Shown in pieces: positions 1 through 64,000 of a DNA stretch of 64,000 nt. This DNA is from Thermanaerovibrio acidaminovorans DSM 6589 (GTDB lineage: Bacteria; Synergistota; Synergistia; Synergistales; Synergistaceae). Where the stretch lies: contig NC_013522.1 of the NCBI RefSeq assembly GCF_000024905.1, positions 806,001 through 870,000 of the forward strand. The letters run 5' to 3'. The position numbers were made by a program, and so were the translations under genes. The notes beneath the pieces are model-generated. The model saw nothing but the letters and a program-made list of their open reading frames with translations, did not search any database and was not told the origin of the DNA. Every line of letters starts with the position of its first letter. The first letter of the stretch is position 1.

Positions 1-192
1 AAAGTCAGGCCAGAGTACGTTAAAATATGGCGGGACTGCGAGTCCTTGGGGGCCCTCGCCTGGGGGCTGTGTGGCAGCGGCAGCGGCTTCTTCGCCCTGT
101 TCTCCCACCAGGAGGGGGTGGAGAGGGCGTTTGCGGAGCTTGGCAAGCAGGATTACGTAAGGAGTCTTATCCCATTGGAGGTCTGTAGATGA
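1..192 (+). CDS. ispE: 4-diphosphocytidyl-2-C-methyl-D-erythritol kinase, C-terminal part (partial)
   Basis: The window opens inside this gene; 63 residues and the stop are visible in frame 1. The segment has the GHMP-kinase C-terminal glycine motif (GLCGSGSGFFALF), typical of IspE, which phosphorylates CDP-methylerythritol in the non-mevalonate isoprenoid pathway. Its TGA stop overlaps the purR start as ATGA. The ispE-purR order is the same as in Bacillus, which supports the call. Another GHMP kinase cannot be excluded from so short a piece. Confidence 0.75.
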   Translation, partial: KVRPEYVKIWRDCESLGALAWGLCGSGSGFFALFSHQEGVERAFAELGKQDYVRSLIPLEVCR

Positions 193-983
193 AGGGACAG
201 AGGACCGAGAGGTTGGTCAGGATAGCTTCCCGTTTCATGCTGGGTCCATCGAGGCATCTCTCGCTCACTGACCTGGCTCAGGATTTCGAGGTGTCCAAGA
301 CCGTCATAAGCGACGACATGGAGATAATCGATAAGGCCTTTTCCGACGAGATGTTGGGCGGCATAGAGGTTGATAGGGGGAGGAGCGGCGGCGCCTACTT
401 CGTCCCCCGGGTCGGGGAGGAGCTCCGTCGTCGGTGGCTTGAGCAGATCGCCCAGGTCCTGTCCAGCCCGGAGAGGTCCCTGCCCGGCGGGTTCGTTTAC
501 TACACGGACCTGATCTTCGATCCTAGGGTGGCCTCCATGTTGGGGCTCATAATGGCCTCCCGGTTCTCCAGCCTGAGGCCCGATACCATTATGACCTCGG
601 AGGTGAAGGGCATACCCATCGCCATGTTCGCCGCCCATGCGCTTGGGGTCCCCCTGTCCATATGCAGGTTCCGGAACAGGCCCAGCGATGGCCCCGCCGT
701 GGCGGTCCACTTCCCCACCGGGGCGGGGGATGTGAGGACCATGTACATGGGCACCCGGCAGATGGGCAGTAGCAAGCGGGTCCTGGTGGTTGACGACTTC
801 ATGAGGGGGGGCAGTACCGTGTCGGGTATGCTCCAGATGGCAAAGGAGTTCGGATCCCAGGTGGTGGGGGTCGGGATCTTCATCGCCGCCCAGGATCCCC
901 CAAGGAAGAGCATCCCGGAGTACAACGCCCTTCTCACCATATCGGGCATCGGGGACTCCCTCAAGATAAGGGTGAACGACTGA
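189..983 (+). CDS. purR: PurR-type purine operon repressor (phosphoribosyltransferase fold)
   Basis: This 264-residue protein has an N-terminal winged-helix part (about residues 22-50, with a recognition-helix-like DFEVSKTVISDDMEII) followed by a phosphoribosyltransferase-like domain. The PRPP-binding loop VLVVDDFMRGGST lies near residue 200. Length and architecture match Bacillus PurR, a repressor of purine genes relieved by PRPP. The start ATG overlaps the ispE stop by two bases, so the two are probably translated together. No purine biosynthesis gene is in this window, so its targets are elsewhere. The family call is firm; the regulated genes are inferred from the family. Confidence 0.93.
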   Translation: MKGQRTERLVRIASRFMLGPSRHLSLTDLAQDFEVSKTVISDDMEIIDKAFSDEMLGGIEVDRGRSGGAYFVPRVGEELRRRWLEQIAQVLSSPERSLPGGFVYYTDLIFDPRVASMLGLIMASRFSSLRPDTIMTSEVKGIPIAMFAAHALGVPLSICRFRNRPSDGPAVAVHFPTGAGDVRTMYMGTRQMGSSKRVLVVDDFMRGGSTVSGMLQMAKEFGSQVVGVGIFIAAQDPPRKSIPEYNALLTISGIGDSLKIRVND

Positions 984-1017
984 ATGCAACTTTTTGTGTG
1001 AAAATGGCGATCCCCCT

Positions 1018-1046
1018 TTGACGGATCGGGGATCATGGGGTAGAAT
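1018..1046 (+). promoter_or_regulatory. sigma-70 type promoter for the small ferredoxin gene
   Basis: TTGACG (1018-1023) and TAGAAT (1041-1046) are separated by exactly 17 bases, about 27 bases upstream of the ferredoxin start. The -35 box sits inside a 7-bp inverted repeat, GATCCCC (1009-1015) and GGGGATC (1028-1034), which could be an operator or a purR terminator arm. Seen directly; activity is inferred. Confidence 0.7.
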
Positions 1047-1072
1047 GCTTCCTCGGGAGGAGGTGGCCCCTC

Positions 1073-1252
1073 ATGATCGTCCGGATCGAGGAGGATGAGT
1101 GCATAGGCTGTGGCGTTTGCGCTCAGATCTGCCCGGAGGTCTTCGCCCTGGACGAGGAGCTTGGCAAGGCCAAGGTTCTCAATCGGGAAGGAGCGCCCTG
1201 CGTCCAGGAGGCGGCCGATAGCTGTCCGGTCAGTTGCATCAAGGTTGATTAG
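1073..1252 (+). CDS. Single-cluster [4Fe-4S] ferredoxin, Thermotoga type
   Basis: This 59-residue electron carrier has Cys10, Cys13, Cys16 and Cys51 spaced to bind one [4Fe-4S] cluster. Two further cysteines, Cys20 and Cys43, sit where Thermotoga maritima ferredoxin forms a disulfide. Overall it resembles that protein closely (ACIGCGVC-like start and an AADSCP motif). It is preceded by AGGAGG and by its own promoter, and is followed 24 bases later by a tRNA gene, so both may be co-transcribed. The low-potential electron donor or acceptor role, for example with the oxidoreductase near 26-28 kb, is inferred. Confidence 0.93.
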   Translation: MIVRIEEDECIGCGVCAQICPEVFALDEELGKAKVLNREGAPCVQEAADSCPVSCIKVD

Positions 1253-1276
1253 GGGTTGAGCCTCTCCGCATAGGAA

Positions 1277-1353
1277 GGGCCCATAGCTCAACGGGTTAGA
1301 GCCACCGGCTCATAACCGGAAGGTTCCTGGTTCGAGTCCAGGTGGGCCCACCA
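1277..1353 (+). tRNA. tRNA with CAU anticodon, probably tRNA-Ile2 (lysidine type)
   Basis: The 77-nt sequence folds as a full cloverleaf: acceptor GGGCCCA/TGGGCCC, D stem GCTC/GAGC, anticodon loop CTCATAA and T arm CCTGG-TTCGAGT-CCAGG, with an encoded CCA. The anticodon is CAU. Pairs C4-G69 and C5-G68 are the ones E. coli TilS uses to select tRNA-Ile2 rather than elongator tRNA-Met, so I favour Ile2. The first pair of the anticodon stem (27-43) is an A-A mismatch. The tRNA call is firm; the isoacceptor identity is an inference. Confidence 0.9.
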
Positions 1354-1361
1354 GCAAAGCC

Positions 1362-1385
1362 AAGCCGCCCTCGTGGCGGCTTTTT
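1362..1385 (+). terminator. Rho-independent terminator after the CAU tRNA
   Basis: AAGCCGCC (1362-1369), a five-base loop, and GGCGGCTT (1375-1382) form a strong hairpin followed by a T run. It closes the ferredoxin-tRNA unit. Confidence 0.85.
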
Positions 1386-1406
1386 CAGTATCTTGGGGGT
1401 GTTGGG

Positions 1407-2174
1407 TTGCGCCTATCTCAGGTGGTATCGTCCATAGAGGCCCGCATCCCCCCCAGCTGGGCCTACGAGTGGGATAACTGCGGCCTCCTGGTGGGGGAGA
1501 TGGGTTCCCCGGTGGAGCGGATAGGGGTGTGTCTCGATGTGGATTCCCAATCAGTTGAGTGGGCCTTGGAGAACGGATGTCAGCTTTTGGTGGCCCACCA
1601 TCCGGCCATATTCAGGCCCCTGCGGCGTATCGTGGACGACGGGGCTGGATGTCCCCTTCTCAAGGCCATAAGGGGTGGGCTCGCCGTATACGGGGCCCAC
1701 ACCAGCTGGGACGTGGCCCCCTTCGGGGCCAGCGTGGTTCTCGGGAGGTCCCTGGGTCTATCCGACATGTCCCCCATGGAGCCCCGGGGGGAGTGGGGGT
1801 TGGGAGTTGTGGGCCACTTGGAGATGGTGGACCCCGAGGTCCTTATGGTGAGGGCCAGATCCATGTGGGGTCTATCCTGGGCCTTCGTGTCCGGGGCCCA
1901 GGACATCCAGGTCTCCCGGGTGTCCATCTGTGCCGGGTCCGGTGGGGAGCTTTGGCGGCTGGCCCTCTCCCTGGGGGCCCAAATGCTCATAACCGCCGAC
2001 GTGAAGTACCACGACCTGCTGGACGCGGAGGCCGCGGGGTTGGTGATTGGGGTGGTTGACCACGGGGAGATGGAGCACGCCACCCTTGGGGACCTCAGGG
2101 ACCTTATAGAATCTGCCACCGGAGTCGAGACCCTTCTGGGGCCCCGTCGCCAGGGGCGGGTTCGTTTCGTGTAG
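1407..2174 (+). CDS. NIF3/DUF34 family dinuclear-metal protein (GTP cyclohydrolase I type 2 homologue)
   Basis: This 255-residue protein has the family's conserved metal-binding histidine and acidic segments: VAHHPAIF near residue 68, VYGAHTSWD near residue 98 and the C-terminal ADVKYHDLLDA...DHGEMEH block. The family forms hexameric rings with a dinuclear metal site; its cellular role is debated, so no reaction is claimed. In many Firmicutes it lies next to a TrmK-like methyltransferase; here it lies between a tRNA and trpS. The start is TTG, placed a few bases after GGGGGTG, and is less certain than the family. Confidence 0.85.
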   Translation: MRLSQVVSSIEARIPPSWAYEWDNCGLLVGEMGSPVERIGVCLDVDSQSVEWALENGCQLLVAHHPAIFRPLRRIVDDGAGCPLLKAIRGGLAVYGAHTSWDVAPFGASVVLGRSLGLSDMSPMEPRGEWGLGVVGHLEMVDPEVLMVRARSMWGLSWAFVSGAQDIQVSRVSICAGSGGELWRLALSLGAQMLITADVKYHDLLDAEAAGLVIGVVDHGEMEHATLGDLRDLIESATGVETLLGPRRQGRVRFV

Positions 2175-2227
2175 ATCAGGACAACTTACGTCCCGCGGAG
2201 GCGGGGACGACGAGAGGTGAGCCTTAG

Positions 2228-3217
2228 ATGATGGATAGGGTTTTTAGCGGCATGAGGCCTACCGGGAAGCTACACCTGGGGCATATGGCGGGGGCCCTGG
2301 CCAACTGGGTGAAGCTGCAGGAGGATCACGAGTGCTACTACTGCGTGGTGGATTGGCACGCCCTCATGTCCGATTATGCGGACAGCAGCATGCTGAGGGA
2401 CAACTGCCGGGAGATACTTCTGGACTGGCTGGCCGTCGGGTTGGACCCCGATAAGTGCACCATATTTGTGCAGTCCCACGTTAAGGAGCATGCGGAGCTG
2501 TCCCTGGCCCTCTCCATGGTGACCCCCTTGGGATGGTTGGAGAGGAACCCCACCTACAAGGACCAGATCCTTAACCTGCAGAATAAGGACCTTTCCACCT
2601 ATGCGTTCCTTGGGTATCCGGTCCTCATGGCGGCAGACATACTGCTCTACAAGGCGACGAAGGTGCCCGTGGGGGAGGATCAGTCGGCCCACTTGGAGCT
2701 GAGCCGGGAGATAGCAAGGCGCTTCAACTACTACTTTGGCGAGGTCTTCCCGGAACCCCAGGCGTTGCACACCTCCACCCCGAAGATACCCGGCACGGAC
2801 GGCAGGAAGATGAGCAAGTCCTACGGTAACTCCCTCAACATAGCGGACGAGCCTGCCGTGCTCTGGGACAAGTTGAAGACCATGATGACGGACCCCGCCA
2901 GGTACAGGCGGACGGATCCTGGGGATCCGGACAAGTGTCCCGTCTGGGATCTGCAGAAGTTCTTCAACCACGACGCGGCGGAGATGGAGGAGCTGGCCCA
3001 CGGGTGCAGGACCGCGGGGATAGGTTGCATAGACTGCAAGAAGAAGCTCTTCCGACACGTGGAGGAGGTCATGACCCCCATCCAGGAGAGGCGGCGCAGG
3101 CTTGAGGAGCACCAGGATATGCTGAACGAGATAGTTCAGGAGGGGGCCAAGAAGGCCCGGTCCACCGCCCTGGTCACCATGGAGGAAGTGTACGGCGCCG
3201 TTGGAATGCTACGCTGA
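2228..3217 (+). CDS. trpS: Tryptophan--tRNA ligase
   Basis: This 329-residue class I aminoacyl-tRNA synthetase charges tRNA-Trp. The HIGH signature appears as HLGHMAG (about residues 17-23) after SGMRPTGKL, and KMSKS lies near residue 195. The length is standard for bacterial TrpRS. The start is one of two consecutive ATG codons behind GAGAGGTGAG. The leader is only about 50 bases, too short for a T-box. The 3' end overlaps scpA by 17 bases. A TRAP homologue is encoded elsewhere in this window, but no series of closely spaced GAG/UAG triplets is seen before trpS. Confidence 0.96.
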   Translation: MMDRVFSGMRPTGKLHLGHMAGALANWVKLQEDHECYYCVVDWHALMSDYADSSMLRDNCREILLDWLAVGLDPDKCTIFVQSHVKEHAELSLALSMVTPLGWLERNPTYKDQILNLQNKDLSTYAFLGYPVLMAADILLYKATKVPVGEDQSAHLELSREIARRFNYYFGEVFPEPQALHTSTPKIPGTDGRKMSKSYGNSLNIADEPAVLWDKLKTMMTDPARYRRTDPGDPDKCPVWDLQKFFNHDAAEMEELAHGCRTAGIGCIDCKKKLFRHVEEVMTPIQERRRRLEEHQDMLNEIVQEGAKKARSTALVTMEEVYGAVGMLR

Positions 3218-3962
3218 TCTAAGAGGTGAAGGCCCTCTCAACGTAACGCTGGGGGAGTTTTCCGGCCCCCTGGACCTGCTCTGCCAGCTGGTGGAGCGGG
3301 GGAAGCTGGATGTGGCCCGCATATCCCTGGTGGAGCTTCTGGAGCGGTACGTGTCTCACCTGATGACCGTGGAGTCCGTGAGCCTAAGGGACCTGGCGGA
3401 GTTCTTTGGCTTCGTGTCCCGGATAGCCCTGTCGAAGGTTCGAAGCCTGTTCCCCTCGGTGGATCAGGAGGAGGTGTTCCCCCTTGAGGAGGATACCCTT
3501 GATGCGGAGGAGGAGTTGCGGGCGTCCTTCGTTCGGTACCGTCCCATAAGGAGGGCCGCCATCTGGCTCGAGAGGAGGCAGGCCTGGCGGGAGAGGTTTT
3601 TCACCCGGGAGGCGGAGGAGGGGCCCCTGCTCTTCGAGGCGGGGGACCTGTTCGGGTTGGCCCGGGTCTGGTGGTCCATGCTGGACCGGAACTACGATCC
3701 GGGGGATGAGGATCTCTGCGATGAGCCCCCGGTGGAGATAGACGACGGAAGGGCCCAGGAGTTCAACGTGGAGGAGATAATGGAGGAGATACTGTCCATC
3801 CTGGGGGGGCAGCCGGTGCCCTTCGGGGCCCTCCTGGGGGATCGTCCCACCCGGGGGCGAGTCATAGCCTCCATCCTGGCCCTTCTGGAGCTCTGTCGCC
3901 TGGGAAAGCTTAGAATATGTCAGAAGGGGGCCTTCGATGACATCGCATTCTGTGCCCCATAG
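3201..3962 (+). CDS. scpA: Segregation and condensation protein A (kleisin)
   Basis: This 253-residue kleisin links the SMC ATPase heads with ScpB during chromosome condensation. It has the family N-terminal motif FSGPLDLLCQLVERGKLD, acidic central segments and a C-terminal winged-helix region (PVPFGALL...RVIASILALLEL). The start is uncertain: TTG at 3201 is the only usual start codon ahead of the conserved motif and has GGAGGAAG about 12 bases upstream, giving an 11-residue extension. It overlaps trpS and scpB, so the three are probably coupled. Confidence 0.93.
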   Translation: MECYADLRGEGPLNVTLGEFSGPLDLLCQLVERGKLDVARISLVELLERYVSHLMTVESVSLRDLAEFFGFVSRIALSKVRSLFPSVDQEEVFPLEEDTLDAEEELRASFVRYRPIRRAAIWLERRQAWRERFFTREAEEGPLLFEAGDLFGLARVWWSMLDRNYDPGDEDLCDEPPVEIDDGRAQEFNVEEIMEEILSILGGQPVPFGALLGDRPTRGRVIASILALLELCRLGKLRICQKGAFDDIAFCAP

Positions 3963-4530
3963 CGGTCCCTCTAGGGTGGAGCTGGACAGGAAGGTGGAGG
4001 CCCTTCTCTTCGTGTCCCCCGCCCCGGTTGAGGAGCGGGAGATGGCCTCCTTCCTGGGGGTGTCATCTAGGGAGGTCCGGGAGGCCATAGGTCGTCTTAG
4101 GGAGCGCTACCAGTCCTGCCACGGTCTGGACCTTATACAGGTGGCGGAGGGGTGGCAGATGGTCACCGCCCATGATCTGGCGGACCTTGTGGGGGCCTTT
4201 AGGGAGGTCTCCCAGAGCCAGAGGGTGCGGCTAAGCAGGGCCGCGGTGGAGACCCTGGCGGCGGTGGCGTATCACCAGCCCATAACCAGGGCTGAGATCG
4301 AGGAGATCCGGGGGGTCCGGTGCGACCGGGTGCTGGATACCCTGCTGAGGCATGGGCTGGTTCGGGTGGCGGGAAGGAAGCGGAGCCCTGGAAACCCGTT
4401 GCTTTACAGGACCACGTCCCGGTTCATGGACGTCTTCGGCCTGTCCTCCCTGGGGGACCTGCCGTCCCTGGAGGATCTGATGGAAGAGATGGGGAACGAC
4501 GATCTGGAGGATGAGGGCCTTGAGGCTTAA
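3937..4530 (+). CDS. scpB: Segregation and condensation protein B
   Basis: This 197-residue protein has two winged-helix domains, the second with the typical ETLAAVAYHQPITRAEIEEIRG block. ScpB dimers bind ScpA and stabilise the SMC complex. The ATG start follows AGAAGGGGG with good spacing and overlaps the end of scpA by 26 bases. The scpA-scpB-pseudouridine synthase order is common in Firmicutes and relatives, which supports all three calls. Confidence 0.95.
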   Translation: MTSHSVPHSGPSRVELDRKVEALLFVSPAPVEEREMASFLGVSSREVREAIGRLRERYQSCHGLDLIQVAEGWQMVTAHDLADLVGAFREVSQSQRVRLSRAAVETLAAVAYHQPITRAEIEEIRGVRCDRVLDTLLRHGLVRVAGRKRSPGNPLLYRTTSRFMDVFGLSSLGDLPSLEDLMEEMGNDDLEDEGLEA

Positions 4531-5224
4531 CCAGTACCTGGCCCGGTGCGGATTGGGATCTAGACGTAAGGTGGAGGCCCTGATCGTGACGGGAAGGGTC
4601 AAGCTTAACGGTCTGGTGGTTTCCGATCTGGGATGCCGGGTGGAGGAGGGGGACCATGTGGAGGTGGACGGATGTTCAGTGCACCCCCTCGATAAGATCT
4701 ACATCGTGATGAACAAGCCCCGGGGCGTGGTGTGCGCCGTGGAGGACCGGCGGTATCGCACCGTGCTGGACCTCCTCCCCCCTCAGATAAGGGCCCTCCG
4801 CCCCTTCCCGGTGGGGCGGCTGGACAAGGAGAGCCAGGGGCTCCTCATCCTGACCAACGACGGGGACTTCTGCGATGCCATACTGCATCCTCGAAGGGGT
4901 ATAATAAAGACCTACGAGGTTACGGTGGACAGAGATGTCCCCTCGGAGTCGTTGGATCGGCTTAAGGGCGGGGTGTGGTCCGATGGGGAGATCTTGGAAC
5001 CCCTTATGGTTAGCCTCATGGGTCCTAGAACCGTCCGGGTGGACATCCAGGAGGGGAAGAAGCGGGAGGTCCGGCGGATGATGGCCGCACTTGGGTTCAA
5101 GGTGCTATCCCTCCTGCGGCGAAGGATAGGTAAGATGGAGCTTCGCAGGCTTAGAGCCGGGGGGATATGCCTTTTCTCCGTGGACGATATCTGGCATCAT
5201 ATCAACGTGGGTGGTATTGTATAG
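4520..5224 (+). CDS. rluB: RluB/RsuA family 23S/16S rRNA pseudouridine synthase
   Basis: The protein has an N-terminal S4 RNA-binding domain (LNQYLARCGLGSRRKVEALI) and a catalytic domain with VGRLDKESQGLLILTNDGDF, which holds the catalytic Asp of the RsuA family. It isomerises uridine in ribosomal RNA. I chose TTG 4520 (234 residues) rather than ATG 4511, because the GGAGG at 4506-4510 touches that ATG but is well spaced for the TTG, and the protein then begins like other family members. Synteny with scpAB favours RluB over RsuA; the exact target uridine cannot be read from sequence. Confidence 0.9.
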   Translation: MRLNQYLARCGLGSRRKVEALIVTGRVKLNGLVVSDLGCRVEEGDHVEVDGCSVHPLDKIYIVMNKPRGVVCAVEDRRYRTVLDLLPPQIRALRPFPVGRLDKESQGLLILTNDGDFCDAILHPRRGIIKTYEVTVDRDVPSESLDRLKGGVWSDGEILEPLMVSLMGPRTVRVDIQEGKKREVRRMMAALGFKVLSLLRRRIGKMELRRLRAGGICLFSVDDIWHHINVGGIV

Positions 5225-5285
5225 CTGGGCTTAGTTGGATCTTCGCGGAGCACCAATTACCCTGTTGTCGTTTAGGAGGGGTTAC

Positions 5286-6179
5286 ATGCAAGGGCTTGAT
5301 GATCGTACCCGGGACCTTATACAGAGGCGAGTGCTCAAGCGGGTCAGCGATATACCATCTCTGCCCCAGTTTGTGATAGATACCCTCAAGAAGCTGGACG
5401 ATCCCAAGAGCAACGCTCAGGACGTGGCGGACAAGCTTGCCAAGGACGAGGGGCTGGTGCTCCGCATCCTGAGGCTTGCCAACTCCGCTTACTACGGTTT
5501 GCCTCGCAGGATAACCAGCATCTCCGAGGCCATAGCCCTCTTGGGCTTCAAAACCGTCAAGAGCATCGTCCTAGCCGCATCGGTGTACAAGTTCATGGAC
5601 GGAGCCTTCACCGGTTACGCCCTTGACAGAGGGGAGCTGTGGCGGCATTCCCTCAGCGTGGCCTTCTCCTCCCGGCACATAGCTAAGCGCTTCAAGGACG
5701 TGGACGATGAGGAGGCCTACGTGGCTGGCATGGTTCACGACATAGGCAAGATAGTCCTTAACGATTACGTCCGGTTCGGCTACAGCATCATAGTTAAGCT
5801 GGTGGAGGAGGACCAGATGCCCTTCATGGACGCGGAGCGCCAGGTGTTGGGCTTCGATCACGCCCAGGTGGGGGGGCTCATAATGGAGCAGTGGAACCTG
5901 CCGGAGCGCTACATGATAGCCGCCCGGTATCACCACTCTCCCTGGGAGTTGCCGGACGAGCAGGCGGAGCACAGGCGCTTCCTGGACGTGATTCACGTGG
6001 CCAACTCCCTGTGTCTCATGTTGGGGGCCGGGCTTGGGGCGGATGGTCTGCAGTACAGCGTGTGGCCCGAGAGCCTTGAGCGGCTGGGCCTCTCCTCTGA
6101 CGTGGAGGTCCTCATGTCCGAGCTGGTGGACCTGATGGCCCAGGTGGACCAGGAGCTTAGCATGGAGGCCATGGAATGA
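5286..6179 (+). CDS. HDOD-domain signalling protein
   Basis: This 297-residue protein is essentially one HDOD domain, a degenerate relative of HD hydrolases found in signalling proteins. Typical features are IPSLPQFVIDTLKKLDDP at the N-terminus, LRLANSAYYGLPRRITSI in the middle, and a conserved AYVAGMVHDIGKI that keeps the His-Asp pair. No output or membrane domain is present. The ATG at 5286 has AGGAGGG five bases upstream; a more distal TTG at 5235 lacks such a site. It sits between rRNA-modification and cytidylate kinase genes, which gives no clue to its target. The function is unknown beyond the domain. Confidence 0.9.
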   Translation: MQGLDDRTRDLIQRRVLKRVSDIPSLPQFVIDTLKKLDDPKSNAQDVADKLAKDEGLVLRILRLANSAYYGLPRRITSISEAIALLGFKTVKSIVLAASVYKFMDGAFTGYALDRGELWRHSLSVAFSSRHIAKRFKDVDDEEAYVAGMVHDIGKIVLNDYVRFGYSIIVKLVEEDQMPFMDAERQVLGFDHAQVGGLIMEQWNLPERYMIAARYHHSPWELPDEQAEHRRFLDVIHVANSLCLMLGAGLGADGLQYSVWPESLERLGLSSDVEVLMSELVDLMAQVDQELSMEAME

Positions 6180-6847
6180 GCCGCCGCGGCCCGGTGGTGG
6201 TGTTGGACGGCCCCGCCGGATCCGGCAAGAGCACGGTGGCAAAGCTTCTCGCCCGGGCCCTGGGGGTCCCCCACCTGGACACGGGGGCCATATACAGGGC
6301 GGTGGCTTACCACATGGACTCCAAGGGCATCCCCCCCGAGGACTCGGAGCTCCTCCTTCGGGAGCTGGAGGTCACCCGGGTGGAGGTTTCCCAGGGCTTC
6401 GTTCGGGTCAACGGGGAGGACGTGACCCGGGAGATAAGGACCCCTCACGTGGACTCCATCGTATCCCATTACGCCGCCATCCCGGCCGTCAGGAGGGCCC
6501 TCCTTGGGCTCCAGCGGGAGCAGGCCAGGGACGGAATAGTGGCGGAGGGGCGGGACATGGCTTCCGTGGTCTTCCCCGACGCGGATGTGAAGGTCTTCCT
6601 CACCGCCTCCCCGGAGGAGCGGGCGAGGCGAAGACACCTGGAGCGTCTCTCAAAGGGAGAGGACTCGGACTACCAGCAGGTGCTTAGACAGGTGGAGGAG
6701 AGGGATCGGCTGGACTCCCAGCGGGAGTGCTCCCCGTTGAAGGTGGATGAGGGGGCCCTGGTGTTCGATACAACCGGTCTGTCGGTGGATGAGGTGGTCT
6801 TAGCCCTCGAGAAGGAGGTGCGGTCAAGACTTGTCGGAAGGGTTTAA
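6176..6847 (+). CDS. cmk: Cytidylate kinase
   Basis: This 223-residue P-loop kinase converts (d)CMP to (d)CDP. It starts with VVVLDGPAGSGKST (Walker A) and continues with the CMP-binding HLDTGAIYRAVAY and the EGRDMAS motif typical of Cmk. The length fits the family. The start ATG overlaps the upstream stop as ATGA, with GGAGG seven bases before it. The next gene, an acyltransferase, overlaps by 17 bases; a cmk-plsC pair is common in Firmicutes-like genomes. Confidence 0.96.
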   Translation: MSRRGPVVVLDGPAGSGKSTVAKLLARALGVPHLDTGAIYRAVAYHMDSKGIPPEDSELLLRELEVTRVEVSQGFVRVNGEDVTREIRTPHVDSIVSHYAAIPAVRRALLGLQREQARDGIVAEGRDMASVVFPDADVKVFLTASPEERARRRHLERLSKGEDSDYQQVLRQVEERDRLDSQRECSPLKVDEGALVFDTTGLSVDEVVLALEKEVRSRLVGRV

Positions 6848-7481
6848 CCAGAGTCGGGTCTTCTACCTGCTGGTTAAGGGCCTCTTCAAGGGGGCCCTGT
6901 CTTTGTATTTTAAAGTGAGGGTGAGGGGCCTGGAGGGCAGGGAGCTACCATCCCCCCTCATCGTGGCCTCCAATCACTGCAGCCACCTGGACCCCCCATT
7001 CATAGGGGCCTTCTTCCCTGGGCAGCTGTGCTACCTGGCCAAGGAGGAGCTCTTCCACAATCCGCTGATGGGGCTGGCCCTCAGGGGGCTTGGGGCCCTC
7101 CCGGTGGATCGGGACGACCAGCGGGGCTCCAGCGGGCCCCTGCGGCTGATGCTGAAGCTCCTCAAGGAGGGGCGTCGGGTGCTCATCTTCCCCGAGGGTA
7201 CCAGATCTCCGGATGGCAGGTTGCAACCCCTGGAGGAGGGGGTGGCCTTCCTCAGCCTCAAGGCGAGGGCGCCGGTGCTGCCAGTCTTCATTCGGGGCAC
7301 CTTCGAGGCGTTCCCCAAGGGGGCCTCGTTTCCAAGGCCAGGTAGGGTGTCCCTGAGCTTCGGAGACCTCATATGGCCCCAGGGGTTCCTCCAGGATGGA
7401 GCGCCGGAGAGGGAGGCCAGATCCCATATGCTCAAGGCCATCGGCGATTCCCTGATGGTCCTGTCGGAGGGCCATGACTGA
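6831..7481 (+). CDS. plsC: 1-acyl-sn-glycerol-3-phosphate acyltransferase
   Basis: This 216-residue membrane-associated enzyme would acylate lysophosphatidate to phosphatidate in phospholipid synthesis. It shows the family motifs NHCSHLD (the NHX4D catalytic box) near residue 46 and FPEGTRSPDG near residue 120. An N-terminal hydrophobic stretch fits membrane contact. The start is TTG behind GGAGGTG, inside the end of cmk. Alternative acyl acceptors are possible in this family. Confidence 0.9.
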   Translation: MSEGFNQSRVFYLLVKGLFKGALSLYFKVRVRGLEGRELPSPLIVASNHCSHLDPPFIGAFFPGQLCYLAKEELFHNPLMGLALRGLGALPVDRDDQRGSSGPLRLMLKLLKEGRRVLIFPEGTRSPDGRLQPLEEGVAFLSLKARAPVLPVFIRGTFEAFPKGASFPRPGRVSLSFGDLIWPQGFLQDGAPEREARSHMLKAIGDSLMVLSEGHD

Positions 7482-8547
7482 TCCCGGGGCCATAGTCCTG
7501 TCCATAGACCCCAGGGATGAGGCCTCCATTGAGGAGGTAGAGGCCCTTCTCTCCAACCTGGGGTATCGCAGGTTAAAGAGGATGGTTCAGCGGAGGATGA
7601 GGCCCGATCCGGCCAGCTTCGTGGGAGCCGGGTTCTGTGAGGCCGTCCGGGAGGAGGTCCGGTGCGGGGGTTATGAGCTGGTGGTTGTGGATGGGAACCT
7701 GTCCCCCACCCAGAGACGGAGCCTGGGGGAGGCCCTCAAGGTGGAGGTTTGGGACAGGCCCTACTTGATAATGAGGATATTCGAGGCCCGGGCTGTCACC
7801 GCGGAGGCTAAGCTTCAGGTTCAGCTGGCGTCGCTCCGGCACGAGATCCCTTACCTCAAGGGTTTGGGGCTTCAGATGTCCCGGGCGGGGGGCGGGATAG
7901 GTACCCGGGGACCTGGGGAGACCGAGTTCGAGAGGCATCGCAGGAAGCTGGAGCGCAGGGCCCGTTCCATAGAGGATAAGCTGGAGCAACTCAGGAGAAG
8001 GAGGTCCTCCCTCAGGCAACATCGCCGCCGGAGGGCCCTCAAGACCGTCTCCCTGGTGGGTTACACCAACAGCGGCAAGACCACCCTCCTTTCCCGCCTG
8101 TCGGGCGATAGAGGTGTGGTGGGGAAGGACGAGCTATTCGCCACGCTGGACCCCTTGGTGAGGGGGGTTACCCTCCCTGACGGCAAGGTGGTGTTGTTCT
8201 CCGACACGGTGGGGTTCATCCGGAGGTTGCCGGTGGAGCTGGTGGCGGCCTTCAGGGCCACGCTGGAGGAGGTTGCCTTCGCGGACCTGGTGGCGGTGGT
8301 GATCGACGGGGCCTCTAAGGAGCGATGGGAGCACCTTAAGGTCATAGGAGATGTGTTGGATCAGATAGGCGCCGGTGAGATACCCCGGGCCATCCTCCTT
8401 AACAAGGAGGACCTTTGGGGTTCGTCCGACGAGGCCTTTGAGATACTGTCGGAGATGAGGGGCACCGGCCTTCCGGTCTTTCCGGTCAGCGGCATCACCG
8501 GCCAGGGGCTTGACTCCTTTCTGGGGTGGCTTCAGGGCAGCCTCTGA
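7474..8547 (+). CDS. hflX: GTPase HflX
   Basis: This 357-residue ribosome-associated GTPase has the N-terminal HflX domain (FVGAGF, then the glycine-rich MSRAGGGIGTRGPGETEFE block), a coiled segment rich in arginine and a G domain with GYTNSGKTTLL, DTVGFI and NKED. HflX splits stalled or stressed ribosomes in other bacteria. It overlaps plsC by eight bases. It is a little shorter than E. coli HflX (426) but complete for the short form. The gene is single here, without hfq or hflKC. Confidence 0.94.
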   Translation: MTDPGAIVLSIDPRDEASIEEVEALLSNLGYRRLKRMVQRRMRPDPASFVGAGFCEAVREEVRCGGYELVVVDGNLSPTQRRSLGEALKVEVWDRPYLIMRIFEARAVTAEAKLQVQLASLRHEIPYLKGLGLQMSRAGGGIGTRGPGETEFERHRRKLERRARSIEDKLEQLRRRRSSLRQHRRRRALKTVSLVGYTNSGKTTLLSRLSGDRGVVGKDELFATLDPLVRGVTLPDGKVVLFSDTVGFIRRLPVELVAAFRATLEEVAFADLVAVVIDGASKERWEHLKVIGDVLDQIGAGEIPRAILLNKEDLWGSSDEAFEILSEMRGTGLPVFPVSGITGQGLDSFLGWLQGSL

Positions 8548-8601
8548 TGCCCGGCTTTTGGGACGCCACAACAAGGTGACTTATGTCAGGGGGTTGGACG
8601 G

Positions 8602-9477
8602 ATGTTTAGCATGACCGGCTACGGCCGTGGGCGGGTGGAGGGCCAGTGGGGCAGGCTCTCCCTGGAGATCAGTAGCGTAAACCATCGTTACCAGGAGATA
8701 AGCGTGAGGCTTCCCCGGGACATGTCCCGCTGGGAGCCCTGGTTCCATCTGAAGTTGAGGCCCCTGTTCAACCGGGGCAAGGTAACCTGCCGGGTTGAGG
8801 CCAACTGGGGGCCCTCCTCCGGGGCGGGGCACCTCAACCTGGAGCTCATGTCCTCCATCTACGGGGAGGTAAAGCGGCTCTCCTCCCAGTTGGGGGCCCC
8901 CTTGGGTCCCGTGACGGATCTCCTTCAGGTGCCGGGGGTCATGGAGAGCCCCATGGGCTTCATGGACGAAGGGGAGGCGGAGGGTATCCTGGAGGGCCTC
9001 CTGCGGATGGCGGTGGAGGATTGGAACCGGATGAGACAGGCGGAGGGGGAGTACCTATGGGGGGAGATCCTCCGCAGGCTGGGCTCATTCCGCAGTTGCG
9101 TTGACCGGATATCTCGTGTCTGGGGGGACAGGATGGAGATGGCCTTCCGCCAGGCTCGGGAGAGGGTGGAGGAGATGCTGGCTGGCCTTGGAGCCTCCCT
9201 GGACGAGTCCCGATGGGCCCAGGAGCTGGTGATAATGGCTGACCGGTGGGACGTCAGCGAGGAGCTGTCCCGGTTGGGTTCCCATGTGGAGCAGTTCCTG
9301 GCGGTTAGGGACCTGAAGGGGCCGGTGGGCAAGCGGTTGGACTTCATCGTGCAGGAGATGAACCGGGAGGTCAACACCTTGGGTTCTAAAGTTAACGATC
9401 CGGAGATTCGGAGCCTGGTGGTGGACGCCAAGTCCGCCCTGGAGGCCGTCAGGGAGCAGATCCAGAACTTGGAGTGA
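8602..9477 (+). CDS. yicC: YicC family endoribonuclease-like protein
   Basis: This 291-residue protein has the YicC N-terminal signature SMTGYGRG and the C-terminal DUF1732 block [22 protein letters not shown]. coli YicC is reported as an RNase; the role here is inferred from the family. It starts the conserved cluster yicC-remA-gmk-rpoZ-coaBC-priA found in Bacillus. Its stop overlaps the next start. ATG 8602 follows CAGGGGG with suitable spacing. Confidence 0.93.
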
Positions 9478-9740
9478 TGGACATGAAGATGGTTCACGTG
9501 GGCTTCGGGAACATGGTGGCCGCTGGCAGGATAATAGCTATAATAAGCCCCGCGTCGGCCCCCATAAAGAGGCTCAAGGACGAGGCGGCCCGGGATGGCA
9601 GGCTGGTTGACGCCACCCAGGGGAGGAAGACCAGGGCCATCATGGTGATGGACAGCGGACACGTGATCCTGTCCGCCCTGCAGCCGGAAACCTTAGCTAA
9701 CAGATTCGAAGGCGAGGAAGGGTCTGGGGAAGATGGGTAA
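9477..9740 (+). CDS. remA: RemA/DUF370 family DNA-binding regulator
   Basis: This 87-residue protein closely resembles Bacillus Rem[20 protein letters not shown], then [22 protein letters not shown] and [16 protein letters not shown]. RemA activates biofilm-matrix genes in Bacillus by binding DNA as ring oligomers. Here the organism is probably not a matrix-forming bacillus, so the target is unknown. ATG 9477 gives the Bacillus-like N-terminal length; GTG 9474 and ATG 9483 are alternatives. It overlaps yicC by one base and gmk by eight. Confidence 0.93.
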
Positions 9741-10338
9741 CGATAAGATAGGCAACTACAGGAGGGGGACCCTGTTTGTCATATCGGGTCCCAGCGGAGC
9801 GGGCAAGGGGACGTTGCGGCGGGTCCTCTTCGAACGGGTGCCGGGGCTCTTCTACTCGGTCTCCTACACCACCAGGTCGCCCCGCCCGGGGGAGACCGAT
9901 GGGGTTGATTATCGCTTCGTCTCCGAGGAGGAGTTCAAACGGATGATCGAAGAGGGGGCCTTCCTGGAATGGGCCTTTGTCCACGGCAAGTACTACGGCA
10001 CCAACCTTAAGGACATAGAGGCCAAGCTCAGCGAGGGGTACGATGTGGTCCTGGAGATAGACGTTCAGGGGGCCCAGCAGGTTACCCGAAAGGTCCCTGG
10101 GGCGGTGACCATATTTGTGGAGCCCCCGTCGGTGGAGGAGCTTGAGCATCGCCTCCACGGCCGGGGCACCGAGGGGGAGGACGAGCTATCCCTTCGCTTG
10201 AGGAACGCCATGGACGAGCTATCCCACGCGGGGGAGTACCAGTACAGGATAGTCAACGACCGGGTGGAGGACGCGGCCGAAACCCTGGTTAAGATAATAG
10301 AGCAGACCAGGAGATCAAGGGGAGGTATGTCTAAGTGA
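9733..10338 (+). CDS. gmk: Guanylate kinase
   Basis: This 201-residue enzyme phosphorylates GMP to GDP. It has the P-loop [12 protein letters not shown], the GMP-binding [16 protein letters not shown] block and [10 protein letters not shown]. The length is standard. It overlaps remA at its 5' end and the rpoZ GTG start at its stop. The cluster order remA-gmk-rpoZ is strongly conserved. Confidence 0.97.
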
Positions 10339-10553
10339 TATTCTGCGACATCGACAGGATATGCAGGGAGAGGAACATCCCCAACAAGTACGTTCTAGCC
10401 CTGGTGGTGGCCGCCAGGGCCAGGCAACTGAGCGAGAGGAAGGGTAGGCTGGAGGACGAGAAGTACATATCTAGGGCCATAGATGAGATAAGCCGGGGGG
10501 ACGTGCTGGTCTCCTGCCCCATGGACGCTCATAGTGCCCCCAGGAGGGAGTGA
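10335..10553 (+). CDS. rpoZ: DNA-directed RNA polymerase omega subunit
   Basis: This 72-residue subunit has the omega pattern NKYVLALVVAARARQL followed by an acidic helix with a conserved AIDEIS. Omega helps fold the beta-prime subunit. The GTG start overlaps the gmk stop (GTGA), with GGAGG 11 bases upstream. The position between gmk and coaBC is the usual one. Confidence 0.92.
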   Translation: MIFCDIDRICRERNIPNKYVLALVVAARARQLSERKGRLEDEKYISRAIDEISRGDVLVSCPMDAHSAPRRE

Positions 10554-10558
10554 GCCCC

Positions 10559-11770
10559 GTGACCTCCTGGAAGAGGGGAAGGAAGGTGCTGCTCGGCATA
10601 TCCGGGGGCATCTCGGCCTACAAGGCCATCGATTTCATCCGTCACCTGGTGAAGGCGGACTGCCAGGTGGAGGTGATCCTAACCGAGGGGGCCCAGGCGT
10701 TCGTAAGTCCCTTGGTTATCTCCACCCTGACCGGGAGGCGTTGTTGGCTGGAGGAGGACTTCCTGTCCCATGATAGGGGGTATGAGATCCCCCACATAGG
10801 GCTCACCGATTGGGCGGATGTGATGGTGGTGGCCCCGTGCACCGCCAACGTGCTGGCCATGGGGGCCGCTGGTCTCTCGGGTACCCTGCTGGGGGCGGCC
10901 CTGCTCGCCGCCCGGTGCCCGGTGGTCCTCTTCCCCGCCATGAACGTGAAGATGTGGGAGCACCCGGCCACCCAGGAGAACGTCCGTAGGTGTTCCCAGT
11001 GGGGTTACCAGGTGGTCCCCCCCGAGGAGGGGGCCCTGGCCTGCGGCTACGATGGCAAGGGCCGGTTGCCCTCTGTGGAGGCCCTGATGGAGTACACCTG
11101 GCGGGCCCTGTGCCCCAAGCGGGACATGGAGGGCAGGTCGTTCCTAATAACCGCGGGACCCACATGGGAGTTCCTTGATCCGGTCAGGTTCATAAGCAAT
11201 CCCAGCACCGGCAAGATGGGGGTGGAGCTGGCCCGGGCGGCGTGGTACCGGGGGGGGGATGTGACCCTGGTCTGCGGCCCCGGCGTGAAACCCGACGTCC
11301 CCGGTGCCCGGGTGGAGAACGTGGTCTCCGCGGAGGACATGCTCGAAAAGTGTCTTGAGTTCAGGGACTCGGACGTGATAATCAAGGCGGCGGCGGTGGG
11401 GGATTACAGGGCCTCCACCGTACAGGGTTCCAAGATCAAGCGGGAGGGCATGAGTACCCTGGCGCTTGAGCTGGTCAGCAACCCGGACATAGCCGCCCGC
11501 TTGGGCCAACTCCGGAGAGACGGCCAGGTGCTGGTTGGGTTCGCTGCCGAGACGGATAACCTGATCGACAACGCGTTGAGCAAGATGAGGTCCAAGGGGT
11601 TGGACGCCATAGTGGCCAACGATGTAACCCGCCAGGGCTGTGGCTTCGGATCTGACACCAACCAGGTCTCCATGGTGGATCGCCGGGGCCGGAGGATGGA
11701 TTTCCAGGGCACCAAGGAGGAGGTGGCCCACTTCGTTCTGGATGTTGTGACCGAGCTCCTGGAGGAGTGA
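10559..11770 (+). CDS. coaBC: Bifunctional phosphopantothenoylcysteine decarboxylase/phosphopantothenate--cysteine ligase
   Basis: This 403-residue protein performs two steps of coenzyme A synthesis. The N-terminal CoaC flavoprotein half has GISGGISAYKA, the PMNVKMWEHPATQ active-site segment and the catalytic ACGYDGKGRLP block. The C-terminal CoaB half has TAGPTWEFLDPVRFISNPSTGKMG and KAAAVGDYR. I chose GTG 10559, which is 11 bases from AGGAGG; GTG 10550 overlaps that site. It follows rpoZ and overlaps priA. Confidence 0.95.
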   Translation: MTSWKRGRKVLLGISGGISAYKAIDFIRHLVKADCQVEVILTEGAQAFVSPLVISTLTGRRCWLEEDFLSHDRGYEIPHIGLTDWADVMVVAPCTANVLAMGAAGLSGTLLGAALLAARCPVVLFPAMNVKMWEHPATQENVRRCSQWGYQVVPPEEGALACGYDGKGRLPSVEALMEYTWRALCPKRDMEGRSFLITAGPTWEFLDPVRFISNPSTGKMGVELARAAWYRGGDVTLVCGPGVKPDVPGARVENVVSAEDMLEKCLEFRDSDVIIKAAAVGDYRASTVQGSKIKREGMSTLALELVSNPDIAARLGQLRRDGQVLVGFAAETDNLIDNALSKMRSKGLDAIVANDVTRQGCGFGSDTNQVSMVDRRGRRMDFQGTKEEVAHFVLDVVTELLEE

Positions 11771-13578
11771 TGGGCCTGTCGGATCGTCAAATAGGGGTGC
11801 TCTTCCCGGGGCCTTGGAGGAGGCCCCTTTCCTATACCTGCCGGGTGGATGTGCCGGTGGGATCCGTGGTCCTGGCCCCCCTCGGTAGGACCTCCAGACC
11901 CAGGCTAGGGTTGGTGATGGAATCCGAAGGGGACCATCCCGGTCCGGTTAAAGAGGTTTGGAGGGTGGTGGGTGATGGGCCTTCGATTCCCATGGACCTG
12001 ATGCACCTCATTGGCTGGGCCTGGCGTTGGCTGGGGGTTCCCATGGGGAGGACCCTTGATCTGGTTTTGCCCCGCTGGCTTTTCAAGGGGGAGGAGAGGC
12101 TGATGTCCCCGCCGGAGTGCACCTTTGATGCGGACCGGGGGCCTCGGATGGATCACGCCCTTGCCCCCTGCGACGCGGATAGGTTCATGGAGGGGGTCCA
12201 TAGGTGTCTTGCGGTCCCGGGCTGTAAGGGGGTGTTGGCCCTCCTGCCGGAGAGGACCATGGTGAGACCCCGGCTGGAGGACGCCCTGTCTGCGGGGTTC
12301 AAGGCCCTTGAGTGGCCCAGGACCCCCGCCGGCCAGCGGCGAGCCTATTCCAGGCTCCTCTCCGGGGAGGTGGATTTGGTGGTGGGTTGCCATGGGGCGG
12401 CCTTCGTTCCCCTGCCTCCCGGATGGACGGTTTACATGGACGACGAGTCCTCCGAGTCCTGGAGGCCCGTGTCGTATCCCACCTTCTCCATCAGGGCCCT
12501 GGTGGTGGAGCGGTGCCGGGTCGGGGGGCTCCACTTGGTCCTCGGTTCTAGGTTCCCCTCCTCCAGGGTTTACCTTAGGGTCAAGGGGGCGGCGGAGGGT
12601 AGTGTAGGGGCCATTGAGCGGGTTTCCCAGGTTAGGCTTCAGGGGGGGAGCGACGGATCACCACCGGGTTACGTTACGGCCCCCCTGATCAGACGGACCA
12701 GACAGGTGATGGCCAAGGGGGCCTCGGCCATTTGGATCCTGGACAGGAAGGGGTATGTGGGGGCCATAACCTGCTCCGATTGTGGGGCGGAGTTTAGGTG
12801 CGGTAGGTGTGGCTCCCCCATGAGATCCGATCTGATCTCCTCCCAGATGGCGTGTCCCGCCTGCGGTTTTCGTGCTAAAATCCTGGACCGTTGTCCCCGT
12901 TGCGGCGGAGCCTTCTTCCAGGTTGGTCGGGTGGGGCTTCAGGCGGTATTCCAGGAGGCCCAGGGGGTATTGAAGGGCGCTAGGGTGAGGTTGGTGGAGG
13001 GTCCCCTTTCGGACCCGGAGCTCAGGGACTTGGTGGGGCTGTCTAGGGAGGGCCCCCTGCTGGTTGTGGGCACCAGGGCGGTGTTGCCCCTCTGCGACCT
13101 GATGGAGGTTCGCATGATGGCCTGGCTCGATGTGGATGGGGAGGCCGCCTCCGTGGCTGGTTACGACGGGGACGCCCGGGCCATGGGGCTGGTGTACGAG
13201 TCCCTCTGGCGAGGTGTGGATCCTCAGCCCAGGTGGTTGATGCTCCAGACCAGGTCTCCGAACTCGGGCTGGAGACGGTATGCGGGTCAGGGGTGGCGCA
13301 GGTTTTGGGAGGTCGAGATGGCGGAGAGGGCCCGGATGGGTTTACCCCCCTTCGGTTGCATGGTCAGGATCGGCGCCTCCCAGGAGCAAATGGGGGAGCT
13401 TAGGTCCGTTTTGGAGTCCCTGGAGGAGAGGGGTATCATCTCCGGGGTCGTGGAGGAGGACGGGGGCGCGCTGGTACACCTATCTGAGAGGTCCAGGGTC
13501 CGGGACCTGATAGACGTCATAGGGGCCAACGGGCATCCCACCGGGGAGTTTCCCCGGGTGGTGGTCTTCAGCGATTGA
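11767..13578 (+). CDS. priA: PriA-like primosomal protein lacking helicase motifs
   Basis: This 603-residue protein is in the usual PriA locus after coaBC and keeps the N-terminal 3'-DNA-binding part and the zinc module (CSDC, CGRC, CPAC and CPRC, about residues 337-378). The helicase core is degenerate: I find no Walker A (GSGKT) in the expected region before GVLALLPERTM, the DEEH box reads MDDESS, and motif III GSATPS reads GSRFPS. It is also shorter than typical PriA (over 700). It could still bind forks and load the primosome without unwinding, as proposed for actinobacterial PriA. Function is inferred. Confidence 0.85.
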   Translation: MMGLSDRQIGVLFPGPWRRPLSYTCRVDVPVGSVVLAPLGRTSRPRLGLVMESEGDHPGPVKEVWRVVGDGPSIPMDLMHLIGWAWRWLGVPMGRTLDLVLPRWLFKGEERLMSPPECTFDADRGPRMDHALAPCDADRFMEGVHRCLAVPGCKGVLALLPERTMVRPRLEDALSAGFKALEWPRTPAGQRRAYSRLLSGEVDLVVGCHGAAFVPLPPGWTVYMDDESSESWRPVSYPTFSIRALVVERCRVGGLHLVLGSRFPSSRVYLRVKGAAEGSVGAIERVSQVRLQGGSDGSPPGYVTAPLIRRTRQVMAKGASAIWILDRKGYVGAITCSDCGAEFRCGRCGSPMRSDLISSQMACPACGFRAKILDRCPRCGGAFFQVGRVGLQAVFQEAQGVLKGARVRLVEGPLSDPELRDLVGLSREGPLLVVGTRAVLPLCDLMEVRMMAWLDVDGEAASVAGYDGDARAMGLVYESLWRGVDPQPRWLMLQTRSPNSGWRRYAGQGWRRFWEVEMAERARMGLPPFGCMVRIGASQEQMGELRSVLESLEERGIISGVVEEDGGALVHLSERSRVRDLIDVIGANGHPTGEFPRVVVFSD

Positions 13579-13615
13579 GAAAAGACACTATTCCTAATAT
13601 CAAGGGGGTGATTAC

Positions 13616-14947
13616 ATGTCCGTGGTTGCCATAGTGGGTCGTCCCAACGTGGGCAAGTCCTCCCTCTTCAACCGCTTGATCGGGAGGAAGCTGGCGATAG
13701 TGGAGGACATACCGGGGGTCACCCGGGACAGGTTGTATGCGGAGACCGAGTGGGACGGCAAGCGGTTCTATCTGGTTGACACCGGTGGCATAGAGTCCGC
13801 CTCACCCCATCCATTTCAGGATGTCATAGCCAGGCAGGTTCAGATGGCCCTTAAGGAGTGCGACGTGGTCATCTTCCTTCTGGACGGGAAGGAGGGGGTG
13901 ACCGCCGGAGATGAGGCCATAGCCGAGATGCTGAGGCGCTCCTCGAAGCCGGTGATCGTGGCCATGAACAAGATCGACAACCCGAAGCGGGAGGACAACG
14001 TGTTGGATGCCTACTCCCTTGGGTTTCATACCGTCATGGGGATAAGCGTTGAACACGGCATAGGCATAGGGGACCTTCTGGACTCGGTGGTGTCCGCCCT
14101 GCCGGATGAGGGGGAACCGGATGGGACCGATGACGGGGTTATAAAGTTATCAGTGGTGGGCCGTCCCAACGTGGGCAAATCCTCCCTCTTCAACCGGCTC
14201 ATAGGCCAGGAGAGGGCGGTGGTCAGCCCGATCCCGGGCACCACCAGGGACACGGTGGACGTGGACGTCCGCCTTGGGGATGTGGACGTCCGGCTGATGG
14301 ATACCGCTGGCATGAGGAGAAAGAGCCGGGTGGACGATCCGCTGGAGTACTATTCGGTGGTGAGGACCCTGAAGGCCATAGACAGGTCCGACGTGTCCCT
14401 GGTCCTCATGGACGCCACGGAGCTGCTCACCGAGCAGGACAAGAGGTTGATGCTACACGTGGAGGAGCGGGGCAAGGGGTTGATCATAGGGGTCAACAAG
14501 TGGGACCTGCTACCGCCCCGGGAGGACCTGGGGGACGTGATCAGGGACCAGATAAGGGATCAGATGCCCACCCTTTCGTACGCCCCGCTGATCTTCCTGT
14601 CTGCCAAGACCGGGAGGGGGGTTCACCGGTTGCCCCCGCTGGTGTCCAGGGTTTACGAGAACCGGCGCCGACGCCTTAAGACGTCGGACCTTAACCGTCT
14701 GCTCAGGGACACCCTGGAGTTCGAGAGGATGCCCGGGGACGGCAAGGGCAGGTATCTAAAGGTGTACTACGCCACCCAGGCGGACACGGTACCCCCCACC
14801 TTCATCTTCTTCGTTAACGACAGGGATCTGGCGGATCGGTCCTTCACCAGGAGGCTTGAGAAGCACATCAGGGCCCTGGGCGACTTCGAGGGGTCCCCGG
14901 TCAGGATCTGGTTCAGGAACAGGGATTCGTCGGATCAGGGGCGGTGA
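13616..14947 (+). CDS. der: Ribosome biogenesis GTPase Der (EngA)
   Basis: This 443-residue protein has two tandem G domains, each beginning VGRPNVGKSSLFNRL (near residues 7 and 181), with DTGGIE and DTAGM switch motifs and NKID and NKWD specificity motifs. A C-terminal KH-like domain follows from about residue 350. Der assists assembly of the 50S subunit. CAAGGGGGTG lies just upstream of ATG 13616. It starts a separate unit 37 bases after priA. Confidence 0.98.
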   Translation: MSVVAIVGRPNVGKSSLFNRLIGRKLAIVEDIPGVTRDRLYAETEWDGKRFYLVDTGGIESASPHPFQDVIARQVQMALKECDVVIFLLDGKEGVTAGDEAIAEMLRRSSKPVIVAMNKIDNPKREDNVLDAYSLGFHTVMGISVEHGIGIGDLLDSVVSALPDEGEPDGTDDGVIKLSVVGRPNVGKSSLFNRLIGQERAVVSPIPGTTRDTVDVDVRLGDVDVRLMDTAGMRRKSRVDDPLEYYSVVRTLKAIDRSDVSLVLMDATELLTEQDKRLMLHVEERGKGLIIGVNKWDLLPPREDLGDVIRDQIRDQMPTLSYAPLIFLSAKTGRGVHRLPPLVSRVYENRRRRLKTSDLNRLLRDTLEFERMPGDGKGRYLKVYYATQADTVPPTFIFFVNDRDLADRSFTRRLEKHIRALGDFEGSPVRIWFRNRDSSDQGR

Positions 14948-15039
14948 GTCCCTCTGCCCTTGACCAGTGGGGCATGGGACCATCATAATTGACCGAGGCT
15001 TGTTCCCCCAGGGGAATTTCATTTCGGAGGTGAACGGTT

Positions 15040-15321
15040 TTGACTAAGGCAGATCTTGTTAACGAGCTGGTAAAGAGCGTGGAGGACATCAGCAAGAAGA
15101 AGGCGTCGGAGGCTGTGGACGCCATCTTCAACATCATCCAGGAGGCGCTGGTCAAGGGCGACAAGGTGCAGCTGGTGGGCTTCGGCACCTTCGAGGTTCA
15201 GGAGAGGGCCGCCAGGCAGGGCAGGAACCCCCAGGATCCCACCAAGACCATAGAGATACCTGCCAAGAAGGCTCCGGTCTTCCGGGCCGGCAAGTCCCTC
15301 AAGGACGCGGTCAACCGCTAG
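15040..15321 (+). CDS. hup: HU family DNA-binding protein
   Basis: This 93-residue nucleoid protein has the HU pattern: an N-terminal helical dimerisation region, GFGTFEVQERAARQGRNPQDP with the beta-arm proline, and a C-terminal FRAGKSLKDAVN. The TTG start follows GGAGGTG by eight bases. HU bends and compacts DNA as a dimer. A convergent hairpin at 15354-15383 separates it from rsmA. IHF is unlikely because of the Firmicutes-like sequence. Confidence 0.96.
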   Translation: MTKADLVNELVKSVEDISKKKASEAVDAIFNIIQEALVKGDKVQLVGFGTFEVQERAARQGRNPQDPTKTIEIPAKKAPVFRAGKSLKDAVNR

Positions 15322-15353
15322 ACGGTGGCTGGGCGCTCGTAGTGGGAACGTAG

Positions 15354-15383
15354 CGAGGGGAGTCCCTAGGGGGGCTCCCCTCG
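15354..15383. terminator. Convergent terminator hairpin between HU gene and rsmA
   Basis: CGAGGGGAG (15354-15362) pairs perfectly with CTCCCCTCG (15375-15383) around a 12-base loop. It lies between convergent genes; no strong T run is seen on either side. Confidence 0.6.
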
Positions 15384-15405
15384 ACTGCTCATGCGATTTC
15401 GGTTG

Positions 15406-16209
15406 TCACCATTCGTACCCTCGGGCAAGGGTTAGCCACTGATCCAAGGTGAGCTCCTCCGCCCGGGCGTTGGCCATCAAGCCTAGGGCCTCGATGCGGC
15501 GCTCCCCCTCCTCCCTGGGTATGCCCGCTGCCTGCCAGTTGTTCAGCAGGTTCTTTCGCCTCTGGGAGAAGGAGGCCTTCAGCATCCTCCTCCATCTCGG
15601 ATCGGTTGGCAGTTCCCTGTTTTTGTCGATGTCGATCCGGATCACCGAGGAGTTGACCTTGGGTATGGGTCTGAAAGCCCCGGGGGGGACGCTAATGGCC
15701 TTGGATACCCATCCCATGGCCTCTAGGGTTACGCCCAGGGGGGATCTGTCCTTGCCCTTGGCCCCCTGGAGCATCCTCATTGCCGCCTCCCTCTGCACCA
15801 TAAGCACCATCCGGACCAGCCCCAGTGGAGCCAGCTCCTCCAGGAGCTTCCAAACGATGGGGGTTGTGATGTGATATGGCAGGTTGGCCACCACTTTGGT
15901 GGGATGAAAGGGTATGTCCCTTGAGAGGTCCAGTCTAAGGGCGTCCCCCCAGATCAGGGAAAGCCGTGGATCCTGCTGGGCTATGGGGCTTAAGAACTCC
16001 TCCAGCCGCCGGTCCAGTTCCACCGCTACCAGGGCCTTGCACGGGGTGGCTAGGATCTGGCGGGTCAAGACCCCCTTACCGGGGCCTATCTCCAGGACGA
16101 TGTCCTGGGGGGATATCTGGGCGGCATCCACGATCCTCTCCGCGATGCCCCGGTTTATGAGGAAGTTCTGACCTATGTCTGTGTTGTGGACGAACCTCTC
16201 GGAAGGCAA
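15406..16209 (-). CDS. rsmA: 16S rRNA (adenine1518-N6/adenine1519-N6)-dimethyltransferase
   Basis: This 267-residue enzyme (KsgA) dimethylates two adenosines near the 3' end of 16S rRNA using SAM. It has the GQNFLINRG start block, the SAM motif EIGPGKGVLT and the NLPYHITTPI catalytic motif. I placed the start at TTG 16209, which has GGGAGGGG six bases upstream and gives the family length. A much longer open frame extends upstream, but it runs across a tRNA gene and the glutaredoxin gene. Confidence 0.95.
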   Translation of the reverse strand: MPSERFVHNTDIGQNFLINRGIAERIVDAAQISPQDIVLEIGPGKGVLTRQILATPCKALVAVELDRRLEEFLSPIAQQDPRLSLIWGDALRLDLSRDIPFHPTKVVANLPYHITTPIVWKLLEELAPLGLVRMVLMVQREAAMRMLQGAKGKDRSPLGVTLEAMGWVSKAISVPPGAFRPIPKVNSSVIRIDIDKNRELPTDPRWRRMLKASFSQRRKNLLNNWQAAGIPREEGERRIEALGLMANARAEELTLDQWLTLARGYEW

Positions 16210-16251
16210 GCTAGACCCCTCCCACGGCCTCGTCAGCCGTACATAAATAAT

Positions 16252-16277
16252 AAAGGCGGGGAAGGATCCCCGCCTTT
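16252..16277 (-). terminator. Terminator after tRNA-Pro(GGG)
   Basis: AAAGGCGGGG (16252-16261) and CCCCGCCTTT (16268-16277) form a 10-bp hairpin with a six-base loop. On the minus strand it is followed by a T-rich stretch, so it should end tRNA transcription before rsmA. Confidence 0.75.
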
Positions 16278-16283
16278 CAATCC

Positions 16284-16361
16284 TGGTCGGGATGAGAGGA
16301 TTCGAACCTCCGACCACCTGCACCCCATGCAGGTGCGCTAGCCAGGCTGCGCTACATCCCG
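16284..16361 (-). tRNA. tRNA-Pro (anticodon GGG)
   Basis: The 78-nt minus-strand sequence folds with acceptor CGGGATG/CATCCCG, D stem GCGC/GCGC, anticodon stem CCTGC/GCAGG around loop ATGGGGT, T loop TTCGAAT, and an encoded CCA. The anticodon is GGG, and the C1-G72 first pair with A73 is typical of proline tRNAs. Confidence 0.95.
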
Positions 16362-16464
16362 AAAGCAAGTGTATTCTATACCTGTTCCCCCAGCAGGTCA
16401 AGACCGGGGATTGAGAGGTATAAGAGGCGAAAATTTTTGCTTCCGTGAGGTCCTGGCCCGGGGG

Positions 16465-16509
16465 TTGACTTGGGACCGTTTGGTGGTAGCATATACCCCA
16501 TAAGGGTAT
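16465..16509 (+). promoter_or_regulatory. Promoter and palindromic operator before the glutaredoxin gene
   Basis: TTGACT (16465-16470) and TAGCAT (16487-16492) are spaced by 16 bases. Directly after the -10 box is a perfect palindrome, ATACCC (16493-16498), CATAA, GGGTAT (16504-16509), covering the expected start of transcription. This pattern resembles CsoR-family operators (ATACCCC...GGGTAT). The sequence is seen directly; the regulator family is an inference. Confidence 0.6.
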
Positions 16510-16560
16510 GTTATGCCGCTTTAGAATAGCTGGCACAACGAACGGATGGAGGCGATGATG

Positions 16561-16803
16561 ATGCAGGTTAAGGTTTTCTCCACGAAGACTTGTCCCTGGT
16601 GCGTGAAGGCGAAGGATTACCTCAAGTCCCTCAACGTGTCTTACGAGGACGTGGATGTGAGCGCCAACCGGGAGGCCGCCATGGAGATGGTTAGGGCCAC
16701 CAAGCAGATGGGGGTGCCGGTGATCCAGATAGGTGAGAAGTACATCGTGGGATTCGACCAGGGGGCCATCGAGAAGTCTCTCCGCGAGGCGGGGATCATT
16801 TAG
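16561..16803 (+). CDS. Glutaredoxin-like (NrdH/Grx family) thiol-redox protein
   Basis: This 80-residue protein has a thioredoxin fold with the redox pair CPWC (Cys11, Cys14), a cis-proline in GVPVIQIG and GFDQGAIE after it. Such proteins reduce disulfides or ribonucleotide reductase, using thioredoxin reductase or glutathione. The GGAGG at 16548-16552 is eight bases from ATG 16561, the last of three tandem ATG codons. It is a single-gene unit with its own promoter and palindrome and a hairpin downstream. The physiological partner is unknown; a TrxR-like gene lies at 49.3 kb. Confidence 0.88.
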   Translation: MQVKVFSTKTCPWCVKAKDYLKSLNVSYEDVDVSANREAAMEMVRATKQMGVPVIQIGEKYIVGFDQGAIEKSLREAGII

Positions 16804-16821
16804 GACACTTGCTTCTGCCTC

Positions 16822-16845
16822 AGTGGGCCGGCTATCCGGCCCACT
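16822..16845 (+). terminator. Hairpin downstream of the glutaredoxin gene
   Basis: AGTGGGCCGG (16822-16831) and CCGGCCCACT (16836-16845) form a perfect 10-bp stem with loop CTAT. The following sequence is only weakly T-rich. Confidence 0.6.
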
Positions 16846-16919
16846 TGCTGTATATGGGGGGCACATTTGGTATCATGTAGGGTGTAAGTAAAGCCCACAC
16901 TGCTTAGGAGGCGATAGCC

Positions 16920-17300
16920 ATGCTAACCACCATGACCATCAAGGGGATCCACTTTCACGCTTTCCATGGTGCCCTTGAGGTGGAGAGGGAGTTGGGGCAG
17001 GTTCTGGAGATAGAGCTCAGCATCTCCTACGACGTGGACCCCTCCTCCCTGGACAAGGACAAGATGCCCCCAATAATGGACGCTTCCGTCTACGATATAG
17101 TCCAGAAAGTGGTCATGACCACCAAGTTCAAGGCCATGGAGGGGCTGGCACTGGAGATAGCCCGTCGGATAATGTTAACCTACAGCGTGGCTGAGCTGGT
17201 CTCGGTGGTCATAAGGCGCAGGCAGCTTTTCATCCCCGGGGACGTCCAGTCCGCCGAGGTGGAGATAACCGTGGACCGCGAGGACCTGGGGGAGAAGTAA
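16920..17300 (+). CDS. folB: Dihydroneopterin aldolase family protein
   Basis: This 126-residue protein matches FolB: TIKGIHFHAFHGALEVERELGQ at the start, the central YDIVQKVV and ALEIARRIM helices and a basic IRRRQLFIPG segment near the end. FolB cleaves dihydroneopterin in folate synthesis; related epimerase or QueF-like activities are alternatives. AGGAGGCG lies before ATG 16920. No other fol genes are nearby. It starts the folB-pgi-glsA-sufCB run. Confidence 0.88.
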   Translation: MLTTMTIKGIHFHAFHGALEVERELGQVLEIELSISYDVDPSSLDKDKMPPIMDASVYDIVQKVVMTTKFKAMEGLALEIARRIMLTYSVAELVSVVIRRRQLFIPGDVQSAEVEITVDREDLGEK

Positions 17301-17302
17301 CC

Positions 17303-18628
17303 ATGGAAGGATCCCTTAGGTTCGCCTTCGGCGCCGCCTGGGGAAGGGACCTCCCGACTGGGGAGGTCCTTGCTTCCCTTAGGGGTAGCCTGGAGTCCGC
17401 CTTCGTTAGCCTTTCTTCCCGGGCTAATCCCTCTTGGCTTGGGTGGATGGACCTACCAGATCAGCCCCTGGATCAGATATTGGAGGCCGCCCGATGGCTC
17501 CAGGGTTTCGATGCCTTCGTTCAGGTGGGTATAGGTGGTTCCGCCCTGGGGAACCTGATGCTTCACCAGGCCCTGGTGGGTGACCTGGTCCTAGCGGACA
17601 GGCGCCCCGCCTTCTTCCTGGCGGACAACCCGGATCCCATGAAGCTGGAGGAGATCTGGGCCAAGGTCAAGGACACCGACTTTGCCCTAGTGGGGGTCAG
17701 CAAGTCGGGGTCCACCGCGGAGACCACCTCCCAGTTCATGTGGTTCCTACAAAGGCTGGGGTACGCCACCGACCGGGTGCTCCTCATCACCGATCCCCAA
17801 GGGGGGGTGTTCAGGGCCTTCGTAAACGAGACCGGGTGCAGGAGCCTTCCCCTCCGGTCCGACGTGGGGGGGCGCTACTCGGTCCTTAGCCCCGTGGGGC
17901 TCCTCTCCGCCGCTGCCTTGGGTGTAGATGTGGCGGGCATCCTTAAGGGGGCCAGGTCAATGCGGGACATGCTCCTGGCGGATGGGGCCTTCGATTTCAA
18001 CCCGGCCATGAGGCTGGCCTGCGCTCACCTTTACCACGAGATATCCGGCAGGCCCATTGCGGTGATCATGCCCTACTCTAGCAGGCTCGAGCGCTTCGCC
18101 GAGTGGTTCGCCCAGCTGTGGGGGGAGAGCCTGGGGAAGGCGGGAAGGGGTACCACCCCGGTGAGAGCCCTGGGGGCCATAGATCAGCACTCCCAGGTCC
18201 AGCTCTACATGGAGGGGCCCGATGACAAGTTCTTCACCTTGATAGACGTCAAGTTCCCCAGCGACCAGGTGATACCCCAGGTGCCGTTCAAGTCCCTGGA
18301 GCCCATAGGGTATCTGGCGGGGCACGGGTTGGGGGAGATGCTGAGGAGCGAGGCAATGGCCACCGCCGCCTCCCTGGCGGGGCAGGGGCGCCCTGTGGCC
18401 TGGATAGAGATGGAGGGCCTCACCCCCGAGTCCTTAGGGGAGCTCATCTTCTTCTACGAGTTCACCACCGCCCTGACGGGGCTGGCCATGGGCATAGACC
18501 CCTTCGATCAGCCGGGGGTGGAGCAGGGGAAGAGGTACACCTATGGGCTCATGGGGCGCCAGGGCTTCGAGCAGGATGCCAAGCGGGCCCGGGAGTCGTT
18601 CGGCCAGATAATGAACGACGTCATTTAG
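17303..18628 (+). CDS. pgi: Glucose-6-phosphate isomerase
   Basis: This 441-residue enzyme interconverts glucose-6-phosphate and fructose-6-phosphate. It has the sugar-phosphate block VGIGGSALGNLM, VSKSGSTAETTSQF and a QHSQVQLYMEGP segment with the conserved histidine, and is the short form typical of Firmicutes and Thermotogae. It begins two bases after folB. Together with pyk and a sugar kinase in this window it points to at least part of glycolysis or gluconeogenesis. Confidence 0.96.
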   Translation: MEGSLRFAFGAAWGRDLPTGEVLASLRGSLESAFVSLSSRANPSWLGWMDLPDQPLDQILEAARWLQGFDAFVQVGIGGSALGNLMLHQALVGDLVLADRRPAFFLADNPDPMKLEEIWAKVKDTDFALVGVSKSGSTAETTSQFMWFLQRLGYATDRVLLITDPQGGVFRAFVNETGCRSLPLRSDVGGRYSVLSPVGLLSAAALGVDVAGILKGARSMRDMLLADGAFDFNPAMRLACAHLYHEISGRPIAVIMPYSSRLERFAEWFAQLWGESLGKAGRGTTPVRALGAIDQHSQVQLYMEGPDDKFFTLIDVKFPSDQVIPQVPFKSLEPIGYLAGHGLGEMLRSEAMATAASLAGQGRPVAWIEMEGLTPESLGELIFFYEFTTALTGLAMGIDPFDQPGVEQGKRYTYGLMGRQGFEQDAKRARESFGQIMNDVI

Positions 18629-18666
18629 AGACCTCAGATGCGTTTAATTGTGGGAGGTACCAGGTC

Positions 18667-19587
18667 TTGATAAACAGCGTTTTGGAGACGGTTATCCAAC
18701 AGGTTCGTCCCCTGGCCCGGCAGGGTCGGGTGGCCACCTACATCCCCGAGCTTGGCAAGCAGGATCCGGACCTCCTGGGGATCGCCATGGCGTCGGTCCA
18801 GGGTGAGGTATGGACCGCCGGCGACTGGGACAGGAAGTTCACCATGCAGTCCATATCAAAGGTGGTCTCCCTGGGGCTGGCCATGGTGGAGATAGGGGAG
18901 GAGAGGGTCTTCTCCCGGGTTGGGGTGGATCCCACCGCGGATCCCTTCAACTCCATAATGAGGCTTGAGATGGTGGCGCCCCACAGGCCCCAGAACCCCC
19001 TCATAAACGCCGGTGCCATAGTGACCCTGTCGCTTCTTCCCCATGGGGAGGCCCGTGAGCGCTTCGAGGCGGTGAGAGACCTGGCAAGGCGGCTCACCGG
19101 ATCCCAAGACCTGAACCTGGACGAGGCGGTCTACCTGTCCGAGAAGGAGACCAGCGACAGGAACAGGTCGTTGGCTTACTTCATGAGGAGCGTTGGTGTC
19201 CTGGAGGGGGACATAGAGGACATCCTGGACAGCTATTTCATGCAGTGCAGCCTGAGCGTTAACGCCCGGGACCTGGCGGTCATGGGTGCCACCTTGGCGT
19301 CCGGCGGGGTCAATCCCTTCACCGGGGAGAGGGTCCTTCCTTCCAAGGTCTGCCGGGTCCTGAGGGCCCTAATGGCCACCTGTGGCCTTTACGATGGATC
19401 CGGGGAGTTCGCCGTCCGGGTGGGGGTTCCCGCCAAGAGCGGCGTGGGGGGAGGCATCGTGGCGTCGGTGCCGATGCGTTACGGCATAGGGGTCTTCGGA
19501 CCCGCCCTTGATCCCAAGGGCAACTCCCTGGGGGGCATAGCCATGCTGGAGAAGCTGTCCCAGGAGCTATCCCTCCGGGTCCTTTAG
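18667..19587 (+). CDS. glsA: Glutaminase
   Basis: This 306-residue serine-dependent beta-lactamase-like glutaminase hydrolyses glutamine to glutamate and ammonia. Motifs include FTMQSISKV with the catalytic Ser-X-X-Lys, NPLINAGAI, the conserved ETSDRNRSLAY, and a C-terminal PAKSGVGGGI. The TTG start follows GGGAGGTACC. In an amino-acid fermenter this fits glutamine catabolism, an inference from the likely lifestyle. Confidence 0.96.
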   Translation: MINSVLETVIQQVRPLARQGRVATYIPELGKQDPDLLGIAMASVQGEVWTAGDWDRKFTMQSISKVVSLGLAMVEIGEERVFSRVGVDPTADPFNSIMRLEMVAPHRPQNPLINAGAIVTLSLLPHGEARERFEAVRDLARRLTGSQDLNLDEAVYLSEKETSDRNRSLAYFMRSVGVLEGDIEDILDSYFMQCSLSVNARDLAVMGATLASGGVNPFTGERVLPSKVCRVLRALMATCGLYDGSGEFAVRVGVPAKSGVGGGIVASVPMRYGIGVFGPALDPKGNSLGGIAMLEKLSQELSLRVL

Positions 19588-19611
19588 GCTTCTAGAGAGG
19601 AAGGCTTGACG

Positions 19612-20364
19612 ATGACCAACAGAGAGCCGTTGCTTTTGGTGGAGGACCTGGAGGTCCAGCGGGAGGGCAACGTAATATTAAAGGGCCTCGACATAAAGGT
19701 GAACCGGGGGGAGGTGGTGGGGGTACTGGGCCGCAACGGGGCGGGAAAGTCTACCCTGGCCTACTCCATAATGGGGCTTCCCCAGTACGCTCCCTCCAAG
19801 GGCAGGGTGATCTTCGAGGGGCAGGACGTGACGGATTGGAGCATAACCGACAGGGCCCGGGCGGGGATAACCCTGGCGTGGCAACACCCGGCCCGGTACG
19901 AGGGCATAACCGTCGGGGAGTATCTCTCCCTGTCCCGCAAGGACCTGGGCCGCCAGGAGCTATTGGAGGCGTTGAGCCTCGTTCAGCTGGAGGGGGCTTA
20001 CCTGGATCGCCGGGTGGACAAGGCCCTATCCGGCGGGGAGAGGAAGAGGATCGAGCTGGCGTCGGTGTACCTGATGCGCCCGAAGCTGGCCATCCTGGAC
20101 GAACCGGACTCCGGGGTGGACCTGTTGGCCCTGGTGGAGATAATGGAGCTCTTCCGCAGGATGGTCCGGGAGGGGAGCTCGGTGCTCATAATAACCCACC
20201 GGGAGGACGTGGCCGCCCAGTGCAACAGGTCCTACCTTATATGCCGGGGGCACGTGATCCTGGAGGGGAGCGCCGAGGCGGTCAAGCGTTACTTCATGTC
20301 CCAGTGTGAACCCTGCTCTGATTCATCCCCGGACCTGGTTGGGGAGGTGGCCAAGGATGTTTGA
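19612..20364 (+). CDS. sufC: SufC-type ABC ATPase for Fe-S cluster assembly
   Basis: This 250-residue ATPase has Walker A GRNGAGKST, signature ALSGGERKR, Walker B LAILDEPDSGVD and the Q-loop region typical of SufC. Together with SufB it forms the ATP-driven scaffold for Fe-S clusters. I chose ATG 19612, eight bases after GAGGAAGG; TTG 19606 is too close. It overlaps the downstream sufB-like gene by eight bases. The cysteine desulfurase is not nearby, so sulfur supply must come from elsewhere. Confidence 0.93.
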   Translation: MTNREPLLLVEDLEVQREGNVILKGLDIKVNRGEVVGVLGRNGAGKSTLAYSIMGLPQYAPSKGRVIFEGQDVTDWSITDRARAGITLAWQHPARYEGITVGEYLSLSRKDLGRQELLEALSLVQLEGAYLDRRVDKALSGGERKRIELASVYLMRPKLAILDEPDSGVDLLALVEIMELFRRMVREGSSVLIITHREDVAAQCNRSYLICRGHVILEGSAEAVKRYFMSQCEPCSDSSPDLVGEVAKDV

Positions 20365-21301
20365 TGTGGCTTCCGAGTACAAGGCGTTGGTGGAGGTGGC
20401 GGAGAGGAGCTCCGGTGCCCACTTCGGTAGCCCCGACACGGTGTCGGTGGTGGTGCACGGCAACAAGGTGCTGTCCTCCCTCGTCCTACCCGGGGTTGTG
20501 ATAGATGCGGAGGAGACCCAGGACGGCATAAGGGCCCTCATAACCGTCCAGGAGGGGGTTAAGCTTGCCAAGCCAGTTCACATCTGCTTCGGCCACCTGG
20601 GCAGGGAGGGTCGCCAGACCATAGACACCAAGATAAGGATGCGCAGGGGTTCTCAGGCGGTCTTCCTGGCCCACTGTGTCTTCCCCAACGCGGAGGAGTT
20701 CCTCCACCAGATGGAGGGTGAGATCCACCTGGAGGAGGGTTCGTCCCTCACCTACAACGAGGTTCACGTCCACGGTCCGGAGGGGATGATCGTGGTCCGC
20801 CCCAAGACCAACGTGGTGTTGGAGGACAAGGCGATCTACCGGGGGGATTTCACCCTGGTGGAGGGCCGGGTCGGAGACCTCTCCATAGACATCTACGTGG
20901 ACGCCAAGGGGGTGGGCAGCTCGGTGGAGATAACCTCCAAGGTCTACGGGAAGATGGACGACCGTTGCCTTGTCCAGGACGTGGTGAAGCTATCGGGCCG
21001 GGACAGCACCGCCCTGGTGAAGGCCCGAGTGGTCCTCAAGGACAGGAGCACCGGCACCTTCTACGGGACCATCGATGGGGCCGCCCCGGGGGCCAGGGGG
21101 CATGTGGACTGCACCGAGATAGTTCAGGGTGAGGCGGTGGCGGAGGCCTCCCCGGTGGTCCGGGCCTCTCACGCGGAGGCGGAGATAACCCACGAGGCTG
21201 CCATAGGCCGGATCGCGGACGACAAGATCGCGGGGCTGATGGCCAAGGGGCTCACGGAGGACGAGGCGGTGGACTTCATCGTTTCCGGGCTTCTGAAGTA
21301 G
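20357..21301 (+). CDS. sufB: SufB/SufD family Fe-S assembly scaffold (short form)
   Basis: This 314-residue protein has the SufB/D beta-helix core and the C-terminal GAARGHVDCTEIV-like and SHAEAEITHEAAIGRI blocks. It is much shorter than E. coli SufB (about 495 residues), matching the compact SufB of two-gene sufC-sufB systems in anaerobes. ATG 20357 follows GGGGAGGTGG. It probably acts with SufC as a minimal Fe-S assembly complex; no sufD, sufS or sufU is adjacent. Confidence 0.9.
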   Translation: MFDVASEYKALVEVAERSSGAHFGSPDTVSVVVHGNKVLSSLVLPGVVIDAEETQDGIRALITVQEGVKLAKPVHICFGHLGREGRQTIDTKIRMRRGSQAVFLAHCVFPNAEEFLHQMEGEIHLEEGSSLTYNEVHVHGPEGMIVVRPKTNVVLEDKAIYRGDFTLVEGRVGDLSIDIYVDAKGVGSSVEITSKVYGKMDDRCLVQDVVKLSGRDSTALVKARVVLKDRSTGTFYGTIDGAAPGARGHVDCTEIVQGEAVAEASPVVRASHAEAEITHEAAIGRIADDKIAGLMAKGLTEDEAVDFIVSGLLK

Positions 21302-21330
21302 GTTAGGGGCGCCTGGCGGATATGGCGGCA

Positions 21331-21365
21331 GAGGGATGGGGAGAGCTGAGCTCCCCCCATCCCTT
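21331..21365. terminator. Convergent terminator after sufB
   Basis: AGGGATGGGG (21332-21341) pairs with CCCCATCCCT (21355-21364), extended by an inner GAGC/GCTC stem around a TGA loop. It lies between convergent sufB and the ATP-grasp gene. Confidence 0.7.
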
Positions 21366-21377
21366 CAAGTTTCAACG

Positions 21378-23135
21378 TTAGTCTTCGCACGGGGGATTCA
21401 CTCGGTTGGCCACCACCACCCCCCGGTTCTCGGTGCCGTCCGAGTAGACTGAGAAGCTACCCCGGTAGATCCTTATGGCCATGTGGGGGCCCTGGACGAA
21501 GGGGGCGGAGTCGAACCAGTCCTGGTCGAACAGGTTTCCAGTCTCCCCGTCGTATACCGGAAGGTACATTACGTTGTCCGTTTCCAGATCGGAGAAGAAG
21601 TGGGTGCCGTAGGACAGCTCCGGCATGTGCCCCGACTTTGGTATCCCCAGCTCCACGATGCAGGCGCACTGGGTCAGCTCGTTGTATTGGACCGGCACCC
21701 CAAGCTCCGGGTTGCTGGAGCCCACCCTACCTGGGGCCACCAGTACGTATCTCTGGTCCCCCATGGACTGGTTGATATATCCTATCCCCCTGGCAACCGA
21801 GTGGAAGTCCGGATCCGAAGAGTATATCCGGTAGTCCACGTAGACCAGATAGGGTATGTCCTCAAGGACCCCGTCGGTCACCATCCGGTCCGCCATGAGG
21901 ATCACTTTTCGCCCCGTGAGGTCCGGGATCTTGGCGGAGCCCACCGCAACGCCTCCGATCCAGAGGGGCCTGGATTGCAGGAGCTCCAGCTGGTCCTCCG
22001 TGGGTTCGTAGGCGTATTCGATGTCCGCAGGTACCCCCATGCTCTGCTCCAGCAGGGGCAATAGGGCCCTCATGCGGTCGAAGAACCTGCGACACTTCTT
22101 GGGGAAGTCCTCGAAGGTGAAACATATCTTGGAGTAGGCGTTTGGGATCTCGGTTGAGTAGTCCACCGATGAGAAGTAGCCCGTGTCCCCGTCCACCGTG
22201 TACAGCTGGGCGAAGGTCCCCAGGTTTGGGTGCCAGCGGAGGAGCTCCCGCCACAGGGTCTTCACGTCCAGGGTGACCAGCTCCTCGGTGGTGCCGTCGA
22301 TGGCCTGGAACTTTTCCTGGGCGTGCTTCATTATCTTGTAGGGGTTGGACCCCTCGGGCCTAAGGGCCGGGTTGGTGAGGGAAAAGGTCCTGGCGTACCC
22401 CCGTTTGGTGCTCATGGTCCCAAGGCCGAACACGAACCTAAGGATCCCGTCCTCCATCCTGATCCGGGTTGTCCAGCGCCTCACGTTCCTTGAGTAGCCC
22501 ACCCCGCCGGTGGTGGGGTAGTAGTACCTGCCCCTCCAGCGACCGGACATCCTCATGACGATTATCCCCATCAGATCGTCCCCCAGTTGGTGCTTCTTGC
22601 GGTAGCTAACCGCGGTTGGGAAGTAGGTTCGGGCGTATATGCGGAGGATCTCCTCCTCCACCCTTCGGACCCTCTCCTCTAGGGATCCCCGGTTCATTAG
22701 GAAGGTGGACCTGTACTTGCCCGCGAAGGAGTGCTTGATGGAGTCCTCCAGCACGCTGCTGCTCCGAACCACCACCGGATCCTCCACCCGGGATAGGAAG
22801 TCCCTCAAAGGGGGGATCACGTAGTCCGGAAGGCGGGTGGAGAGGAAGGCCGCCTCCACTGCGGTGCCGTCGTCCCCTATCAGGGACTTAACCCGGTCCT
22901 GGCCCCCGATGCTTTCCATGACCTGAAGGAACACGTCGGTGCCTATGAACATCGATGGGGGGATTCTTACCGACGCCAGGAGCTCGTTGCCGCTTGACCA
23001 AAGGCGCCTTGCGGCGTAAAGGAGGGACCTCCCCTTCCCCCCGATGGAGCCGGTGCCAATTATCATGGGCCTGAAGTCCTCGTTGTCCCTGGGGTCCCAG
23101 GAGAAGTATCGCTCAAGGGTCTCCTGATCTTGCAC
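21378..23135 (-). CDS. Orphan PEP-synthase-like ATP-grasp protein (PPDK N-terminal domain only)
   Basis: This 585-residue protein has the ATP-grasp domain of PEP synthase/pyruvate phosphate dikinase: IGTGSIGGKGRSLLYAARRL, VVVRSSSVLEDS, FAGKYRSTF and a late LELLQSRPLW. It lacks the swivelling phosphohistidine domain and the PEP/pyruvate barrel. The C-terminal 170 residues carry VLVAPGRVGSSNPELGVPV and GTHFFSDL, a pattern I recall from other PEP-synthase-like signalling proteins. The GTG start has AGGAGG seven bases upstream. A phosphotransfer or nucleotide-binding regulatory role is possible; the function is unknown. Confidence 0.8.
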   Translation of the reverse strand: MQDQETLERYFSWDPRDNEDFRPMIIGTGSIGGKGRSLLYAARRLWSSGNELLASVRIPPSMFIGTDVFLQVMESIGGQDRVKSLIGDDGTAVEAAFLSTRLPDYVIPPLRDFLSRVEDPVVVRSSSVLEDSIKHSFAGKYRSTFLMNRGSLEERVRRVEEEILRIYARTYFPTAVSYRKKHQLGDDLMGIIVMRMSGRWRGRYYYPTTGGVGYSRNVRRWTTRIRMEDGILRFVFGLGTMSTKRGYARTFSLTNPALRPEGSNPYKIMKHAQEKFQAIDGTTEELVTLDVKTLWRELLRWHPNLGTFAQLYTVDGDTGYFSSVDYSTEIPNAYSKICFTFEDFPKKCRRFFDRMRALLPLLEQSMGVPADIEYAYEPTEDQLELLQSRPLWIGGVAVGSAKIPDLTGRKVILMADRMVTDGVLEDIPYLVYVDYRIYSSDPDFHSVARGIGYINQSMGDQRYVLVAPGRVGSSNPELGVPVQYNELTQCACIVELGIPKSGHMPELSYGTHFFSDLETDNVMYLPVYDGETGNLFDQDWFDSAPFVQGPHMAIRIYRGSFSVYSDGTENRGVVVANRVNPPCED

Positions 23136-23176
23136 TGGTGGGCCTCCTCTCTTGGGTCCTGATGCTTCCTTGGGTT

Positions 23177-23920
23177 CTAGCCCTCACGCCCCCATCCCAG
23201 GGGACGTGGAATGGACGTAAGGGCGTTTAGTATGTTGCCCGTCACGTCCGGCACCTCAGACTCGATCTCCCTTATGAGCCCCTTGACCCTGGTTCGCTGG
23301 GTTACCCTCCCGAAGGGACAGGGGGGGGCCATGGTCTTCAACCCCAGGCGGCGGACCTCCGCCTCTATGGCGGATTCCCGCAGTAACACCAGGGGCCTTA
23401 TCACCTTTACGTTGGAACGGGACATGGTCATGGCGGGCTCGAAGGATCTGAAGCGGCCCGCCATCAGCAGGTTCATCATGGCGGTCTCCACCGCGTCGTC
23501 CAGGTGGTGCCCCAGCGCTATGGCGTTGCAACCCCTCTCCCGGGCCGCCGAGGCCAATATGCCCCGCCTCAGGTTGGCGCACAGGCTGCACGGGTTCCTC
23601 TCCCCTCGCCCCTCTATTATCTTGAACGTGTCGTGTCGGATGAGCACGAAGGGTACCCCTATATTAGCCGAGAACTCCTCAAAGGGGGCGGGGTCCATCT
23701 CCCCCCCGGTGGGGTCGATGAAGCAGGTCATGAGGTGGAACCTCACCGGGCTCCGGCGCTGAAGCTCCCGGAGGCAGATGGATAGCAGCATGCTGTCCTT
23801 CCCCCCCGACAGGCCTATCATTATCCTGTCTCCTGGGGCTATCATGGAGAAAAGGTGGACCGCCTTGCCCACCTGGTGTCTTATGTTCCTGGATGGAGAT
23901 GGGGTGTTCTCGTCAGACAT
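23177..23920 (-). CDS. TtcA/TilS-family PP-loop tRNA-modifying protein (TtcA-like)
   Basis: This 247-residue protein has the PP-loop GLSGGKDSML, followed by CSLCANLRRG (CXXC) and PPCPFGRVTQRTRV. TtcA enzymes use such cysteines and an Fe-S cluster to thiolate cytidine 32 of tRNAs; this fits better than TilS, which lacks the CXXC. The start ATG has a GGGAGAAG box. It is divergent from the sensor kinase gene. The exact tRNA target cannot be read from sequence. Confidence 0.85.
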   Translation of the reverse strand: MSDENTPSPSRNIRHQVGKAVHLFSMIAPGDRIMIGLSGGKDSMLLSICLRELQRRSPVRFHLMTCFIDPTGGEMDPAPFEEFSANIGVPFVLIRHDTFKIIEGRGERNPCSLCANLRRGILASAARERGCNAIALGHHLDDAVETAMMNLLMAGRFRSFEPAMTMSRSNVKVIRPLVLLRESAIEAEVRRLGLKTMAPPCPFGRVTQRTRVKGLIREIESEVPDVTGNILNALTSIPRPLGWGREG

Positions 23921-23965
23921 CGGCTCTTCTCCCGGAGGTTGAGTTTCGTGTGGTCGTGTCCGAAT

Positions 23966-23971
23966 TATAAT
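23966..23971 (+). promoter_or_regulatory. Perfect TATAAT -10 box before the sensor kinase gene
   Basis: TATAAT lies 33 bases upstream of the kinase start. No good -35 hexamer is at 16-18 bases (GTTTCG at 17), so the promoter may need an activator. TTGAGT is present but 21 bases away. Confidence 0.45.
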
Positions 23972-24004
23972 GGTGGGGAGAGATTTTGCCAGGGGGGCTG
24001 GGGT

Positions 24005-25174
24005 TTGGAGAAGGACGGTTGGATCAAGAAGATAGACGAGACCATAGACGTGGCGGCCAAGTCCCTGGACTCCAGCATAGAGACCGTACTGGACATAAAG
24101 GATGAGATAAGAACCAGCGTCAAGGAGAAGCAGCGAGAGATAGAAGAGTTGAGGCGGGAGCTGGATGATGTGATGGCCGCCTCGGACTCGTTGGCGGAGG
24201 CGTACAAGAAGGCCCGGGCTCGTCTAGCCAAGGGGGCTCAGATGAAGGATGAGGCCCTGCAGGCGGAGGCCTACGAGGAGGCCTCCCGGCTAATGAAGCT
24301 TAAGGGAAGTTTCGAGGAGAGGGAGCGGAACCTGAGGCGCCGGCGGGATCAGCTGGAGAGGGACAAGGCCAGGCTCGAGAGAATGCTGTTCAAGACCGAT
24401 GAGACCATGTGGAAGCTGAAGCTGGCGCTGGCGGTAATAAGGGAAAACGCCGGTTCCCCCAAGCTCAATCCATCGGAGGCCAGCTACAGGGATCTGGCCA
24501 TGGCCCTGAGGCTGGTGGAGCAGGAGAGCCTCCGGCTGGCCAGGGACGTTCACGACGGGCCGGCCCAGCACTGCTCCGGTGCGCTCCTAATATTGGACAA
24601 GCTCGAGTCCTGCGTGGCCGGGGGTGATGCGCCAGGCGCCATGAGGGAGATAGAGTGCCTTCGGGAGCAGATGCGGGATGCGGTTTTGGACTTCAGGAAC
24701 TTCCTTTGGCGCCTCAAGCCTTCAGGGTTGGACCTAGGGCTGGAGCACGGGCTAAAGGTCCTGGCCCAGGTTATATCCGAAAGGTACAAGGTAAAAGTGG
24801 ACGTGGTGGTTAAGGGAGGGGCCGACTGTCTCAACGGTCCGGGCAGGGCCAATGCTTACCGGGTGATCCAGGAAGCGGTGACCAACGGCATCCGTCACGG
24901 GGGCGCCAGGAACGTTAAGATCCTGGCGTCCTTTGGGGACGCGGCCGCCACGTTCAAGGTCCAGGACGATGGCAGGGGCTTCGACCCCGAGGAGGCCAGG
25001 GCGGAGGCCCATAGGAGGGGTTCCTTCGGCCTCGTCAACATGGAGGAGCGGGTGCGGTTGTTGGGAGGCACCCTGAGGATAGATAGCGCCCCCGGCAAGG
25101 GGGCGGCGGTAGTATTCAGCATACCCCTTGGGAGGTTGGACCATGAGGAAGATACGGATAGTTCTGGCGGATGA
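24005..25174 (+). CDS. DegS-like cytoplasmic sensor histidine kinase
   Basis: This 389-residue kinase has a long N-terminal coiled-coil region (about residues 40-160) and no membrane segments, then a HisKA_3 dimerisation helix with the phospho-acceptor in ARDVHDGPAQH and a HATPase domain with NAYRVIQEAVTN, DDGRGFD and GLVNMEERV. This is the architecture of Bacillus DegS. The TTG start gives almost the DegS length and lies downstream of a perfect -10 box. It overlaps its response regulator, so they form a pair. The signal is unknown. Confidence 0.9.
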   Translation: MEKDGWIKKIDETIDVAAKSLDSSIETVLDIKDEIRTSVKEKQREIEELRRELDDVMAASDSLAEAYKKARARLAKGAQMKDEALQAEAYEEASRLMKLKGSFEERERNLRRRRDQLERDKARLERMLFKTDETMWKLKLALAVIRENAGSPKLNPSEASYRDLAMALRLVEQESLRLARDVHDGPAQHCSGALLILDKLESCVAGGDAPGAMREIECLREQMRDAVLDFRNFLWRLKPSGLDLGLEHGLKVLAQVISERYKVKVDVVVKGGADCLNGPGRANAYRVIQEAVTNGIRHGGARNVKILASFGDAAATFKVQDDGRGFDPEEARAEAHRRGSFGLVNMEERVRLLGGTLRIDSAPGKGAAVVFSIPLGRLDHEEDTDSSGG

Positions 25175-25826
25175 CCATAGGCTTTTCCGGGATGGTCTGC
25201 GCCGCCTCCTCGAGATGGAGAAGGACATGGAGGTCATAGGGGAGGCGGAGGACGGGGATGCCACGGTGGAGATGGTGTCCGCCCTGAAGCCCGATGTGCT
25301 TCTCTTCGACATCCACATGCCCAAGAAGGACGGGATCCAGGTGGTCAAGGATCTAAAGGCCATGGGGTGCTCCCCCAGGTTCGTGGCCATTACCGCCTTC
25401 GACGACGATGACCACATAACCGCCCTCTCGTCGGTTGGGATAGATGCCTACGTTCTCAAGGCGTCGGGCATGGCGGAGCTACTGTCCGCCATAAGGTCCG
25501 TCTACCGGGGGCACTCGTACGTGGATCCGAAGGTGGCGGGCAAGTTGCTCAGCACCTTCAACAGGAGGAGGGAGGAGCGGGACCTTCTGTCCCGGCTAAC
25601 CCCCAGGGAAATGGAGGTGCTCTACTGGATCTCCCAGGGACTCAACAACGGGGAGATAGCCCGGAAGATGGTCCTCTCGGAGAAGACGGTGAAGAACCAC
25701 GTGAGCCACATCCTAAAGAAGCTGGATCTGGTGGACAGGACCCAGGCGGCGGTCTTCGCCTGGAAGAGAGGGCTGGCCCAGCTGTCCAAGGAGGACCTGT
25801 TGCTGGTTGGGAAACTATCGGATTGA
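25143..25826 (+). CDS. NarL/FixJ-family response regulator (DegU-like)
   Basis: This 227-residue regulator has a receiver domain (IVLADDH, phosphorylated Asp in LLFDIHMPKKDG, Thr in AITAFDDDD, Lys in YVLKASG) and a C-terminal LuxR-type helix-turn-helix (LTPREMEVLYWISQGLNNGEIARKM). ATG 25143 has GGGAGG seven bases upstream and overlaps the kinase gene by 32 bases. It is probably phosphorylated by that kinase and controls genes outside this window. A strong hairpin follows. Confidence 0.93.
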   Translation: MRKIRIVLADDHRLFRDGLRRLLEMEKDMEVIGEAEDGDATVEMVSALKPDVLLFDIHMPKKDGIQVVKDLKAMGCSPRFVAITAFDDDDHITALSSVGIDAYVLKASGMAELLSAIRSVYRGHSYVDPKVAGKLLSTFNRRREERDLLSRLTPREMEVLYWISQGLNNGEIARKMVLSEKTVKNHVSHILKKLDLVDRTQAAVFAWKRGLAQLSKEDLLLVGKLSD

Positions 25827-25850
25827 GGGGATCTCGGTACTGGGACATTA

Positions 25851-25887
25851 AGGTGAGGGGCGGACCATCTAGGTCCGCCCCTCACCT
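25851..25887. terminator. 16-bp perfect convergent terminator
   Basis: AGGTGAGGGGCGGACC (25851-25866) and its exact complement (25872-25887) flank the five-base loop ATCTA. It separates the regulator gene from the convergent oxidoreductase operon. No strong T run is seen. Confidence 0.8.
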
Positions 25888-25920
25888 CCTTCAGCGACCC
25901 GTTAAGTTACATTGGGTTCA

Positions 25921-26127
25921 TCAGCCGCCACTTATCATGTGAACCACCTGTACCTTGGCCCCCTTGGGTATGGGGGTGGAGTCGAATCGATCCCGCTCCA
26001 CGGGTCGATCGTCGATCCATACGGCGATCATTCGGAAGGTGAACCGCTTCTCGTCCAGCAGGTCCTTGACGGTCATCCCCTCTCTCCAGGGGTGCCGATC
26101 TCCGTTGACGGTGATGAAGCTATCCAT
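25921..26127 (-). CDS. MoaD/ThiS-like ubiquitin-fold sulfur carrier
   Basis: This 68-residue protein has the beta-grasp fold pattern and ends in the diglycine SGG required for thiocarboxylation. It starts at ATG 26127, overlapping the oxidoreductase stop as TGATG, so the two are coupled. Such proteins donate sulfur to the tungsten/molybdenum pterin cofactor. Its place in the operon suggests it serves the tungsto-enzyme here. A longer 72-residue reading frame starts inside the upstream gene and is less likely. Confidence 0.87.
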   Translation of the reverse strand: MDSFITVNGDRHPWREGMTVKDLLDEKRFTFRMIAVWIDDRPVERDRFDSTPIPKGAKVQVVHMISGG

Positions 26128-28322
26128 CAGTTGTCCCACTCGTCCTCCGGGCGCAGGTGCTTCTTCAGCACCTCCACCACCTCAGGGGTGTCTATGCCGA
26201 GGCGCTTTACGGTCTCAAGGGTGGGGATGCCGTTCTTGTTCCATCCCCTGCGCTTGTAGACCGCATCAACCAGCTTCTCCCACTGGGCCCTGCGGTGGGC
26301 TTGGAGCTTCTCGATCTTTTCCTTGACCGAGAGTCCCTGGGGGTCTATGCCCGCCTCCCGGAGCTTATCGTCGAAGTAGTCCGGCCTTGCCATGTACTCG
26401 TCCTCGAAGACGGGTCCCAGGCCCCTGGCGGGGATGTTGTGCCACTCCCTGGTCCCCTTGCCCATCCGGAGGTTGAAGACCCGCTCGAAGTTGTAGACCT
26501 TCTCGGACTGGGTGATTATGTCCTCCTTGGTTATGTTCTTGCCCGTGACGGCGTTGAAGATATCCACGTAGTTCTGCACGTGCTCGGGCACCTTGGCGGC
26601 CTCGATGCCCTTGTAGCGGATGTGGTTGTCCGCCGGCTCGATGTCGTTCCAGGGTAGCTTGCAGAGGCCCACCAGGGAGAACCAGAGCCGGAAGTTGGGG
26701 AAGTAGTAGAGGGCCTCCGCCTTGTCCTCGAAGGTGGGGAGCTGCTTGTTGACCATGTCCATGAAGATGAGCCACGCCTCGTCGTGCTGGGGACCCTTGA
26801 GGGTGAGGAAGTAGCCTCCCCACTGGGCGATGGACTCCTGGCACCGGTACTGGGAGACCTCCAGGCCCTGTCCCTCCATGCCGATGTCCTCCATCACCTT
26901 GCGGTCCGCCCCGTACTTCTCGCTGAGGAAGTCCTTGAGGTACCTTATGCCCCGGCTGGCCGCCACGGCGAACTCGTCGGTGCCCTCCGCCATCCGGTGG
27001 ATCATCTCCATCATGGCGTCCTTGTTGCCGAAGGTGAGCTCAAGGCCGCCGGTGTGGTCCTTGTTGATGAGCCCCAGCTCGTAGCACTCTGCCAGGAAGG
27101 CCAGGATGGTGCCCAGGGATATGGTGTCGAACCCGTAGTGGTCCGCGTAGAAGTTGGCCTCTATGGTCCACTTGGGATCGAATATGCCAATGACCGATCC
27201 GAGGGATGCGGCGGTCTCGTACTCGGGGCCGTCGACGGTCACCTTCTTGCCCTTCCAAGGTCCGGTCTTCAGCTCGAAGTTGTCCGCCGCCTTGGCGCAG
27301 GAGAGGGAACAACCGTACCAGCACCCGTCGGGGAGCCCCTGGGTGAAGAGGCTGGTGTAGACGTCCGAGTGGATGTTGTTTATGTCCGGATGCTGGCCGA
27401 ACTTGTAGTTGTTGACCGGCAACAGGTGGTAGTCGTTCATGACCTCGTTGAGGTGGGCGGTGCCGACCTTGCGCATCTTGCACTGCACGTCATCGTAGTC
27501 GTGGATCTCTTTGTGGAGCTTTATGCCCACCTGCTGGAGGGTGGCCAGGTCCGCCGGGTCGTTCTCCACGCCGGTCACCTTGCGCTTCTTGACCACTAGG
27601 GCGTGGACCCCCTTGTGGCGGAGCACCGTGCCGCCGCCACCCCTGCCCGCCTGCTTCAGCCTGGCCACCTTGCGGCGCAGGTCGTAGAAGCTGAAGTTCA
27701 TGCCGCAGATGTAGCTGTGGGCCGCCGCCTGGCCAGTGGAGACCACCGATATGGCCCTCTTGCCGTTCTCCCTATCCTCATCCTCTGCGGAGAAGTAGTC
27801 GTGGAGCTCATCGGTTATGGTGTAGGAGTTGTCCTTGGGGCTGAAGGGGGACTCGTATATCTCCACCTTGCCCTGGTCCCCGTCCACGAAGATGATCACG
27901 TTACGGTCCGCGATGCCCCTCAGCTCGAAGGAGTCGAAGCCGGAGAACTTGATCAGGGGACCGAAGTACCCCCCCGCGTTGCTGGCGTAGGTCTGCTTGG
28001 TGGCGGGGGAGAGGAAGACCGAGTAGCACTTGCCCGCCCCGGGGTACTGGGTTATGCCGCAGAGGGGGCCGCCGGATATGATGATCTCGTTCTCCGGGTC
28101 ATCCCACTTGGTGTTCTCGTTGACCGCCTCCCAGAGGAGGCCCAGGCCGAACCCCCTTCCGCCGGTGAAGCGCTCCACGAACTCATCGGACAGGGTCTTG
28201 GTCTCGAAACGGTACTTGCCGTCCCGGTTGCCCAGGTCAACGAGGCAGACCTCCTTGGTGTAGCCCCGGTGAATGGGCTTGGGCGTGTAGGTCCACTGGG
28301 CGAGAAGCTTCATCTTCTCCAT
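26127..28322 (-). CDS. aor: Aldehyde:ferredoxin oxidoreductase (tungsten family)
   Basis: This 731-residue enzyme has the AOR N-terminal fold with the GGRGFGLGLLWEA pterin-binding region and domains typical of the tungsten family. Four likely [4Fe-4S] ligands are CWYGCSLSC (about residues 336-344, C-X3-C-X3-C) and a later cysteine in VGLCKLPWN. It would oxidise aldehydes to acids and pass electrons to ferredoxin. AGGAG precedes the ATG. It sits between a four-cluster ferredoxin subunit and a sulfur carrier. The aldehyde substrate is unknown; amino-acid fermentation would supply candidates. Confidence 0.93.
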   Translation of the reverse strand: MEKMKLLAQWTYTPKPIHRGYTKEVCLVDLGNRDGKYRFETKTLSDEFVERFTGGRGFGLGLLWEAVNENTKWDDPENEIIISGGPLCGITQYPGAGKCYSVFLSPATKQTYASNAGGYFGPLIKFSGFDSFELRGIADRNVIIFVDGDQGKVEIYESPFSPKDNSYTITDELHDYFSAEDEDRENGKRAISVVSTGQAAAHSYICGMNFSFYDLRRKVARLKQAGRGGGGTVLRHKGVHALVVKKRKVTGVENDPADLATLQQVGIKLHKEIHDYDDVQCKMRKVGTAHLNEVMNDYHLLPVNNYKFGQHPDINNIHSDVYTSLFTQGLPDGCWYGCSLSCAKAADNFELKTGPWKGKKVTVDGPEYETAASLGSVIGIFDPKWTIEANFYADHYGFDTISLGTILAFLAECYELGLINKDHTGGLELTFGNKDAMMEMIHRMAEGTDEFAVAASRGIRYLKDFLSEKYGADRKVMEDIGMEGQGLEVSQYRCQESIAQWGGYFLTLKGPQHDEAWLIFMDMVNKQLPTFEDKAEALYYFPNFRLWFSLVGLCKLPWNDIEPADNHIRYKGIEAAKVPEHVQNYVDIFNAVTGKNITKEDIITQSEKVYNFERVFNLRMGKGTREWHNIPARGLGPVFEDEYMARPDYFDDKLREAGIDPQGLSVKEKIEKLQAHRRAQWEKLVDAVYKRRGWNKNGIPTLETVKRLGIDTPEVVEVLKKHLRPEDEWDN

Positions 28323-28379
28323 CTCGTTACGCTCCTTTCGTGAGGACGTCTATGGTTAACCCTAGGCTTGCTGGCGGAT

Positions 28380-28769
28380 CTAGCCTATGATCTCCAAGGC
28401 ACCGGTGGGGCATGCCTTGGCGCAGAGTCCGCAGGCGATGCACTTGAAGGGCTGGCTCTGCTTCTTGGCGTTGAAGAACATGCTAGCAGTGGGGCAGTAA
28501 CCTACGCACATCATGCAGGAGGTGCACTTGTCCTTCCTGAGCTGGACCACCCCGTTCTTGTCCCTCTCCAGCGCCTGGGTGGGACACACCTCTATGCAGG
28601 CGCCGCACTGGTTGCAGACGTTCAGGTTAGGCATGTTGCCCACGTCGGACACCCTTATCCTGGAAAGCTCCGGGTCCTCCTCCTTAAAGTAGGCCTTGGC
28701 GCAGGCGGCCATGCAGGCGCCGCACCGGACGCACTTCTCCGCATAGGTCTTGAGGAGCTTCACTTCCAT
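28380..28769 (-). CDS. Four-[4Fe-4S] polyferredoxin subunit for the tungsten oxidoreductase
   Basis: This 129-residue protein has four cysteine clusters (CVRCGACMAAC, CNQCGACIEVCP, CTSCMMCVGYCP, CIACGLCAKACP), each able to bind a [4Fe-4S] cluster. It is 57 bases upstream of the oxidoreductase gene and resembles AorA subunits that carry electrons in bacterial AOR complexes. ATG 28769 touches its AGGGAGGG, so GTG 28763 (V3) may be the true start. The complex and its electron acceptor are inferred. Confidence 0.9.
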   Translation of the reverse strand: MEVKLLKTYAEKCVRCGACMAACAKAYFKEEDPELSRIRVSDVGNMPNLNVCNQCGACIEVCPTQALERDKNGVVQLRKDKCTSCMMCVGYCPTASMFFNAKKQSQPFKCIACGLCAKACPTGALEIIG

Positions 28770-28986
28770 CCCTCCCTTGGATGATCGAAGCTACGGGTTC
28801 CCCCTCCCGCTTCTTGTGTACATGATACCATATGCATGTTTGACGCAAGAAGTCCCGAAGTTCGAATAGGCGAAAAATTCCCCCCCCGATCTCTCCGTAT
28901 TTTAATGGATATATTATGCAACTCCTCTCCTGTGGATGGTAGAATCTTTGGCAAGTTCCGCATCTTCATTTGGGAGGTGTTGTGGA

Positions 28987-30141
28987 GTGAGGAAGAAGTT
29001 TGGGATCCTGGCGGTTGCCGTGGCTCTAGTGGCCCTGTTCGTGGGGTCCGCCATGGCGGGGGAGATCAAGATTGGCTACCTGGCGGCCCTCACGGGGGAC
29101 TATGCGGGTTACGGCCAGACGGAGCTTAGGGCGGCCCAGCTGGCGGTGGAGGAGATCAACGCCAAGGGTGGGGTCCTGGGGAACAAGCTGGTCCTGGTCC
29201 CCTATGACTGGCGCACCAGGGCGGAGGACGCGGTCAACGCGGTGCGCCGCATGATCGATCAGGACAAGGTGGTGGCCATAATAGGGGCCAACGCCTCCGG
29301 GGCCAACATAGCCACCGCTCCCATCGTCAACAAGGCGAAGGTCCCCCAGATAGGTACCGTCTCCACCAACCCCCTGGTCACCGTGGATGAGAAGGGCAAG
29401 GTTCGCCCCTACTCCTTCCGAATCTGCTTCACCGATCCCTACCAGGGGAAGGTTCTGGCCAACCTGGCGGCGGTGAAGCTGGGCAAGAAGAAGGGCGCCA
29501 TGCTCTACGATGTGGCCTCCGACTACTCCCAGGGGCTCAGGGAGTTCTGCATCAAGGAGTTCGAGAAGCTGGGCGGCAAGATAGTGGCTGACGAGGCCTA
29601 CAAGGGCACCGACACAGACTTCAGGGCCCAGCTCACCAACGTTCGCAACTCCGGCGCCGACGTGCTCTTCCTGCCCGGCATGGGCAAGGACATGGCCCTC
29701 ATTATCAAGCAGGCCCGGGAGCTGGGGATGAAGGACCTGGTCATAATGGGCGGCGACGGATACGCGGACTTCATGTACGAGATAGCCGGTAACGCCCTGG
29801 TTGGGACCTACTGGGTGAACCACACCTCCCTGGAGGACCCGGGGATGCAGCCATTCTTCAAGGCTTACAAGGAGAAGTATAAGGACGAGTGCAAGGAGTT
29901 CGTTAACGGCGTTCTAGCCTACGACTCGGTCTACTGGCTGGCGGACGCCATAAAGCGGGCCGGCAAGGTGGACGGCACCGCCATAGCCCAGGCGCTGGAG
30001 AAGACCAAGGACCTGAAGCTCCACCACGCGGTCCTCTCCATAAATCCTAAGGATCACAACCCCCTCAACAAGACGGCGGTCATCCTCCGGGTCGAGAAGG
30101 ACGGGAAGGCTCACTTCTTCACCAGGATACAGCCCAAGTAG
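28987..30141 (+). CDS. Branched-chain amino-acid-type ABC transporter substrate-binding protein
   Basis: This 384-residue periplasmic protein of the LivJ/LivK family starts with a signal peptide (basic KK, a hydrophobic core, then SAMA and a mature GEIKIGYLAALTGDYAGYG). The rest has the two-lobe pattern of type I binding proteins. GTG 28987 follows GGGAGG; a longer ORF upstream has no signal-peptide logic. No liv permease or ATPase genes are adjacent, so it is an orphan receptor. The next genes are a tRNA and smpB. The ligand is unknown. Confidence 0.9.
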   Translation: MRKKFGILAVAVALVALFVGSAMAGEIKIGYLAALTGDYAGYGQTELRAAQLAVEEINAKGGVLGNKLVLVPYDWRTRAEDAVNAVRRMIDQDKVVAIIGANASGANIATAPIVNKAKVPQIGTVSTNPLVTVDEKGKVRPYSFRICFTDPYQGKVLANLAAVKLGKKKGAMLYDVASDYSQGLREFCIKEFEKLGGKIVADEAYKGTDTDFRAQLTNVRNSGADVLFLPGMGKDMALIIKQARELGMKDLVIMGGDGYADFMYEIAGNALVGTYWVNHTSLEDPGMQPFFKAYKEKYKDECKEFVNGVLAYDSVYWLADAIKRAGKVDGTAIAQALEKTKDLKLHHAVLSINPKDHNPLNKTAVILRVEKDGKAHFFTRIQPK

Positions 30142-30160
30142 GCATCCATACGGCTCCGAT

Positions 30161-30189
30161 TTGACGGGGCGTGAAAGGGGTGCTAAAAT
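30161..30189 (+). promoter_or_regulatory. Strong promoter for tRNA-Pro(CGG)
   Basis: TTGACG (30161-30166) and TAAAAT (30184-30189) are spaced 17 bases, with the tRNA beginning 11 bases after the -10 box. This is a near-consensus sigma-70 promoter. Confidence 0.85.
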
Positions 30190-30199
30190 CTCCTCCGTT

Positions 30200-30277
30200 C
30201 GGGGCGTAGCGCAGTCTGGTTAGCGCGCTTGGTTCGGGACCAAGAGGTCGGAAGTTCAAATCTTCTCGCCCCGACCA
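30200..30277 (+). tRNA. tRNA-Pro (anticodon CGG)
   Basis: The 78-nt sequence folds with acceptor CGGGGCG/CGCCCCG, D stem GCGC/GCGC, anticodon stem CTTGG/CCAAG around TTCGGGA, T arm GGAAG-TTCAAAT-CTTCT and an encoded CCA. It complements the GGG isoacceptor at 16.3 kb. Confidence 0.95.
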
Positions 30278-30286
30278 TGAGATCGC

Positions 30287-30311
30287 AAGGGGGCCCAGTG
30301 GGCCCCCTTTT
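30287..30311 (+). terminator. Terminator after tRNA-Pro(CGG)
   Basis: AAGGGGGCCC (30287-30296) and GGGCCCCCTT (30300-30309) form a perfect 10-bp stem with a three-base loop and a T run. Confidence 0.9.
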
Positions 30312-30388
30312 CTCGTATGGTTTGGGGCAGCACGAGTTGACTATAGATGACTTTGCGTTTAGAATCTGGTTTGAACGGAGGTGTTAGG

Positions 30389-30844
30389 GTGGGGGAAGAC
30401 AGGGTAGTGGCCCAGAACCGGAAGGCTCGCCACGACTACTTCATCCTGGACACCTTGGAGGTGGGGATGGTCCTCACCGGCACGGAGATAAAGTCCTTGC
30501 GGGAGGGTAGGGTTAACCTAAAGGACGGTTACGCCACCGTCAAGGACGGGGAGCTCTGGTTGTTGGGGGTGCACATAGCCCCCTACGAGAAGGGGAGCTA
30601 CTACAACGTGGATCCCGAGCGTCCAAGGAAGCTTCTGGCCTCCAAGGGGGAGATACTCAAGCTCTCCCAGCGGATAAGGGAGAAGGGGCTTACCCTAGTT
30701 CCCCTTAAGATATACATAAAGGGCAACCGTTGGGCCAAGGTGGAGCTGGGGATAGCCAAGGGTAAGGCACTTCATGACAAGAGGGACGCGTTGGCGGAGA
30801 AGCAGGCCAAGAGGGAGATGGAGCGAGCCATCAAATCTCGATGA
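30389..30844 (+). CDS. smpB: SsrA-binding protein SmpB
   Basis: This 151-residue protein binds tmRNA for trans-translation. It has NRKARHDYFI, GTEIKSLREGRVNLKDGYA and the C-terminal LGIAKGKALHDKRDALAEK tail that enters the decoding centre. GTG 30389 lies five bases after GGAGGTG. A longer open frame upstream has no better start. The tmRNA gene follows directly, forming an adjacent functional pair. Confidence 0.97.
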   Translation: MGEDRVVAQNRKARHDYFILDTLEVGMVLTGTEIKSLREGRVNLKDGYATVKDGELWLLGVHIAPYEKGSYYNVDPERPRKLLASKGEILKLSQRIREKGLTLVPLKIYIKGNRWAKVELGIAKGKALHDKRDALAEKQAKREMERAIKSR

Positions 30845-30856
30845 TTCGGTTTTAGA

Positions 30857-31208
30857 GGGGGCGACAGGTTTCGACGGCAACAGGAGGGTTTAGGAGAGCG
30901 GGCCGAGGTTGGGACTTCCTCGTTAATCTGGGTCCCGAAAAGAAAAACGCCAACGATAACTACGCTCTGGCTGCTTAGTTAGCGGCCACGCTCCTTGGGA
31001 TCGCGCCGCCGGATCTCAAGAGGGCGTCACTTAGGCGGCTGGATGGGTGGTTTAGCCTTTCGGTCACCTGTCGAGACTCTAGGAAGGCCCGGGTAAGGGG
31101 ATCCCGCCCGTGGGAGCCTCTGGCCTTAAACTAAAACGCGGGATACGCCCGTAGCGCTTCTAGGCTGGCCGTTGTCGGACGGGGGTTCGATTCCCCCCGC
31201 CTCCACCA
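30857..31208 (+). ncRNA. ssrA: Transfer-messenger RNA (tmRNA)
   Basis: The 5' end GGGGGCGACAGGTTTCGACGG and 3' end TTCGATTCCCCCCGCCTCCACCA are the classic one-piece tmRNA tRNA-like domain; GGGGGCG pairs with CGCCTCC (one G-T). The tag reading frame encodes a peptide ending KNANDNYALAA, stopping at TAG 30976-30978. The resume codon is not certain: the reading frame continues upstream through GAAAAG. Length about 352 nt is normal. It rescues stalled ribosomes with SmpB, encoded just upstream. Confidence 0.96.
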
Positions 31209-31227
31209 TTGAGTAAAAACTTAGTTT

Positions 31228-31265
31228 AAAACGAGGGGGGACGCCGTTGGGCATCCCCCCGTTTT
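31228..31265 (+). terminator. Terminator after tmRNA
   Basis: AAACG-A-GGGGGG and CCCCCC-GTTTT form a strong imperfect hairpin with an internal GCC-GTT-GGC part, ending in a T run. It may also serve convergent fliD. Confidence 0.8.
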
Positions 31266-31283
31266 ATATCCTCCAGCCTAGGC

Positions 31284-33779
31284 TCAGCTCCTGCCCATCC
31301 CGTTCAGCTGGGCCACTATACCTGCAAGCCAGGAGAGCTGCTGGTTCATCCTGGATATGGTCTTCTCCATGGCCACGAACTGGTTGTAGTAAGACTGCTG
31401 CATTATCTTCAGTCGTACCTCGAAGTCCGATATCCTCTTGTCTATGGTCTTTATCTGGTCGTCTATGGACTTTATCCGGCCGGATATGCGACCCTTGACT
31501 ACCGCCTCGTTGCCCACGCTGACCTGGGTTGAGTCCACCATGTTGCCCAGGAAGTCGTCCAGCTTGGACATCATGGAGGACATGAGGTTAGCCATCCCGT
31601 CGTTGTCGCTCCCCATCCTGTTCATGAAGGTTTGAACGTCGAACTCCAGCTTTCCGCTCTTCCCGTAGTTGGCCTTCTCGGTGGTTATTCCCCCGTAGGA
31701 TATGGAGCTCCTCGAGTTGTCCTGAGAGAGCCCCAGGTTCGTTAGGTTGCCCGTGGTGGCTATGGATACCTTCCCGGAGTGGTAGGTGTAGGCCACGTTG
31801 TAGCTCCCGGTGGGCCTCCTACCCCCATCCAGCCAGACAACCCGGCTCTCCAGGGCCCCGTTCGAGTTCTCCACCGTCTGGATGGTGTAGTCCACGTTCT
31901 CCGCGTAGGTGGTGGAGCCGCTCCTTATCACCATCTTGCCCGATATTGGTGGGTTGAAGTTGGGGGTGTAGGGGAGCCGGTCCCAGTTGGACGAGGTGTT
32001 CCGGGTGATGGTGTCCGACACGGTCATCGCCCCGGTGTTCTTGGACTTGGACCTGACCACCAATCGGCCGTTCTCGATGGAGACGTCCAATGGGACCGTG
32101 GACCCCTTGGCGGATCCGCCGCTACCGGCGGTCATGTCCGTCAGGTTGGTCAGCTTGGTCTTTATGGTCTCCAGGGAGTCCGAGGGGGACACGGTGATCT
32201 TGGCCCTCATGCCCTCAACGTCAATCACCATTTCCCCCGACAGGTTGAGGGGTGACGTGGTTGAAAGGTAGCCCCGGGAAGTGTACGCATTTGGAAGGTT
32301 GGAGAGGGGATAGGAGAACATCTGCCTCATCTGGTCCTTTATCTGCCAGAGGAGCGAGTCCCCGTGGAGCAGCCCGAACTTCTTGTAGAAGTCATCGTTC
32401 TTGTTGGAGCTAGAGCTATTCTGGGTCTTGCTCTCCTCCGACAGGCGGATGTTTATCCAGTCCATCACGTCGTTGTAGGCGGTGACGAAGTTCTGTAGCC
32501 CCTCCACCGCCTTCTTGGCGTCAACGGTGACGTCCATCTTGACGGTCCCGGTCCCCACCAGGTTCAGCTTCACCCCGGCGATCAGGTCCTCGATGGTGTT
32601 GCTGTCCTGCTCTATCTGCTGGCCGTCCACCTCCAGGATGGCTTTCTGGGCCGCCACGTGCCTCGAAGGGTCCATGAGGCCCAATCCGGTGCCCGCCAGA
32701 CGGTTCCCGGACACCAAGGTCCCCGACACGTCCTCCAGGTAGAAGGGGTTGTTGTTCGAATAGTAGAGGTACTTGACGGTGTAATCGGTCCCGTCCGCCG
32801 GCTTTGACGAGGATGTCCACGTTACGGTCCCGGTGGAGGAGTCGTAGGTGAAGTGCTGTCCCTCCACGTAGGTGGTGCTACCTTGATTTATGATGATGAC
32901 TGATGGCCTCGGGGCTCCGATGGATAGGGTGTCGCTGGCCCCCGTTCCCCTGGTCACCGTCTCGGTGTCCTGGGAGTAGGTGACGGTGAACTCCGCCCCC
33001 TGCGCGGGCTTGTTGGAGCCCAGCCAAGTTATGGATCCCTTTGTGGGATCGTAGGAGAAGTCGGTCCCCGCGGTGTAGGTAACCGAGCCGGACTTGACGG
33101 TAACCGAGCTTGGGTACCAGCCGTTCGCCTCCCTGGGTAGGTAGACCACGTCGGAGCTACCCATGGTGAAGTTCTCGGAGGCCTTGGGCCCCGAGGTCCC
33201 AAGGCCTGTGGAAGAGCTCTCCAGGACTATCCGGTTGTCCAATATCTTGCTGGTGATGGCCAGCGGCTTACCGGAGCTGTCCAGTGCCTTCTGGATCTTG
33301 TAGTTTATCTCCCTGAGGGAGTCGGAGTTGTTGACCGTAACCTCCGCCCACTGCTGCCCCACGTATATCCTGAAGGTACCAGACAGGTTCAACGCCTCGC
33401 TCACGCTGTCGAACCTGTCGGAGGTCCTGCGCTCCGCCTTGGCTATCTGGTTCACCTTCAACGTCCACTGGTTTATGGCGGCGGAGGTGTCCGCCGTGGC
33501 GGTTAGGATGGAGTCGGCGGACTTGCCCGCCTCCAGGCTCACCAGCTCCGCCTGTTTCTTGTTGTAGGTGGACGCCAGCTTGAGGGACGTTATGCTGCTC
33601 CTAAGCTGCTTCATGCTGGCGGAGAGCTCTTCGTAGAGCCCCTTCTTGAGCTCCAGCTTGTCCTTCTGCTCCTCCCAGATCTTCTCCGGCTTCCGGGCGT
33701 TCTCCATTATCTTGTCCAGCATGGTCCCCCAGTCTATCTGGGAACCTACGCCGGTGAACTGAAACAGGGGATCCCCCAT
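31284..33779 (-). CDS. fliD: Flagellar filament capping protein FliD (enlarged)
   Basis: This 831-residue filament cap (hook-associated protein 2) has the FliD N-terminal helix (QIDWGTMLDKIMENARKPEK) and a C-terminal helical region. It promotes flagellin assembly. FliD is usually 450-650 residues; the extra length comes from inserted beta modules with SG-X-TTYxxGxD...S...VTWxGxxKP patterns at about residues 222-270, 291-340 and 612-667, and flagellin-like repeats near 134-165 and 513-543. GGAGG precedes ATG 33779. A sigma-28-like promoter lies upstream. fliS and flgN are at 52-53 kb, so flagellar genes are scattered. Confidence 0.92.
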   Translation of the reverse strand: MGDPLFQFTGVGSQIDWGTMLDKIMENARKPEKIWEEQKDKLELKKGLYEELSASMKQLRSSITSLKLASTYNKKQAELVSLEAGKSADSILTATADTSAAINQWTLKVNQIAKAERRTSDRFDSVSEALNLSGTFRIYVGQQWAEVTVNNSDSLREINYKIQKALDSSGKPLAITSKILDNRIVLESSSTGLGTSGPKASENFTMGSSDVVYLPREANGWYPSSVTVKSGSVTYTAGTDFSYDPTKGSITWLGSNKPAQGAEFTVTYSQDTETVTRGTGASDTLSIGAPRPSVIIINQGSTTYVEGQHFTYDSSTGTVTWTSSSKPADGTDYTVKYLYYSNNNPFYLEDVSGTLVSGNRLAGTGLGLMDPSRHVAAQKAILEVDGQQIEQDSNTIEDLIAGVKLNLVGTGTVKMDVTVDAKKAVEGLQNFVTAYNDVMDWINIRLSEESKTQNSSSSNKNDDFYKKFGLLHGDSLLWQIKDQMRQMFSYPLSNLPNAYTSRGYLSTTSPLNLSGEMVIDVEGMRAKITVSPSDSLETIKTKLTNLTDMTAGSGGSAKGSTVPLDVSIENGRLVVRSKSKNTGAMTVSDTITRNTSSNWDRLPYTPNFNPPISGKMVIRSGSTTYAENVDYTIQTVENSNGALESRVVWLDGGRRPTGSYNVAYTYHSGKVSIATTGNLTNLGLSQDNSRSSISYGGITTEKANYGKSGKLEFDVQTFMNRMGSDNDGMANLMSSMMSKLDDFLGNMVDSTQVSVGNEAVVKGRISGRIKSIDDQIKTIDKRISDFEVRLKIMQQSYYNQFVAMEKTISRMNQQLSWLAGIVAQLNGMGRS

Positions 33780-33839
33780 GGGCGGAACCTCCCTCCAGGT
33801 TTATTTGCATTTAGGACCCAACAGCCCTGCTCAAGGATG

Positions 33840-33867
33840 TTTTCGGAACCGTGGCCGCCCCCCTTTA
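33840..33867 (-). promoter_or_regulatory. Sigma-28-type flagellar promoter before fliD
   Basis: On the minus strand TAAA (33867-33864), 16 bases, then TCCGAAAA (33847-33840), compared with the flagellar consensus TAAA-N15-GCCGATAA (spacing 14-16 in Bacillus). It overlaps a terminator-like hairpin and lies about 60 bases from the fliD start. Inferred activity. Confidence 0.55.
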
Positions 33868-33877
33868 GGGGGCGGCC
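33853..33877 (-). terminator. GC-rich hairpin between the unknown gene and fliD
   Basis: GGCCGCCCCC (33853-33862) and GGGGGCGGCC (33868-33877) form a perfect 10-bp stem with a five-base loop. It may end transcription of the upstream 190-residue gene; the T run is poor. Confidence 0.5.
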
Positions 33878-33884
33878 TAAACTG

Positions 33885-33915
33885 ACGAGGGACGGCCCAT
33901 TGAGCCATCCCCCGT
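33885..33915 (-). terminator. Second hairpin after the 190-residue gene
   Basis: An imperfect stem joins positions 33885-33896 and 33904-33915 (GAGGGACGGC with GCCATCCCCC, one G-U on the minus strand). With the next hairpin it makes a double stop before fliD. Confidence 0.45.
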
Positions 33916-33933
33916 TTGCTGCCTAGCTCTGAT

Positions 33934-34506
33934 CTACCTTCCGTCGGCCCTCCCGTCGGTCCACGCGGTCCTGCCGAAGCAACCGGGTCTCGTGGCCAAT
34001 GGTACCTCGGTCCACCCCCAGGGGGTCACCACCACCGCCCTTATGTCTATCCCCTGATCCCTTAGGACCTTGATGTGCTCCAGGTAGGCGCAGACCTCGG
34101 CGGTGATCCAACTGTCGGTGACCAGCCATATGCGGGAGCAACGGCCCCTGCTGAAGATGGCCCCGTGGTCTATGGCCATCCGAAGGGCGTTCTCGAAATC
34201 AATGTACCCCACCCCCAGGACCACCGCCTCCCGGTGCCCCTTTAGCTCCCCGTTGGAGGGCATCAGATCCGCGAAGGCCTCGACCCAGGAGATCTGGGGG
34301 AGAAGGGCCTCCCCTTCGTAGTCCCCGTTGCCCCAGTATAGTTCATCGATGAACGTGGGATACTTCTTCTCCGCCAGGTAAGTAAGCCACTGCTGGATCT
34401 GCTGTAGAAGCTTTTCCAGGTAGCCGGGATAACCGTCCATGGCGCTCAGTATCTGACCCACCGTGACCGGCTTGTCCGGAAGGTCATCGGGGTGTAGCCT
34501 GTTCAT
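33934..34506 (-). CDS. Hypothetical protein of 190 residues upstream of fliD
   Basis: I do not recognise this protein. It begins MNRLHPDDLPDKPVTVGQIL, with an N-terminal helical part (LEKLLQQIQQWLTYLAEKKYPTF) and a central alternating hydrophobic pattern (AVVLGVGYIDFENALRMAID, then SRIWLVTDSWITAEVCAYLEH and IRAVVVTP) suggestive of an alpha/beta domain. No signal peptide or membrane helix is seen. GGGAGGTGATATCAA precedes ATG 34506. It is divergent from a metallo-beta-lactamase gene and followed by hairpins before fliD. The function is unknown. Confidence 0.7.
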   Translation of the reverse strand: MNRLHPDDLPDKPVTVGQILSAMDGYPGYLEKLLQQIQQWLTYLAEKKYPTFIDELYWGNGDYEGEALLPQISWVEAFADLMPSNGELKGHREAVVLGVGYIDFENALRMAIDHGAIFSRGRCSRIWLVTDSWITAEVCAYLEHIKVLRDQGIDIRAVVVTPWGWTEVPLATRPGCFGRTAWTDGRADGR

Positions 34507-34595
34507 TTGATATCACCTCCCACCCCTTCTTATCGCTCAAAGCATAGCACAGCCTCCAAATTAAGCATATACTTCTACCACATCCCAGCCATTTT

Positions 34596-35480
34596 ATGAA
34601 GGGGGGAGGAGCCACGCCAACGTCATCGATCTACCCCGGGAACTTCTTGCGCTTTCTTGGTACCTCCGGCGCGAGGTTCTGTACCATGCATCAGATCAGG
34701 TCCAGCGGGGGGATCTTCTTCCGATACGGAGGGTTCGCAGGGGTCCTGGACCCTGGGCCGGGTAGCCTGCATCAGATATGCAGGGCCGTTCCCGAGCTGG
34801 ATCCCACCGAGCTGGATGGGGTGATAATATCCCACCGGCACTTGGACCACTGCGGCGATGCCAACGCGGTGGTGGAGGCCATGGTGGGGGGCGGCTTCAA
34901 CGAGAGGGGGAGCATTTTCTTACCAAAGGACGCCCTCTCCGACGAGCCGGTGGTATTCGGGTACCTGCGACGAAAGGTTGGAAGGCGGGTGCTGCTCGAG
35001 GATGGGGGCTCTTACCCCCTGGGAGAGGGACAGACCCTTAGGGCCCTGGGGCTTAAGCATCACGGGGTGACGACCTTCGGCTTCGTCCTCTCCGGCCGGG
35101 GTTTGAGGTCCGTTGGGATAGTCAGCGATACCTCCCTGGTCCCACAGGTTTTCCAGATAGCCAGAAGCTGTCAGGTTATGGTTGTCAACGTGACGCTGGA
35201 GAGGCGGAGGCCAAACCTGGATCACCTGTCCTTGGAGGACTTGAAGGAGCTGCTGAGTGAGATCCCGGTCCCCCTGGTGCTCCTGACCCATATGGGGCGA
35301 GGGGTGCTTAGGCTGGGACCCGATGCGGTGGCGTCCATGTTCAACCATCTAAGCTCCCGGGTGATCTGCGGGGAGGATGGAATGGTGGTAGACCTGGACT
35401 CCCTGGAGGTGGCCATGATGGATCCCCGGGAGCCTAGGGAGGGGAGCCACTCTTGGAACCAGCGGTTTCAGGACTTGTGA
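34596..35480 (+). CDS. Metallo-beta-lactamase fold hydrolase
   Basis: This protein (294 residues from ATG 34596) has the MBL motif HRHLDHCGD (the HXHXDH box) near residue 80, with further metal-binding candidates in GLKHHG, SDTS and LTHMG. It resembles the RNase Z/cyclic-phosphodiesterase-like branch by its FLGTSGAR start. The start is uncertain: no ribosome site precedes ATG 34596, while a GGGGGGAGGAG lies just inside, and TTG 34647 would also be possible. It sits divergent from the unknown gene and before malic enzyme. The substrate is unknown. Confidence 0.8.
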   Translation: MKGGGATPTSSIYPGNFLRFLGTSGARFCTMHQIRSSGGIFFRYGGFAGVLDPGPGSLHQICRAVPELDPTELDGVIISHRHLDHCGDANAVVEAMVGGGFNERGSIFLPKDALSDEPVVFGYLRRKVGRRVLLEDGGSYPLGEGQTLRALGLKHHGVTTFGFVLSGRGLRSVGIVSDTSLVPQVFQIARSCQVMVVNVTLERRRPNLDHLSLEDLKELLSEIPVPLVLLTHMGRGVLRLGPDAVASMFNHLSSRVICGEDGMVVDLDSLEVAMMDPREPREGSHSWNQRFQDL

Positions 35481-35502
35481 TGGACTAAAGGGGGTTGTGA
35501 CC

Positions 35503-36747
35503 GTGACGGTTGATAAGGTGAGGGCCCTGGAGATCCATCGAAGGGCCAAGGGCAAGATAAAGATCTACCCCACTGTGAACATAAGGAACCAGGAGGACCT
35601 GGCACTGGCCTACGTGCCCGGGAGCGTCCACCCCGCCATGGCCATAGCGGAGGACCCCTCCTGCAGCTTCGATTACACCGGCAGGGGAAACCGGGTGGCG
35701 GTGGTGACCGATGGGTCCGCCGTTTTAGGATTGGGGGACGTGGGACCCGCGGCAGCCCTGCCGGTCATGGAGGGGAAGTGCCTCCTTTTCAAGCTCTTCG
35801 GCGACATCAACGCCTTCCCGATGTGCCTGGACACGAACGATCCCGATGAGGTGGTCCATTGCGTTAGGCTGATGGCTCCCACCCTAGGGGGGGTCAACGT
35901 GGAGGACATATCCAGCCCCAACACCTTCACCGTGGTGAGGAAGTTGAGGTCCACGTTGGACATCCCGGTCCTGTGTGACGATCAACACGGGACCAGCGTC
36001 CTCATGTTGGCGGCCCTTAAGAACTCGTTGAAGCTGGTGGAGAAGCGGTTGGAGGACGTGAGGATCGTGATAATAGGCGCCGGTGCCGCCGGGGTTGCCA
36101 CCGTGGAGCTCCTCCTGGCCGCCGGGGCCAGGAATGTGGTCTGCCTCAATAGCTCCGGCGTCCTTGGGGAGGAGAACCCCAGGATGGACCACATCCAGGC
36201 GGAGCTGGCCCAGAGGACCAACCCGGAGGGGATCCGGGGGGGCATCGCCGAGGCCCTCAAGGGGGCGGACGTGATGATAGGCCTCTCCAGGGGGGGATTG
36301 GTTAGCCCTAACCACGTGGCCTCCATGTCCAAAGGGGCGGTGGTCTTCGCAATGGCGCTCCCCGATCCGGAGATATCCTACGAGGAGGCCGTATCCGCCG
36401 GAGCCGCGGTGGTGGCCACCGGCAGCGTGGAGCACCCGAACCCGCTACTCAACCTCCAGGCCTTCCCAGGGATCATGAGGGGGGCCTTGGACGTCAGAGC
36501 CACCGCCATAAGCGATTCGATGCTGATCGCTGCAGCGGATGCGCTGGCATCGGTCACTGAGGACCACGAGCTGTCCCCTCAAAACGTCCTGGCGGATCCG
36601 TTCTGCGACGAGACTGCACCCAGGGTGGCGGAGGCGGTGGCCCAGGCGGCAATCCGGGAGGGCCTGGCGTCCAACATTCTGCCCCCCGGCCAGGTCTACA
36701 ACGAGACCTGGCAGAGGATATACGGGGGCTCCCTGATGAGAATATGA
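35503..36747 (+). CDS. NAD(P)-dependent malic enzyme
   Basis: This 414-residue enzyme oxidatively decarboxylates malate to pyruvate. It has the malic N-terminal YTGRGNRVAVVTDGSAVLGLGDVGP block, the metal-binding FNDDQHGTS-like CDDQHGTSVL and a nucleotide fold IVIIGAGAAGVAT. GTG 35503 is eight bases after AAAGGGGG; GTG 35497 is too close. In a fermenter it would link dicarboxylates to pyruvate. It lacks a C-terminal phosphotransacetylase-like domain. Single-gene unit, convergent with selD. Confidence 0.94.
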   Translation: MTVDKVRALEIHRRAKGKIKIYPTVNIRNQEDLALAYVPGSVHPAMAIAEDPSCSFDYTGRGNRVAVVTDGSAVLGLGDVGPAAALPVMEGKCLLFKLFGDINAFPMCLDTNDPDEVVHCVRLMAPTLGGVNVEDISSPNTFTVVRKLRSTLDIPVLCDDQHGTSVLMLAALKNSLKLVEKRLEDVRIVIIGAGAAGVATVELLLAAGARNVVCLNSSGVLGEENPRMDHIQAELAQRTNPEGIRGGIAEALKGADVMIGLSRGGLVSPNHVASMSKGAVVFAMALPDPEISYEEAVSAGAAVVATGSVEHPNPLLNLQAFPGIMRGALDVRATAISDSMLIAAADALASVTEDHELSPQNVLADPFCDETAPRVAEAVAQAAIREGLASNILPPGQVYNETWQRIYGGSLMRI

Positions 36748-36769
36748 GGATATCTGGAAGTAGAAAGGC

Positions 36770-36807
36770 GGGGGAGGGGTTACTCCACCAGAACCTTCCC
36801 CTCCCCC
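36770..36807. terminator. Convergent hairpin at the malic enzyme/selD junction
   Basis: GGGGGAGGGG (36770-36779) pairs with CCCCTCCCCC (36798-36807) around an 18-base loop, in the 3' end of selD. It could end both convergent genes. Confidence 0.5.
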
Positions 36808-37814
36808 TTGATGAACCTCCCAACCGTTGCGGCCCTGTGGAAGCCAAGCTCCCACAGCTGACTGAGCACCTCTTTCTCCGACCCCGGGGCCACCGCCAGC
36901 AGGAGTCCCCCGGAGGTCTGAGGATCGAATAGGATATCTTGGACCGCCAACGGTACGTTTGGGGACATTAGCACCCGATGCTCCACATGACCCCGGTTAG
37001 AATAGGCCCCGGCGGGGACCATCCCCATGGAGGCCATCTGGAACGCCCCATCTATAAACGGTACCTGGTCATGGTGGATCACCAGGTCCAGTTCCCGATG
37101 GCTCAGCATGTCCATGCAGTGCCCCAAAAGCCCAAAGCCGGTCACGTCGGTGGCGGCCCGGACGTTCCCAAGCAGGGACCGATCCATCCTACCCGGCACG
37201 TTGTTCAGCATCCTCATCCATTGGACAGCCTGATCCAGCCAATCTCCCTCGGCCACCCCCCCCTTGGAGGCGGTGGTTATTATCCCGCTTCCCACAGGCT
37301 TGGTGAGGATGAGCGAGTCCCCCTCCCTGGCGCCGGTCACCCGCCAAAGTCCACCTTCATCCACCTCTCCGTAGACGGAGAGGCCGTACTTGGGTTCCTC
37401 GTCCTGGACGCTATGCCCCCCCGCAAGGCAGGCCCCGGCCTCCATCACCTTCCTGGCCCCCCCCTCTAGGATCTGGCTCAAAACCTCCAGGGGTTCGCAG
37501 GAGGTGGGGAAGGCCACAAGGTTCAGCGCCACCTTGGGTGATCCCCCCATGGCGAAAACGTCGCTTAACGAGTTGGCGGCGGCGATCTCCCCGAACGTCA
37601 ATGGATCGTCCACTATGGGGGTGATGAAGTCCACGGTTAGTATGGCCAGCCGTCCCTCTCCGATCCTCCACAGGGCCGCGTCCTCCCCGTTGTCCCACCC
37701 GGATAGGAGGTTAGGGTCCCTGCGGGAGGGCAACCCCCTCAATATGGTGTCCAGCTCCGCTGGACCTATCTTGGCGGCTCAGCCGCTGGTCTTGGCCCTC
37801 TCGGTCAGTCTCAT
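36780..37814 (-). CDS. selD: Selenide, water dikinase SelD (a selenoprotein)
   Basis: SelD makes selenophosphate from selenide and ATP, the selenium donor for selenocysteine. Reading from ATG 37814, codon 12 is an in-frame TGA (37781-37779) exactly where SelD has its catalytic Cys or Sec; the context reads TSG-U-AAKIG, with the conserved Lys three residues later. A perfect 7-bp hairpin, GTCCAGC-GGA-GCTGGAC (37765-37749), begins 14 bases after the TGA, as a bacterial SECIS should. A start inside the later frame would lose the catalytic residue. With the TGA read through, the protein has 344 residues. It overlaps birA as ATGA. Confidence 0.93.
37749..37781 (-). promoter_or_regulatory. Selenocysteine UGA and bSECIS element in selD
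   Basis: On the minus strand, TGA (37781-37779) is followed after 13 bases by a 7-bp perfect stem (37765-37759 with 37755-37749) and the loop GGA. Guanines at the start of the apical loop and the 20-nt distance to the loop match known bacterial SECIS features that recruit SelB. Confidence 0.85.
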
Positions 37815-38821
37815 TCCCCTTCACCTCCTTTGATTGGTCTAACGTGCCTCACGTCGCCGGCGGAGAACCTGAGAAGCCCGGTTGAGGTGCGGATCAAAAG
37901 GGATCCTTCATCCTCCACGTCTTCCGCCACGCCCTCCAAGGTCCCGGAATCGGATGATACCACGATCCGACGACCCAGGGTGGAGCACCTTCCGCGATAG
38001 GAATTTATGAAAGCCTTTCGGTCTTCGCAAAGGATCCCTATGTGGTGTTTGAGGCTCCTCAGGAAGAAGGCCAGAAGATCATGTCTTGCCACCAAGGTGC
38101 CCCCCTCCTCCGCGATGGACGTCACGTCTTGGGGGGAGTCTTGGATGGTTGGGGAGCCCTTGATGTTGACACCTATGCCCGCCACTATGTGGTGAACCCG
38201 GTCTGCCTCCACAGCCCCCTCGCTGAGCATGCCGCAGAGCTTTCTACCCCCAACTAGGAGGTCGTTGGGCCACTTTATGTCCACCTTGATGCCGCAGCGG
38301 GCCTCTATGGCGTCCCCCATGGCCATGGCGCAGGCCAGGTTGACCATCTGGACGTGTCCCGGCAGGATCGGGGGCCTCAAGAGCACCGAGGCGTAAAGCC
38401 CCCCCTCCGGCGACTCCCACCTACGGTCCCTCCTTCCCCTTCCCATGGTCTGCCGGTCCGCCACGGCGGTCACTCCCTCCGGATGCCCCTTCTGGGCCAG
38501 ATCCTTCACCGGATTCTGGGTCGATTCGATCCGTTCGAAGTGGAGGATCGGGTGCCCCAGGGGACAGTCCCACAGGAGCATCTCCGCCCAAGAGGGGGAG
38601 AAGCGGTCCTCCCCAGGGGGGCCCTCCAGCACGTACCCCTTGTGGGGGACGGAGGATATGGGTATCCCCTCGTCCCTCAGGATGCCCACCATCTTGGAGA
38701 TACCCTGCCTTGTCACTCCCAGCTCCCCCGCGATGGCGGAGCTGGGGGTTAGCTTCCCCAGGTTGTCGAAGAGCATCTTCAGAGCCATTACCCGGTTGTC
38801 AAGCCTCACGTGTTCGCCCAT
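37811..38821 (-). CDS. birA: Biotin operon repressor / biotin--[biotin carboxyl-carrier protein] ligase
   Basis: This 336-residue protein has an N-terminal helix-turn-helix (TPSSAIAGELGVTRQGISKMV), then the biotin ligase catalytic domain with GRGRRDRRWESPEGGLYASV and KWPNDLLVGGRKLCG, and a C-terminal SH3-like part. The two-domain form both attaches biotin and represses biotin genes. I preferred ATG 38821 over an upstream start; AGAAGGGG precedes it. It overlaps selD and diverges from prfB. Confidence 0.92.
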   Translation of the reverse strand: MGEHVRLDNRVMALKMLFDNLGKLTPSSAIAGELGVTRQGISKMVGILRDEGIPISSVPHKGYVLEGPPGEDRFSPSWAEMLLWDCPLGHPILHFERIESTQNPVKDLAQKGHPEGVTAVADRQTMGRGRRDRRWESPEGGLYASVLLRPPILPGHVQMVNLACAMAMGDAIEARCGIKVDIKWPNDLLVGGRKLCGMLSEGAVEADRVHHIVAGIGVNIKGSPTIQDSPQDVTSIAEEGGTLVARHDLLAFFLRSLKHHIGILCEDRKAFINSYRGRCSTLGRRIVVSSDSGTLEGVAEDVEDEGSLLIRTSTGLLRFSAGDVRHVRPIKGGEGE

Positions 38822-38904
38822 CCCCTTCTGCTCAGCTCCCCGCCCACCCCTTAGGTGGTATAATCTTGCACCGTCCAATATAGCAACTCTTAGGAGGGGT
38901 GTAC

Positions 38905-40030
38905 ATGGTCGTTCTCCCGGTGAGCACGGTCATGGGCAACTTGCGTTCGCGGATGTGCGAGCTGCGTGACAGCCTTTGACCTGGAGGGACTGGATCGAAA
39001 GATAGGGGAGCTCATGGAGCGGGTCTCCTCCGATGGGTTCTGGGAGAGGGAGGACTCGACGGAAGTGGCCCGGGAACTATCTCAGCTTCAGCAGCGGAGG
39101 GAGTCGTTCAGCGCACTGGAGCGGGAGATGGAGGACCTGGAGACCCTGGCGGAGTTGCTTCAGGCCGGGGAGGACGAGGATCTGTCCCGGGAGTTTTACG
39201 ATAGGGCCGCGGAGATGGAGCGTAGGCTGGAGAGGACCCAGGTGCTGACCCTGTTGGACGAGGAGTACGACAGGTCCGATGCCATAGTGGGGATCCATGC
39301 GGGAGCCGGCGGCCTAGACTCCCAAGACTGGGCGGAGATGCTCTATCGCATGTACGTCCGCTGGGCCGAGCGGAACGGCTTCAAGGTCCGGGTCCTGGAC
39401 GAGCTACCCGATCAGGAGGCGGGGATAAAGAGCGTGACCTTCCAGGTGTCGGGGGAGTACGCCTATGGATACCTCAAAGGTGAAAGAGGGGTCCACCGGC
39501 TGGTGAGGATATCCCCCTTCGATGCCGCCAAGCGGAGGCACACCAGCTTCGCCTCCGTAGAGGTGATGCCCGTTCTTCCCGACGACGTGGAGATCGAGAT
39601 AAGGCCCGAGGACATAAAGATGGATACCTTCCGGGCCAGCGGCGCCGGAGGTCAGTACGTTAACATGACCGACTCGGCGGTTAGGATAACCCACATCCCC
39701 ACCGGTATAGTGGTGAGCTGCCAGGTGGAGAGATCCCAGCACATGAACAGGGCCACGGCTCTCCAGATGCTCAAGTCCAAACTCTTCGAGCGACAGCTAA
39801 GGGAGAGGCAGGAACAACTGGAGGCCATCCAGGGTGAGAAGAGGGCCATATCCTGGGGTAGTCAGATAAGGTCCTACACCCTTCAGCCCTTTCAGCTGGT
39901 TAAGGACCATCGAAGCGGATGCGAGATAGGGAACGTCCAGGCGGTGTTGGATGGGGACCTGGACGACCTCATGATGGCGTACCTGAAGTTCTACAAGACC
40001 GGCAGGCTTTGGAGGGATTCGGATTCGTAG
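38905..40030 (+). CDS. prfB: Peptide chain release factor 2 with programmed +1 frameshift
   Basis: RF2 releases peptides at UGA and UAA. An AGGAGG seven bases before ATG 38905 starts a 24-codon frame ending CTT TGA (38974-38979). Skipping T38977 joins it to the main frame (GAC at 38978), giving 374 residues as join(38905..38976, 38978..40030). The junction reads ELRDSL then DLEGLD, as in other RF2 proteins. The main frame has the RF2 anticodon-mimic SPF (VRISPFD) and [18 protein letters not shown] 38966 is a less likely start. No strong SD-like stimulator is seen before CTT. Confidence 0.93.
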
Positions 40031-40031
40031 G

Positions 40032-41774
40032 ATGACGCGCCCCCTGTTGGGGTTTCTTGTGGCGGTGTTTATCTCCTCCTGCCCCTCCTTGGCCTTGGCG
40101 GATACGTTCAACGTCAAGGGGGGCATATTAAGGGTTGGTGACATCAAGCCTAGTCTGAAAGGTGTTGGCTTAACGGTCTTCCAGGGGCGGGACATCAAAC
40201 CCTTTGACCTTGATATCCTGGGTGTCTTGGACCAGCAGGAGGCCCCAAGGAGGCTTGTGCTGGTTAGGGCCAAGGGGGACCTGATCGGCAGGTCTGGAGG
40301 GATCGCCGCCGGGATGAGCGGATCTCCGGTCTACGTGGGGGGTCGCCTGGTGGGCGCAGTAGGCTTCGGATGGGAGTTCGGAGACCACCGTATGGGACTG
40401 GTGACCCCCATGGAGGAGATGTTGAAGATACCCCCCATGGAGCGGGGGGAGACCCCCGGGGTGGAAAGGCTGGAGGGCCCGATGGACGAGGAAGATGGGG
40501 GGGCGAGGGACGTTGCCCCCGAATCCCAGGATTTGGCCCTGTACTCCCCTCTCATGATAGGGGGAGTGAGTGGCCGGTTCGCCAAACGGATAGCCGGCGG
40601 CCTATCCGCTCGGCAGATCCTCCCCTCGGGTCGCAATGACACCCAACTGTCCCGAGGACCAGGCTTTGAGCCCGGTTCCGCATTGGGGGTGGCCCTTGCG
40701 GTGGGGGATGTGACGGTGGGCTCCATCGGCACCGTGACGGCGGTGGACGGGGACAAGTTCCTGGCCTTCGGACACCCTTTCCTCAACAGGGGGACCGTCC
40801 GCTTTTTCGCCACCGACGCATCGGTTGTGGGGGTCATCCCCAGCCTTCAGACCCCCTTCAAGCTTGGATCCCTGGGGGCGGTGGTGGGCACCGTGATGCA
40901 GGACAGGCCCCAGGGGATCTACGGCAGGGTGGGGGTCTTCCCCCCCTTCAACGAGTACCACATCCACTTCACTGACGTGGACTCAGGCAAAAGTGCGGTT
41001 CGCCGGTTCAGGGCGGTGACAGATCCCTTCGTGGCATCTAGCGTGATCACCCCCGCCGTGGCGGGGTGCGTGGAGGACCTCTGGGGTCGATCCGGCCAGG
41101 GCACCGGTGAGGTGAGGATGACCATAGAGGGAGGAGGACTCAAGGAGCCCTGGAGCAGGACCAACTTCTTCTCCTCCCCATCGGACCTGGTGGAGGCCAT
41201 GTTCAAGGAGTTCGACGTGATCCACACCCTGCTGCCCGTCAACCCCTTCCGGAAGATCTCCCCCATGACGGTCAAGCTGGACGTGAAGGTCACGGAGCTA
41301 CCGAAGGTGCTCTACCTGGAGAGGGTAGAGGTGCCCAAGGATAGGACCTTTAATCCCGGGGAGCTCATCGGGGTGGACGTTTGGCTTAGGCCCTGGCGGG
41401 GCAAGCCTCAGAAGAGGACCTTCAACGTAAAGATCCCCGCGGACGCCAAGGAGCCCGTTGAGGTGGTTGTCCGGGGGGGCGGGATTGGGGAGAGGGAGCA
41501 GGAGTCCATCAAGATGGGCCGCAGGAGCATAGACAGCCTCGACGCGCTTCTTCGGGAGATATCTGCCCTGGAGGCCAACAACGAGATAGTGGTGGAGGTC
41601 CTGTCCGGCAGGGAGAAAGACCGGGAGGAGGAGACCCGCCTGCTCAGCGAGATAAAGGCGGACCTCACCAAGGAGGGCTCCATGAGGGTCCTCAAGACCA
41701 ACTACTACGTGGACGGGTTCCTTAGGGTCCCCCTCAAGATGGGGACCAAGGATGGGGAGGACGCGGGGGATTGA
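40032..41774 (+). CDS. Exported SpoIVB-type (S55) peptidase-domain protein
   Basis: This 580-residue protein has a signal peptide (residues 1-23, ending ALA-DT) followed by an S55/SpoIVB-like serine-protease domain with GIAAGMSGSPVYVGGRLVGAV near residue 95 and FLAFGHPFLNRG later. In spore-formers SpoIVB signals during sporulation; this organism shows no other sporulation genes here, so it may work in the envelope. The C-terminal 250 residues, with acidic and coiled segments, are not recognised. It follows prfB by one base and may be co-transcribed. Confidence 0.82.
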   Translation: MTRPLLGFLVAVFISSCPSLALADTFNVKGGILRVGDIKPSLKGVGLTVFQGRDIKPFDLDILGVLDQQEAPRRLVLVRAKGDLIGRSGGIAAGMSGSPVYVGGRLVGAVGFGWEFGDHRMGLVTPMEEMLKIPPMERGETPGVERLEGPMDEEDGGARDVAPESQDLALYSPLMIGGVSGRFAKRIAGGLSARQILPSGRNDTQLSRGPGFEPGSALGVALAVGDVTVGSIGTVTAVDGDKFLAFGHPFLNRGTVRFFATDASVVGVIPSLQTPFKLGSLGAVVGTVMQDRPQGIYGRVGVFPPFNEYHIHFTDVDSGKSAVRRFRAVTDPFVASSVITPAVAGCVEDLWGRSGQGTGEVRMTIEGGGLKEPWSRTNFFSSPSDLVEAMFKEFDVIHTLLPVNPFRKISPMTVKLDVKVTELPKVLYLERVEVPKDRTFNPGELIGVDVWLRPWRGKPQKRTFNVKIPADAKEPVEVVVRGGGIGEREQESIKMGRRSIDSLDALLREISALEANNEIVVEVLSGREKDREEETRLLSEIKADLTKEGSMRVLKTNYYVDGFLRVPLKMGTKDGEDAGD

Positions 41775-41786
41775 TCGGCCCCCGCC

Positions 41787-42149
41787 TCATGGTTGCCTAA
41801 TCAGTAGCCACATGGCCACCCCGTAGCAGGATACCAGACTGACGAAGACCGAGGCGGACAGCATGTCCTTGGTCCGCCGGATGTCCTCCCGGTAGGTCTG
41901 TCCTATGTGGCAGTCGATCAGGATCTCCACCGCGGAGTTGACCAACTCGAGGGAGAGGGGGAGAAGGGAGATCAGGAAGGCGGGGATCGTCCGATCCAAC
42001 GGTCTCTTCATGGCTATCCCCAGGAGGAGCACAGTGGCGGAGGAGCAAACCTCGTAGCATACCGCCCTCTCCATGGTGAACGCCACCTTGAGGCCGTTGC
42101 ACGAGAACAGAAACTTCCTAAGTAAGCTTGTGTTCTTCCACTGACCCAA
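41787..42149 (-). CDS. dgkA: Diacylglycerol kinase (DgkA family)
   Basis: This 120-residue integral membrane protein has three hydrophobic helices and the DgkA motifs LELVNSAVEILID and YREDIRRTKDMLSASV. It recycles diacylglycerol to phosphatidate, relevant for lipid turnover. I chose TTG 42149, five bases after GGAGGGG; an upstream TTG (42194) lies in the promoter region, with TATACT (about 42171). Undecaprenol kinase activity is possible in Gram-positives, but glycerolipid fits a diderm. Confidence 0.9.
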   Translation of the reverse strand: MGQWKNTSLLRKFLFSCNGLKVAFTMERAVCYEVCSSATVLLLGIAMKRPLDRTIPAFLISLLPLSLELVNSAVEILIDCHIGQTYREDIRRTKDMLSASVFVSLVSCYGVAMWLLIRQP

Positions 42150-42242
42150 GCGAATCCCCTCCAGGTGGATAGTATATTGCGACCTGCCCCCCAAGCTAAC
42201 TGGACCCTGGGATTATATCAGACCGACGGTTACGGGGGGGCG

Positions 42243-42272
42243 GATGTTTTAGATGTTTTATTGATGTATAAT
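42243..42272 (+). promoter_or_regulatory. Promoter region of fhs with a 9-bp direct repeat
   Basis: A perfect TATAAT (42267-42272) lies 33 bases before the fhs start. Upstream are two adjacent copies of GATGTTTTA (42243-42251 and 42252-42260), covering the -35 area, which lacks a good -35 hexamer. The repeat may bind an activator (inference). Confidence 0.55.
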
Positions 42273-42304
42273 AGACGCATATACCAACCGAGGGAGGGGT
42301 AGAA

Positions 42305-43972
42305 GTGTTGTCGGACATCGAGATCGCCCAGGCGGCGCAGTGCAAGCCAATAGGGGAGATAGGCGCGGAGCTAGGCATACCGGAGGAGTTCCTGGTCCCC
42401 TACGGTCGCAACAAGGCCAAGGTGGATCTGAACTTCTATAAGGCCATACAGGATAGGCCCCAGGGTAAGCTGATCCTTGTGACCGCCACGACCCCCACCG
42501 CTGCCGGAGAGGGGAAGACCACGGTCACCATAGGTCTCACTCAGGCGCTGGTCAAAAAGGGTAAGAAGGCCATGCTGTGCCTCCGGGAGCCCTCCCTTGG
42601 CCCCTGCTTCGGCGTAAAGGGGGGCGCCGCTGGGGGCGGCTACTCCCAGGTTCTTCCGATGGAGGAGATAAACCTCCATTTCACCGGGGACATCCACGCG
42701 GTGGGCGTGGCCCACAACCTGTTGGCCGCCATGATCGACAACCACATTCACCAGGGTAACCAGCTCAACATAGATCCCCGCACGGTCACCTGGCGCAGGG
42801 TGGTGGATATGAACGACCGGGCCCTCAGGAACGTGGTGATAGGCCTTGGGGGCAAGGCGGACGGGGTCCCCAGGGAGACCGGGTTCGACATAACAGTCGC
42901 CTCGGAGGTGATGGCCATCCTGTGTCTGGCCGAGAGCCTATCGGATCTGAAGGATAGGCTGGGGCGGATAGTGGTGGCCAGGACCTACGATGGCAAGCCG
43001 GTCACCGCCGCCCAGTTGAAGGCCAACGGTGCCATGGCGGCGTTGCTCAAGGAGGCCATCCGTCCCAATCTGGTGCAGACCATAGAGCACGTGCCCGCCT
43101 TCGTCCACGGGGGGCCCTTCGCCAACATAGCCCACGGGACCAACTCGGTGGTGGCCACCAAGATGGCCCTCAAGCTGAGGGACTACGTGGTGGTTGAGGC
43201 GGGCTTCGCATCGGACCTGGGGGCGGAGAAGTTCATGGACATAGTCTCCCCCTACGGGGGTTTCCACCCCGATGCGGTGGTGGTGGTCACCACCGTGAGG
43301 GCCCTTAAGCTTCACGGCGGGGTCCCCAAGGACAGGCTCTCGGAGGAGAACCTTGAGGCTCTCAGGGCGGGTATACCCAACCTGGAGGCCCATGTGGAGA
43401 ACATGCGGCAGTTCGGCGTGCCGGTGGTGGTGGCCCTCAACCGCTTCGTGGCGGACACCGATGATGAGATCCAGCTGGTGAGGGAGGCGGTCCTGTCCAA
43501 GGGGGCCCGGATGGCCTTGGCGGAGGTCTGGGCCAAGGGGGGAGACGGTGGGCTGGAGCTGGCTCAGATGGTCCTGGAGGCCCTCGATGAGGGGGCAAAT
43601 TACCACAAGCTGTACGATTGGGATCTGCCCCTGAAGGACAAGATATCCACCATAGCCACCAAGGTCTACGGGGCCGATGGGGTTGACTTCTCCCCCGCCG
43701 CGTCCAAGGCCCTGGCGGAGCTAGAGGAAATGGGGTACGGAAAGTTGCCGGTTTGCATGGCCAAGACTCAGATGTCCCTTTCGGACCAGCCGGAGCTCAA
43801 GGGACGCCCCAGGGGCTTCCGGCTGAACGTGAGGGAGGTCCGCCTGTCCGCCGGAGCTGGGTTCGTGGTGGCCATATGCGGCTCCATCATGACCATGCCT
43901 GGACTTCCGAAGTCGCCGGCGGCGGAGAGGATAGACATCGACGACCAGGGCAGGATAACCGGTCTTTTCTAG
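42305..43972 (+). CDS. fhs: Formate--tetrahydrofolate ligase
   Basis: This 555-residue enzyme joins formate to tetrahydrofolate with ATP to give 10-formyl-THF. The P-loop [11 protein letters not shown] near residue 65, [22 protein letters not shown] and the conserved [10 protein letters not shown]-like core identify it. It feeds one-carbon metabolism and could run in reverse to make ATP in amino-acid fermentation. GTG 42305 lies after GGGAGGGG. It has its own promoter and is followed by a 14-bp hairpin. Confidence 0.97.
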
Positions 43973-43995
43973 ACCGCGTCTTGTCCCTAGAAAAC

Positions 43996-44028
43996 CATAG
44001 GGGGTGGGCCGAATGCCCACCCCCTATG
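43996..44028. terminator. 14-bp perfect convergent terminator after fhs
   Basis: CATAGGGGGTGGGC (43996-44009) and GCCCACCCCCTATG (44015-44028) flank the loop CGAAT. It separates convergent fhs and the TAXI gene. Confidence 0.85.
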
Positions 44029-44055
44029 ATCATATTAGGAGCATCGCCGAAGCTC

Positions 44056-45012
44056 CTACTTGGGGAGCTTCATGCCCTTCTCCTGGTAGTACTTGGCGGC
44101 CCCAGGATGCAGGGGAACGGTGACCCCGTTCAGGGCGGTCTTGAGGGTTATCTCCTTGCCCTTGGCGTGGGCCTTGTGGACCACGTCGATGTTCTCCCAG
44201 AGGGCCTTGGTGAACTTGTAGACCACGTCCGCAGGGACCTTCTCGTCCACCACTAGCAGGGCCATCACCGCCGGGGTCTTGACCGCTGAGGTTACCCCCT
44301 TGTAAGTGTTGGCGGGGATGGAGCTCTTTACGAAGTAGGGGAAGTCCTTGGTGAGCTTGCCCAGGGTGGCGTCATCGAAGCTCACCAGATTTATCTCCTT
44401 GGTGGTGGCCAGGTCCATTATGGATGACACCGGGTACCCCGCCACCACGAAGCCCGCATCAAGCTGGTTGTCCTTGAAGCGCTGGGTGGTGGTCCCGAAG
44501 TCCAGGAAGTCGGTCTTCATGTCCGAGTACTTGAGCCCCACGGTCTGGAAGATGGCCCTCACGTCCGCCTCCACGCCGGATCCGGGGGCGCCGACGGAGA
44601 CCCGCTTCCCCTTGAGGTCCTGGATGTTCTTAACGTTGGAGTTCTTGAGGGTGATCAGGTGAACGTGCTCCGGATAGAGGGCGGCGATGACACGCACGTT
44701 CTTGATGGGGGTCTTGAACATCATCTTGCCGTTGTAGGCCCAGTAGGCAGTGTCGTTCTGGGCGAAGGCTATCTCTATGTCGTGGGCCCCTATGAGGTTC
44801 AGGTTCGCCACAGAAGCGTTGCCGGTCTCGGCGGTCACCTGCAGATCCGGTGCCCCCTTGTTTACCGCCTGCGCTATGGCGCCCCCTAGCGGATAGTAGG
44901 TTCCGGAGGTACCCCCGGTGGCTATGGAAAGGAACGTCTTGGCGCTGGCTACCCCCGCCAGCGACGCTACCATGAAGGCCGCCAAGATCAGCTTAGCTAT
45001 TCGCTTGGTCAT
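44056..45012 (-). CDS. TAXI family TRAP transporter solute-binding protein
   Basis: This 318-residue periplasmic protein has a signal peptide (KRIAKLILAAFMVASLAGVASA) and the TAXI pattern ATGGTSGTYYPLGGAIA, with YAYNG-like and VGAPGSGVE motifs. It would bind a dicarboxylate or amino acid such as glutamate for a TRAP transporter. No TRAP membrane subunits are adjacent, so the partner is elsewhere. The upstream AAGGGGG precedes the ATG. The ligand is unknown. Confidence 0.92.
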   Translation of the reverse strand: MTKRIAKLILAAFMVASLAGVASAKTFLSIATGGTSGTYYPLGGAIAQAVNKGAPDLQVTAETGNASVANLNLIGAHDIEIAFAQNDTAYWAYNGKMMFKTPIKNVRVIAALYPEHVHLITLKNSNVKNIQDLKGKRVSVGAPGSGVEADVRAIFQTVGLKYSDMKTDFLDFGTTTQRFKDNQLDAGFVVAGYPVSSIMDLATTKEINLVSFDDATLGKLTKDFPYFVKSSIPANTYKGVTSAVKTPAVMALLVVDEKVPADVVYKFTKALWENIDVVHKAHAKGKEITLKTALNGVTVPLHPGAAKYYQEKGMKLPK

Positions 45013-45224
45013 ATCTCTGTTCCCCCTTCTTTTTCATCTTAAAAAGTTCCGTGCCAATCAACCCCCTGATGCCCCCGCGGATCTCCTCGCCCACTCACCC
45101 CCCGCTCGCTAAGATTCTGTATGGCCTGTATGGTGATTATATTGCACCTCTTCCAAATGCTCAATGTTAACCTCTGACAGTGCCAGGGACATCATCTGAT
45201 CCGGGCGTCAAAACCCTCAGATCG

Positions 45225-45251
45225 TTGCGCCCCGGGTGGAAATGTGATAAA
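45225..45251 (+). promoter_or_regulatory. Possible promoter of rpmE
   Basis: TTGCGC (45225-45230) lies 15 bases before TGT-GATAAA (-10 at 45246-45251, with an extended TGT element). The spacing is short, so the assignment is tentative. It is in the 289-base gap between TAXI and rpmE, in which no other gene or RNA is visible. Confidence 0.4.
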
Positions 45252-45301
45252 TTCAGTCGGTGTGCGTGCAACCATGAAATCTTTTCGGAGGTGCTAGATA
45301 T

Positions 45302-45532
45302 ATGAAGAAGGACGTCCATCCCAAGTATGACGTGTGCAAGGTGACCTGCGCTTGCGGCAACAGCTTTGAGACCCGGTCCACCCTGGAGGAGATAAAGGTG
45401 ACCGTGTGCAACGCCTGTCATCCCTTCTACACCGGCAAGAAGGGCGGCCGGGTGGCCGAGGCGGGCCGCCTTGAGAAGTTCCGTCAGAAGTACGCGGGGG
45501 TTGACTACGGTCAGAGGAAGGTCTCTGAGTAG
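45302..45532 (+). CDS. rpmE: 50S ribosomal protein L31 (zinc form)
   Basis: This 76-residue ribosomal protein has four cysteines (CKVTCACG and NACHPFYTG) for zinc, making it the C+ form. GGAGGTG lies before ATG 45302. Followed by a hairpin and then thyX, it heads a common Firmicutes order with DUF1385, prfA and prmC. Confidence 0.96.
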
Positions 45533-45563
45533 GTCAATTCCTTGCGGATCCGCTGGATTCTCA

Positions 45564-45592
45564 CTTCAGGGGGAGCTAAGCTCCCCCTGAAG
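45564..45592 (+). terminator. 13-bp terminator hairpin after rpmE
   Basis: CTTCAGGGGGAGC (45564-45576) and GCTCCCCCTGAAG (45580-45592) around loop TAA. The following sequence is only partly T-rich; thyX begins 30 bases later. Confidence 0.7.
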
Positions 45593-45621
45593 CTTATGAT
45601 GCGTTGAGGGGAGGTGCCCCC

Positions 45622-46317
45622 TTGTCCTTGGATGTAAGGTTGATCTCCCATTCCCCCGATCCGGTGAGGTTGGTGGCCGCCGCCGCCCGGCTCTGCTATA
45701 GCCCCGTGGGGGCCAGCGATATCTTGATGGCACTGGATGACAGGCAGGCATCGAGCCTGATAGATCGGCTCCACAGGAGCGGCCACATGTCGCCCTTCGA
45801 GCACGCATCCTTTACCTTCTCGGTGGATGGACTTAGCCGGGTGGCGTCCCATCAGCTGGTGCGTCACCGGATAGCCAGCTTCTCCCAGCAGAGCCAGAGG
45901 TACGTTGACTCCTCGGGTGGGGGGTGCGTGATGCCCCCGTCGGTGGCGGCATCCCCGGAGGCGGCCAAGGTGTTCAGCGATTCGGTCAGGGCTTCCATGG
46001 AGGCCTACAGGGCCCTCTGCTCCATGGGGATCCCCAGGGAGGATGCCCGATTCCTCCTGCCCCATGGCTTCGAGACCAGGATGGTGTTCACCATGAACGC
46101 CCGGGAGCTACATCACTTCTTCTCCCTTAGGCTCTGCAGGAGGGCCCAGTGGGAGATAAGGGCCTTGGCGCTAGAGATGCTACGGCTCGTTCGGGGGGTC
46201 GCCATGGAGCTCTTCCGCCTGGCGGGCCCCTCCTGTGTGGTGAACGGAAGGTGTGACGAGGAGCGTCCCTGCGGACGACCGTTCTCTTCCGTGGAGGATC
46301 TGCTTTGTTCCAGCTGA
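45622..46317 (+). CDS. thyX: Flavin-dependent thymidylate synthase
   Basis: This 231-residue enzyme makes dTMP with FAD and methylene-THF, without ThyA. The ThyX motif RHRIASFSQQSQRY (RHRX7S) lies near residue 85, with SPFEHASFTF and RMVFTMNARELHHFFSLR nearby. TTG 45622 has GGAGGTG five bases upstream; TTG 45604 has none. The gene overlaps the next by 13 bases. Confidence 0.95.
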   Translation: MSLDVRLISHSPDPVRLVAAAARLCYSPVGASDILMALDDRQASSLIDRLHRSGHMSPFEHASFTFSVDGLSRVASHQLVRHRIASFSQQSQRYVDSSGGGCVMPPSVAASPEAAKVFSDSVRASMEAYRALCSMGIPREDARFLLPHGFETRMVFTMNARELHHFFSLRLCRRAQWEIRALALEMLRLVRGVAMELFRLAGPSCVVNGRCDEERPCGRPFSSVEDLLCSS

Positions 46318-47279
46318 AGAGGATCTGCTCATCTGCCCTTGGGGCCTTAGATCTAGCCGTCTTGGCTGTGGCGTCTCAGGAGGGGGGGAGGTCCCTGCCC
46401 GTTGGGGGCCAGGCGGTGATAGAGGGGGTCATGATGAGGGGCCACTCCGCCTGGGGGCTGGCGATCCGCTCCCCTGGGGGTGAGGTCGCCAAATATCGCT
46501 GGGACACATCCTCCTGGGTGGCCTCCTCCCCCTGGAATTGGCCCATATTGAGGGGCTTCTGCTCCATGTTGGATATGATAAGGGAGGGCTATAGGGGGCT
46601 ATCCATCTCCGCCTCTGTGGTCTCGGCGGAGGGCCAGCCGTCCCGCTGGGAGGCCTTGCTTTCGGTGGCCTTGGCGTTGGTGATGGTGGTGGGGCTCTTC
46701 CTTCTCCTGCCCCTGTGGCTATCGGAGCTCCTGGGCCGCAGGGCTCACGTGGGGGGAGTGGGCCTCAAGCTGCTGGAGGGGCTGGTCAGGTGCGCCGTCT
46801 TCGTGGCCTACATAGGGCTCATGGGGCTCATAGGGGACATGAGGCGGGTCTTCGCCTATCACGGGGCGGAGCACAAGACGATAAACGCCTACGAATCCGG
46901 GGCGGATTTGACGGCGGACTCGGTCCTCCGGTTCTCGAGGATTCATGTGAGATGCGGTACCTCCTTCCTGGTGGTGGTGGTGCTGGTCAGCGTCCTGGTC
47001 TTCGGCACCCTTGGCAACGGGGGCCTGGTCTGGAGGATATCGAGCCGGGTGGTTTTGCTTCCCTTGGTGGTTGGCATCTCATACGAGATAATAAAGTGGG
47101 CCTCCCGGGGAGGTGCCCTGGGGAGGGGGCTGATCTTCCCCGCCCTTGGGCTTCAGCTTCTCACCACCCGGGAACCATCATCGGATCAGGTGGAGGTGGC
47201 CCTGAGCGCCCTTCGCCTCGCCTTGGGCGACGAGGATGGCCATGTGGATCCGTGGTCACAAAAACTAGATCAGGGGTGA
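46305..47279 (+). CDS. DUF1385 family membrane protein (YqhQ-like)
   Basis: This 324-residue protein has the DUF1385 signatures [26 protein letters not shown] and HVRCGTSFL and several hydrophobic segments (about 115-140, 165-185, 220-260). The histidines and cysteine suggest a metal site; the enzymatic role is unknown. TTG 46305 follows GGAGG by seven bases. The prfA neighbour is conserved across many Firmicutes. Confidence 0.9.
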
Positions 47280-47286
47280 AGATGCT

Positions 47287-48360
47287 TTGGACTTTCTGAA
47301 GAAGCTAGAGGAGATAGAGTCCGCCTTCCAGGACATCGAATCCAGGATGGCGGATCCTGAGATCTCCAACAATGTGCAGGAGATGCAGTCCCTTAGCAGG
47401 AGGCACTCGGAGCTCTATCCGGTGGTTCAGGCCTTCAGGGAGTACCGCAAGGTTATGAGATCCCTTGAGGAGGCCCAGGAGCTTCTGGAGCAGGACGATG
47501 AGGAGATGCGGCAGCTGGCCAAGGAGGAGGTCCAGAGGCTTTCTGACATGTTGCCGGGGCTGGAGCAGGACCTCAAGGTGCTCCTGTTGCCCCGGGATCC
47601 CAACGATCACAAGAACGTGATAATAGAGATAAGGGCCGGCGCTGGGGGAGACGAGGCGGCCCTGTTCGCCGCCGACCTGTTCCGGATGTACACCCGGTAC
47701 ACCGAGAGGCAGGGGTGGCGCTACGAGATAATGGAGATGAACGAGACCGGCATCGGGGGCTATAAGGAAGTGGTCTTCCTCGTCAAGGGTGAGGGGGCCT
47801 ACAGCAAGCTCAAGTTCGAGAGCGGGGTCCACCGGGTGCAGCGGATCCCGGTCACCGAGGCAAGCGGCAGGATTCACACCTCCACCGCCACCGTGGCGGT
47901 GTTGCCCGAGGCGGAGGACGTGGACGTCCAGATAAGGCCCGAGGATCTGAAGATAGACACCTACCGGGCCAGCGGTGCCGGAGGCCAGTACGTCAACATG
48001 ACCGATTCGGCGGTCAGGATAACCCACATCCCCACCGGTCTGGTGGTGACCTGCCAGGATGAGAGGTCCCAGCTCAAGAACCGAGCCAAGGCCATGCAGC
48101 TTCTGAGGGCCAGGCTCTACGACCAGGAGCTTCAAAAGCAGCAGGCCCAGATGGCGGCGGAGCGCAAGGGGCAGGTTGGAACCGGGGATAGGTCCGAGCG
48201 CATAAGGACCTACAACTACCCCCAGAACAGGCTTACGGACCATCGGATCGGTTTCACCCTCTACAAGCTGGACCAGGTGCTGGACGGGGATCTCTACGAG
48301 CTTATCGAGGCCCTGAGGGTGGCGGATCAGGCGGAGAAGCTCAAGACCCTGGCCCTGTAG
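47287..48360 (+). CDS. prfA: Peptide chain release factor 1
   Basis: This 357-residue RF1 reads UAG and UAA. It has the PVT anticodon-mimic (RIPVTEASG) and [25 protein letters not shown] 47287 follows AGGGGTGAAG. The methyltransferase prmC, which methylates the GGQ glutamine, is next, as in most bacteria. No frameshift is seen, unlike prfB. Confidence 0.97.
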
Positions 48361-48370
48361 GAGATAGAAC

Positions 48371-49225
48371 TTGAAGCTTAGGGATCTTAAACAGGAGATC
48401 ATCAAGACCCTGTCCGGGACGGACGGGGTCTTGCGTCCATCTTGGGAGGCGTCCCTCATATTGGCCACTTGCCTCGGTGTGGGGCGAGAGAAGCTTGTGT
48501 CCATGGGGGAGGAGGATGTATCCCCCCATGTGGCCCTGGAGATGACCGCGAGGAGGGCCAAAGGGGAGCCGTTGGCGTATGTGTTGGGAACCATGGACTT
48601 CCTTCAATGGAACTTCCTGGTGGGACCTGGCTGTCTCATCCCAAGGCCGGAGACGGAGGTTCTGGCCTCACTTGCGGCGGAGACGTTGGGCCCCCGGGGC
48701 CGTTTCCTGGACTGGGGGACCGGAAGCGGGTGCATCGCCTGTTCCCTGGCGATGATGGTGGACGGAAGCCAGGGGGTGGCCATGGACGCTAGCCCCGGGG
48801 CCCTCAAGTGGGCCTGGAGGAACGTCCAGCGATACCGCCTGTCGAACCGGGTCCTTTTGGTCCATGGATCTTCCGCTCACTTCATATCCCAAGACCTCAC
48901 TCCCTTCGACCTGGTGGTGGCCAACCCTCCCTACATACCGTCGGAGCACATGGGAGAGCTGGACGGCTCGGTATCCCGGTTTGAGCCCCACCTGGCTCTG
49001 AACGGGGGTGATGGGGGTATCCAGGTCCCAGTGGAGTGGCTGAGGGGAGCGGTCCGCCTGTTGCGGGCTGGGGGGCAGGTCCTGATGGAGACCGCCGGGG
49101 ATTGGCAGCTCTCCATCCTTGAGGCCCTTGAGATAGAGGGGCTCTCCTTCGTGGGGTCTCATCAGGATCAGTTCGGGGTTCGAAGAGTTGGCCGGTGGAA
49201 AAGGGTGGCGGATGAGATAGAATAA
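48371..49225 (+). CDS. prmC: Release factor glutamine methyltransferase
   Basis: This 284-residue SAM enzyme methylates the GGQ glutamine of RF1 and RF2. The N-terminal helical domain is followed by the SAM motif LDWGTGSGCIACSL and the catalytic NPPY (VVANPPYIPSEH). TTG 48371 follows AGGAGATAG, ten bases after prfA. Operon logic supports the call. Confidence 0.95.
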   Translation: MKLRDLKQEIIKTLSGTDGVLRPSWEASLILATCLGVGREKLVSMGEEDVSPHVALEMTARRAKGEPLAYVLGTMDFLQWNFLVGPGCLIPRPETEVLASLAAETLGPRGRFLDWGTGSGCIACSLAMMVDGSQGVAMDASPGALKWAWRNVQRYRLSNRVLLVHGSSAHFISQDLTPFDLVVANPPYIPSEHMGELDGSVSRFEPHLALNGGDGGIQVPVEWLRGAVRLLRAGGQVLMETAGDWQLSILEALEIEGLSFVGSHQDQFGVRRVGRWKRVADEIE

Positions 49226-49265
49226 CAGATGAACGCTTAAATCCTTCTGTCGGGGGTGTTCTCGG

Positions 49266-50456
49266 ATGGAGAGACGTGAACTGGTCATACTGGGCGCCGG
49301 ACCTGCCGGCCTTACCGCCGCCATATATGGGCGAAGGGCGGGGCTAGACGTCCTCATAATAGAGAGGGGAATGCCCGGGGGGCAGATAACAATAACCGAT
49401 GAGATAGAGAACTGGCCGGGGGTTCAGCACGCATCGGGCCAGGAGCTTGCGGACAGCTTCAGGAGGCACGCGGAGAAGTTCTCCCCAGAGTTCAGGGATG
49501 CCACCGTCACCTCCCTTGAGGTTCGGGACGGTAGGAAGGTGGTGGTGACCGACAAGGGGGAGGTGGAGGCCGAGGCGGTGATAATAGCCACTGGGGCCAA
49601 CTTCAAGCGTCTCGGGTGCCCCGGGGAGGCGGAGTACACCGGCAGGGGCGTCAGCTACTGCGCGGTTTGTGACGGAGCCTTCTTCGAGGGGGAGGAGGTG
49701 GCGGTCATAGGGGGTGGTAACACCGCCGTGGAGGAGGCCTGCTACCTCACCCAGTTCGCCAGCAAGGTCTACATAGTCCACCGGAGGGACTCCTTCCGGG
49801 CCGACAAGGTGCCGGTGGAGAGGGCCATGAGCAACCCCAAGATAGTGCCGATCTTCGACTCGGTGGTGGAGGCCATCGAGGGCGGGGATATGGTGGAGCG
49901 GCTGGTGCTTTGGAACGTGAAGACCCAGGAGGTCTCCACCCTTCCGGTGTCCGGGGTGTTCATCTTCGTGGGCACCGCTCCTAACAGCGGCTTCGCCTCC
50001 TCCCTGGTGGAGACGTCCCCCGGGGGATGGATAAAGACCAACTCCCGGATGGAGACCTCAGTGGAGGGGATCTTCGCCGCCGGGGACGTGAGGGACACGT
50101 TCCTCCGGCAGGTGGTGACCGCCGCTGGGGACGGGGCGGTGGCCGCCATGTCCGCCTACTCTTACATAACCGAGCAGCTCCACCTGCAGAAGATCCTGTT
50201 GGAGCCCCCTCGGGTGAACGCACTCTTCTATTCCAGCATAGATCAGGAGCAGGTCCGTCTAGTGGGACGGGTGGAGGAGTGGGCCTCGTCCAAGAACGTA
50301 CAGGTCACCTTGGTGGATGGCTACAGGAACCTTAGGATGATGGAGAAACTGGGGGTCAGGGAGCTGCCCACCGCCATGGTACTCAAGGAAGGCAGGGAGG
50401 TGAGCAGGGCCTCGGTGACCTCGGAGGAGGACCTGGGGCTGTTCCTTGAGCTCTAA
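49266..50456 (+). CDS. trxB: Thioredoxin-reductase-like flavoprotein fused to a degenerate thioredoxin-fold domain
   Basis: Residues 1-305 match thioredoxin reductase: FAD-binding ILGAGPAGLTAAIYGRRAGL, the redox pair CAVC (Cys132, Cys135) followed by DGAFF, and the NAD(P)H motif VIGGGNTAVEEA. The last 85 residues look like a thioredoxin fold (NALFYSS at the active-site edge, ELPTAMV with the cis-proline) but contain no cysteines, so it cannot act as a disulfide reductant. It may dock a substrate such as the glutaredoxin. Standard TrxB has about 315 residues. NADPH use is inferred. Confidence 0.88.
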   Translation: MERRELVILGAGPAGLTAAIYGRRAGLDVLIIERGMPGGQITITDEIENWPGVQHASGQELADSFRRHAEKFSPEFRDATVTSLEVRDGRKVVVTDKGEVEAEAVIIATGANFKRLGCPGEAEYTGRGVSYCAVCDGAFFEGEEVAVIGGGNTAVEEACYLTQFASKVYIVHRRDSFRADKVPVERAMSNPKIVPIFDSVVEAIEGGDMVERLVLWNVKTQEVSTLPVSGVFIFVGTAPNSGFASSLVETSPGGWIKTNSRMETSVEGIFAAGDVRDTFLRQVVTAAGDGAVAAMSAYSYITEQLHLQKILLEPPRVNALFYSSIDQEQVRLVGRVEEWASSKNVQVTLVDGYRNLRMMEKLGVRELPTAMVLKEGREVSRASVTSEEDLGLFLEL

Positions 50457-50492
50457 CGCCCTGCGGGTCTATCCTGGGAAGGGGGGGTTCGT

Positions 50493-51425
50493 GTGATCCT
50501 CACCGTAACTTTAAACCCCGCGGTGGATGAGGAGTACGTGGTTCCGGAGTTCAGACCCGGGGGATGGTTTCGTGCCTCCCAGGTGAACAGGTCACCGGGG
50601 GGTAAGGGTATTAACGTCTCCATCATCTTGAAACAGATGGGGGTAGACTCGGTGGCCATGGGCTTCCTGGGGGGCTATAACGGAGGCTACATCCGGGATC
50701 AGCTGGCCAAGCTGGGCATATCGACCAGCTTCGTTCATCTGAGGGGCGAGACCCGAACGACCACCTACGTGGTGGACGAGATAGGTAGGGTTGAGACCGG
50801 GATAGTGGAGGCGGGACCCTACGTTCCCGAATCGGCCCTTGCCAGGTTCCTCAAGGCCTACTACAGGATGCTAGGAAGGTGCAGTTCCGTCATGATAGGC
50901 GGATCTCTGCCCCCAGGGGTGCCTCAGGACATATACCGGGACCTGGTTCACATGGCGTCCGTGAGGGGCAAGGACGTGTTCGTCGACGCCTCCTCGGGGG
51001 CCTTGCTGTCCGCTGTTGACGGGGGGCCCAAGGTGGTGAAGGTGGACCACCGCTTCATGTCCATGGTGATGGACGTTCCCCTCCTGTCCCTGGACAACCT
51101 TAAGTCGGTGGCGGCCAAGCTTCACGACGAAGGGGTTCCTTGGGTGGTCACCTCCTATCGGGGCTATGGGGACCTCTTCTCCACCCCCGAGGGGGTCTAC
51201 ATAGGGGAGGTCCCCAAGAGCAGGGTGGTCTCCCTCTTCGGCGCCGGAGATGCCCTCATGGCGGGTCTCGTTTTAGCCTTCCAGGAGGGGATGGGGACCG
51301 AGGACTCGATCCGCTTCGCCATGGGTTGCGCCCTGGAGGACTCCCTCCACCTGGAGAAGGGCGTCCAATCCCGGGAGGCGGTGGACGAGGCGGCCCGGAA
51401 CGTCAAGGTTACCAGAGTTGGGTGA
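50493..51425 (+). CDS. PfkB-family sugar kinase (1-phosphofructokinase/tagatose-6-phosphate kinase type)
   Basis: This 310-residue kinase starts ILTVTLNPAVDEEYVV and has the GGKGINVSIILKQMG sugar-binding block and the catalytic GAGDALMAGL near residue 250, typical of FruK/LacC. Specificity is not certain: fructose-1-phosphate, tagatose-6-phosphate or 6-phosphofructokinase-2 roles are possible. GTG 50493 follows AAGGGGGGG. It is followed 12 bases later by a CBS protein. No PTS genes are adjacent. Confidence 0.85.
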   Translation: MILTVTLNPAVDEEYVVPEFRPGGWFRASQVNRSPGGKGINVSIILKQMGVDSVAMGFLGGYNGGYIRDQLAKLGISTSFVHLRGETRTTTYVVDEIGRVETGIVEAGPYVPESALARFLKAYYRMLGRCSSVMIGGSLPPGVPQDIYRDLVHMASVRGKDVFVDASSGALLSAVDGGPKVVKVDHRFMSMVMDVPLLSLDNLKSVAAKLHDEGVPWVVTSYRGYGDLFSTPEGVYIGEVPKSRVVSLFGAGDALMAGLVLAFQEGMGTEDSIRFAMGCALEDSLHLEKGVQSREAVDEAARNVKVTRVG

Positions 51426-51437
51426 GGGGGGCTTGCC

Positions 51438-51884
51438 ATGAAGGTTGCGGACGTGATGGAGCGAGACCTTACCGCCCTTTGGGAGGACTCCACCCTCTTG
51501 GATGCGGTGGAGGTCATGTTCAGCCACGGCCTTTCGGGGGTCCCGGTGGTGGATGAGGATTACCGGGTCATAGGCTTCATAAGCGAGAAGGACGTGGTTA
51601 GGGCCGCCCTGCCGGGCTACGTGGACTACCTTCAGGATGCCCTGGTCATCCCTGACTTCGGCCAGTTCCAGGTGAGGCTTAGGAGGGCAGGCAAGGAGAT
51701 GGTGAGCAAGTACATGGCAAAGGACGTAATATCCTTCCAGGAGGACGACAGCGACCTCTATGTGGCCATGACCATGATCCGTCACAACATCAAGCGGGCG
51801 CCGGTGGTGAGGGGCGGAGTTCTCATCGGGGCCGTGACTCGAGCGGCCCTAATGGGCAGGATGATGGAGGAGGTGTCCTCCTGA
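51438..51884 (+). CDS. Tandem CBS-domain protein
   Basis: This 148-residue protein consists of two CBS domains (VADVMERDLTALWEDSTL..., then YMAKDVISFQEDDS...IRHNIKRAPVV), which typically bind adenine nucleotides and sense energy state. No effector domain is attached. It lies between a sugar kinase and a phosphatase and may regulate one of them, though nothing in the sequence shows this. GGGGGCTTGCC upstream of ATG 51438 is a weak ribosome site. Confidence 0.88.
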   Translation: MKVADVMERDLTALWEDSTLLDAVEVMFSHGLSGVPVVDEDYRVIGFISEKDVVRAALPGYVDYLQDALVIPDFGQFQVRLRRAGKEMVSKYMAKDVISFQEDDSDLYVAMTMIRHNIKRAPVVRGGVLIGAVTRAALMGRMMEEVSS

Positions 51885-51886
51885 GG

Positions 51887-52345
51887 ATGCGCAAGGTCCT
51901 CTTCGTTTGCACCGGCAACACCTGCAGGAGCCCCATGGCGGAGGCCTTCTTGAGGTCTCTATGCGGCTCCTCCGTGGAGGTGGCCTCCGCAGGGCTCTTG
52001 ACCGTGGACGGCCTGTCCGCCAGCCCCCTGGCGGTGGAGGTATCAAGGGAGTTCGGCGTTGACATATCCGGTCATAGGTCCTCATGCCTCCAGGATGAAT
52101 TGGTGGACGGGGACACCCTTTTGGTGGGCATGTCCAGGTCCCACGTTGACGTGTTGCTGCAGAGGGGTTACGGAATTACCGCCCTGGGAGTCCATCTCTT
52201 CGGGGAGCTGGTGGGAAGGGGACAGGTGGATGTGCCCGACCCGTTCGGTTGGGGGGAGAAAGAGTACAGGTCCGTGGCGGCCTTGATATGGGACTGGAGT
52301 AATGAACTGGCCAGGCTTAAGCCCTGGGAGGGAATGGGGTCTTAA
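51887..52345 (+). CDS. Low-molecular-weight protein phosphatase (YwlE-like arginine phosphatase candidate)
   Basis: This 152-residue LMW phosphatase has the CX5R loop CTGNTCRS (Cys8, Arg14) and a late acid DPFGW. Thr12 in the loop is the residue that gives Bacillus YwlE phospho-arginine specificity; tyrosine phosphatases usually have an isoleucine or leucine at that place. So it is a candidate arginine phosphatase. An McsB kinase is not in this window. It overlaps nothing and follows the CBS gene by two bases. Confidence 0.87.
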   Translation: MRKVLFVCTGNTCRSPMAEAFLRSLCGSSVEVASAGLLTVDGLSASPLAVEVSREFGVDISGHRSSCLQDELVDGDTLLVGMSRSHVDVLLQRGYGITALGVHLFGELVGRGQVDVPDPFGWGEKEYRSVAALIWDWSNELARLKPWEGMGS

Positions 52346-52370
52346 GTTCAACCCCGCCGGGATCCGATAC
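52343..52370 (+). promoter_or_regulatory. Sigma-28-type flagellar promoter before fliS
   Basis: TAAG (52343-52346), 16 bases, then TCCGATAC (52363-52370), close to TAAA-N14-16-GCCGATAT. It lies just upstream of fliS. The same spacing and TCCGA core occur before fliD. Inferred. Confidence 0.5.
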
Positions 52371-52392
52371 AGACAGGGAGGGGTGATGAACC

Positions 52393-52857
52393 ATGGATGC
52401 CAACGTTGCCCGCAGGGCTCAGGACATGTACAGGGCGAACCAGATCCAGACCGCCACCAGGGAACAGCTACTGCTTCTGACTTACGACATAGGGATAAAG
52501 GCGTGCAACGGCGCCATAGACGCCATGGAGAGGGCCCAGATAGAGAGGGCAAACGAGGAGCTCAAGAGAGCCCAGGCGGTGGTGAGGGAGCTGATGGTCA
52601 CCCTGAACATGGAGCAGGGGGGCGACGTTGCCAAGGCCCTCCTCAGCCTCTACGACTTCTTCTACAACCGATTGGTGGAGGCGAACGTAAAGAAGGATCC
52701 TTCCATAGTGAGGGAGGTCCTGGCCATGCTGGAGGAGCTTCGAAGGACCTGGGTCGAGGCCATGGAGAAGATCCGGGAGGAGCAGACGCCTAAACAGCCG
52801 GAGCACGTGGCAACTCCATCCGGATCCGGTCTTGGAGGTGTTAACATTGCGGGCTGA
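52393..52857 (+). CDS. fliS: Flagellar secretion chaperone FliS
   Basis: This 154-residue helical protein resembles FliS: a YRANQIQTATREQLLLLTYDIGIKACNGAI start and an LYDFFYNRLVEANVKKD segment. FliS binds flagellin to prevent early polymerisation. AGGGAGGGGTG precedes ATG 52393. The extra C-terminal 25 residues are low-complexity. flgN-like follows with an overlap, suggesting a chaperone pair. flagellin itself is not in the window. Confidence 0.92.
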   Translation: MDANVARRAQDMYRANQIQTATREQLLLLTYDIGIKACNGAIDAMERAQIERANEELKRAQAVVRELMVTLNMEQGGDVAKALLSLYDFFYNRLVEANVKKDPSIVREVLAMLEELRRTWVEAMEKIREEQTPKQPEHVATPSGSGLGGVNIAG

Positions 52858-53302
52858 TCCGGATGCCCTCAAGTCTAGAGTGGAGGGGCTCATAGACCAG
52901 GAGATGGCCATATACTCCGCCCTGGGGGGACTCATAGACCGGGAGGCCCAGTGCGTATCCGACCGGGACATGGAGGGCCTCATGGAGGTCCTGAAGGAGA
53001 AGCAGTCCTACATATCTCGCCAAGAGGAGCTTTTGGATCTGTGGCGAGAGGTGGCGGTGTCGCTTGGGGTCTCCGGCGGAAGGGAGAGCTCCGCCTTCTG
53101 GGCCGCCATATCCTCCAAGGTTGGGGAGAGGGGCTTCAACGATCTGGTTCTAAAGGTCAACCAGGTGAGGCAGATGGCCGCCTCCCTCCTGGACAGGGAG
53201 AGAGAGGTTCAGGGGGAGCTGGAGTCCCACCTGTCGGAGCTAAGAGCCAAGCTGATCCAGATGAGGAACGGCAGACAGGTGATAAGGGGATATGGCGGAT
53301 AG
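52847..53302 (+). CDS. flgN: FlgN-like flagellar export chaperone
   Basis: This 151-residue protein is almost wholly helical and coiled, as FlgN is, with an LIDQEMAIYSALGGLIDREA start and a KQSYISRQEELLDLW segment. FlgN chaperones hook-associated proteins. TTG 52847 has GGAGGTG six bases upstream, inside the end of fliS; ORFs starting earlier lack a site. The family is weakly conserved, so the call leans on position next to fliS. Confidence 0.72.
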   Translation: MRADPDALKSRVEGLIDQEMAIYSALGGLIDREAQCVSDRDMEGLMEVLKEKQSYISRQEELLDLWREVAVSLGVSGGRESSAFWAAISSKVGERGFNDLVLKVNQVRQMAASLLDREREVQGELESHLSELRAKLIQMRNGRQVIRGYGG

Positions 53303-54404
53303 GCGTTCAAATCCCAATGCCCCCCTCCGCAGGGGGGCATTGCTTTCCTTGCTTCTAGCCGGTCTGATCCTCCTGGCCCCCCTGTGCTCCCCCAGCGGGG
53401 CCGCGGTTCCCTCCAGTGATCCCAAGGACCTGGAGAGGGAGATCAAGATCGGAGACCAGGTGTCCAAGGAGGTGGAGGAGCGTTTCCGGCTTGTCTCTGA
53501 CCCGGTGGTGCTCTCCCGATTGGATGCCATAGTTGCAAGGCTGGAGAAGGGGGTCCTTCGTCCCATGCCCTACAGGTTCAAGGTGGTGGAGGAGCGGTGG
53601 CCCAACGCCTTTGCCCTTCCGGGAGGCAGGTGTTACGTCACCACCGGCCTTCTGGACCTGCTTCGGTCCGATTCGGAGCTGGCGGCCATAATGGCCCATG
53701 AGATGGTGCACGCCGACCGGGCGCATGGGATCATCCAGGCGGCCAGGAATCAGAGGCTGTCCCTGGTATCCCTTGGGATAGCCCTGGCAACCAGGGGACA
53801 TGGGGCCGCCATGATCCTCTCCAATGTGGCCCAGGTGGCCATAATGAACCAGTACAGCAAAGACTTGGAGAGGGAGGCGGACCTGGAGGGGCTGAACCTG
53901 ATGATCGAGGCCGGATACGATCCATCCGGCATGGTGACAGCCCTGGAGAAGCTCCTGGATCATCAGATCAGGAGGCCCCAGGTGGATCTTGGGGTTTACA
54001 TGAGCCACCCGGAGCTGCGAGATAGGATAGATTACGTGACCAGGTCCATGGAGAAGAAGGGGCTCAAGGTTTCCAGGAGGGGGCCTCTGGGGGTCCTCAG
54101 GTTGAGCTTGAGGCGCTCCGATGACTCGGTTGAGCTTTGGATGGATCGGGTGAAGCTCATCTCCGCACCACCATCCATGGAGCCCGTGCTGAGACGCCTG
54201 TCCCAATCGCTGGATAGGACCATACGCTTCGAGACCATGCCCCAGGACGTGCTGGTATCCCCCGACGGCGGCCTTTGGGTCGATGGGGTGAGGGTTCTAA
54301 CCAGCTCCGAATTGCCGGAGGCCAACCTCGACTCACTTCGGGACGCTCTTGTAAAATCCCTATCGGAGGCGAGGTCCAGGCATCCATTGGCCAAGATATA
54401 CTGA
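53292..54404 (+). CDS. M48-family metalloprotease (exported)
   Basis: This 370-residue protein has an N-terminal signal or anchor (about residues 16-38, LSLLLAGLILLAPLC), then the zinc motif HEMVH (HEXXH) near residue 137 and a later EADLEGL with the third ligand Glu. The catalytic domain ends near 240; the C-terminal 130 residues are unassigned. A BepA/LoiP-like envelope quality-control role is possible. It overlaps flgN by 11 bases. No lipobox fits clearly. Confidence 0.88.
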   Translation: MADRRSNPNAPLRRGALLSLLLAGLILLAPLCSPSGAAVPSSDPKDLEREIKIGDQVSKEVEERFRLVSDPVVLSRLDAIVARLEKGVLRPMPYRFKVVEERWPNAFALPGGRCYVTTGLLDLLRSDSELAAIMAHEMVHADRAHGIIQAARNQRLSLVSLGIALATRGHGAAMILSNVAQVAIMNQYSKDLEREADLEGLNLMIEAGYDPSGMVTALEKLLDHQIRRPQVDLGVYMSHPELRDRIDYVTRSMEKKGLKVSRRGPLGVLRLSLRRSDDSVELWMDRVKLISAPPSMEPVLRRLSQSLDRTIRFETMPQDVLVSPDGGLWVDGVRVLTSSELPEANLDSLRDALVKSLSEARSRHPLAKIY

Positions 54405-54449
54405 TCGCCCGCGGAGATGTAACGATAGATTGACCACGGAGGCGAAGCC

Positions 54450-56192
54450 ATGTACCTGTCTTTGTATCGCAAGTATAGACCCTCCCGTTTCTCCGAGATA
54501 TCGGGGCAGAGGGGGGTCGTGGAGGCCTTGGTGGGCTCCCTCCGAAGCGGCAGGATCCCCCACGCCTTTCTCTTTTCTGGTCCCAGGGGCTGCGGCAAGA
54601 CCAGCGCCGCCAGGCTATTGGCCAAGCGCTTGAACTGTGCCTCCCCCGCGGAGGACGGGGAGAGCTGCGGCACCTGCGTCAACTGCGAGGCCATCCAGAG
54701 GGGGGGCCATCTGGACGTGGTGGAGATCGACGGGGCCTCTAACCGGGGAATCGAGGAGATCCGGTCTCTGAAGGACCAGGTGGCTCTCGCCCCATTCCAG
54801 GCTCCCAACAAGGTCTACATAATAGACGAGGTCCACATGCTGACCGAGGCGGCCTTCAACGCCCTGTTAAAGACCCTGGAGGAACCCCCAAGCCGGGTCT
54901 ACTTCGTGCTGGCCACCACGGAGCCCCAGAAGGTGCCGGTCACCATAAGATCCCGTTGCGTTCACTTCCCCTTTCAGAGGATCTCCACCGAGGACATCAA
55001 GGACCGGATATCCCACGTGGTCCAGATGGAGGGTATAGAGGCGGAGGACCAGGCCCTCTGGGAACTGGCCAGGAGCGCCGACGGGGCCTTGAGGGACGCC
55101 CTATCGTTGCTCGAGCAGGCCATATCGGTTGGGGGAGGCATGGTCACCACCGCTGCCATGGAGGGGATCCTGGGCGGGTTCAGCCGGGAGAGCCTCCAAA
55201 GATGGGTCCGCCAGCTGAGGGAGGACCCCCCTGGGGCCTTCCAGGGGCTTGCCCAGATTGTGAGGGGGGGGAGCAACCTGGAGCGGATCTCCGAGGGCTT
55301 GTTCTTGCTCTTCCGGGACCTGCTTTTCGTGGGCCGATGGGGGGAGGGGGTGTTGAGCGCCCTTGGCATATCCTCCTCCGAAGGGGCCTTCCTGCTGTCC
55401 GAGGCGCCTAATTGGGATCTGGGGGTGCTTGAGGTCCTCTGTGCCACCCTGTCGGAGCTCATGCCCAGGACCAGGCAGGGGATGAGGTCCGATGTGTTCG
55501 TGGGGCTGCTACAGTGCGGCATCGACGGGGCCCTAGGACGGGCCGGATCCTCACCACCCGCCAGCAGGGCGCCTAAGGCAGGCCATGAGGCTCATCGATC
55601 CGCAATGACCGCCCCGCAAACCGTGGTGGTAGCCCAGACGGAGGGCAAACCGGGTCAAATCGATCCATCCATCGCGGTTGAGGATAAGCCTGATACCCCT
55701 AGCGAACCGTCTTTGGCGGGCTCGGAAACCCCCAAGGGGCGTCCCCTGGACGGGGGGGAGAGGTTCTCGGTGTTCCAGCATCTGGCGGATGTGAACGCCG
55801 CGGTGGCCTGCGTGGCGGCCCACTGCCGTATCCTGGTGGGGGAGGAAGGGGTGCACGTGTCGGTCCCCGAGGACCCACTGATATCCTCCATCCTGTCCCA
55901 GTGGAGGTCCATGGATATGATCCTGGATGCGGTCCGATCCACGTTGGGGTTGCCACCGGGGGAGTTGCCCCCGGGTGTTTGCGAGGAGGATCCTCCCAAG
56001 GAAGACAAGGATCTGCCATCGGGGCGTTGGTGCAGGATGGCGGAGCCTGATCGGGAGGGAGGCGGGGACTCACCGGGCTACAACGACGGGATCCGAGAGG
56101 CCCTGTCCTGGCTTGACGGTGAGGTGCTTTACGTCAGGTCCCAGGGGGACGTTGGTGAAGAGGAAGATCAGCAGGAGGATTACGAGGAATGA
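54450..56192 (+). CDS. dnaX: DNA polymerase III subunits gamma/tau
   Basis: This 580-residue clamp-loader ATPase has Walker A GPRGCGKTS, a zinc module (CGTCVNC), the DExx box DEVHML and sensor 1 ATTEPQKV. The C-terminal 250 residues are the tau extension. I see no A-rich slippery site for a gamma frameshift. GGAGG precedes ATG 54450. Its stop overlaps dnaE as ATGA, so clamp loader and polymerase are coupled here, rather than the usual dnaX-ybaB-recR order. Confidence 0.96.
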   Translation: MYLSLYRKYRPSRFSEISGQRGVVEALVGSLRSGRIPHAFLFSGPRGCGKTSAARLLAKRLNCASPAEDGESCGTCVNCEAIQRGGHLDVVEIDGASNRGIEEIRSLKDQVALAPFQAPNKVYIIDEVHMLTEAAFNALLKTLEEPPSRVYFVLATTEPQKVPVTIRSRCVHFPFQRISTEDIKDRISHVVQMEGIEAEDQALWELARSADGALRDALSLLEQAISVGGGMVTTAAMEGILGGFSRESLQRWVRQLREDPPGAFQGLAQIVRGGSNLERISEGLFLLFRDLLFVGRWGEGVLSALGISSSEGAFLLSEAPNWDLGVLEVLCATLSELMPRTRQGMRSDVFVGLLQCGIDGALGRAGSSPPASRAPKAGHEAHRSAMTAPQTVVVAQTEGKPGQIDPSIAVEDKPDTPSEPSLAGSETPKGRPLDGGERFSVFQHLADVNAAVACVAAHCRILVGEEGVHVSVPEDPLISSILSQWRSMDMILDAVRSTLGLPPGELPPGVCEEDPPKEDKDLPSGRWCRMAEPDREGGGDSPGYNDGIREALSWLDGEVLYVRSQGDVGEEEDQQEDYEE

Positions 56193-59100
56193 GCGTGGAG
56201 TTTGTGCACCTTCACGTCCACAGCGAGTACAGCCTTCTGGATGGGGCCATAAGGTGCGGTGAGCTGGTGGACACGGTGGCCTCCATGGGCATGGGGGCGG
56301 TGGCGATAACGGATCACGGGGTCATGTACGGTTGCGAGGAGTTCTACGAGAAGTGCGTGGCCAAGGGGATCAAACCCATCATCGGTTGCGAGGTCTACGT
56401 GGATCCCAACGGCATGGACTCCCGGGACGGCAAGGGCAGGAACAACCACCTGGTTCTGTGGGCGGAGGATCAGGTGGGGTACAAGAACCTCATCAAGCTG
56501 GTCTCCATAGCCAACACCGACGGCTTCTACTACAAGCCCCGGGTGGATCATCGGGTGTTATCCCAGCACTCCAAGGGGATAATAGCTTCATCCGCCTGCC
56601 TGGCGGGGGAGATACCCCAGCTGCTGATGGACGGCGACTTTGATGGGGCGGTGAGCAGGGCCAACCTCTACCGGGACATCTTCGGGGAGGGCAACTTCTT
56701 CATAGAGATAATGTACAACCAGTTACCAGAGCAGGCCATGGCCAACGCGGAGCTCATAAGGCTGGCCAAGCGATGTTCCCTTCCTCTGATAGCCACTAAC
56801 GACGCCCACTACCTGAGGAGGGAGGATGCGTCGTGGCATGATGTCCTTCTCTGCGTCCAGACCAACAGTACGGTGGACACCCCGGATAGGTATCGTTTCG
56901 GCTCCGACGACTTCTACCTGAGGACCCCGGAGGAGATGTGGTCCCTTTTGGGGGGAGAGGTGCCCGAGGCGTTGAGGAACACCCTGTTGGTTGCGGAGAG
57001 GTGCAACGTGGAGCTTCAGCTGGGTCACTACATGTTGCCCGAGTTTCCCCTTCCCGAGGGGGAGACCCTCGATTCCCATCTTGAGAAGATGGCCCGAGAG
57101 GGGCTGAGGGCCCGGGTAGGGGAGCCGATTCCCCAGGAGTACCGAGACAGGCTGGAGTACGAGCTGGGGGTAATAAAGCAGATGGGCTTCCCAGGCTACT
57201 TCTGCATAGTGGCGGACATAATAACCGCAGCCAAGTCCAGGGGCATACCCATAGGTCCGGGGCGAGGCTCCGCCGCGGGATCCCTGGTTGCCTGGTGTCT
57301 TGGAATAACCGAGCTGGATCCCATAAAGTACAAGCTCCTGTTCGAGCGGTTTCTGAATCCGGAGAGGATAAGCATGCCGGATATAGATACCGACGTTTCG
57401 GATAAGCGGCGGGACGAGGTCCTTGCCTACATAGTGGAGAAGTACGGCATAGACCGGGTGTCCCAGATCATCACCTTCGATAGGATGAAGAGCAAGGCGG
57501 CCATAAGGGACGTGGGAAGGGCCCTCGCCATGCCCTACCCGGAGGTGGACCGGGTGGCCAAGCTGGTCCCCGATGGGGTGAAGTCCCTGAAGGAGGCGCT
57601 GGAGAAGTCCCCGGATCTAAAAGAGGTTCACTCCTCGGATCCGAAGGTCAGGAGGCTGGTTGACACCGCCTCCCACATAGAGGGTATAGCCAGGCACTGT
57701 TCCCAGCACGCGGCCGGGGTGGTCATAACCCCGGTTCCCCTGGTGGAGATGGTCCCGGTGAGGAAGATAGGAGAGAACCAGGTGGTCACCCAGTACTCCA
57801 TGGAGCCCCTTGAGCACCTGGGTCTGGTGAAGATGGACTTTCTGGGGCTGAGGACCCTCTCGGTAATAGAGGGGGCCTTGAGGAACGTGGAGGCCAACCG
57901 GGGCCTTAAGATCGACCTTAGGGCCATCCCTTTGGACGACCCCAAGACCTTCGACATGCTCCAGCGGGCGGACACTCTGGGCGTATTCCAGCTCGAGTCC
58001 TCGGGGATGCAGGACCTGCTTAGGCGGCTTCGCCCTGACTGTTTCGAGGATCTGATAGCGGTGCTGGCCCTTTACCGACCTGGTCCCCTGGGCAGTGGGA
58101 TGGTGGACGACTACATCGAGAGGAAGCACGGAAGGAGCCCGGTGACCTACCCCCACCCTTGCCTCGAGGAGGCCCTGAAGGAGACCTATGGGGTGATCCT
58201 CTACCAGGAGCAGGTCATGCAGTGCGCCGCCGAGCTGGCGGGTTACACCCTGGGGGAGGCGGATCTGCTCCGACGGGCGATGGGCAAGAAGAAGGCGGAC
58301 GTGATGGAGAAGCAACGCTCCAAGTTCGTCGAGGGGGCCAAGGCCAGGGGGGTTGAGCCCAAGATGGCGGAGGACATCTTCAACAGCATAGAGAAGTTCG
58401 CCGAGTACGGCTTCAACAAGTCCCACAGCGCCGCCTACGCGCTGATAAGCTATCAAACCGCTTATCTGAAGGCCCACTACGGTCCGGAGTTCCTGGCCTC
58501 TTACCTGTCCAGCATAGTGGGTTCCAGGATGGACATCCTGGGTAGGTACATAAAGGAGGTTCGCAACCTGGGGTACTCGGTCCTTCCGCCGGACATAAAC
58601 GAGTCCCAGAGCGACTTCGTGGCGGTGGGGGAGGTCATAAGGCTCGGGCTCTCCGCGGTGGCCAAAGTGGGGGATTCGGCGGTGGATGCCATACTGAGGG
58701 CCAGGTCCGAGGGGCCGTTTCGTTCCTTCTGGGACTTCCTCTGCAGGGTGGACCTGAGGACCGTTAACCGTGGTGTCATTGAGAACCTGATAAAGGCCGG
58801 GGCTTTCGACGTCCTATGCCCCAATCGCAGGATGTTGCTGGATAACCTGGAGGGTCTATTGGAGATGGCCCAGCGACGGTGTGATCCCAGCAAGCAGGTT
58901 AGCCTCTTCGACGGGGACGAGGAGGAAGAGGAGGAGCCCAAGATGGATGTGGTGGACGATGTGGACATCCATCAGCGGTTGGAGTGGGAGCGAGAGGTGT
59001 TGGGCCTTTACATATCGGGACACCCCTTCGAGCAGGTCGAAGGGGAGCTGGCCCCCTTCCTGGTGTGCAAGATATCGGACCTTAGGTCCTGGCGGTCCTC

Positions 59101-59587
59101 CAACGTGGCCCCCGTTACCGCCGGCTTGCTGGCGGGGATCAGGGAGAGGTACACCAAGCGGGGGGATCCGATGGGTATACTGGAGATGGAGGACGGGGAC
59201 GACAAGGTGGAGGCGGTCTGCTTCCCCAAGGTGTGGCAGAAGGTTAAGCCCATGCTTAGGACCGGCGGCATATACGTCTTCTCCGGCATGGTGAAGGACG
59301 ATGGCAGGTTATCGGTGCTGATAGATGAGATAATGGAGGCCAGGGAGTGGATCCGAGAGAAGGTCCCGGTGGCCAAGTTGAGGGTTTTGTCCAAGAGGGC
59401 TGGCCTTTTTAGAGATCTTGCAAGAGAATTAAAGGGGCACTCCGGCCCCAGCCCGCTCCTCATATATGTGGAGGAAGGGGGTATCATTACGGCCCTGTGG
59501 TCCAGATCTATAAAGGTTAGGGTTGATGATTCCTTGAGGAGGAGCTTGGAGGACGCCTTCCTTGGCCAGGTGGCGTTGGACTTCTAG
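56189..59587 (+). CDS. dnaE: DNA polymerase III alpha subunit
   Basis: This 1132-residue replicative polymerase has an N-terminal PHP domain (HLHVHSEYSLLDGAI), the catalytic palm with PDIDTDVSDKRRDEV, the tau/beta binding and HhH region (PEYGFNKSHSAAYA area) and a C-terminal OB part. It is the DnaE1 type by length. It begins inside dnaX (ATGA). dnaE and dnaX are normally far apart, so this pairing is noteworthy. A small TRAP-like gene follows. Confidence 0.97.
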   Translation: MSVEFVHLHVHSEYSLLDGAIRCGELVDTVASMGMGAVAITDHGVMYGCEEFYEKCVAKGIKPIIGCEVYVDPNGMDSRDGKGRNNHLVLWAEDQVGYKNLIKLVSIANTDGFYYKPRVDHRVLSQHSKGIIASSACLAGEIPQLLMDGDFDGAVSRANLYRDIFGEGNFFIEIMYNQLPEQAMANAELIRLAKRCSLPLIATNDAHYLRREDASWHDVLLCVQTNSTVDTPDRYRFGSDDFYLRTPEEMWSLLGGEVPEALRNTLLVAERCNVELQLGHYMLPEFPLPEGETLDSHLEKMAREGLRARVGEPIPQEYRDRLEYELGVIKQMGFPGYFCIVADIITAAKSRGIPIGPGRGSAAGSLVAWCLGITELDPIKYKLLFERFLNPERISMPDIDTDVSDKRRDEVLAYIVEKYGIDRVSQIITFDRMKSKAAIRDVGRALAMPYPEVDRVAKLVPDGVKSLKEALEKSPDLKEVHSSDPKVRRLVDTASHIEGIARHCSQHAAGVVITPVPLVEMVPVRKIGENQVVTQYSMEPLEHLGLVKMDFLGLRTLSVIEGALRNVEANRGLKIDLRAIPLDDPKTFDMLQRADTLGVFQLESSGMQDLLRRLRPDCFEDLIAVLALYRPGPLGSGMVDDYIERKHGRSPVTYPHPCLEEALKETYGVILYQEQVMQCAAELAGYTLGEADLLRRAMGKKKADVMEKQRSKFVEGAKARGVEPKMAEDIFNSIEKFAEYGFNKSHSAAYALISYQTAYLKAHYGPEFLASYLSSIVGSRMDILGRYIKEVRNLGYSVLPPDINESQSDFVAVGEVIRLGLSAVAKVGDSAVDAILRARSEGPFRSFWDFLCRVDLRTVNRGVIENLIKAGAFDVLCPNRRMLLDNLEGLLEMAQRRCDPSKQVSLFDGDEEEEEEPKMDVVDDVDIHQRLEWEREVLGLYISGHPFEQVEGELAPFLVCKISDLRSWRSSNVAPVTAGLLAGIRERYTKRGDPMGILEMEDGDDKVEAVCFPKVWQKVKPMLRTGGIYVFSGMVKDDGRLSVLIDEIMEAREWIREKVPVAKLRVLSKRAGLFRDLARELKGHSGPSPLLIYVEEGGIITALWSRSIKVRVDDSLRRSLEDAFLGQVALDF

Positions 59588-59606
59588 CTCGGCTAGGAGA
59601 GCGGGG

Positions 59607-59858
59607 GTGGTGAGTTTGGAGGGAGGCAATCAGCAGAGGACGTCCGTTTTGAGCGACTACATAGTCATCAAGGCCCTGGAGGACGGTGTGACGGTGATAG
59701 GGCTTACCAGGGGGCAGGAGACCAAGTTCTCCCACACGGAGAAGCTCGATCGTGGTGAGGTCTGGATAGCCCAGTTCACCGAGCACACCTCCGCCATAAA
59801 GGTGAGGGGGCATAGCGAGATACACTGCAAGCACGGTAAGATAGAGAGCGGGAGGTGA
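59607..59858 (+). CDS. mtrB: Trp RNA-binding attenuation protein (TRAP)
   Basis: The protein (83 residues from GTG 59607) matches Bacillus TRAP closely from SDYIVIKALEDGV to IKVRG. The Trp-binding residues (Thr in ETKF, Gln and Thr in AQFTEHTS, Ser) and RNA-binding Lys and Arg (EKLD, IKVRG) are all kept. TRAP forms an 11-mer ring that, with bound tryptophan, binds (G/U)AG repeats to regulate trp genes. AGGAG is seven bases before GTG 59607; TTG 59616 and GTG 59610 are alternatives. No trp gene or repeat target is in the window. Confidence 0.93.
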   Translation: MVSLEGGNQQRTSVLSDYIVIKALEDGVTVIGLTRGQETKFSHTEKLDRGEVWIAQFTEHTSAIKVRGHSEIHCKHGKIESGR

Positions 59859-59863
59859 GGCGA

Positions 59864-61612
59864 TTGAGGCGCGTCAAGATAGTTTGTACCCTGGGACCCG
59901 CGTGCAGCGATTACGACGTACTTCGGGCCATGGCGGAGGCGGGGATGAACGTGGCCCGTTTCAATTTCAGCCACGGGGAGTACGAGACCCACGAGCTCAA
60001 CCTTAAGCTGGTCCGTCAGGTGGAGCAGGAGATAAGGCGTCCCATAGCGACCCTTCTGGATACCAAGGGTCCGGAGATAAGAACCGGGCTCCTGAAGGAC
60101 CATGCGCCGGTGATCCTACATCAAGGTAAGCCCTTCGACCTGGTGGTTCCCCAGATTGATGGGGACGAGCGGGGGGTGTCCATAAGCTATCCCAACATAA
60201 CCTCTGAGGTCTCTCCCGGAATGGACGTCTTCATCGACGATGGGACCATCCATCTCCGGGTAGAGAGGGTCTACGAGGACCGGGTATCCTGCAAGGTTTT
60301 GGTGGGAGGCGAGCTGGGGGAGAGGAAGGGTGTCAACATCCCCGAGGCTACCCTCTCGGTTCCGACCCTCACGTCCAAGGACATAGAGGACATCCGCTGG
60401 GGCGTTGAGAAGGGGATGGACTACATAGCGGTCTCCTTCGTTAGGACCCGGGACGACATAATCCAGGTTCGGCGGGTTCTGGAGGAGCTGGGTGGCACCA
60501 TGAAGATCATAGCCAAGATAGAGACCCGGCAGGCGTTCCAGAACCTGGAGGAGATAGCCCAGGTGGTGGATGGGATGATGGTGGCCCGGGGTGACCTGGG
60601 GGTTGAGATGCCCACCGAGGACGTGCCGCTGGCGCAGAAGAGGATCGTGGACATCTGCCGCCTACAGGGGAAGCCGGTCATCGTGGCCACCCAGATGCTG
60701 GACTCCATGATACGGAACCCTCGCCCCACCAGGGCGGAGGCCAACGACGTGGCAAACGCGGTGTTGGACGGGGCGGACGCGGTGATGCTCTCCGGTGAGA
60801 CCGCCAAGGGCAAGTATCCGGTCCAGGCGGTGGAGACCATGAGCCGCATAGTTAACCGGGCGGAGAAGGAGATGCGCCTGTGGCAGCGCTACCAGCAGGT
60901 GCAGGTGGCCAACCATGTGGCGGATGCGGTTAGCCATGCGGCCATGACCATAGCGGAGGACATGAAGGCGGCGGCCATCATATCCCTCACCAGGAGCGGA
61001 AGCACCGCCAGGATGGTGAGCAAGTACCGTCCCCAGTGTCCCATAGTGGCCGCCACTCCATCCAAGAACACCTGGAGGGAGCTGGCCCTGATGTGGGGGG
61101 TATACCCGGTCATGAGGGACGAGGCTAGCAACGCGGAGGAGGCGGTGGAGGCCGCCATGGCGGCCGCCCTGGAGGAGGGGTTCGTCTCTGAGGGAGACCT
61201 GGTGGTGATAACCGCCGGTGTGCCGGTGGGCATACCGGGGACCACCAACATGGTCCAGGTTTACACCATAGGCCAGATCCTCGTTAAGGGGCTGTCCCTG
61301 ATCAAGCGGGAGGCCTCGGGCTTCGTGTGCCGTTGCCGGTCCGCCAAGGAGGCCCTGGAGAAGATGAGGCCCGGGGACGTGTTGGTGGTGGAGCAGACCG
61401 ACAAGGACTACGTGCCCGCCATGAAGAAGGCTGCGGCCATAATAACCGAGGAGGGGGGCCTCACCAGCCACGCGGCCATCGTTGCCCTGGAGCTTGGGAT
61501 CCCCTGCGTGGTCAGCGCCAAGGACTGCATGAAGCTTCTTCAGGACGGAATGCTGATCACCGTGGACGGTACCCGGGGAGTCGTATACCAGGGGAGGGTC
61601 AAGCTACGCTGA
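59864..61612 (+). CDS. pyk: Pyruvate kinase with C-terminal PEP-utilizer domain
   Basis: This 582-residue enzyme makes pyruvate and ATP from PEP. It has the KIVCTLGPA start, NFSHG and the KIETRQAFQN-like and MVARGDLGVEMP signatures, with the usual alpha/beta C-terminal domain. An extra C-terminal domain ends in GGLTSHAAIVALELGIP, with the His of PEP-utilizing enzymes, as in Geobacillus PK. TTG 59864 has GGAGG eight bases upstream; GTG 59855 touches it. It follows mtrB directly. Confidence 0.96.
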   Translation: MRRVKIVCTLGPACSDYDVLRAMAEAGMNVARFNFSHGEYETHELNLKLVRQVEQEIRRPIATLLDTKGPEIRTGLLKDHAPVILHQGKPFDLVVPQIDGDERGVSISYPNITSEVSPGMDVFIDDGTIHLRVERVYEDRVSCKVLVGGELGERKGVNIPEATLSVPTLTSKDIEDIRWGVEKGMDYIAVSFVRTRDDIIQVRRVLEELGGTMKIIAKIETRQAFQNLEEIAQVVDGMMVARGDLGVEMPTEDVPLAQKRIVDICRLQGKPVIVATQMLDSMIRNPRPTRAEANDVANAVLDGADAVMLSGETAKGKYPVQAVETMSRIVNRAEKEMRLWQRYQQVQVANHVADAVSHAAMTIAEDMKAAAIISLTRSGSTARMVSKYRPQCPIVAATPSKNTWRELALMWGVYPVMRDEASNAEEAVEAAMAAALEEGFVSEGDLVVITAGVPVGIPGTTNMVQVYTIGQILVKGLSLIKREASGFVCRCRSAKEALEKMRPGDVLVVEQTDKDYVPAMKKAAAIITEEGGLTSHAAIVALELGIPCVVSAKDCMKLLQDGMLITVDGTRGVVYQGRVKLR

Positions 61613-61626
61613 GGATAGAGGGGGCC

Positions 61627-62202
61627 ATGCCCCCCTTTTTCGCTTTCCTGTGCGGTGGTCCCGGCGGGGGATTGGATGAATGCCGGGACCACCCATCGTG
61701 GAGTGACTACCCGGCGGACCGCCTGTGGGGGGCGGTTTGGGTTCCCCTTTGGGTGGGGGATGGGGGCTTTATGACCCTGCTGATGAGGCGTTCCACCTCT
61801 CTTCGAAGGCACCCGGGGCAGATATCCTTCCCGGGTGGCGCCCGGGATCCGTTGGATCCCGGGCCGGTGGATACCGCCATGAGGGAGGCCATGGAGGAGG
61901 TGTCCCCCGGTGGCCGCTGGGAACCCCTGGGTCTAATGAGGCCTCAGCGAGCCCTGTCCAGCGGTTTCAGCGTGGCCCCGGTGGTGTTCGTCTCCCCCGA
62001 TAGGGCCCCCTACTTCTCCCCCAGCTCTCCGGAGGTGGACATCCTGTCCCCTGTGAAGGTGCCCCCTAAGGGGGAGTTCGCGCCGAGGCCCGACGGTGAG
62101 TTCCAGTTGCCAGTGCCGCCCCTGGGGACCGTATGGGGCATGACCGCCAGGGTCTTGATGGACCTGGCGAAGCTGGTGGGAGAGCTGAGTTGGCCCTTCT
62201 AG
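61627..62202 (+). CDS. Nudix hydrolase of the UPF0035/CoA pyrophosphatase type
   Basis: This 191-residue protein has the UPF0035 signature LLMRRSTSLRRHPGQISFPGG followed by a Nudix-box-like TAMREAMEEV, as in CoA pyrophosphatases. It might cleave CoA or related diphosphates; substrate not shown. ATG 61627 lies after AGAGGGGG. It overlaps nfo by about 13 bases. It has a long N-terminal region compared with short relatives. Confidence 0.86.
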   Translation: MPPFFAFLCGGPGGGLDECRDHPSWSDYPADRLWGAVWVPLWVGDGGFMTLLMRRSTSLRRHPGQISFPGGARDPLDPGPVDTAMREAMEEVSPGGRWEPLGLMRPQRALSSGFSVAPVVFVSPDRAPYFSPSSPEVDILSPVKVPPKGEFAPRPDGEFQLPVPPLGTVWGMTARVLMDLAKLVGELSWPF

Positions 62203-63023
62203 GCTGCCACGTATCCATAGAGGGTGGGGTATGGCGGGCCATCGAACGGGGGGATTCTCTTGGCTGCAGGGCCATACAGATCTTCACCAAGAACCAGCTC
62301 CAGTGGATGTCGTCACCGATTCCCCTGGACGTGGCGGAGCGCTTCTACAGGGCCTGGAGGGCAAGCGGCATCGTCGAGGTGGTGTCCCATGCCTCCTACC
62401 TGATAAACCTGGCATCCCATGATCCGGTGCTTTGGAAGAGGAGCGTGGAAGCCCTGACATACGAGGCCCAGCGTTGCCTTGATTTGGGCATAGGGCTCCT
62501 GGTCTTTCACCCGGGCCATCACGGGGGGGCAGGCTACCAGGTGGGGATGGAATGGCTCGAGAGGGGTATCCAGCAGGTGCTTGAGGCAATCCCCCTTGGG
62601 GTCAGGTTGCTTTTGGAGCCCTCGGCGGGCCAGGGCACGTCGGTTGGTTTCGTTCTGAAGGACTGTGTCGAGCTGTGTCATCGAATTGGGTACGAGAGGT
62701 TGGGGCTTTGTCTCGATACCTGCCACCTGTTCGCCGCCGGGTATGATTTTAGGACCCCGGGTGGGTACGACCGGTTGTTGAGATCTCTTGGGGACCGGGG
62801 GACGCGGCTGGTGGGATGCTGGCATCTGAACGATTCCAAGGACCCCAAGGGATCCAGGAAGGACAGGCACCAGCGGGTGGGGATCGGCACCATCGGTCTT
62901 GCCCCATTCCAGATGATCCTGTCGGACCCCAGGTTTCATGCGGTGCCCGCCATAGTGGAGGCTCCGCCTTCGACGGTGGCGGAGGACCTGGCCCTCTTGA
63001 ACAAGCTGATGGGGCTGGGCTAG
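62190..63023 (+). CDS. nfo: Endonuclease IV (AP endonuclease)
   Basis: This 277-residue enzyme cleaves DNA at abasic sites. It has GCHVSIEGG, the zinc-binding HPGHHGG, LEPSAGQGTSVG and LDTCHLFAAGYD, and HLNDSKDPKGSRKDRHQRVG(IG) typical of Nfo. TTG 62190 follows GGGAGAG and fits the family N-terminus; the longer frame does not. It overlaps the Nudix gene. Confidence 0.96.
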   Translation: MALLGCHVSIEGGVWRAIERGDSLGCRAIQIFTKNQLQWMSSPIPLDVAERFYRAWRASGIVEVVSHASYLINLASHDPVLWKRSVEALTYEAQRCLDLGIGLLVFHPGHHGGAGYQVGMEWLERGIQQVLEAIPLGVRLLLEPSAGQGTSVGFVLKDCVELCHRIGYERLGLCLDTCHLFAAGYDFRTPGGYDRLLRSLGDRGTRLVGCWHLNDSKDPKGSRKDRHQRVGIGTIGLAPFQMILSDPRFHAVPAIVEAPPSTVAEDLALLNKLMGLG

Positions 63024-63065
63024 GGGGGAATCCCTAAAGGTGGCCTTGATTGGGAGGTGTGCCTA

Positions 63066-64000
63066 ATGAACTGTGCTCCCGTGATGTCCGTTTGCTTGGA
63101 GACGGTACGCTTCAACGCTTCCCAGGTGGCCTCCCTGGCTGGAAGGGTTGGAGTCTCCATCTGGGGGGTCACCAAGGGGCTATGCGGTGAGCCGTCCCTG
63201 GCCAGGGCCATGGTGGACGGGGGTTGCGAGGCCATAGGGGACAGCCGGGTCCGCAACTTGGCCCATATGAAGGCCGCCGGGGTAGATGCTCCCATGTATC
63301 TTATCCGGATTCCCATGTTGAGCGAGATCCCCTGGATGCTGGAGGTGGCCGATGGTTGCCTGGTGTCCTCTCTGGAGACCCTGGAGGTGATAGAGGGACA
63401 CTGTGCCGCCCAAAGACGGGTTTTTCAAGTGGTCCTCATGTTCGATCTGGGAGATCTAAGGGAGGGTTTCATGCCCCAGATGGCGGAGGATGTGGGGCGT
63501 TTCTGTTCTTCCCTATCTTGGGTTAGGGTCATTGGGGTTGGCACTAACCTGGGATGCTTCGGCGGGGTTTTGGCCACCAGGGTTAATCAGCTGGAGCTGT
63601 TGGATGTGGCCTCGGTGGTCCGGCGGGAGTCGGGTTTCGATGTCCCTCTGGTCTCCGGGGGAGGTACTTTGGCCCTGCCCCTTCTGGAGACCGGCCAGAT
63701 GCCCCAAGGGGTCAACAACCTGAGGGTCGGTGAGGGTATCATCCTGGGAACAGACTCCACCAACGGGCGAGACGTCCCCTATCTCCGCCAGGATGGGGTT
63801 GAGCTGGCTGCCCAGGTGGTGGAGCTGCGCAGGAAACCATCGGTTCCCAGGGGTGAGTTGGGCCGAGATGCCTTCGGCCAAGTTCCATCCTTCGTCGATA
63901 GGGGAGAACGGCTCCGGGCCATACTTGCGTTGGGGCGTCAAGACACCCGGCCCGAGGGGCTTACCCCGCTGAATGATGGGGTCCTAATACTGGGGGCCTC
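63066..64000 (+). CDS. Alanine/ornithine racemase-family PLP enzyme (partial, runs off the window)
   Basis: The open frame runs past the window end (311 codons visible). The N-terminal half reads GVTKGLCGEPSLARAMVDGGC and IGDSRVRNLAHM, where the Lys would bind PLP, as in fold-III ornithine racemases, and later has RVGEGILLGTDS. GGGAGGTGTG precedes ATG 63066. It could racemise ornithine or alanine; oxidative ornithine degradation uses such an enzyme in fermenters. The rest is outside the window. Confidence 0.85.
   Translation, partial: MNCAPVMSVCLETVRFNASQVASLAGRVGVSIWGVTKGLCGEPSLARAMVDGGCEAIGDSRVRNLAHMKAAGVDAPMYLIRIPMLSEIPWMLEVADGCLVSSLETLEVIEGHCAAQRRVFQVVLMFDLGDLREGFMPQMAEDVGRFCSSLSWVRVIGVGTNLGCFGGVLATRVNQLELLDVASVVRRESGFDVPLVSGGGTLALPLLETGQMPQGVNNLRVGEGIILGTDSTNGRDVPYLRQDGVELAAQVVELRRKPSVPRGELGRDAFGQVPSFVDRGERLRAILALGRQDTRPEGLTPLNDGVLILGA

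Follow-up and report, generated by a model that had tools for sequence, protein, structure and literature searches.

A predicted selenocysteine codon in selD of Thermanaerovibrio acidaminovorans and a coding-region SECIS that appears in two registers across the class

The selD locus and its interrupted reading frame

The window analysed here is a stretch of 64,000 nucleotides from the genome of T. acidaminovorans, which consists of one contig of 1,848,474 bp. Its reverse strand carries selD (36780–37814) and, immediately upstream, birA (37811–38878), which encodes a biotin ligase/repressor (TIGR00121, 2.9e-51), while prfB, the gene for release factor RF2, diverges from the birA–selD pair. The birA stop codon overlaps the selD start as ATGA, and the two genes are likely to be borne by the same transcript; they are neighbours in 27 of 69 Synergistota loci. 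The selD frame begins at ATG 37814–37812, 9 nt downstream of a ribosome binding site, AGGAGG (37824–37829, reverse strand), and extends to a TAA stop at 36782–36780. It is interrupted once, by the TGA of codon 12 (37781–37779), which translation and alignment with homologues predict to be a selenocysteine (Sec) codon. Read in this way, the gene encodes a protein of 344 amino acids with the sequence TSG-U-AAKIG around residue 12. The product contains AIRS and AIRS_C domains and matches the SelD equivalog TIGR00476 (E=4e-103, 344.9 bits against a cut-off of 125) over a region that includes residues encoded 5′ of the UGA. Residues U12 and K15 align with the C and K of the SelD proteins from E. 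coli (3u0o) and A. aeolicus (2yye); solved SelD homologues carry Cys at the UGA site, and the Cys/Sec with a Lys three residues on is invariant in our alignment of SelD homologues (A1).

The original prediction, that selD is a selenoprotein gene with UGA at the catalytic position and a bacterial SECIS (bSECIS) downstream, is thus borne out, the UGA being aligned with the catalytic Cys of the E. coli enzyme. The same holds for its contention that conventional ORF calling starts SelD too late: the only ORF that a plain listing under the standard code offers is one of 320 amino acids starting at a TTG (36780–37742), from which the catalytic region is missing. This ORF is what one would expect if the UGA were a true stop and a shorter SelD were made from TTG 37742 or from another codon beyond the UGA. 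Such a protein would, however, be devoid of both Sec/Cys12 and Lys15, which are conserved in homologues, and the good Shine–Dalgarno sequence sits at ATG 37814. Moreover, the ten codons before the UGA display six synonymous and no nonsynonymous changes relative to each of two congeners; they are under protein constraint and are therefore translated. Since, in addition, the TGA is kept in 118 genes of the class, nearly all of which have the hairpin, we regard termination at codon 12 as extremely improbable.

The hairpin in question, GTCCAGC-GGA-GCTGGAC (37749–37765, reverse strand; loop at 37756–37758), consists of seven Watson–Crick pairs closed by a 3-nt loop, the stem starting 13 nt and the loop 20 nt after the UGA. 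The 51-nt segment counted from the UGA has a folding energy of −22 kcal/mol (z −3.3), and the 17-nt element itself one of −10.1 kcal/mol. The bSECIS consensus specifies a loop of 3–9 nt, an upper stem of 4–16 bp, G at the first two loop positions, a location 16–37 nt from the UGA and a minimum free energy of at most −7.5 (PMC13188914). The window element does not differ from this description on any of these points, and the perfect 7-bp stem with a GGA loop, at the distance and with the loop guanines originally reported, stands. As evidence for a SECIS, this single hairpin is suggestive. Watson–Crick stems of at least 7 in bSECIS position follow 12 of the 1662 TGA triplets on the two strands of the window, and 490 of 20,000 recodings with the gene's own synonymous codons (2.5%) reach seven pairs in the selD stretch. 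Since the peptide GPAELD is itself conducive to such a stem, the hairpin is no more than mildly unusual, and we dropped it as proof in its own right as too weak. On the sequence data, it is the comparative evidence, namely conservation across the class, that we take to be decisive.

Including selD, 13 TGA readthrough candidates in the window combine a bSECIS-like stem with open frames on both sides. Ten of the other 12 were scanned against Pfam; two had matches (HDOD and glutaminase), neither domain extending across the TGA, and the non-selD candidates were rejected. A scan of the window against Rfam returned only tRNAs and a tmRNA; the tmRNA gene (30857–31208, forward strand; tag ANDNYALAA) is ordinary.

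Selenium genes and SelD across the class

The genome encodes the Sec machinery in full. selA (G000:C1:801816–802919, 3.6e-124) and selB are found in the 5 kb preceding the window start (C1:806001), and selC encodes a tRNA-Sec with a UCA anticodon (82.8 bits, C1:1063681–1063771). At least two UGA selenoprotein genes are present besides selD: grdA (C1:1196134–1196574), whose one TGA, read as U, gives TECFVUTAAGAMDL, and grdB, which read likewise gives ILTSTUGTCTRCG. The search for a formate dehydrogenase selenoprotein returned only a weak match, below the cut-off and without UGA. From selD alone, the original prediction had anticipated selA, selB, selC and further selenoproteins; all of these were recovered, among them selB and the tRNA-Sec gene, whose absence would have counted against it.

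With a complete machinery, a conserved SECIS and further selenoproteins, Sec is the residue to be expected at the UGA, selenium starvation being a possible exception. It could be argued instead that Cys or some other amino acid is what the UGA mostly receives, or that readthrough is inefficient, leaving Sec-SelD as a minor form. Indeed, Sec insertion in E. coli is 30–40% efficient (PMC4513850), and SelD with Cys is functional in many bacteria (PMC4561486). In view of the gene complement of T. acidaminovorans, we nevertheless find this very unlikely.

The presence of Sec in the SelD of some bacteria, mentioned in the original prediction, is already known: in a reference set of 223 genomes, 19% of the SelD genes have it, and their bSECIS have been seen (PMC4561486). 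The window gene shares with these bacterial Sec-SelDs (PMC4561486; A. aeolicus 2yye/2zod) the SelD equivalog, the N-terminal position of the Sec/Cys, the motif SSG-[UC]-AAK[VI]GP and a bSECIS just 3′ of the UGA. The Synergistetes, for their part, are described as a selenoprotein-rich phylum in which 13 of 14 organisms use Sec (PMC5029168), and grdB-Sec and tRNASec are reported from Cloacibacillus porcorum MFA1 (PMC10838667). The Synergistota selenoproteomes resemble that of T. acidaminovorans, which belongs to the same phylum, in their Sec-containing glycine reductase components and full machinery, and neither SelD nor its SECIS is singled out in the passages of these two accounts that were consulted. 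SelD selenoproteins and selenium-rich Synergistota are therefore already known, and the window gene is a further well-supported case.

SelD was found in 124 of the 183 genomes of the class, and the census is based on 124 SelD genes with a retrieved N-terminus. The codon at the UGA site is TGA in 118 of them (116 genomes) and TGC in the remaining six (L042–L047); Cys is also the residue in clostridial SelD. A SelA match was obtained for 113 of the 116 genomes with UGA-SelD as compared with one of the six with Cys-SelD, the lists having been compared by hand, and the three UGA-SelD genomes without a SelA match (G007, G036 and G118) are assemblies that are 80–94% complete. One base change suffices to turn TGA into a Cys codon, and the TGA of the window might accordingly stand for TGC or TGT, through a sequencing error or in a pseudogene. 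Yet 116 genomes of the class share this TGA, no other stop interrupts the frame, and the stem does not occur in the class's Cys genes. The probability of such an error or decay seems to us negligible.

The six Cys-SelD genes (TSGGCGAK) belong to genera g11–g13, and five of the six genomes are without SelA; in the sixth, G143, SelA has been kept and shares a contig with the Cys-SelD gene. In these genomes selenophosphate may serve a purpose other than Sec synthesis. Three further genes (L048, L049 and L050) are divergent UGA-SelDs with a different hairpin downstream of the UGA. They carry the motif SCAG-U-MAK in G163 and G135 and occur as an extra copy in G136, and on the tree they group with the Cys-SelD genes, where long branches meet.

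Two registers of the SelD hairpin

Counted in nucleotides after the UGA, the hairpin is found in two registers. In register A, positions 13–17 pair with 21–25 around a loop at 18–20, 17 nt after the UGA; in register B, positions 14–20 pair with 24–30 around a loop at 21–23, 20 nt after the UGA. The window SelD uses register B, whereas most of the class has its loop at 17 nt. Among the 118 UGA genes, 96 are in A, 17 (window gene included) in B and five in neither by this simple rule; two of the five are register B with one mismatch, one forms a stem resembling that of register A around a loop of 5 nt, and the other two, both divergent genes, require a different hairpin. At least five pairs in A or B are formed in 113 of the 118 genes, against 8.0 expected from synonymous recoding. 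By comparison, none of the six Cys genes of the class has an A or B hairpin (0.0 expected), and a short stem of at least five pairs occurs in nine of 29 clostridial Cys genes (2.5 expected).

Codon usage within the stem is extremely skewed. Gly at U+5 is encoded by GGT in 99 of 104 cases (14 expected), Ala at U+7 by GCG in 99 of 99 (30 expected), Glu at U+8 by GAG in 26 of 26 (14 expected) and Ile at U+4 by ATA in 94 of 111 (36 expected). Across the hairpin, 75% of pairs with the same amino acid have identical codons, as compared with 38% just upstream. Support for the stem from covariation in the alignments is modest, since there is almost no variation in the stem and the sequences share ancestry. 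For register A, five cells with changes on both sides were counted against 0.9 after shuffling (reached in 0 of 500 shuffles), with G–C replaced by C–G in five sequences. For register B, that of the window gene, the signal is weak, with one such cell, a number reached in 31 of 500 shuffles; it reflects a compensatory T–A to G–C change in a single sequence (L059). Taking together the reading frame, the homology, the machinery genes, the conserved hairpin, this covariation and the register switches described below, all of them observed at the level of sequence, we consider it almost certain that selD encodes a selenoprotein with Sec at residue 12, inserted by means of the hairpin at 37749–37765.

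The register is decided by nt 24, the third base of codon U+8. When this codon specifies Asp (GAC/GAT), nt 24 pairs with G14, resulting in register A; when it specifies Glu (GAG), nt 24 pairs with C20, resulting in register B. In nine genes, Glu GAG is accompanied by Ala GCT, derived from Gly GGT, and nt 24 then pairs with C14, again giving register A. One gene (L194) combines register B with Asp by way of an Ala to Gly change at U+7 (G20–C24). As the third base of U+8 pairs with nt 14 or with nt 20, a switch of register is linked to an exchange between Asp and Glu at U+8, between Gly and Ala at U+5 or between Ala and Gly at U+7. On a quick, unrooted SelD protein tree made without the hairpin codons, at least four register changes and at least two Asp/Glu changes are required, and both Asp/Glu changes at U+8 coincide with register switches; the figure of four is approximate, since L050, a register B call, is a divergent gene with another best hairpin. 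Register B covers the family of the window gene (f1), being kept in the genera related to its own; nine family members have reverted to A, and g48 and g47 show switches of their own. Since it occurs in families f2–f10 and in a Syntrophaceae SelD (L142), register A is probably the ancestral state.

These patterns make it likely that the SelD coding-region SECIS slides by one codon, and has done so about four times in the class, through re-pairing of nt 24, and that the residues at U+5, U+7 and U+8 follow the RNA register rather than the needs of the enzyme. Alternatively, the two registers may be an accident of protein evolution (GPADL versus GPAEL) with no selection on the RNA, given that the peptide favours both stems and that Asp to Glu is a mild substitution. 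An accident of this kind does not sit well with the exclusive use of GAG for Glu, with the near fixation of GGT and GCG, with the restoration of the 14–24 pair by Gly(GGT) to Ala(GCT) in nine genes or with the independent switches in g47 and g48, and appears to us rather unlikely. In the literature searched, which included few subscription papers, we found no description of a register that switches by one codon together with amino-acid changes linked to it; two SECIS registers one codon apart thus appear to be unreported.

The prfB leader and the proposed role of the SelD hairpin

Both selD and prfB are recoded at UGA, where their products have opposing roles, and they have been kept as neighbours: prfB is near selD in 32 of 69 loci of the class (36780–40030 in the window; L012–L041 and L065–L092), with the order sometimes rearranged. 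The site CTTTGAC (38974–38980, forward strand, in the leader region 38945–38980), on whose +1 frameshift prfB depends, is kept in all 32 of these prfB genes. In the family of the window gene, the Shine–Dalgarno-like stimulator is gone, GTGA standing in place of AGGA, and a 7-bp hairpin, GTTCGCG-GATG-TGCGAGC (38945–38962, forward strand), lies 11 nt upstream of the frameshift site. Among the leaders compared (L012–L041 and L219–L288), all seven pairs are formed in 34 of 36 with GTGA (4.3 expected from synonymous recoding) and in one of 44 with AGGA-type or other motifs. A sample of 21 sequences gave 22 cells with changes on both sides, against 7.3 after shuffling, a number reached in 0 of 500 shuffles. 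The stimulator therefore seems to have been replaced by a covarying upstream hairpin, possibly a natural case of hairpin-stimulated RF2 frameshifting. In this respect, an engineered upstream hairpin has been found to stimulate +1 frameshifting by 70S ribosomes at CUUUGA to about 60% of the effect of a Shine–Dalgarno-like element (PMC6321510). A survey of prfB frameshifting describes the AGGGGG motif as hyper-conserved, and a term search of its text gave no mention of hairpins or of RNA secondary structure in connection with prfB (PMC12421855). Of the two observations, that on prfB may be the more surprising.

As regards selD, we infer the following course of events in the cell. A ribosome starting at ATG 37814 would reach the UGA at codon 12, where SelB carrying Sec-tRNA(Sec) would bind the hairpin, with its loop 20 nt past the UGA, and Sec would be inserted instead of termination taking place. 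Recruitment of SelB and Sec-tRNA(Sec) by such a hairpin, with decoding of the UGA, is the established route of bacterial Sec insertion (PMC13188914). Sec12 and Lys15, the counterparts of Cys17 and Lys20 in E. coli, would form the flexible N-terminal loop with which SelD handles selenide. The enzyme would convert ATP and selenide into selenophosphate, from which SelA would make the Sec-tRNA(Sec) that serves GrdA, GrdB and SelD itself. SelD would thus supply the selenophosphate for its own Sec, and its production would therefore be self-dependent.

The reading of selD proposed here restores the 5′ end of a gene cut short by plain ORF calling and implies that the Sec machinery of T. acidaminovorans would depend on its own product. 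If the registers do switch as suggested, SelB of the class must accept loops located either 17 or 20 nt from the UGA. Register switching would then constitute a natural experiment on the range over which a SECIS can shift relative to its UGA, as well as on how RNA structure may dictate the amino acids beside an active site.
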